From: a virus
Reading direction: 5' to 3' (one strand)
DNA length: 23,600 bases
Virus record (IMG/VR): IMGVR_UViG_3300007511_000710
Location: 1-23,600 of that record
Below are positions 1 through 23,600 of the stretch, piece by piece. The number at the start of each line of letters is the position of its first letter. Within the stretch, counting starts at the first letter, position 1. The position numbers and the translations under genes were made by a program. The notes under the pieces were generated by a model. That model made no database searches, had not been told where the DNA came from, and saw only the letters and a program-made list of their open reading frames with translations.

Positions 1-102
1 CAATATCAATGCCAATAAAAACAAAAAGGCAAGCCCTACTACAATATTAAAAAGTAAATATGTCAAGGCAACATTAGATACATATTTTGGATTATTGGCC
101 AT
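1..102 (-). CDS. Single-helix membrane protein, N-terminal fragment; possible MotB/TolR/ExbD/ZorB-type partner
   Basis: An open frame starts with ATG at 102-100 on the minus strand and runs off the left edge after 34 codons, so only the N-terminus is visible. It begins MANNPKYVSNVALTY and continues as an almost uninterrupted hydrophobic helix (about residues 12-34) rich in L, F, V and I. The start lies one base after the TGA stop (106-104) of the upstream MotA/TolQ-like gene, so the two are probably translationally coupled. A short N-terminus followed by a single membrane helix is the layout of the small subunit (MotB, TolR, ExbD, ZorB) that pairs with MotA/TolQ/ExbB-type channels, and the gene order is the usual one. 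The pairing is inferred from position and topology only. The aspartate normally found in the helix of those subunits is not visible in the 34 residues shown. A periplasmic peptidoglycan-binding or OmpA-like domain would lie outside the window. Confidence 0.6.
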   Translation of the reverse strand, partial: MANNPKYVSNVALTYLLFNIVVGLAFLFLLALIL

Positions 103-103
103 A

Positions 104-610
104 TCATTTTTCTATTAGTCTTACAATAGTAACCAATTGTATCTTAATAGCCAAAGAACTTATTAGACCAACAAGAGTTGTATACAAGGCAGTAGACATA
201 CCCAAAGACATATTAATCAAAGCCTTTTGTACTGATACTATATTAGTAACATCTAATTCATTAAATGCAGTTCCTAGCATTAAAATAAATCCTGTTACCG
301 TACCAATAAGACCTAGTACAAGACAAGATTCAGCGATAAACCATCCATCTTCTAGATCATAAACAGCTTCTTTGGGTGTAATATTTTTTTCTTTAAATGA
401 ATATACCTTTTTTCCTAACCATAAGGAAACTAGAATTAATATTCCGAGAATAATAAATCCTATCCGAGTAATATCTTCTCGGTACAGGTGATGGAAGAAA
501 TTAAAATGGTATGCTACTGTGCCTAAAGCAATTTGAGTACAGAATAAAAACCACCATCTTATTAAGATACTAGAAACATTTCCTACAATATTAGTAATTT
601 TATCTATCAT
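104..610 (-). CDS. MotA/TolQ/ExbB-like membrane channel protein
   Basis: This 168-residue membrane protein has about four hydrophobic helices (roughly residues 13-36, 47-66, 92-114 and 138-158). The last two carry the family signature: a glycine-rich GLIGTVTGFILML stretch at about 100-112 and GMSTALYTTLVGL at about 137-149. This matches the conserved third and fourth helices of MotA, TolQ and ExbB. Those proteins form pentameric inner-membrane rings around a MotB/TolR/ExbD dimer and use ion flow to do mechanical work on the cell wall or outer membrane. The first ATG is the only usable start, because an in-frame stop lies at 640-638. I see no clear Shine-Dalgarno sequence. It is transcribed away from the baseplate genes and is followed after one base by a single-helix protein. 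The family call is fairly secure; the role in a phage (envelope remodelling, lysis timing, superinfection exclusion, or defence-like activity as in Zorya ZorA) is unknown. Confidence 0.78.
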   Translation of the reverse strand: MIDKITNIVGNVSSILIRWWFLFCTQIALGTVAYHFNFFHHLYREDITRIGFIILGILILVSLWLGKKVYSFKEKNITPKEAVYDLEDGWFIAESCLVLGLIGTVTGFILMLGTAFNELDVTNIVSVQKALINMSLGMSTALYTTLVGLISSLAIKIQLVTIVRLIEK

Positions 611-659
611 ATCTATATTTAGTTTAAAATCACGGGGTTAGAGTTCGTCTGCTTTTGGC

Positions 660-667
660 GATAAATA
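660..667 (+). promoter_or_regulatory. T4-type late promoter octamer GATAAATA (upstream of gp5)
   Basis: GATAAATA fits the NATAAATA late promoter consensus of marine T4-like phages (TATAAATA in T4), which is read by the gp55-type late sigma factor. It lies 35 bases before the gp5 start. The 11 bases GATAAATATTC at 660-670 recur exactly at 10620-10630 before gp8. Confidence 0.65.
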
Positions 668-677
668 TTCCCATAGA

Positions 678-685
678 TATAAATA
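678..685 (+). promoter_or_regulatory. T4-type late promoter octamer TATAAATA (upstream of gp5, second copy)
   Basis: This is an exact match to the T4 late promoter consensus. It begins 18 bases after the start of the first octamer and ends 16 bases before the gp5 ATG, with the ribosome-binding site GGGGAA between them. If both are active, gp5 has two tandem late promoters. Confidence 0.65.
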
Positions 686-701
686 TTTTGGGGAATAATT
701 A

Positions 702-3700
702 ATGAGTTTTTTTGGCCATGAGGGTACAGTGTATGCGGCGGGTGTTGTGGAGGATCGTCACGACCCAGAAAAGTTAGGACGAGTTAGGGTTCGTTGGCTT
801 GGCATACATACCGAAGATAAACAAAACATTCTAACAAAGGATCTTCCTTGGTCTCAGGTAGTACAACCAGCGACCGGACATAACCATGCTGGAATCGGCC
901 ACAACTCTAATATTCTAGAAGGAACTTGGGTCTTTGGTATAGCGAAGGATCCAGACCTATTACAAGATTGGATGGTATTAGGTGTTTTGCCTGGTCTGAA
1001 TACTCGTACCGCATATCGTGGTGGTAAAGGTCGATCTTGGAACAAAGCAAGAGGCGATTTAAAAAAGATACAGGAAAGTTATGACCCAGCAACACCTGAT
1101 TCTGAAAAAACTTATATAGATTATGAAAAGGGATTTTATGATCCCACCACCGATTTGCGAAATGTTCCTTGGCCACCATCTACAGCAAGTTACGGAAACC
1201 CAGTAGCAGATCATACGTTCACACCAAAAGAGAAACATCCAGACCTCTCTTTGGAAGATACCGATAAAAAACAAACAAGAGTACCTAACTACTCAGATGC
1301 TGTTGGTGGCGACCATCCGTCCTTATTGGATTTAGATGGTGAAGAGGCGGCACAATGGGAGTATGAAACTACAAAGGCTCCAGAGTTTACAAGAGCAACA
1401 CATTCAGATGTACTTCATGCATTATATAAAACTACTCGTAGATTAACAGCAGATAAAAGATTTCTTCCAGAATGGACACATTTTGGAACATTCAGATGGC
1501 CCGATGCAAACACTTATACTAAACCTGGCTCAGATGAAGAACCGGAAGGACAAGAACCACAACGAGAATGGCTTGGAGATTTTGGTGATCGCAAAAAGGG
1601 CCGCGAAGGAGTTATTCTTTCAACAGGATATTTAGAACCAGATTTTTGGTCAGAGGACCGAGAATATGGAAAAACAGGAGGAACATATGGTCCATCTTTT
1701 CCTGTTACGAGAGATACACCCACATATATTCCGACAGAAGATGCTGATGTTCTCGGTATATCTCCAAATGATACACGAGCTTCATGGGGTCAAAAATCAA
1801 AAGAAGAAACTGGTTATTGGTCATTGGACGGAGAAGATTATCGCGTACCTAATCCTAGAGTACGTTGGGTTCGCAAGGAACATCTAACACCAACAGAAGA
1901 ACAAACAGTTAAGGAACTATTTGATGCCGGACATTATGGAACAGGTATCTATAATGTTAGTGACCCAGAAGCTGATGATAGTCGAAAAGATATCCGCTGG
2001 GAAGACGTTAGCAATGATGATTTGGTTGTTGTACCTACACCAGATACTAATACACTTGCTATGGGTGGTATTCCTATTGAATCTTGTGACGGAAAAACCG
2101 TAACTACAAAATCTAGTTTATGGGCTGATAAAACAACTTATTTTTCTGATCCGGGTTTATCTAGAGGTGAACCAGCAAAACCTTTAATTCAAAAAGGTGA
2201 TATTGTGCAGATAACGGGTGTCCGTGGAATGCAGGAAATCAATGGTCGTGTTTTCCGTCTAATAGGGTGTGAGGATAAAGACGGAAGTTTTACCATGAAA
2301 CTTGGCACAAAGGATGGAAAGGTTTGGTCTGGGCCAGGAGACAAAGCAGTAGATAACGAAAACTGGTCAGAGTATCTTGGTGGTGGTGTAGTCATTCCAC
2401 ATAATCCACATTGGATGTTGTGCTGGAAGGCCGATATGCGGGAACGTCAAATCAATATCGGGTCACCTGATCCAGAAACAGGCGTCAATGCAATGCACTG
2501 GAATCAACCCACGGGTGACTTCAATGCTCGTTATCCATATAACAATGTTTATGAATCTGAATCAGGTCACATCATGGAGTATGACGATACACCTGGAGCA
2601 GAACGTATCCATCAGTTCCATCGTTCCGGTACACACTACGAGATTGACCACAACGGCACACGGACAAACTATGTAAAGGGTGACAACTACGACATTCGGT
2701 TGCACGATGATTATGTTTATGTCAAGGGTAAGGTCGTACACACGTTTGACGATGAGGTAATGATACGATACAACGACCGGGCCGAGATATCTGCAGCATG
2801 GAAACTTCAATTATGGTCTGGTGGTGACTTAGATATACATTCAAAACGTAATATCAACTTCAAGGCTGATGGTGATATCAATATGCAGGCAGATGGTCAC
2901 ATCAACCTACATGGTACTGGTGTTACTGCTGAGCAAACTGATGAGTATCGTGCCGGTTCTAGAAATATGAAAGAGCGATCTAAGATTCGTATGAAGGCAG
3001 GACATATCGAGCTTGAAGCTATCGGTGATGAAACCAAACCAAAGCAATACGGCATATTTGCTCAGTCAAACCAGGCACCAATGGGTTTAAAGACACTGGC
3101 AGAAGGAGATGCTGGTGATATACACATTGCTGCTGGAGAAGATTTGGAACTTTTTGCTTGGAAGAATCAATATCGACAAGCTTGTCAAGCAAATATTTAT
3201 GATTATGTATATGGAGATTATAGGCTGGGAGTTCAGAATGGAGACATTCATGTTTATGCAACTACAGGAAAAGAAATTCATAAAATAACCCAAACTGTCG
3301 ATATTACTTCCTGTCAAGGAGACATTAAGTTAAATGCTCCATATGATATTGAGGCAATTCCTCCGGCTACTCAATATGGTAATATCTATCTGAATACTGG
3401 TCGGAAAATAGAGGCACAATCAGAAAGAGAAATATCTCTTTATAGTGAGTCATATTTAAATTTAATTTCTTGGGGAGAAGGAATGCTTCAAACTTTGGGC
3501 GGTCCTTTGGGTATTAAAGCAAAATCTGGTTGTTATGATGATGGTAAAGAAGAAGGTCAGGGCATGATTGATATGCAGGCCGATGTAGCTGTTAATATAG
3601 CTCCAACGCCAAACTTTGGCCAGGCCTCGGTTATAGAAGCGGAGATTCCCACTCCCATAGACACTGAAGCTAGTCAGAAAAGTGAAACTACTTGGATTCC

Positions 3701-4394
3701 AGAAACAATGGAATTACTTTCAATTGATTTGCCAAATCCAAGGCCAGCTGCTGGTACAAGTGTCACTCAATTAGCTTTAAATGCTAATAACCTAGAAGCT
3801 GGTATTGGAGGTGAGAATATTCGTAACCTTCACGACACAATTGAAAACTTGCAAGAGGGACTAAGTGCATATGTAACAAAAATGTATCCTTCAACATCCG
3901 ATAAAAAAGTTTACATTGAAGATCAAAGTGAAATGATTATAACTGGAGTTTCAACACATGATTTAGAATCGCCGTGGAATGGATATGAAGCAAAAAATAA
4001 AACGGTAAGGCCTTTGGGAGTAGAAAATGCCAAAAGATTTACAGCAGTTCCTGCTCTTTGTGATACTAGCGAACAAGCGGCAGTAATTGAACCTTGCAGA
4101 GTGATACCACCTATGCCTTGTGAAGTACAGTTTAATTTTTGGTTATCTATATACTCCGCGGAAACTTTTGCAGGAGATGGAGTAACCCCTATATTCTTAA
4201 CCGTCGCTCAGTCAGAAGCTACTCATATTGGTGTTATTATAAATTCCGGCGAGGGTATTTATGATTGTTTAGTACTTGATGCTGACTACACACTTACCGA
4301 TGATCCTCTTATTCCTGGAATAGCAACATTCGATTTCTCAGCGGGATGGGGAGCGCCAGCATCAGGGTCAGTAGTTTATGCATTTTATAATTAA
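702..4394 (+). CDS. 5: gp5-like baseplate hub / central spike protein (no lysozyme domain)
   Basis: This 1230-residue protein is probably the central hub and spike that pierces the outer membrane. Residues 1 to about 110 form the gp5/VgrG-type OB-fold (EKLGRVRVRWLG near the start, WMVLGVLPG near 90-98). Residues about 587-700 carry the VgrG-like core (ERIHQFHRSGTHYEIDHNG, about 632-650). From about 705 to 965 there are short beta-strand repeats of the DGDINMQADGHINLHG type, expected for a trimeric beta-helix spike. T4 gp5 is 575 residues and contains a T4-lysozyme domain; I see none here. The space between OB-fold and spike (about 115-580) is instead a long polar, W/P/D-rich region with an E1-FCCH-like module (GDIVQITGVRGMQEINGR, about 499-516). 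The C-terminus (about 1155-1230) resembles the DYTL...APASG tail-fibre module. The start has a good GGGGAA site and two late promoters upstream. Lack of the lysozyme domain is, to my knowledge, shared by marine T4-like phages. Confidence 0.85.
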   Translation: MSFFGHEGTVYAAGVVEDRHDPEKLGRVRVRWLGIHTEDKQNILTKDLPWSQVVQPATGHNHAGIGHNSNILEGTWVFGIAKDPDLLQDWMVLGVLPGLNTRTAYRGGKGRSWNKARGDLKKIQESYDPATPDSEKTYIDYEKGFYDPTTDLRNVPWPPSTASYGNPVADHTFTPKEKHPDLSLEDTDKKQTRVPNYSDAVGGDHPSLLDLDGEEAAQWEYETTKAPEFTRATHSDVLHALYKTTRRLTADKRFLPEWTHFGTFRWPDANTYTKPGSDEEPEGQEPQREWLGDFGDRKKGREGVILSTGYLEPDFWSEDREYGKTGGTYGPSFPVTRDTPTYIPTEDADVLGISPNDTRASWGQKSKEETGYWSLDGEDYRVPNPRVRWVRKEHLTPTEEQTVKELFDAGHYGTGIYNVSDPEADDSRKDIRWEDVSNDDLVVVPTPDTNTLAMGGIPIESCDGKTVTTKSSLWADKTTYFSDPGLSRGEPAKPLIQKGDIVQITGVRGMQEINGRVFRLIGCEDKDGSFTMKLGTKDGKVWSGPGDKAVDNENWSEYLGGGVVIPHNPHWMLCWKADMRERQINIGSPDPETGVNAMHWNQPTGDFNARYPYNNVYESESGHIMEYDDTPGAERIHQFHRSGTHYEIDHNGTRTNYVKGDNYDIRLHDDYVYVKGKVVHTFDDEVMIRYNDRAEISAAWKLQLWSGGDLDIHSKRNINFKADGDINMQADGHINLHGTGVTAEQTDEYRAGSRNMKERSKIRMKAGHIELEAIGDETKPKQYGIFAQSNQAPMGLKTLAEGDAGDIHIAAGEDLELFAWKNQYRQACQANIYDYVYGDYRLGVQNGDIHVYATTGKEIHKITQTVDITSCQGDIKLNAPYDIEAIPPATQYGNIYLNTGRKIEAQSEREISLYSESYLNLISWGEGMLQTLGGPLGIKAKSGCYDDGKEEGQGMIDMQADVAVNIAPTPNFGQASVIEAEIPTPIDTEASQKSETTWIPETMELLSIDLPNPRPAAGTSVTQLALNANNLEAGIGGENIRNLHDTIENLQEGLSAYVTKMYPSTSDKKVYIEDQSEMIITGVSTHDLESPWNGYEAKNKTVRPLGVENAKRFTAVPALCDTSEQAAVIEPCRVIPPMPCEVQFNFWLSIYSAETFAGDGVTPIFLTVAQSEATHIGVIINSGEGIYDCLVLDADYTLTDDPLIPGIATFDFSAGWGAPASGSVVYAFYN

Positions 4395-4408
4395 AATAGG
4401 AGAAAAAA

Positions 4409-4642
4409 ATGTTAAAAAATTTAATTGAAAAAGTGAGAGAAAAAGAATTAAGTTTGGGTGCCCTTATGGTACTCATCGGTGTACTAGTCTGGATTATTCC
4501 AGTAAAACTAGTTTTAACATTATTCGTCATTTATGGTTTAGTATTAATCTTCTGGAAGAAAGAAGATAAAGTAAGAGATGTTCACCATCATCACCATCAC
4601 AATGGCAATAGCAAGAAGAAGGTGAAACGCAAGAATGGCTAA
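4409..4642 (+). CDS. Small two-helix membrane protein with native hexahistidine run
   Basis: This 77-residue protein starts at an ATG with a strong AGGAG site (4398-4402), 14 bases after the gp5 stop. Residues 15-31 and 32-49 form two short hydrophobic segments broken by IIPVK, so it is probably a membrane hairpin. The tail from about 50 on is highly charged: KKEDKVRD, six consecutive histidines (59-64), then NGNSKKKVKRKNG. Small size, a hairpin and a strongly basic C-terminus are features of small phage holins, but they also fit other small membrane proteins, and no signature settles it. It lies between gp5 and gp25 and overlaps the next small gene by 8 bases, so it is probably made late with the baseplate. 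I do not recognise the family. Confidence 0.7.
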   Translation: MLKNLIEKVREKELSLGALMVLIGVLVWIIPVKLVLTLFVIYGLVLIFWKKEDKVRDVHHHHHHNGNSKKKVKRKNG

Positions 4643-4775
4643 ACAAATAAAAACTCTAGCTATGAAACTAGAGCCAGTAAAAAAGAGAACATCTATTGGT
4701 AACTCTGTACGTTCTAGGCCCAAAAATAAAAATAAGAAACGGGACTATAAAAAGTACAGAGGTCAGGGCAAATAG
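4635..4775 (+). CDS. Small, highly basic conserved-looking protein (46 residues)
   Basis: An ATG at 4635 opens a 46-codon frame ending with TAG at 4773-4775. It overlaps the end of the previous gene by 8 bases and is preceded by AAGGTG (4619-4624). The product starts MAKQIKTLAMKLEPVKKRT and ends RPKNKNKKRDYKKYRGQGK. It is dominated by K and R with almost no acidic residues, so it should bind nucleic acid or an acidic protein surface. Similar K/R-rich proteins ending in a YRGQG-type tail occur, as far as I recall, beside baseplate genes in marine T4-like phages, which supports it being a real gene. Its role is unknown; a tail or baseplate assembly factor or minor virion protein is possible. 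Its last base begins the GATAAATA motif before gp25. Confidence 0.72.
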   Translation: MAKQIKTLAMKLEPVKKRTSIGNSVRSRPKNKNKKRDYKKYRGQGK

Positions 4776-4782
4776 ATAAATA
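4775..4782 (+). promoter_or_regulatory. T4-type late promoter octamer GATAAATA (upstream of gp25)
   Basis: GATAAATA overlaps the stop codon of the small basic gene and ends 7 bases before the gp25 ATG at 4790. At T4 late promoters transcription begins about six bases after the octamer, which would put the start almost at the gp25 ATG and leave no room for a ribosome-binding site. It is either a promoter giving a leaderless mRNA or a chance match. Confidence 0.5.
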
Positions 4783-4789
4783 TTAGTAC

Positions 4790-5248
4790 ATGACTACACA
4801 ATACAATACAGGGTTTTCTGATGCTCAAGCTGTTAATGATAGCGAGCGCAGTAATTTTATTTACAAGGACTTAAATCTTTTCTTTACGCCTAATCCGGTA
4901 ACTAAAGATATTTCCAAAGTTACAGATATTCAAGCGATTAAAAGATCCGTTCGTAATCTTGTTTTATTGAATCCGGGTGAGAAACCATTTCACCCTGAGA
5001 TTGGTACTGGTATTCGTGATGCGTTATTTGAGAATTTTACTCCTCCGGTTCGTGAGGCTTTAAGAAGCAAAATAGAAAATATTATTAAACTTTATGAACC
5101 TAGGGTAACTGTAATAAGTGTATCATTTAATGATATATCCAATGCACGTTTGGATAATAACCGATTGGATTGTACAATTCAATTTATTATTAACAATGTT
5201 CCTCAAAATGTTGAGGAAGTTGAAGTAATGCTACAGAGAATACGATAA
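4790..5248 (+). CDS. 25: gp25-like baseplate wedge protein
   Basis: This 152-residue protein belongs to the GPW/gp25 family, the small wedge subunit found in contractile tails and type VI secretion systems (TssE). The family region spans about residues 40-140: VTDIQAIKRSVRNLVLLNPGEKPF, then the conserved HPEIGTGIRDALFENF, and later LYEPRVTVISV, which contains the EPR motif. In T4, gp25 joins gp6 and gp53 at the inner baseplate, where the sheath starts. The stop overlaps the gp6 start as TAATG (5246-5250), so the two are probably translated together. No clear Shine-Dalgarno precedes the ATG; a GATAAATA late promoter motif ends 7 bases before it. In T4 gene 25 lies elsewhere, away from genes 5-8; here it sits between gp5 and gp6. 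Confidence 0.93.
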   Translation: MTTQYNTGFSDAQAVNDSERSNFIYKDLNLFFTPNPVTKDISKVTDIQAIKRSVRNLVLLNPGEKPFHPEIGTGIRDALFENFTPPVREALRSKIENIIKLYEPRVTVISVSFNDISNARLDNNRLDCTIQFIINNVPQNVEEVEVMLQRIR

Positions 5249-7149
5249 TGGCAGCAGGAATAAACACTAAAGGCAAGATGCAGATCACGGAACTTGATTT
5301 CGATGGCATCAAGAATAATTTAAAAACATATTTGAAAGGTCAGTCAGATTTTACTGATTATGACTTTGAAGGTTCAGGTATGAATATTTTGTTAGACACT
5401 CTTGCCTACAATACTCACTATAATGCATTTTTAGCTAATATGTTGGCTAACGAAATGTTCCTAGATACAGCACAGAAAAGAAACTCAGTTGCTTCTCATG
5501 CTAAATCTTTAGGCTATACACCAACATCAGTAAAAGCGCCTGTAGCATATGTAAAGGCTCAGGTGAATAATGCTACTTCTTCAAGTATCACAATGCCAGA
5601 AGGATATTCTTTTACTACAACAATTAATAGTGTATCTTATCAATTTGTAAATACTGAAAGTAGAACAATTCAACCAGATGCTGGGCTTTATGTATTTGGG
5701 CCCACGGCGGGTATTCCTGTTTATGAAGGTACTTGGGTTACAACTAGATTTACTGTTGATTTGAATGATGCTGATCAAAGGTTTATTATACCGAATGATA
5801 ATGTAGATATGTCTACATTGAAAGTGCAAGTTCAAAATAGTGTAGGAGATACTACCACCGAAACATATACTAAAGCAGATTCACTTGTGGATGTTACAAG
5901 TACTACTAAAGCTTATTTCTGTCAAGAGACAGTTAATAACGAATGGGAAGTTTATTTTGGAGATGATGTTGTTGGTAAGGCTTTAGTTGATGGTAATATT
6001 GTTATTTTGAAATATGTCGTCACTAATGGTCTTGCTGCTAATGGTGCAACAACATTTACTGCCGGTGGTTCAATATCTGGTTTTGGTGATATTACAACTA
6101 CAACAATGACCTCGGCTGCTGGTGGTGCTGTTGCTGAAAATCTTGATTCCATAAAATACAATGCCCCATTCAGTTATGCGGCACAGAATAGAACAGTTAC
6201 GGCTAAAGATTATGCAGCGATTGTTCCTAAAATATATCCAAATGTAGAATCTATTTCTGTGTGGGGTGGTGAATATGAAGATCCTGCAGTTTATGGTAAA
6301 GTATATATTAGTATTAGGCCCAAAGCTGGTAACACATTAACCGAATCTACTAAAAATTCTATTGTAGCATCATTAGAAGAATATAATGTAGCTTCTGTCA
6401 CACCTGTTATTTTGAATCCAGAAACTATTAAGATTATTCCTAAAATAAATTTTAAGTTTAATAATACAACAACAACTAAGAGTAAAGAAGATTTAGCTGC
6501 TCTTATCACAACTGATATTACAACATGGTCTGACGATAATCTAGAGAAACATGAAGCTATCTTTAGATATTCACCATTCACTACTATGATTGATAATGTT
6601 GATCCTTCTATATTATCTAATATCACTACAATCAAAACGAGTAAAACATTCTTGCCTTCATTAAGTACACAAATGAAGTATGAGATATCATTCAATAATG
6701 CTATATATCATCCCCATGACGGCCATCAATCAAAAACTACGGCTACTTCAGATTCTTCAGGAGTAGTGGGATCAACTGGTTTTAAATATACGGGTGATAC
6801 TAATGTTTATTATTATGAAGATGATGGATACGGTAAAATCAAATCTTATTATATATCCGGCACAAGCAAAGCCTATAAAACATCAGGGCCAGTCGGTACT
6901 GTCGATTATGATACAGGAAAAATAATTTTAGATGCTGAAGATATTGCGTCTGTTGAGAATTATGATGGAACAACACAAAAACAGATTCGTATCACAGTTC
7001 AACCTTCATCTAATGATATCGTGCCTGTAAGAAATCAAGTATTGGAAATAGATTTATATAATATGTCTGTTGTTGGTATATCTGATAGTATTGCTTCTGG
7101 TTCATCCGATGGTGGAAGTTTATATAGCACGACAACTTCTTATAACTAA
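5248..7149 (+). CDS. 6: gp6-like baseplate wedge protein (Baseplate_J family)
   Basis: This 633-residue protein (T4 gp6 is 660) forms the ring connecting the wedges of the baseplate. The N-terminus has the typical opening LDFDGIKNNLKTYLKGQ, then DYDFEGSGMNILLDTLAYNTHYNAF and a LANEMFLDTA helix within residues 15-80. These are hallmarks of gp6 in T4-like phages. The middle carries the Baseplate_J-type region (YFGDDVVGKALVDGNIV, about residues 236-252) followed by NRTVTAKDYAAIVPKIYP near 315-330. The C-terminal third is beta-rich and ends in a Ser/Gly/Thr tail. It overlaps gp25 by one base at its start and gp7 by one base at its end (TAATG at both), so it probably depends on translational coupling. 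A paired dimer of gp6 per wedge is known for T4. Confidence 0.93.
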   Translation: MAAGINTKGKMQITELDFDGIKNNLKTYLKGQSDFTDYDFEGSGMNILLDTLAYNTHYNAFLANMLANEMFLDTAQKRNSVASHAKSLGYTPTSVKAPVAYVKAQVNNATSSSITMPEGYSFTTTINSVSYQFVNTESRTIQPDAGLYVFGPTAGIPVYEGTWVTTRFTVDLNDADQRFIIPNDNVDMSTLKVQVQNSVGDTTTETYTKADSLVDVTSTTKAYFCQETVNNEWEVYFGDDVVGKALVDGNIVILKYVVTNGLAANGATTFTAGGSISGFGDITTTTMTSAAGGAVAENLDSIKYNAPFSYAAQNRTVTAKDYAAIVPKIYPNVESISVWGGEYEDPAVYGKVYISIRPKAGNTLTESTKNSIVASLEEYNVASVTPVILNPETIKIIPKINFKFNNTTTTKSKEDLAALITTDITTWSDDNLEKHEAIFRYSPFTTMIDNVDPSILSNITTIKTSKTFLPSLSTQMKYEISFNNAIYHPHDGHQSKTTATSDSSGVVGSTGFKYTGDTNVYYYEDDGYGKIKSYYISGTSKAYKTSGPVGTVDYDTGKIILDAEDIASVENYDGTTQKQIRITVQPSSNDIVPVRNQVLEIDLYNMSVVGISDSIASGSSDGGSLYSTTTSYN

Positions 7150-10100
7150 TGGCTACTATTTACAGTAAAGTTTCAACTCAAGTAAGCGATCAACAACCGG
7201 ATTTTATTCGGTCTGACCATCCAGATTTTCTAGCATTTCTAAAAGCTTATTATGAGTTTTTAGAGTCGGCAGAATTGAAGTTGAAAACTTTTGGTTCGAC
7301 TGATTCTATTCAATATGAATTGGGAAGCACTACTTATATAGTATTAGAAGATACAAATAGATATCGTACTGGAGAATCTAATAATATCTTACTTGAAGAT
7401 TACGATGCTGTAGGTGCATCTAAAGCAAGAAGTAATGGGGCCTTTGTAAACGGAGAAACTATTACAGGTCAAACATCTAAAGCAACTGCTGTAATTCGTG
7501 CAGAAGATATTAGTGCAGGCTCTCGTTTGTTTATTTCATCTCAAAATAAGTTTATATTAGATGAACAAATCGTTGGTCAAACTTCTGGCGCTACAGCTCA
7601 TATCGTTAGTTATACTGCTAATCCTGTACAGAATGTTATGCAACTTTTGGAGTATATGGATGTCGATGATACGATTGGTGCTTTCTTCACACAATTTAAA
7701 TCTGTTTTTATGCAGTCGTTGCCTGACGTTCTGGCTTCGGGGTTAGATAAAAGAAAAATTCTAAAGAGTATTAAAGACCTTTATCGTGCTAAGGGTACTA
7801 AAAAAGGTCATCAATTATTCTTTAGAATTTTGCTTGATGAAGATGCTGATCTTTACTACCCCACAAAAGATATGCTCAGAATTTCGGATGGTAAATGGAC
7901 AGAAGATACTACTTTAAGAGTTTATGCACCCAATGATACTATATTAGATGAGGAAGCTTCATCGACTAGTGACATATTCATTTTATTGGAAGATGATTCT
8001 CAAATACTTATGGAAGATTCTATTAGTGGCATAGATGATTTATCTCTTTTAGTAGGACAAACTATTACACAACAAGCTGCTTTCGACCGTACTATATTGG
8101 AGGGCGGTCCTTACTACAATAAAGGATATAAAACTATTAATAAGACAACTGCGGTTGTTGATTCCGCTACACAACTTACAATTGGTGGAGAAACAATATT
8201 TGAATATGTTTTAAATCCAGATAGTTTAGATGGTGAATTTTTTGTAGGTCATAAGATTACGGGACCGAATAATACTAATAGTGAATTAACAATTACAGCA
8301 AAGATAGCGGCATCTATAGAGAAGGCAGTATTTCCTGCTGGAGAATATGATGTAAGTACCAAAGTTGGTACACCAGATACGGTTACGGTTTCTGCTGATG
8401 TTGGTTTAGAAGGTAAAGCTAGTATTACAGCTTTCAGTGCTGGTACAATTAAAAATGTTATAGTAGATGTTGGTGGTTCTGGATATAAAGTAGGAGATAA
8501 AATATCTGTAGACAACACAAATACAAATGGTAATTCTTTAGCCGGTGAAGTGTCTATCGTTAATGGTGGCATTGCTCCGGAGTCTGGAACACTAACTGAC
8601 AATTTTAGAATTACATTAGAAAGTGGAACTCCAGGACAACCCGGAGAAATTTTATTAGAAGAATCTCTCATTACTTATGATAGAGCAACTGGAACTTTAG
8701 AAGTCGGTGAAACCTTTTCCGGATTAACTTCTAATGCTACCGGTGTTGTTATTGAAATTGTCGATGATAACACACTTCTATATCAACCGGTAACAGGTTC
8801 TTTTTCCTCTGGTGAAATATTATACGGCAACACTTCAACATATACCGTTAGGCTTACAACTAATACTATTAATACATTTATAGCTAATGAAGAAGATACA
8901 GGAATGTTATCGGGTGATAGATTTATCTATGAAACAGAAACAATAAAAAATGATGTTTACGATGGTGCTGTAATGGTCCAAGAAACTGATACTGGCGTTG
9001 GTGATGTTACAGATATTAGGGTGATAAGTAGTGGTTATAGTTATACATCTCTTCCACCGTTGAATGTTACACCATCTGCTCCATTATACGGAGGCGTGGG
9101 AGCTATCATACGAGCAAAAGGTGTTAATGTTGGTTTTGCTAGAGATATGGATATACTTGATTGCGGAGTACATTATACAGATCAAGATTCTCTGAGATTT
9201 TTAATACCAACCAATTTCTTATGTATATCAAAATCTGGACTCTTTACAAAAAATGAAACCTTAACAGGATCTACATCGGGCGCTACAGGTAGATTTATAT
9301 CTGAAGAAACATCGACTGGTATTGTTAAGATGGATCAGTTAAGTGCTGCACCATTTATCGCTGGAGAAACTATAACAGGTTCTATATCTTTAGAGACCGC
9401 AGTAATAGATTCTTATACCGAAGAAGTTATTACTGGTGCTACTGGTGCTGCTGTAAAACGAACAGGAAAATATGTTAATGAGGATGGATTTGTTTCAGAG
9501 GCTTCAAAGAAAATTCAAGATAGTTATTATTGGCAAGATTATTCTTATGAAGTTAAAACAGCAACATCCATTATTGACTGGAGAGATGAATTACTTTCAA
9601 CTATACATCCGGCAGGTTGGCAAGTTTTTGGCAGATTAGATATTGTAAGTAAATTATCACAGTTGGCAAATATAACGTCCGTTGCTGGTCTAGGAACATT
9701 CTTTAGATTAATGTGGCCGGCTTTATTCGGTATGCGATTAGGTACAGTAGATCAAGCGCCCTTGAATCCAACTCCAACATCGGAAGCTAATGAGCTGGAT
9801 AAGACATCTAAACTTTATCAAAACGCTTTGCAGGTTAGTTCTGGAGCATCATTTACATTATATGAAACAATTACTGGTGGTACTTCTGGTGCTACAGGCA
9901 AGATTGCAGAAGATACAACCCATGATGATGGTACTCGCGTTATAATTTATACACCGGTTTCTGATATATTCCAGGCGTCGGAAACAATTACTGGTGGTGC
10001 TTCTGGTGTAACAGCTACAACAATAGAAGTATTTGGTTTGCGTGGTGAACGTGATAGAACATTATCCAAGCATAATGTTATTGATTTTCAAGTGGGAGGA

Positions 10101-10598
10101 TTATTATTAAATAGTTCTACACCAACATATGATGATCTAACAGAGTTTAAATTTTCTCCAAGTATGGTTGATTCTAATGCATCATCTTTAACTTTTAGAA
10201 GTCACGATGTTTTTGTTGTTCGTGTTCCCTTTAGTACCTTGAATGGTAACATCAATAATTCGGTTGCTACTATTACTGTGACCGATGCATCAGACTACCC
10301 GACTGCTGGTACTATTCAGATTGGTGACGAATTGATAGATTATACCGGTAAGTCAAGCAATGATTTAACAGGTTGTAGTAGAGGTCAACATGGAACATCA
10401 GCAGCATCTCATACATCAGGTGCCCGTTTAGATTCAGTTCGTTGGGGCATAAACCAGAATAAAGGTTCTGGTTATAGAATTATGGATTGGTTAAAAGATT
10501 ATCGAGGTAATGAAATAACTATAGCAGATATCTTAGCTACTCCAAAGAAACGAAATAATATTAGCCCACCATCGGTGGTTACTCTCTATATGACTTAA
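7149..10598 (+). CDS. 7: gp7-like baseplate wedge protein
   Basis: This 1149-residue protein (T4 gp7 is 1032) occupies the gp7 position between gp6 and gp8. The N-terminus PDFIRSDHPDFLAFLKAYYEFLES (about 15-39) and the stretch DLYRAKGTKKGHQLFFRIL (about 211-229) are what I associate with marine phage proteins annotated as gp7. Similarity to T4 gp7 itself is not obvious by eye. It contains at least seven short GE-x-ITG-x-TSGAT-type repeats (near residues 100, 137, 519, 701, 738, 904 and 943), two G-SGY modules (near 441 and 626), and one DYPTAGTIQIG...YTGK...GCSRGQ module (about 1035-1100) that recurs in the DUF4815 protein. These modules probably account for much of the length. Its start overlaps the gp6 stop (TAATG, 7147-7151). 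The role, wedge assembly around the hub, is inferred from position and family. Confidence 0.8.
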   Translation: MATIYSKVSTQVSDQQPDFIRSDHPDFLAFLKAYYEFLESAELKLKTFGSTDSIQYELGSTTYIVLEDTNRYRTGESNNILLEDYDAVGASKARSNGAFVNGETITGQTSKATAVIRAEDISAGSRLFISSQNKFILDEQIVGQTSGATAHIVSYTANPVQNVMQLLEYMDVDDTIGAFFTQFKSVFMQSLPDVLASGLDKRKILKSIKDLYRAKGTKKGHQLFFRILLDEDADLYYPTKDMLRISDGKWTEDTTLRVYAPNDTILDEEASSTSDIFILLEDDSQILMEDSISGIDDLSLLVGQTITQQAAFDRTILEGGPYYNKGYKTINKTTAVVDSATQLTIGGETIFEYVLNPDSLDGEFFVGHKITGPNNTNSELTITAKIAASIEKAVFPAGEYDVSTKVGTPDTVTVSADVGLEGKASITAFSAGTIKNVIVDVGGSGYKVGDKISVDNTNTNGNSLAGEVSIVNGGIAPESGTLTDNFRITLESGTPGQPGEILLEESLITYDRATGTLEVGETFSGLTSNATGVVIEIVDDNTLLYQPVTGSFSSGEILYGNTSTYTVRLTTNTINTFIANEEDTGMLSGDRFIYETETIKNDVYDGAVMVQETDTGVGDVTDIRVISSGYSYTSLPPLNVTPSAPLYGGVGAIIRAKGVNVGFARDMDILDCGVHYTDQDSLRFLIPTNFLCISKSGLFTKNETLTGSTSGATGRFISEETSTGIVKMDQLSAAPFIAGETITGSISLETAVIDSYTEEVITGATGAAVKRTGKYVNEDGFVSEASKKIQDSYYWQDYSYEVKTATSIIDWRDELLSTIHPAGWQVFGRLDIVSKLSQLANITSVAGLGTFFRLMWPALFGMRLGTVDQAPLNPTPTSEANELDKTSKLYQNALQVSSGASFTLYETITGGTSGATGKIAEDTTHDDGTRVIIYTPVSDIFQASETITGGASGVTATTIEVFGLRGERDRTLSKHNVIDFQVGGLLLNSSTPTYDDLTEFKFSPSMVDSNASSLTFRSHDVFVVRVPFSTLNGNINNSVATITVTDASDYPTAGTIQIGDELIDYTGKSSNDLTGCSRGQHGTSAASHTSGARLDSVRWGINQNKGSGYRIMDWLKDYRGNEITIADILATPKKRNNISPPSVVTLYMT
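9864..9998 (+). repeat. 18-bp direct repeat inside gp7
   Basis: The same 18 bases occur at 9864-9881 and 9981-9998. They encode the ETITGG core of two successive ITG-type repeats near residues 904 and 943 of gp7. Nucleotide identity between two copies suggests recent duplication or conversion between them. Confidence 0.75.
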
Positions 10599-10606
10599 CG
10601 GAATGT

Positions 10607-10614
10607 TATAAATA
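10607..10614 (+). promoter_or_regulatory. T4-type late promoter octamer TATAAATA (upstream of gp8)
   Basis: This is an exact T4 late promoter consensus in the 47-base gap between gp7 and gp8, 31 bases before the gp8 ATG. It is the first of two tandem octamers here, echoing the pair before gp5. Confidence 0.65.
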
Positions 10615-10619
10615 ATAGA

Positions 10620-10627
10620 GATAAATA
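10620..10627 (+). promoter_or_regulatory. T4-type late promoter octamer GATAAATA (upstream of gp8, second copy)
   Basis: GATAAATA, continuing as GATAAATATTC (10620-10630), is identical over 11 bases to the copy at 660-670. It ends 18 bases before the gp8 ATG with an AGGA ribosome-binding site (10633-10636) between. It begins 13 bases after the start of the first octamer. Confidence 0.65.
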
Positions 10628-10645
10628 TTCTCAGGAAATAATGAT

Positions 10646-12037
10646 ATGGCAGCAATCGTAACAAACAAATTCAGAATCAACAATGCTCTTCAGTTTTATG
10701 AATCATTTGGAGAAGCATCACCTACAGTTTATTATCTATTTGTAGGTAGACCACAAGCTTTCTCAACAGGTACAGGAGGAGGTACAGATTCAGCTCCTTC
10801 AACTCCAATAGATAATGTTTCTAACGAAATGGTATATTTCCGAGATATGTTAGCTGCTAAAAAGATAACATCAAGTGATGTTTCATATGTAGTTCCTCGG
10901 CATGATTGGACAACAGGCACAGTTTATGATTACTACAGAGGTGATTATGGTGCAACAGTCAACTCCGCAACAGTACAAACAGTTGCTGGTGGTACAGATA
11001 TGTTTGCCACTACTACAAAAATGTATGTTCGGACTTCGGCAAACAATGTATATAAGTGTATGTTTAACAACAGTGGTGCCGCATCGACAGTAGAACCCAC
11101 GGGAACAGCTACTACCGAATTAACGACTGCTGATAGTTATGTTTGGAAATATATGTATACGATGACCACAACAGAAGTTGCTAACCATATGACTCCTGAC
11201 TTTATGGGCGTTCATACAGATTCCACAGTTTCAGCGGCTGCCGTTGATGGTGCTGTAAATCGTTATCATATTGCCGCCGGTGGTGCTGGTTATACTAACG
11301 GAACATATGCAACACAGACACTCCGAGGTGACGGTTCATCTGCAACATTTACATTAGTTGTAAGTGGTGGTGCTGTGACATCAGTTACCTCAACTGCTGC
11401 TGGTACTGGTTATACGTTTGCAGATTGTAATATAGATGCAATCTCTGGTATTGGCACACCTTCTAGTTCTGCTGTAGTTACACCGATTATTGGGTCCAAA
11501 GGTGGTCATGGGTACAATGCAGTAGAAGAACTTGGTGGTTTCTATGTAATGACTAACACAACACTCAGCGGCTCAGCAGGTTCTGGTGACTTTTTGGTCG
11601 ACCAAGACTTTAGACGTATCGGTGTTGTTCGTGATCCATTTGACTATGGCACGACAACCATCTGTAGTGCTGATACTCGCAGTGCTTTAAAGTCAGTTAC
11701 ATTTAGTGGTACTCCAGGAACATTCACTAATGATGAAGTGATTACTGGTGGAACATCCGGCGCTAAAGGTTTAGTTGTAGATTATGATGCGAGCTCAAAG
11801 ACACTTAAATATATTCAAACGGAATGGACTGGAATAGCTACTAATAAAAATTTAGTAGATTTTGCAACTAGTGAGATTATTACTGGTACAGATTCTTCTG
11901 CAACAGGTACAGTATCCGCTGTAAACAATCCAGAGATTGATTATTATAGTGGCGATATAATTTATGTTGAAAATCGAGCACCTATTTTAAGAGCTACAGA
12001 CCAGACAGAAAATGTGAAATTAATAATAGAATTTTGA
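10646..12037 (+). CDS. 8: gp8-like baseplate wedge protein
   Basis: This 463-residue protein is longer than T4 gp8 (334). The family features are the opening MAAIVTNKFRINNALQFYESF, the VYKCMFNNSG motif near residue 135, SYVWKYMYTMT near 164, and KGGHGYNAVEELGGFYVM near 285-302. In T4, gp8 is a dimer bridging gp7, gp10 and gp6 in the wedge. The extra length is explained by a GGAGYTNGTY...GTGYTF module (about 211-262) and two ITG-type repeats near 361 and 408 (VITGGTSGAKG and IITGTDSSATG), of the kind also seen in gp7 and the next protein. The ATG at 10646 follows AGGA (10633-10636) and two late promoter octamers, so gp8 may head its own late transcript. The upstream ATG at 10641 is in another frame. 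Confidence 0.9.
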   Translation: MAAIVTNKFRINNALQFYESFGEASPTVYYLFVGRPQAFSTGTGGGTDSAPSTPIDNVSNEMVYFRDMLAAKKITSSDVSYVVPRHDWTTGTVYDYYRGDYGATVNSATVQTVAGGTDMFATTTKMYVRTSANNVYKCMFNNSGAASTVEPTGTATTELTTADSYVWKYMYTMTTTEVANHMTPDFMGVHTDSTVSAAAVDGAVNRYHIAAGGAGYTNGTYATQTLRGDGSSATFTLVVSGGAVTSVTSTAAGTGYTFADCNIDAISGIGTPSSSAVVTPIIGSKGGHGYNAVEELGGFYVMTNTTLSGSAGSGDFLVDQDFRRIGVVRDPFDYGTTTICSADTRSALKSVTFSGTPGTFTNDEVITGGTSGAKGLVVDYDASSKTLKYIQTEWTGIATNKNLVDFATSEIITGTDSSATGTVSAVNNPEIDYYSGDIIYVENRAPILRATDQTENVKLIIEF

Positions 12038-12051
12038 GCTAGGAAAATAAT

Positions 12052-15000
12052 ATGCCAGCAAAAACCAATTTTAATGTAAGCCCCGTTTGGGATGATTATC
12101 AAATAACAGATGATTTCCATCGTGTATTGTTTCGTCCCGGATTTGCAGTACAGGCAAGAGAACTAACAACCTTACAAAGTATTCTACAAAATCAGATTGA
12201 GCAGTTTGGCAATCATATGTTCAAAGAGGGAACTATAGTAATCCCTGGTAGTGTTGCATATGATAGTAAATACTATGCTCTAAAATTACAATCTATATTT
12301 GGTTCTGGTACAGTATCCACTTATCTAGACCAGTATGATGGTGCTATCATTACTGGTGCAACATCTGGTGTAACAGCTAAAGTCATTGGGTATGCGGCTG
12401 CAGATTCGACAACGGGTGATCCTGATACTTTGTTTATTAAGTATCAAGGCACTGGTTCTGATAACTCTACAGTAACATTTACCGATGGCGAAAATATTTC
12501 TGCCAATAAGGCTATTTCATCATATGCCTCTGATATTATATCCGCTACTACTGCAGCAACATCTTGTAATGCTACTGGTTCAGCAGTTAAGGTTCTTGCT
12601 GGTGTTTATTTTGTTCGTGGGTTTATGGTACAAAACACAGAGCAAACTGTTATTCTAGACAAATACTCAGCAACTCCATCCTACCGTGTAGGTTGGAATA
12701 TAACAGAAACTTTAGTTTCTCCAGAAGTAGATTCCACATTACTTGACAATGCTCAAGGCTCATCTAACTATGCAGCTAAAGGTGCTTATAGATTTAAACT
12801 CAGTTTAACTCTTACTAAAAAGACTTTAACGGCAACTGATGATGAAAACTTTATAGAGTTGGTTCGTGTTAAAAATGGATTAGTTGAACAAAAAGTTAAG
12901 GCTACAGAATATGCTGTAATAGCAGACATGATTGCTAGACGCACTAATGATGAGTCTGGTGATTATATCGTAAAACATTTTGATATAGAAACCAGAGAAC
13001 ATTTGGATACTGGTACTAATAGAGGAATTTATACTGCTGCAAATGGTGGTTTAGAAAGTAAAGTTGCCCTATCTATTTCTCCGGGCAAAGCTTATGTAGA
13101 TGGTTATGAAGTAGAACTTCAATCTCAATCTATTGTACCTGTAAATAAAGCTAGAACTACAGAAACATTACTAAATGATTTTATACCAGCAACTTTGGGT
13201 CAATATGTAAAGGTCACTAATGTTTATGGACAACCAGATATTACAGAAGTCGGTAGTACTATTAATCCTTTTGAGGTAGTAAAATTATACGATCAACAGA
13301 CATCAAGTAGAGGTTCTTCTGCTGGTTCTCAGATTGGTTATGCTCGTTCAAGAGTGTTTGAATATAATTCTGGCCTTATAGGTAATGTTGCAGCAATACA
13401 TCACCACTATCTATTTGACATTACAATGTTTAATACGGTTGATGTTTCTTCTGCAAGTACACTTACAACAGAAGCTGTTATAACTGGTTCAACCTCAGGC
13501 GCTACAGGTGTTGTTGTTGCTGGTATAAGTGGCGTTGCTCAGTTTCAGATTATGCAACAGAAGGGTGAATTCATCGCCGGCGAATCTTGGACTTCAAGTG
13601 TGTCAACCGATACTGCTGGTGGCACTATTATGGCAGCGACAGGAACTGCTGCAAATAAAAAGAACTTTGCCCGTGATGTAAAACAAATCTATATGGATTC
13701 ATCGGCTGGTACAGCTTTCGATTATACTGCTGATATTAGTTTAACAGAAAGTAAAACCCTTGACGGCGTTACGGATGCCTCAGGTACAACTATTGTTGGT
13801 TATAATACTAAATTTACTAGAGATTTGGTTGTTGGAGATATAATTGAGCTACCAACTGGTATAGGTAATGCCTTAGAAGAACGACGAGTTACGGTTATTT
13901 CATCCGATAGGGAATTGTCAGTGGCGAATGGCGTTTCTAATGCACAAACTTCAATTACAATTAATAGAATTCGGGCTGCCATACAAGAAATTAAAGAATC
14001 ATCTTTACTTTATAGAATGCCCAAGGATAATATCAAGACACTTCTTGATAGTGGTGGTGCAACAGATACAACTTATAGTTATAAAATTCAGAAAACAGGA
14101 ACTACAAACGGAAGTGGTGTTGTAACATTTACTTTGCCCGCTGGTCATAGTTGGGATTCTCCTTCAACAGGAAGAAATTATACACTAACAATTAGTAGTG
14201 CTGGTTCAGGTACGGGTGCTGTTGGAGATGTTGTTGATATTACTTCTACCGGTGTTGTGTCTGGTTCAACTACATTAACAGTTACAGATGCTACAATATT
14301 GGGTAATGCTGCTGATGTTGTCTTGATGGGTACAGCTACAATAGGTATATCAACACAAAGAAGTAAAACTTCTCAACCGATGACTACAAAACAAATACAG
14401 TCACATACTGGTGGGGGTACATATCAGAATATGTACGGTGAAAGATTATCAGATGCTGATATTTCATTGTCTTATGCTGATGCCTATAAATTACACGCTG
14501 TCTATGAGTCAAAAGATAATTCAACTGATGCAGTTGCGCCAACATTGACTACAACAGGTGCAACAGGCACATTTACTACTGGAGAACTTATTACCGGTAG
14601 TGTTACTGGTGCTATTGGTCGAGTTATTTCAGATACAGCTAATACTGTAACTTATGTAAAGGTATCTGGCACCTTTACTGCATTAGATAGTATTACTGGC
14701 GGTACTTCAGCAAAAACTGCTTCTGTTACTGCTACTACAACCGGAGATAAAAATATTACATCTTCTTTTGTATTAGATAATGGCCAGAGACCCGGTTTTT
14801 ATGATATAAGTAGAATTACTAGGCTACCAGGATTTCAAACTCCAATTGGCAGACTTCTTATAGTATATGACTACTTTACACACGGTACTGGTGATTACTT
14901 CTCAGTAGATTCATATACAGGTCAGGTAGATTATAAAGATATTCCAGAATATTCTAGTGTTACTCTTGATGTGGGAACTCTTGTTCCGGCGGGCGAGTTT

Positions 15001-18000
15001 GATTTAAGTGATGTTTTAGATTTTCGTCCAAGAGTATTGGACCAAACTGCACCAACTAAATCTCCGTTTGCTTATACTGTTAAAAACTTTGAAGGTACCG
15101 GTGCTATTGCTGGAAATATAGTTGTGCCGGATGATAATATTAGAGCAGATTATTCTTACTATTTGGGTAGAAATGATTTATTGTATTTGACAAAGGACGG
15201 GGAATGGATTACCGTTGAAGGTGTGCCTGCTGAAAATCCAGAATTTCCTGCAACAGATAATGCTAATATGTTAGTCGGTCGTATGATGGTTCCTGCTTAC
15301 ACATATTGGCCAGAAGATGTTGCTCTAGCTTATATGAATAATAAAGGCTTTACGATGAAGGATATTAGTAAATTAGAAACACGAATTGCTAATCTAGAAT
15401 ATTCTACAACATTGGCCCTTTTAGAAAAAGAAACAGAATCTTATAGCATTTTAGATGGTGATGGTTTAGACCGATTTAAATCTGGATTTATTGTTGATAA
15501 CTTTTATGGACACGGCGTAGCAAATTCTCTACATCCGGATTATGGAGTTGCTGTTGATCCAGAGAATGGCCACGGTAGACCAATCGGTTTACAACATGGT
15601 GTAAACTTAATTGAAGAAGCAACAACTGATGCGACAAGAACTTCTTTAAACTATAAAAAATCCGGTGATATTATAACATTACCGTATACAGAAATAGAAG
15701 AAATGACTCAGCCCTATGCGAGTCGGATTGAAAGCGTAAATCCATATAGTGTGACTCAGTGGATTGGTAACATGAAACTAGAACCAGATAGTGATATTTG
15801 GATGGACGATGGTAGAGTTCCTGCTGTTACCGTAAATCTAGAAGGCAACTATGAGCAAATGCGTCGTGAATTGACTCAGTCCGGTGCTCTTGGTACTGTC
15901 TGGAACTCTTGGAACACTACATGGACAGGTAACCGTCGAGGCGGTTCGAGCTCCTTTATGCAAAGAAACCCTAACGGTTCTGGTGGTTCCCGTAACCTTG
16001 TTCGCCGAGTAAGTACATGGAGTTCTTCTGTTGATGTTAGAGAACGGAGAACTGGAGTTAATACTCGTTTAACAGAACGTATTGATAATATTAGTACGGG
16101 TGACCGTGTAACTAATGTCGAGGTTGTTCCTTGGATGCGATCTCGCGATGTAGATTTTACCGTAACTGGCCTTAAACCAAAAACCAGAGTATATGCTTTC
16201 TTTGACGGTGTTGATGTAAATGCTGATGTTAAACCAATTGAAGGAACATCACTATCTACATTATTAACTAGTAATCTTGCTAAAGCAGATACCACACTTA
16301 ATGTTTCATCGACATCTGGGTTCCCAACAACGGGTATACTTGGTGTTGGTGATATTACTGAATCTGATCCTTTTGGTATTGGTAATATTCAGCAAGAACA
16401 AGTTACATATACAGGAAAAACAGCAACTTCATTTACTGGTATTAGTCGTAACACTAATAATACATATGATGAGGCTCAAAATTGGTTGAGTAATTCTCCC
16501 ATAAGTAATGAATCATATGGCAATCCTCTCATAACAAATGATGTAGGTACATTATATGGTCGATTTAGAATACCTAATACAACTGAAAAAAGATTTAGAG
16601 TTGGTCAACGGACATTCCGTTTAACCGATAGTTCTACTGATAGTAGAGTTTCTGGTTTTGTTTACACTTCAGCTGAAAAAGAATATATGGCTGTTGGTCA
16701 TAAACAGACCAAACAAGAACTTATTATGGCTGTTCGTAATGCTGAAGTTGTACGAACTGCGGTTGAAGAAACGAGGTCGAGAACTATCAGTAGTTCGGGC
16801 AGTTCAGTTGGTGCTTGGTATGACCCACTTGCTCAGAGTATCATGGTGGACCGAGAAGGTGGTATCTTTGTAACAAGTGTGGATATATTTTTCTCCCATA
16901 AGGATGATACTTTGCCTGTTTGGGTTGAGATGCGAACAATGGTTAATGGTTATCCATCAGGGACAATTTTACCATTCAGTAAAAAATCACTAACACCTTC
17001 TGAGGTTAATGTTAATGCTACAGATGGAACTACTCCAACCACATTCACTTTTGATTCACCAGTATATCTGAGTAATCTTACAGAATATTGTGTTGTTGTT
17101 GCATCTGATACTCCAGAATACAAGATTTGGATTTCAAGATTAGGTGAAGTTGATGTAGCTGCTAATAGAGCAATTTCTACACAACCAACACTTGGTTCAC
17201 TATTCAAATCACAAAACGCATCTACATGGACGGCATCTCAATTTGAAGATTTAAAGTTTACTTTAAAGAGGGCCTCATTTGATACAACAAATACGGGTGC
17301 GTTTACAGTAGTCAATGAAGCATTTACACGAAAAGATGATTCAGCCGATAAGGGTAATGGATTAATTCCAAAACTAACTTCTAATCCTATAGAATCTGTA
17401 ACCGGTCAAGCAAAGGTTAAAATTAATTTAATAAATCATGCCATGCATGATACAGATAATAATGTAGAGATTAAAGGTGCTGTATCTGACGTTAATGGAA
17501 CACTTTTGAATGGTGCTATAACAAATGCTTCTACAACTATTACTTGTGATGATGTTACAAACTTCCCAACTGCTGGTACAGTAAAGATTGATAAAGAACT
17601 TATTACATATACAGGCAAATCTGGTACAACAGGTCTAACAGGTTGTACAAGAGGCACAGTCAATGGTGACGGCACAAACACAACTGCTGCCGCACACGAC
17701 GATGACAGTATCGTGGAACTCTATATGTTTGCTGGTATTCCTCTCATTGAAATTAACAAAATACATACTGCTATTGCCGATGTTGAGTTGGATAGTTTTA
17801 CTGTTGCAACAACCGCAACAGCTACGTCCACAACAACTGGTGGTGGTGACAAACTCTATACAACAAAGAATGTTTCTTATGATGTAATACAACCAGCTAT
17901 ACAAACAATGGAGTTGCCCAATACTACGGTAACAGGACAAATACAAACAACCTCAGGCACCACGGCCGGGTCAACCCAACAATCGTTTAGTAGATTAAGT

Positions 18001-18678
18001 GCTAGTAATGCTGTTAGTATTCCTTTAAATGAAGATTATTATTTTTCCAGTCCAAATCTCATTTGTTCGCCAATCAATGAAACAAATGAATTGACTGGCA
18101 ATAAATCTTTAAGGCTTACTATGTCATTGGCTTCAACAAAAGAAAACATTTCACCTGTAGTAGACAGTCAGCGCATGGTAGCAATAGCAGTAAGTAATAG
18201 AATAAACGAGATTGATAGTGCTTCGGATATTAATACAACATTTACAAATTATAATGCTATGACTGCTGCTAAAGGAGATAATAACGCTGCTATCTATGTC
18301 ACTAAAAGAGTCGATCTTAAAAATACAGGCACAGCTTTGAAAGTATATTTTGATGCTGTACAGATGACAGGCTCAGATATTCGTGTACTTTATAAAATAC
18401 AACGATTGGATAGTGATGATGATTTTGATAGTTTGGGTTGGACATTATTTGAAGGATCAAGTGGAACTGCTGATGGGCTTCCAGAATCAGCAGTAGCTGC
18501 ATCAAAGACTCGCGAAGATTTTAAAGAATATACTTTCCTTGCTGGTAAGAAAGTAAATGGATTAGGTGATCCTTTGGATGAATTTAACGCTTTCGCTATT
18601 AAGATTGTAATGCAATCATCTAATAGTTCCTTTGTTCCATTAATTAAAGATTTTAGGGCTATTGCTTTAGCAACATAA
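12052..18678 (+). CDS. Very large DUF4815-type baseplate/tail structural protein (gp10-position)
   Basis: This 2208-residue protein follows gp8 after 14 bases, with AGGA at 12041-12044. The N-terminus (FHRVLFRPGFAVQARELT, about 23-40, then FKEGTIVIPGSVAYD near 59) is the opening of DUF4815 proteins, which are virion structural proteins in marine T4-like phages. The signature region FVLDNGQRPGFYDISRITRL...YFSVDSY lies at about 906-965, with VLDFRPRVLD following near 990. A coiled-coil-like stretch is at about 1097-1131. A second conserved part is at about 1590-1750: VGAWYDPLAQSI, then YCVVVASDTPEYKIWISRLGE and GSLFKSQNASTWT. Two FP-TTG/TAGT...YTGK modules sit near 1400-1475 and 1815-1890, and ITG-type repeats near 95, 473, 843 and 880. 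The position matches T4 genes 9/10, so a peripheral wedge or fibre-attachment role is likely but inferred. No gp9, gp11 or gp12 homologue is recognisable in the window. Confidence 0.82.
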   Translation: MPAKTNFNVSPVWDDYQITDDFHRVLFRPGFAVQARELTTLQSILQNQIEQFGNHMFKEGTIVIPGSVAYDSKYYALKLQSIFGSGTVSTYLDQYDGAIITGATSGVTAKVIGYAAADSTTGDPDTLFIKYQGTGSDNSTVTFTDGENISANKAISSYASDIISATTAATSCNATGSAVKVLAGVYFVRGFMVQNTEQTVILDKYSATPSYRVGWNITETLVSPEVDSTLLDNAQGSSNYAAKGAYRFKLSLTLTKKTLTATDDENFIELVRVKNGLVEQKVKATEYAVIADMIARRTNDESGDYIVKHFDIETREHLDTGTNRGIYTAANGGLESKVALSISPGKAYVDGYEVELQSQSIVPVNKARTTETLLNDFIPATLGQYVKVTNVYGQPDITEVGSTINPFEVVKLYDQQTSSRGSSAGSQIGYARSRVFEYNSGLIGNVAAIHHHYLFDITMFNTVDVSSASTLTTEAVITGSTSGATGVVVAGISGVAQFQIMQQKGEFIAGESWTSSVSTDTAGGTIMAATGTAANKKNFARDVKQIYMDSSAGTAFDYTADISLTESKTLDGVTDASGTTIVGYNTKFTRDLVVGDIIELPTGIGNALEERRVTVISSDRELSVANGVSNAQTSITINRIRAAIQEIKESSLLYRMPKDNIKTLLDSGGATDTTYSYKIQKTGTTNGSGVVTFTLPAGHSWDSPSTGRNYTLTISSAGSGTGAVGDVVDITSTGVVSGSTTLTVTDATILGNAADVVLMGTATIGISTQRSKTSQPMTTKQIQSHTGGGTYQNMYGERLSDADISLSYADAYKLHAVYESKDNSTDAVAPTLTTTGATGTFTTGELITGSVTGAIGRVISDTANTVTYVKVSGTFTALDSITGGTSAKTASVTATTTGDKNITSSFVLDNGQRPGFYDISRITRLPGFQTPIGRLLIVYDYFTHGTGDYFSVDSYTGQVDYKDIPEYSSVTLDVGTLVPAGEFDLSDVLDFRPRVLDQTAPTKSPFAYTVKNFEGTGAIAGNIVVPDDNIRADYSYYLGRNDLLYLTKDGEWITVEGVPAENPEFPATDNANMLVGRMMVPAYTYWPEDVALAYMNNKGFTMKDISKLETRIANLEYSTTLALLEKETESYSILDGDGLDRFKSGFIVDNFYGHGVANSLHPDYGVAVDPENGHGRPIGLQHGVNLIEEATTDATRTSLNYKKSGDIITLPYTEIEEMTQPYASRIESVNPYSVTQWIGNMKLEPDSDIWMDDGRVPAVTVNLEGNYEQMRRELTQSGALGTVWNSWNTTWTGNRRGGSSSFMQRNPNGSGGSRNLVRRVSTWSSSVDVRERRTGVNTRLTERIDNISTGDRVTNVEVVPWMRSRDVDFTVTGLKPKTRVYAFFDGVDVNADVKPIEGTSLSTLLTSNLAKADTTLNVSSTSGFPTTGILGVGDITESDPFGIGNIQQEQVTYTGKTATSFTGISRNTNNTYDEAQNWLSNSPISNESYGNPLITNDVGTLYGRFRIPNTTEKRFRVGQRTFRLTDSSTDSRVSGFVYTSAEKEYMAVGHKQTKQELIMAVRNAEVVRTAVEETRSRTISSSGSSVGAWYDPLAQSIMVDREGGIFVTSVDIFFSHKDDTLPVWVEMRTMVNGYPSGTILPFSKKSLTPSEVNVNATDGTTPTTFTFDSPVYLSNLTEYCVVVASDTPEYKIWISRLGEVDVAANRAISTQPTLGSLFKSQNASTWTASQFEDLKFTLKRASFDTTNTGAFTVVNEAFTRKDDSADKGNGLIPKLTSNPIESVTGQAKVKINLINHAMHDTDNNVEIKGAVSDVNGTLLNGAITNASTTITCDDVTNFPTAGTVKIDKELITYTGKSGTTGLTGCTRGTVNGDGTNTTAAAHDDDSIVELYMFAGIPLIEINKIHTAIADVELDSFTVATTATATSTTTGGGDKLYTTKNVSYDVIQPAIQTMELPNTTVTGQIQTTSGTTAGSTQQSFSRLSASNAVSIPLNEDYYFSSPNLICSPINETNELTGNKSLRLTMSLASTKENISPVVDSQRMVAIAVSNRINEIDSASDINTTFTNYNAMTAAKGDNNAAIYVTKRVDLKNTGTALKVYFDAVQMTGSDIRVLYKIQRLDSDDDFDSLGWTLFEGSSGTADGLPESAVAASKTREDFKEYTFLAGKKVNGLGDPLDEFNAFAIKIVMQSSNSSFVPLIKDFRAIALAT

Positions 18679-18682
18679 TATA

Positions 18683-18916
18683 ATGAAAGCAGTTGAAGGT
18701 AGAACAGATTTAGTAAGAGATCCTAATAGCGGAGCTATTATTAATATTGATTCACAATCACATAAGTCGGCTGTTGATTCTGCCAGAGCAAGAGAACAAT
18801 CTAAAAGACAAATAGAACTCAATAGCATGGACATAAATAATATAAAAGAAGAATTGTCTGATATCAAAGATATGATGAGACAATTGCTTGGGAGAACGTC
18901 AGACGATGGCCGATAG
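18683..18916 (+). CDS. Small coiled-coil protein, conserved hypothetical
   Basis: This 77-residue hydrophilic protein starts 4 bases after the stop of the giant structural gene. No Shine-Dalgarno is obvious, so reinitiation or coupling is likely. It opens MKAVEGRTDLVRDPNSGAII, and residues about 40-70 form a heptad-like helix (IELNSMDINNIKEELSDIKD). It ends with a short charged tail and overlaps the next gene by 11 bases. Proteins with this VRDP-GAIIN start and C-terminal helix occur, as far as I recall, in the structural region of marine T4-like phages. Its function is unknown. A small oligomeric connector or fibre-assembly factor would fit the location and the coiled coil, but this is inference. 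Confidence 0.75.
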   Translation: MKAVEGRTDLVRDPNSGAIINIDSQSHKSAVDSARAREQSKRQIELNSMDINNIKEELSDIKDMMRQLLGRTSDDGR

Positions 18917-20243
18917 AAGTGTAGCAACAACAGATACATTAGAGACATTGCGTAGTACTTATAATAGTACCGCAACCGATGTTGGTGATATTGCAAATAT
19001 TAATGCCACGTTTGCTGGAACTCCTAGTGATTTAGTAGAAGGTGTTGGTTCTAAAGCACATTATACTGGCCAAGCTGATATTGTTACAGTAGGCACTATA
19101 GCTACAGGCACATGGGAAGCAACAGACGTAGCAGTAGCACATGGCGGTACAGGTGCTTCTACCGAATCGGCTGCACGAACAAATCTAGGTGTCGCTATTG
19201 GGTCAGATGTACAAGCATATAACGCTACATTAGATACTGTATCTGCTGGCACTTATGCTGGCGATGATGATATAGTCACAGTAGGTACAATTGGTACTGG
19301 TGTCTGGCAAGGTACTGCTGTTGCTGATACTTATGTTGCTGATGACCTAACAATTAGTGGTGGTACAATAGACAATTCTATTATTGGTGGAACAACAGCC
19401 GCTGCTATTACAGGCACAACTATTACTGGTAATACTTCTGTTACTACTGCACAAGTAGATATTACTGCTCAAGGAGATTTGCGATTACAAGATACTACAG
19501 GTGGTCAATATGTTGCTTTACAAGCGCCAGGTACTGTATCTGCTTCTTGGACAGCAACTTTTCCAGCTGCTGTAGGTTCTACTGGACAAGCATTAAGAAC
19601 TTCGGATGCAAGTGGTACTTTAGAATGGTTTACACCAGAAGTTGGTGATATAACTGGAGTAACTGCTGGCACTGGTCTTTCTGGTGGTGGAACATCAGGT
19701 ACAGTTTCACTAGCAGTAGAGGCATCACAAACACAAATTACAGCATTAGGTACAATTGCAACAGGTACATGGGAAGCAACAGATGTGGCAGTATTACACG
19801 GCGGTACAGGAGCTTCTACCGCATCAGCCGCACGAACAAATTTAGGTGTTGCGATTGGTTCTGATGTTCAGGCTTATGATGCTGATAATGCTGTTACGGA
19901 TGTTGTGCAAACATTTACAGCGGGCCAACGAGGGGAAGTTACAACTCTTACGTCTGCTACCACGGTCGCTATTGATTTAGCCGACTCTAATAATTATGTC
20001 TGTACGATGGGACATAATATTATATTTGACAATCCTACAAATGCTGTAGCAGGACAAAGTGGCTCTATCTTTTTAATACAGGATGGTACAGGAGGTCGAA
20101 CAGGATCATGGGGCGCCAATTGGGATTGGGCTGCAGGCACAGCACCAACACTTACAACCACAGCAGCGGCAGTGGACAGAATAGATTATGTTGTTAGATC
20201 AGCTACAAGTATTCATGCAGTCGCTACATTAAATCTATCGTAG
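18906..20243 (+). CDS. Tail-fibre-like protein with duplicated GGTGAST repeat
   Basis: This is a 445-residue fibre protein. I chose ATG 18906 because GGAGAA (18891-18896) sits at proper spacing; a TTG at 18888 is in frame but lies before that site. The body is rich in G, T, A, S and V. It holds two copies of a 45-residue unit, residues 63-107 and 282-326, each containing TGTWEATDVAV and HGGTGAST-SAARTNLGVAIG, a repeat common in trimeric phage fibres. Residues about 185-265 form another beta-rich segment. The last ~115 residues (from about FTAGQRGEVTTL) form a terminal beta domain containing WDWAAGTAPTLTTTAAAVD and ending SIHAVATLNLS, similar in layout to the end of the 20631 protein. A receptor-binding or distal fibre role is likely. 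Confidence 0.8.
   Translation: MADRSVATTDTLETLRSTYNSTATDVGDIANINATFAGTPSDLVEGVGSKAHYTGQADIVTVGTIATGTWEATDVAVAHGGTGASTESAARTNLGVAIGSDVQAYNATLDTVSAGTYAGDDDIVTVGTIGTGVWQGTAVADTYVADDLTISGGTIDNSIIGGTTAAAITGTTITGNTSVTTAQVDITAQGDLRLQDTTGGQYVALQAPGTVSASWTATFPAAVGSTGQALRTSDASGTLEWFTPEVGDITGVTAGTGLSGGGTSGTVSLAVEASQTQITALGTIATGTWEATDVAVLHGGTGASTASAARTNLGVAIGSDVQAYDADNAVTDVVQTFTAGQRGEVTTLTSATTVAIDLADSNNYVCTMGHNIIFDNPTNAVAGQSGSIFLIQDGTGGRTGSWGANWDWAAGTAPTLTTTAAAVDRIDYVVRSATSIHAVATLNLS
19092..19883 (+). repeat. Two 135-bp intragenic fibre repeats
   Basis: Units at 19092-19226 and 19749-19883 encode nearly the same 45 residues in the same frame. The DNA differs at many third codon positions while the protein is conserved, indicating an old duplication under protein-level selection or import of diverged copies. 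A third, partial unit (VGTIGTGVWQGTAVAD) begins near 19281. Confidence 0.8.
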
Positions 20244-20260
20244 ATTATAGGAAATAAAAA

Positions 20261-20629
20261 ATGCCAGCAAATGATTTTAAAAGTTCAGCATTTGCAAATA
20301 TTGCTATTGATTCTGGTACATATACTACGGCTTATACCGCCTTGGCGGATAAGGAAACAATCCTTTTGGAAGTAGATATTGCGAATACAACATCTTCTGA
20401 TATTACCGTATCCGTTAAAATTAATAAAAACAGAGGCGGTACTGGTGGAACTGATGAAGTATATTTGGTAAAAGGAGCTCCAGTGCCTGTAGGGGGTGCA
20501 TTAAAAGCAGTCAGTGGCCAGAAAATAGTTTTGGAAGGTATAACGGGACAAGGCAATGATGTATTGTTAGTGGCAGCTAGTGCTGCTAATGCGGCGGATT
20601 GTATCGTATCATATTTAGAGGACGTCTAA
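20261..20629 (+). CDS. Small beta-rich virion/tail protein
   Basis: This 122-residue protein has a clear AGGA site (20249-20252) before its ATG. Alternating hydrophobic strands (ETILLEVDIANTTSSDITV, then VYLVKGAPVPVGGALKAV and SGQKIVLEG) and an end in ADCIVSYLEDV indicate a compact beta-sandwich. Small proteins with a KGAPVPVG...SGQKIVLE pattern are frequent beside fibre genes in marine phages, and I take it as a virion decoration or fibre-associated protein. It lies between two fibre-like genes and ends one base before the next start. It has no signal peptide or membrane segment. The exact partner is unknown. Confidence 0.75.
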   Translation: MPANDFKSSAFANIAIDSGTYTTAYTALADKETILLEVDIANTTSSDITVSVKINKNRGGTGGTDEVYLVKGAPVPVGGALKAVSGQKIVLEGITGQGNDVLLVAASAANAADCIVSYLEDV

Positions 20630-20630
20630 A

Positions 20631-21500
20631 ATGTCTGGCGGATATATCGGAACAGCTCCTGCTGATCGTGATCCAGAACTTGGTAATAATGTAATTACCA
20701 CATCTCAAATTGAAGATGATGCTGTAACAGCTGATAAACTAGCTAACTCTATTAATAGTGAGATTTCTGCTAATACAGCAAAGGTAACAAACGCCACACA
20801 TACTGGTGATGTAACAGGGGCAACTGCTCTTACGATTGCAGCGAATGCTGTTGGTGCTAGTGAGTTAGCAGATGATGCTGTGGATACTAATGCAGTTGCT
20901 GATGATGCTATCACTGCTGCAAAGTTAGCCTCCAATGCTGTCGTCGATGCTAGTATTGCTACAGGTGCTGCTATAGATGCTACGAAGATTGCTAACGGAA
21001 CAGTATCTAGTACAGAGTTTCAATATATCAATACTTTATCATCTAATGCACAGACGCAAATATCTGCTACGGTGACAGTAGCTAATGCTGCGTTACCAAA
21101 GGCTGGTGGAACCATGTCAGGTGAAACTATCTTTGCGGATCAGTTGGTGACCCGTCCCGAAATAAAAGATTATTCTGAAACCTACAATGCATCATCTGGT
21201 AGTGGTACGGTTGATCTTGACATTTCAACAGGCAACGTGTTTCAGCATACCGCAAGTGGTGGTAATGTTACGTTTACATTTAGCAATCCACCCGCATCAG
21301 GCAAGGCGGGATCGTTCACGTTGAAATGGATTCAAGACTCGTCGGACAGAACGATCACTTGGCCCGCATCAGTTGATTGGGCGGGAGGCAGTGCGCCGGA
21401 TGTGACGAGCGGATCGGCAAAAGTGGATATGTACGTCTTTACCACTTTCGATGCAGGGACTACTTGGTACGGATTCCAAAGCGGAGCGGATTTGTCGTAA
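20631..21500 (+). CDS. Tail-fibre-like protein with DDA-TADKLA repeats
   Basis: This 289-residue protein has a good AGAGGA site (20617-20622). The N-terminus MSGGYIGTAPADRD leads into Ala/Asp-rich repeats (IEDDAVTADKLANSI at 27-41, then DDAVDTNAVADDAITAAKLA at 81-100 and IDATKIANGTVSSTEF near 115-130), which are typical of trimeric fibre shafts. A linker with LPKAGGTMSGETIF (155-168) is a common fibre junction motif. The C-terminal ~110 residues form a beta domain (FTFSNPPASGKAGSF, then ITWPASVDWAGGSAPDVTS) that parallels the end of the 18906 fibre. From about codon 160 on, GC and C/G-ending codons increase, suggesting the head domain has a different origin from the shaft. The stop overlaps the next start (TAATG, 21498-21502). 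Confidence 0.8.
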   Translation: MSGGYIGTAPADRDPELGNNVITTSQIEDDAVTADKLANSINSEISANTAKVTNATHTGDVTGATALTIAANAVGASELADDAVDTNAVADDAITAAKLASNAVVDASIATGAAIDATKIANGTVSSTEFQYINTLSSNAQTQISATVTVANAALPKAGGTMSGETIFADQLVTRPEIKDYSETYNASSGSGTVDLDISTGNVFQHTASGGNVTFTFSNPPASGKAGSFTLKWIQDSSDRTITWPASVDWAGGSAPDVTSGSAKVDMYVFTTFDAGTTWYGFQSGADLS

Positions 21501-22459
21501 TGCTTTCGGACAGGTTGAAATCCGTTGTCTCGTCTGCGGCAAGCAGGGGTTTGTTTATAGGTGGTGGGAATTGGTCACAAGCCGAGACCACTATGGATTA
21601 CATCGAAATTTCGACTCCCGGTAATGCGACAGATTTTGGTGACTGCACAGGAACTCGCTCTGCTCCCGCTACGAGCAATGGTTCATCGGAACGTGCTATT
21701 TGGGCAGGTGGGTATAACGCTGATAACAGTTATAGAAACGCAATCGAATATGCGACGATAAGTACACCGGGAAACTCTACTGATTTTGGCGATATGGACA
21801 CCACTGTAGTTGCTCTACAGTCTTGTTCAAACGGAACAAATGACCGTGGTATTTTCGCGGGTGGGGCTTCGGGCGGCACACGCAATGCTATTAAGTACGT
21901 CACAATTTCCAGCACGGGTAATGCGGCATCTTTTGGTACGTTATACAACGGATACTACCAGCACACCAATGCGGCTTGTTCAAACGGAACAAATGACCGT
22001 GGAGTGTTTTTTAGCGGTCACGGAACATATAACAGAGGCATCGAATACATAACAATCAGTTCTACAGGCAACGGTGCAGATTTTGGTGACACACTAGCTC
22101 TTCAAGGGTCGGGCAATGCTTTTGGGGTCACTAGCGGGGGTAGTACCTCTAACACCACAGGCGAACGCGGATTGTATTTTGGTGGGTCGTATGCGACTCA
22201 GGTGAACATAATTCAGTACATCACGATCAATAGCGCTGGCAACTCTACTGATTTTGGCGATCTTACAAACGCCCAACACACTATTGGCGGCACTTCAAGT
22301 GGGCAAACTGGCGATACTGCGGTTGTCCCTGCTATGGATACTGGCGGTACTGATTCGTCGATTGATTATTTTACTATTTCTACGACTGGAAATGCGTCTA
22401 CCTTTGGCGATCTTTCGGTCGCTAGGGCGAAACCGGGGGCGACCAGTAATGCCGATTAA
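21500..22459 (+). CDS. Kelch-like beta-propeller adhesin (six repeats)
   Basis: This is a 319-residue protein. I start it at ATG 21500, which overlaps the upstream stop. The open frame extends further upstream (to 21377), but that part is out of frame inside the fibre gene. After a short start (MLSDRLKSVVSSAASRG) it consists of about six ~48-55-residue repeats. Each has RG-xF-GG, then IEY-TIS-TGN-DFGD. The sixth is the most diverged (VVPAMDTGGTDSSIDYFTIS). Such kelch-like repeats fold as beta-propellers and are common at the ends of marine phage fibres, where they probably bind a surface polysaccharide or protein. A 28-bp segment is repeated exactly at 21822-21849 and 21975-22002, one blade apart (153 bases). 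GC is higher than in the baseplate genes. The gene overlaps the next one by 11 bases. Confidence 0.8.
   Translation: MLSDRLKSVVSSAASRGLFIGGGNWSQAETTMDYIEISTPGNATDFGDCTGTRSAPATSNGSSERAIWAGGYNADNSYRNAIEYATISTPGNSTDFGDMDTTVVALQSCSNGTNDRGIFAGGASGGTRNAIKYVTISSTGNAASFGTLYNGYYQHTNAACSNGTNDRGVFFSGHGTYNRGIEYITISSTGNGADFGDTLALQGSGNAFGVTSGGSTSNTTGERGLYFGGSYATQVNIIQYITINSAGNSTDFGDLTNAQHTIGGTSSGQTGDTAVVPAMDTGGTDSSIDYFTISTTGNASTFGDLSVARAKPGATSNAD
21822..22002 (+). repeat. 28-bp direct repeat in propeller gene
   Basis: Identical 28-base segments lie at 21822-21849 and 21975-22002, exactly 153 bases (51 codons, one blade) apart. They encode the CSNGTNDRG junction between blades. In-frame identity makes the gene able to gain or lose a blade by recombination. 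Confidence 0.85.
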
Positions 22460-23246
22460 GCCACTTGCAACGATTGGGGGATTATCAAGTCTTGCGGTTA
22501 TGGACTCAAAGAAGTTGGCAAAAATCTCCGACAAGATGAAGGAGATTGATCGGGCCAATCAAGCGGTTTGTAAACGCAATACTCAAGCAACAGGTCAACT
22601 AATGACCTTGACCATGATGTGTGATGCGCCTTACCGCAGACTGCGCCAAGTGTTAGCGCAGATTGAACAAAAACGGAGTGCTATTGAAGATGCCGCGTTC
22701 AAACTGAGGAAAGAAAAAATCCAAGTCAAACGGTTGCGGGAAAATGGCGACGAGTTAGCGGTTTTAAAAGCCGAACAAATGGAACACAATTTTTTCCGAT
22801 CCCGAAACTACCTTGAGTCTGCGCTCAAAGAACTCGCCACTTACCAAGAGGTGTATGACGAGATCAAACAGGCGCACAACATTCCTGATGATTGGGATGA
22901 ACTCGACTTGGAAAAAGAGGAAATTTCAAATCACATTCGGATGGCATTTCGCAACGGTATCCGCAACGTGATGGCTACTGGCTCATTAGGTCAAGGAACA
23001 ACGGAATATCTTGAGCAGTTTGGAATCCACCCGATCACCGCTTATCAAATGATTAAGCAGTATGTGGATGACTGCGATGCACTGTTAAAAGATGGGAAAG
23101 CACCCACCGTCAACCACCTGTATGACTTTCTGGATCAGTGCGCGGAAAACTTTAAGGATAGCCACAAGGCAGTAATGCGGCGCATCGGGATCAACAATCT
23201 GATTAAGGATGAATATTTAATTCAAGAAATGAGGGACGCAGTATGA
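22449..23246 (+). CDS. Helical/coiled-coil protein of unknown function
   Basis: This 265-residue protein starts at ATG 22449, 11 bases inside the end of the propeller gene, with a G-rich stretch (22435-22439) at ribosome-binding spacing. A longer in-frame reading upstream overlaps the propeller gene out of frame and is not credible. The N-terminus MPIKPLATIGGLSSLAVMD is followed by an almost wholly helical, charged region: residues about 20-160 are K/E/R/Q-rich and likely coiled coil (LRQVLAQIEQKRSAIEDA, about 66-83). The second half contains HNIPDDWDELDLEKEEI and MATGSLGQGTTEYLEQFGI. No membrane segment is visible. It is nested between an adhesin and a chaperone-like gene and shares their higher GC, so it probably belongs to the same fibre cassette, as an assembly factor or virion component. 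I do not recognise the family with confidence. Confidence 0.75.
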   Translation: MPIKPLATIGGLSSLAVMDSKKLAKISDKMKEIDRANQAVCKRNTQATGQLMTLTMMCDAPYRRLRQVLAQIEQKRSAIEDAAFKLRKEKIQVKRLRENGDELAVLKAEQMEHNFFRSRNYLESALKELATYQEVYDEIKQAHNIPDDWDELDLEKEEISNHIRMAFRNGIRNVMATGSLGQGTTEYLEQFGIHPITAYQMIKQYVDDCDALLKDGKAPTVNHLYDFLDQCAENFKDSHKAVMRRIGINNLIKDEYLIQEMRDAV

Positions 23247-23600
23247 ACTACGCACAAACCAACGAAGGCGCGATCACGACTTATCCGTTCACCCTCGCAA
23301 TGCTAAAGGCGCAAAATCCAAACACAGGCTTCCCGAAAAACGCTCTGGCTAATGCTGAGATTCGGGCCGAGTACAACATCGTCGAAGTTACAGAAGTCGC
23401 CGCTCCAGAATCCGACACTCGCAATGCAAACGAAGTGACGCCGATACTGGTAGATGGCGTTTGGACGCAGACTTGGCAACAGACGGTCAAAACAAACGAC
23501 GAATTAGCGTTAGAGGCAGTCAGGAAACGGATTGCGGAGTACGGAACCGCAGAAAGTCAAATCGAATTCATTACAGAAAACGGTCTTGAGGCATGGCAAA
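23243..23600 (+). CDS. Phage tail assembly chaperone-like protein, C-terminus cut by window edge
   Basis: A frame opens at ATG 23243, overlapping the previous stop as ATGA, with GAGGGA (23231-23236) at good spacing. It stays open to the window end, giving 119 codons. The start TTYPFTLAMLKAQNPNTGFP resembles the Y-x-L-x-x-NPNTSFP opening of small tail assembly or tail-fibre assembly chaperones. It is followed by VTPILVDGVWTQTWQQ, which matches their typical V-DG-W-Q-W segment. The C-terminal part is charged and helical (LALEAVRKRIAEYG). Such proteins usually lie directly after the fibre or adhesin they help assemble, which suits the position. This was inferred from motif memory, not an alignment. 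Length and C-terminus are unknown because the gene continues beyond the window. Confidence 0.65.
   Translation, partial: MNYAQTNEGAITTYPFTLAMLKAQNPNTGFPKNALANAEIRAEYNIVEVTEVAAPESDTRNANEVTPILVDGVWTQTWQQTVKTNDELALEAVRKRIAEYGTAESQIEFITENGLEAWQ

Follow-up and report, generated by a model that had tools for sequence, protein, structure and literature searches.

The window analysed here is the whole of a 23,600 nt stretch of marine phage DNA (IMG/VR record IMGVR_UViG_3300007511_000710, positions 1-23,600). Two minus-strand genes, A and B, occupy its left end, and the plus strand beside A carries a T4-type baseplate region with a gp5-like hub, a gp25-like protein and further wedge proteins (Table 1). 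A search with PF01618 (MotA_ExbB) aligned residues 94-154 of the A protein at E=1.3e-4 and 22.1 bits, narrowly missing the Pfam cut-off of 22.9, and close relatives of the protein pass this cut-off. Gene B starts at position 102, one base past the stop of A, and its product has a short, polar N-terminus followed by one hydrophobic helix. An earlier note on this DNA, made from the letters alone, had described a MotA/TolQ/ExbB-like protein of 168 residues with a single-helix partner one base beyond its stop, and both descriptions hold. Only 34 residues of B are present in the window; thus the periplasmic part of B and the rest of the unit were taken from related contigs.

Another contig, L007, matches the window base for base over 276-5610 (5,335 bases), the junction between A and the gp5-like gene included, so the gene order is not an accident of a single contig. 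A T4-type late promoter, TATAAATA, lies at 678-685 on the plus strand and is directed at the gp5-like gene. The only other TATAAATA in the window is at 10607-10614, and each is located just 5′ of plus-strand structural genes, as expected of T4 late promoters. When a promoter of this type was sought before A, none was found directly facing the operon. Separately, a 77-aa ORF amid the baseplate genes has hydrophobic stretches and a VHHHHHHNGNSKKKVKRKNG tail; its matches are weak only, to families of unknown function and to a spanin.

Table 1. Features in the window and in related loci (locus labels precede coordinates outside the window)
Feature	Location	Strand	Basis
Gene A: 168-aa four-helix MotA/TolQ/ExbB-like channel subunit	104-610	-	ORF + Pfam
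Gene B, first 34 residues: short N-terminus and membrane helix of the putative axle subunit; truncated by the contig end	1-102	-	
Divergent intergenic region between A and the gp5-like gene	611-701	none	
Baseplate hub (gp5-like) gene, a neighbour outside the system	702-4394	+	
77-aa ORF amid baseplate genes	4409-4642		
Examples of ClpP-, ClpS-, DnaK- or Hsp20-type neighbours	L002:307-879, L024:569-1150, L045:5262-5585, L082:3805-4122		
Trypsin-like protease genes in three rhizobiophages	L011:4244-5143, L012:3598-4245, L013:7480-8172		
Cronobacter phage CR3 gp055	L014:2729-4738		
Tandem B genes	L199:6018-7254		
PQQ-dehydrogenase-like genes	L174:7273-9483, L170:7124-9346, L157:7131-9326, others		
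Genes preceding the operon in a Pelagibacteraceae MAG	L105:2-5342		By eye

A three-gene operon in phages and bacterial chromosomes

Searching IMG/VR with the A protein returned seven loci, several with complete downstream genes, and a profile of B recovered 256 viral loci on contigs of up to 328 kb, 80 of which were retained for analysis. A third gene, C, follows B; it had been missed in the earlier note because it lies off the contig. The predicted products are about 160 aa (A), about 200-270 aa (B) and about 150-300 aa (C) in length. Across 96 loci, A is present in 92, B in 94 and C in 93. The order is A-B-C on one strand wherever it was scored (about 90 loci), and the genes mostly overlap or are separated by a few bases. 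The site of the operon within phage genomes varies and is not always next to baseplate genes. The motor pair does stand beside the baseplate genes in the window and L007, as the earlier note had emphasized; however, the proximity is incidental, since relatives carry the operon elsewhere.

Among cultured phages, B was found in 27 records, all of them Rhizobium or Sinorhizobium phages, including the temperate phage 16-3, and the full A-B-C trio, labelled hypothetical, is present in all six rhizobiophage lineages opened. In Sinorhizobium phage 16-3 genes A, B and C correspond to p038, p040 and p042. B is single copy in each of 39 phage records searched whole. Single-sequence searches of cultured phages gave matches with B and none with the A protein of the window. 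Neither B nor C could be placed convincingly in a family of PHROGs, NCBIfam or PADLOC. One paper applies the name ExbB to a gene of Lentisphaerae phages (PMC11361711), and no description of the A-B-C operon was found in the open-licence literature. ClpP-like genes recur upstream of A in several phage clades, and ClpS-like, DnaK or Hsp20 genes are found around the operon. Likewise, a trypsin-like protease gene is located near the operon in three rhizobiophages.

The earlier proposal of a phage-borne pair is borne out by viral contigs and cultured rhizobiophages; however, bacterial chromosomes carry the operon too, and the system is therefore not phage-specific. Chromosomal operons are present in dozens of SAR116 genomes, in PS1, OCS116, one Pelagibacteraceae genome, Gammaproteobacteria and Desulfobacterales. 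Of 385 Alphaproteobacteria genomes sampled, 56 encode B, some of them on contigs of 3.4 to 8.0 Mb. Most flanking genes read in Alphaproteobacteria are of ordinary chromosomal kinds, one locus (L196) is a likely prophage, and in most genomes the operon is single copy.

Phage and cell copies interleave in the tree, with nine label changes, at least six of them forced by supported branches, although some contigs of metagenome-assembled genomes (MAGs) are misbinned phage sequence. The operon seems to have been transferred between bacteria and phages on several occasions. One contig filed under a Chloroflexi MAG (L098; PCAX01000070.1) encodes a B identical to that of viral contig L038 and looks like a misbinned phage fragment; L097, L099, L146 and L152 may be further cases.

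The neighbours of the cellular operons are varied, and PQQ dehydrogenases recur, with 9 of 114 neighbour proteins matching PF01011. A PQQ-dehydrogenase-like gene is placed right after C, convergent to the operon, in chromosomes of PS1, OCS116 and Gammaproteobacteria. In the Pelagibacteraceae MAG an apparent TonB receptor, ABC transporter genes and a beta-propeller protein precede the operon; judged by eye, these genes resemble a PQQ- or lanthanide-related cluster.

Ion-path residues of A and B and the periplasmic domain of B

PF01618 matches 50 of 51 representatives of A, with a best E-value of 2e-10. When the A profile was compared with all PDB sequences, the best 16 matches were all members of the MotA/TolQ/ExbB superfamily (MotA, ZorA, TolQ, MotA/TolQ/ExbB-domain proteins, PomA and ExbB), the first of them MotA at E 4e-4, so the similarity is not due to chance. 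The PADLOC profile for ZorA matches A weakly, at E 0.0015 in the window and 2.5e-7 in a SAR116 copy.

In structures of MotAB and ZorAB the ion path consists of a critical Asp of the B helix packed on a Ser/Thr ring contributed by A, the Asp being D24/D21 in ZorB and D32 in MotB (PMC11890865, PMC9389320). In the proteins considered here, Asp15 of B is present in 53/53 phage and 28/30 cell representatives, the remaining two cellular copies lacking Asp. Thr145 of A is found in 53/53 phage and 28/29 cell copies, and Thr104 in 50/53 and 29/29, respectively. With the Thr positions in TM3 and TM4 of A and the membrane Asp of B retained, which are the hallmarks of ion-driven 5:2 motors, A and B very probably form a working motor, and assignment of the operon to the 5:2 motor class is made with high confidence. 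The pairing of a channel with a single-helix partner in the earlier note is likewise supported by homology, by the gene order and by conservation of the Asp and Thr residues. The 5:2 stoichiometry itself, along with assembly, ion flow and motion, would be as in the characterized members of the family.

The B of the window has Tyr15, a position occupied by Asp in all other phage copies. Comparison with a 97%-identical relative showed 19 differences, 9 in the first ~450 bases and 10 in the last ~130, at the contig end; among the contig-end differences are the change of Asp15 to Tyr in B and replacement of Phe by Leu at two positions. Poor sequence quality at the end of the contig probably accounts for Tyr15, and it is conceivable that this copy of B, or of the operon, is truly inactive. 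An exact search for further contigs spanning the Asp/Tyr site returned only two relatives already known and none of the window's own lineage.

The phage forms of A are minimal. Between Asp46 and the glycine of TM3 there are 38-71 residues, and 23-42 residues follow Thr145 (up to 56 in cells), leaving no room for the flagellar torque domain or the Zorya tail. The operon shares with the MotA-MotB stator a four-helix A and a single Asp-bearing helix in B, in addition to the top PDB match of A; however, A lacks space for the torque-generating cytoplasmic domain, B lacks the OmpA-type domain, there is an extra subunit in C and no flagellar genes were seen near the operon. Zorya ZorA-ZorB belongs to the same superfamily, and ZorA is among both the PDB and the PADLOC matches, yet A is without the long ZorA tail and B without the OmpA-like domain. 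No ZorC, ZorD or ZorE was noticed among the neighbour genes read. A further parallel in layout is with ExbB-ExbD-TonB and TolQ-TolR-TolA, likewise single operons for three inner-membrane proteins with periplasmic parts, in which A is homologous (PF01618, with TolQ and ExbB in the PDB list) and B has a membrane Asp. In contrast to these systems, B here has no ExbD/TolR domain, A has no large cytoplasmic loop and tail, and C has two helices and matches neither TonB nor TolA.

The AlphaFold model of B (mean pLDDT 80.5), predicted like that of C from alignments from which rows of annotated genome records were left out, has a helix at residues 10-35 and an all-beta domain at 50-193. Structural alignment of the beta domain with VIA-align placed it on TerD structures at Z 11.8 (3ibz, 134 residues), 10.3, 10.2 and 9.5, the last being 2kxt, the calcium-binding Klebsiella TerD; the next unrelated fold scored Z 6.5. 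Foldseek alone placed DUF4425 first, with weak E-values. Among 52 B proteins, no Pfam match at E 0.1 was obtained for OmpA, ExbD or TolR domains or for TerD (PF02342). Alignment with hhalign against a small set of three TerD sequences gave nothing, and the B profile had only chance-level matches among PDB sequences. As modelled, the periplasmic part of B is of TerD-like fold, and the claim is limited to fold since the tie to TerD is absent by sequence methods. The MotB/TolR/ExbD/ZorB layout envisaged in the earlier note therefore stands for the Asp-bearing helix; beyond it, the complete partners in relatives have no OmpA, ExbD or TolR domain and a TerD-like beta domain instead.

TerD proteins, which are calcium-binding and associated with tellurite resistance, share with B the predicted fold (Z 9.5-11.8), and B has invariant acidic loop residues; those read have no membrane helix, unlike B. 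Asp63, Asp65, Asp91 and Glu115 are invariant and Asp92 is nearly so, a pattern that would suit metal binding. A PQQ-dehydrogenase neighbour and a possibly metal-binding B might hint at the cellular role. Two variants of the domain were also seen. The 669-aa hypothetical protein gp055 of Cronobacter phage CR3, conserved in CR3-like phages, contains a beta domain resembling that of B (phrog_1735), and no membrane helix was called in it. At L199, B genes are in tandem, and an apparent signal peptide replaces the membrane helix in the second, which suggests a secreted version of the domain.

Subunit C, its lysozyme fusion and nearby lysis genes

C is a two-helix protein in which net charge is positive only in the inter-helix loop. 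This pattern predicts that both ends, the soluble part included, lie in the periplasm. The soluble domain is modelled at low confidence as OB-like, with a weak fold match (Z 7.4), and no TonB or TolA match was found in Pfam among 51 C proteins at E 0.1. The operon was also considered as one of MotB, ExbD, TolR or Zorya type and this was rejected, given the TerD-like fold of B, the minimal A and a two-helix C with a predicted periplasmic domain.

In 8 of the 51 C representatives, corresponding to 13 loci, a GH24 lysozyme is fused in frame after C. The fused domain matches PF00959 (best E 5.8e-50) and endolysin family phrog_7 (3e-63), and the catalytic spacing E-8-D-5-T is kept at all 13 loci. 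A start codon is present at the C/lysozyme junction in every case (ATG in eleven, GTG in two), preceded by a purine-rich, Shine-Dalgarno-like stretch that is AAGGAGAT-like at some of the 13. With this internal start the gene can yield both a membrane-tethered C-lysozyme and a free lysozyme, and the free form is probably made as well. The fused forms cluster as one clade in the tree and are therefore counted as one origin, so that the fusion is probably a single event. A membrane-tethered GH24 lysozyme is reminiscent of the SAR endolysins (phage 21 R21), which are tethered through N-terminal helices; however, the tether here is subunit C of a motor operon, and between it and the lysozyme lie a further domain and an internal start codon.

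Endolysin, i-spanin or o-spanin genes adjoin the operon in the L042, L046 and L089 lineages. Phage-lysozyme, i-spanin and M15-endolysin families were mapped genome-wide, the families having been picked partly after the neighbours were seen. Of 13 phage lineages in which a lysis gene could be detected, 4 have one within 2 kb of the operon, against 0.84 expected (P about 0.007, with families partly post hoc); for the remaining nine, the distance to the detected lysis genes ranges from 5 to 230 kb. The link is suggestive overall, real in places and not constant. A constant place for the operon in the phage lysis cassette was rejected on the same count.

Possible functions of the operon

On the reading adopted here, the operon encodes an envelope motor that bacteria and their phages have exchanged. 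With moderate confidence, the three genes interrupted by the end of the window are taken to specify a compact inner-membrane motor that is driven by ions and belongs to the 5:2 superfamily (MotAB, ExbBD, TolQR, ZorAB); in phages it would act on the envelope of the infected cell. A would be the ring and B the axle, the membrane Asp of B shuttling ions past the Thr ring of A and its TerD-fold domain being placed in the periplasm, whereas C, as a third subunit in the TonB/TolA position, could transmit force. Action of the products in the periplasm is considered likely. The homology, the operon, the conserved ion-path residues and the C-lysozyme fusion can be read from the sequences directly.

For phages, wall remodelling or a lysis step would be the most plausible use because one clade covalently joins C to a GH24 lysozyme, and such a role is put forward tentatively, at rather less than even probability. 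It had been among the suggestions of the earlier note, to which the fusion lends support; it is plausible, but association with lysis genes is not constant. In bacteria the motor presumably serves a housekeeping envelope job, and the chromosomal copies cannot be lysis genes in the phage sense. Against the main reading are the confinement of the fusion to one clade, the internal start that may give free lysozyme, the distance of lysis genes in 9 of 13 lineages and the finding that no T4-type late promoter faces the operon; the two cellular copies of B without the Asp, the Tyr of the window and the weak fold match of C also count against it. A more ambitious proposal is that the operon represents a family of envelope motors not described before, driven by protons or sodium, in which the axle carries a TerD-fold domain and a third subunit serves as transducer, and that phages have converted it into a wall-cutting device coupled to the motor or gated by the gradient; in its entirety this is rather unlikely.

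The operon stands alone in many bacterial chromosomes, mostly at one copy per genome, and the interleaving of phage and cell copies is as expected if phages borrowed the system to keep a normal host envelope function, such as outer-membrane or wall maintenance or energized uptake, running during host shutdown, with no special part in lysis. A variable position in phage genomes, often by ClpP-, ClpS- or DnaK-type genes, is consistent with a host-derived helper of this kind, as are the cellular PQQ-dehydrogenase neighbours and, at L105, the apparent TonB-receptor and ABC-transport genes. This is a substantial possibility, although short of an even one, and it leaves unexplained the conserved C-lysozyme fusion and the spanins or endolysins next to the operon in three other lineages.

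Alternatively, the motor could restrain membrane-tethered C, together with the lysozyme in the fused clade, for as long as the proton gradient stands, with collapse of the gradient causing release or activation, as for SAR endolysins but motor-gated. Such a timer would suit C, which is predicted to form a membrane hairpin and to expose its soluble part, along with the lysozyme, to the periplasm, and intact catalytic residues and nearby lysis genes in 4 of 13 lineages also favour it. However, the fusion occurs in one clade only, the internal start suggests that free lysozyme is made too, no late promoter faces the operon and cellular homologues exist; gating of this type is therefore unlikely. 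Poisoning of host TolQR, ExbBD or Zorya motors by mixed assembly with A and B, or blocking of superinfecting phages, is very improbable: the weak ZorA similarity of A is expected of any superfamily member, the ion-path residues and third subunit are strongly conserved, unlike in a dominant-negative fragment, bacterial chromosomes keep the whole operon and no Zorya partner genes were seen among the neighbours read. Likewise, no positive evidence emerged for the Zorya-type defence, Tol-Pal mimicry or superinfection exclusion raised in the earlier note.

The preferred reading remains an envelope motor exchanged between bacteria and phages. The well-studied 5:2 motors (flagellar, Ton, Tol, gliding and Zorya) are cellular. 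The engine itself is of this known type; the axle domain and the third part are new, and no description was found of its setting in phages. Since Sinorhizobium phage 16-3 carries the operon, the question is open to classical phage genetics. A branch that is complete, conserved and apparently unnamed, present in marine bacteria and in many phages (some with jumbo-sized genomes), would amount to a new type of motor. It would show that phages carry ion-powered envelope machines, and may provide a lysis step coupled to the ion gradient.
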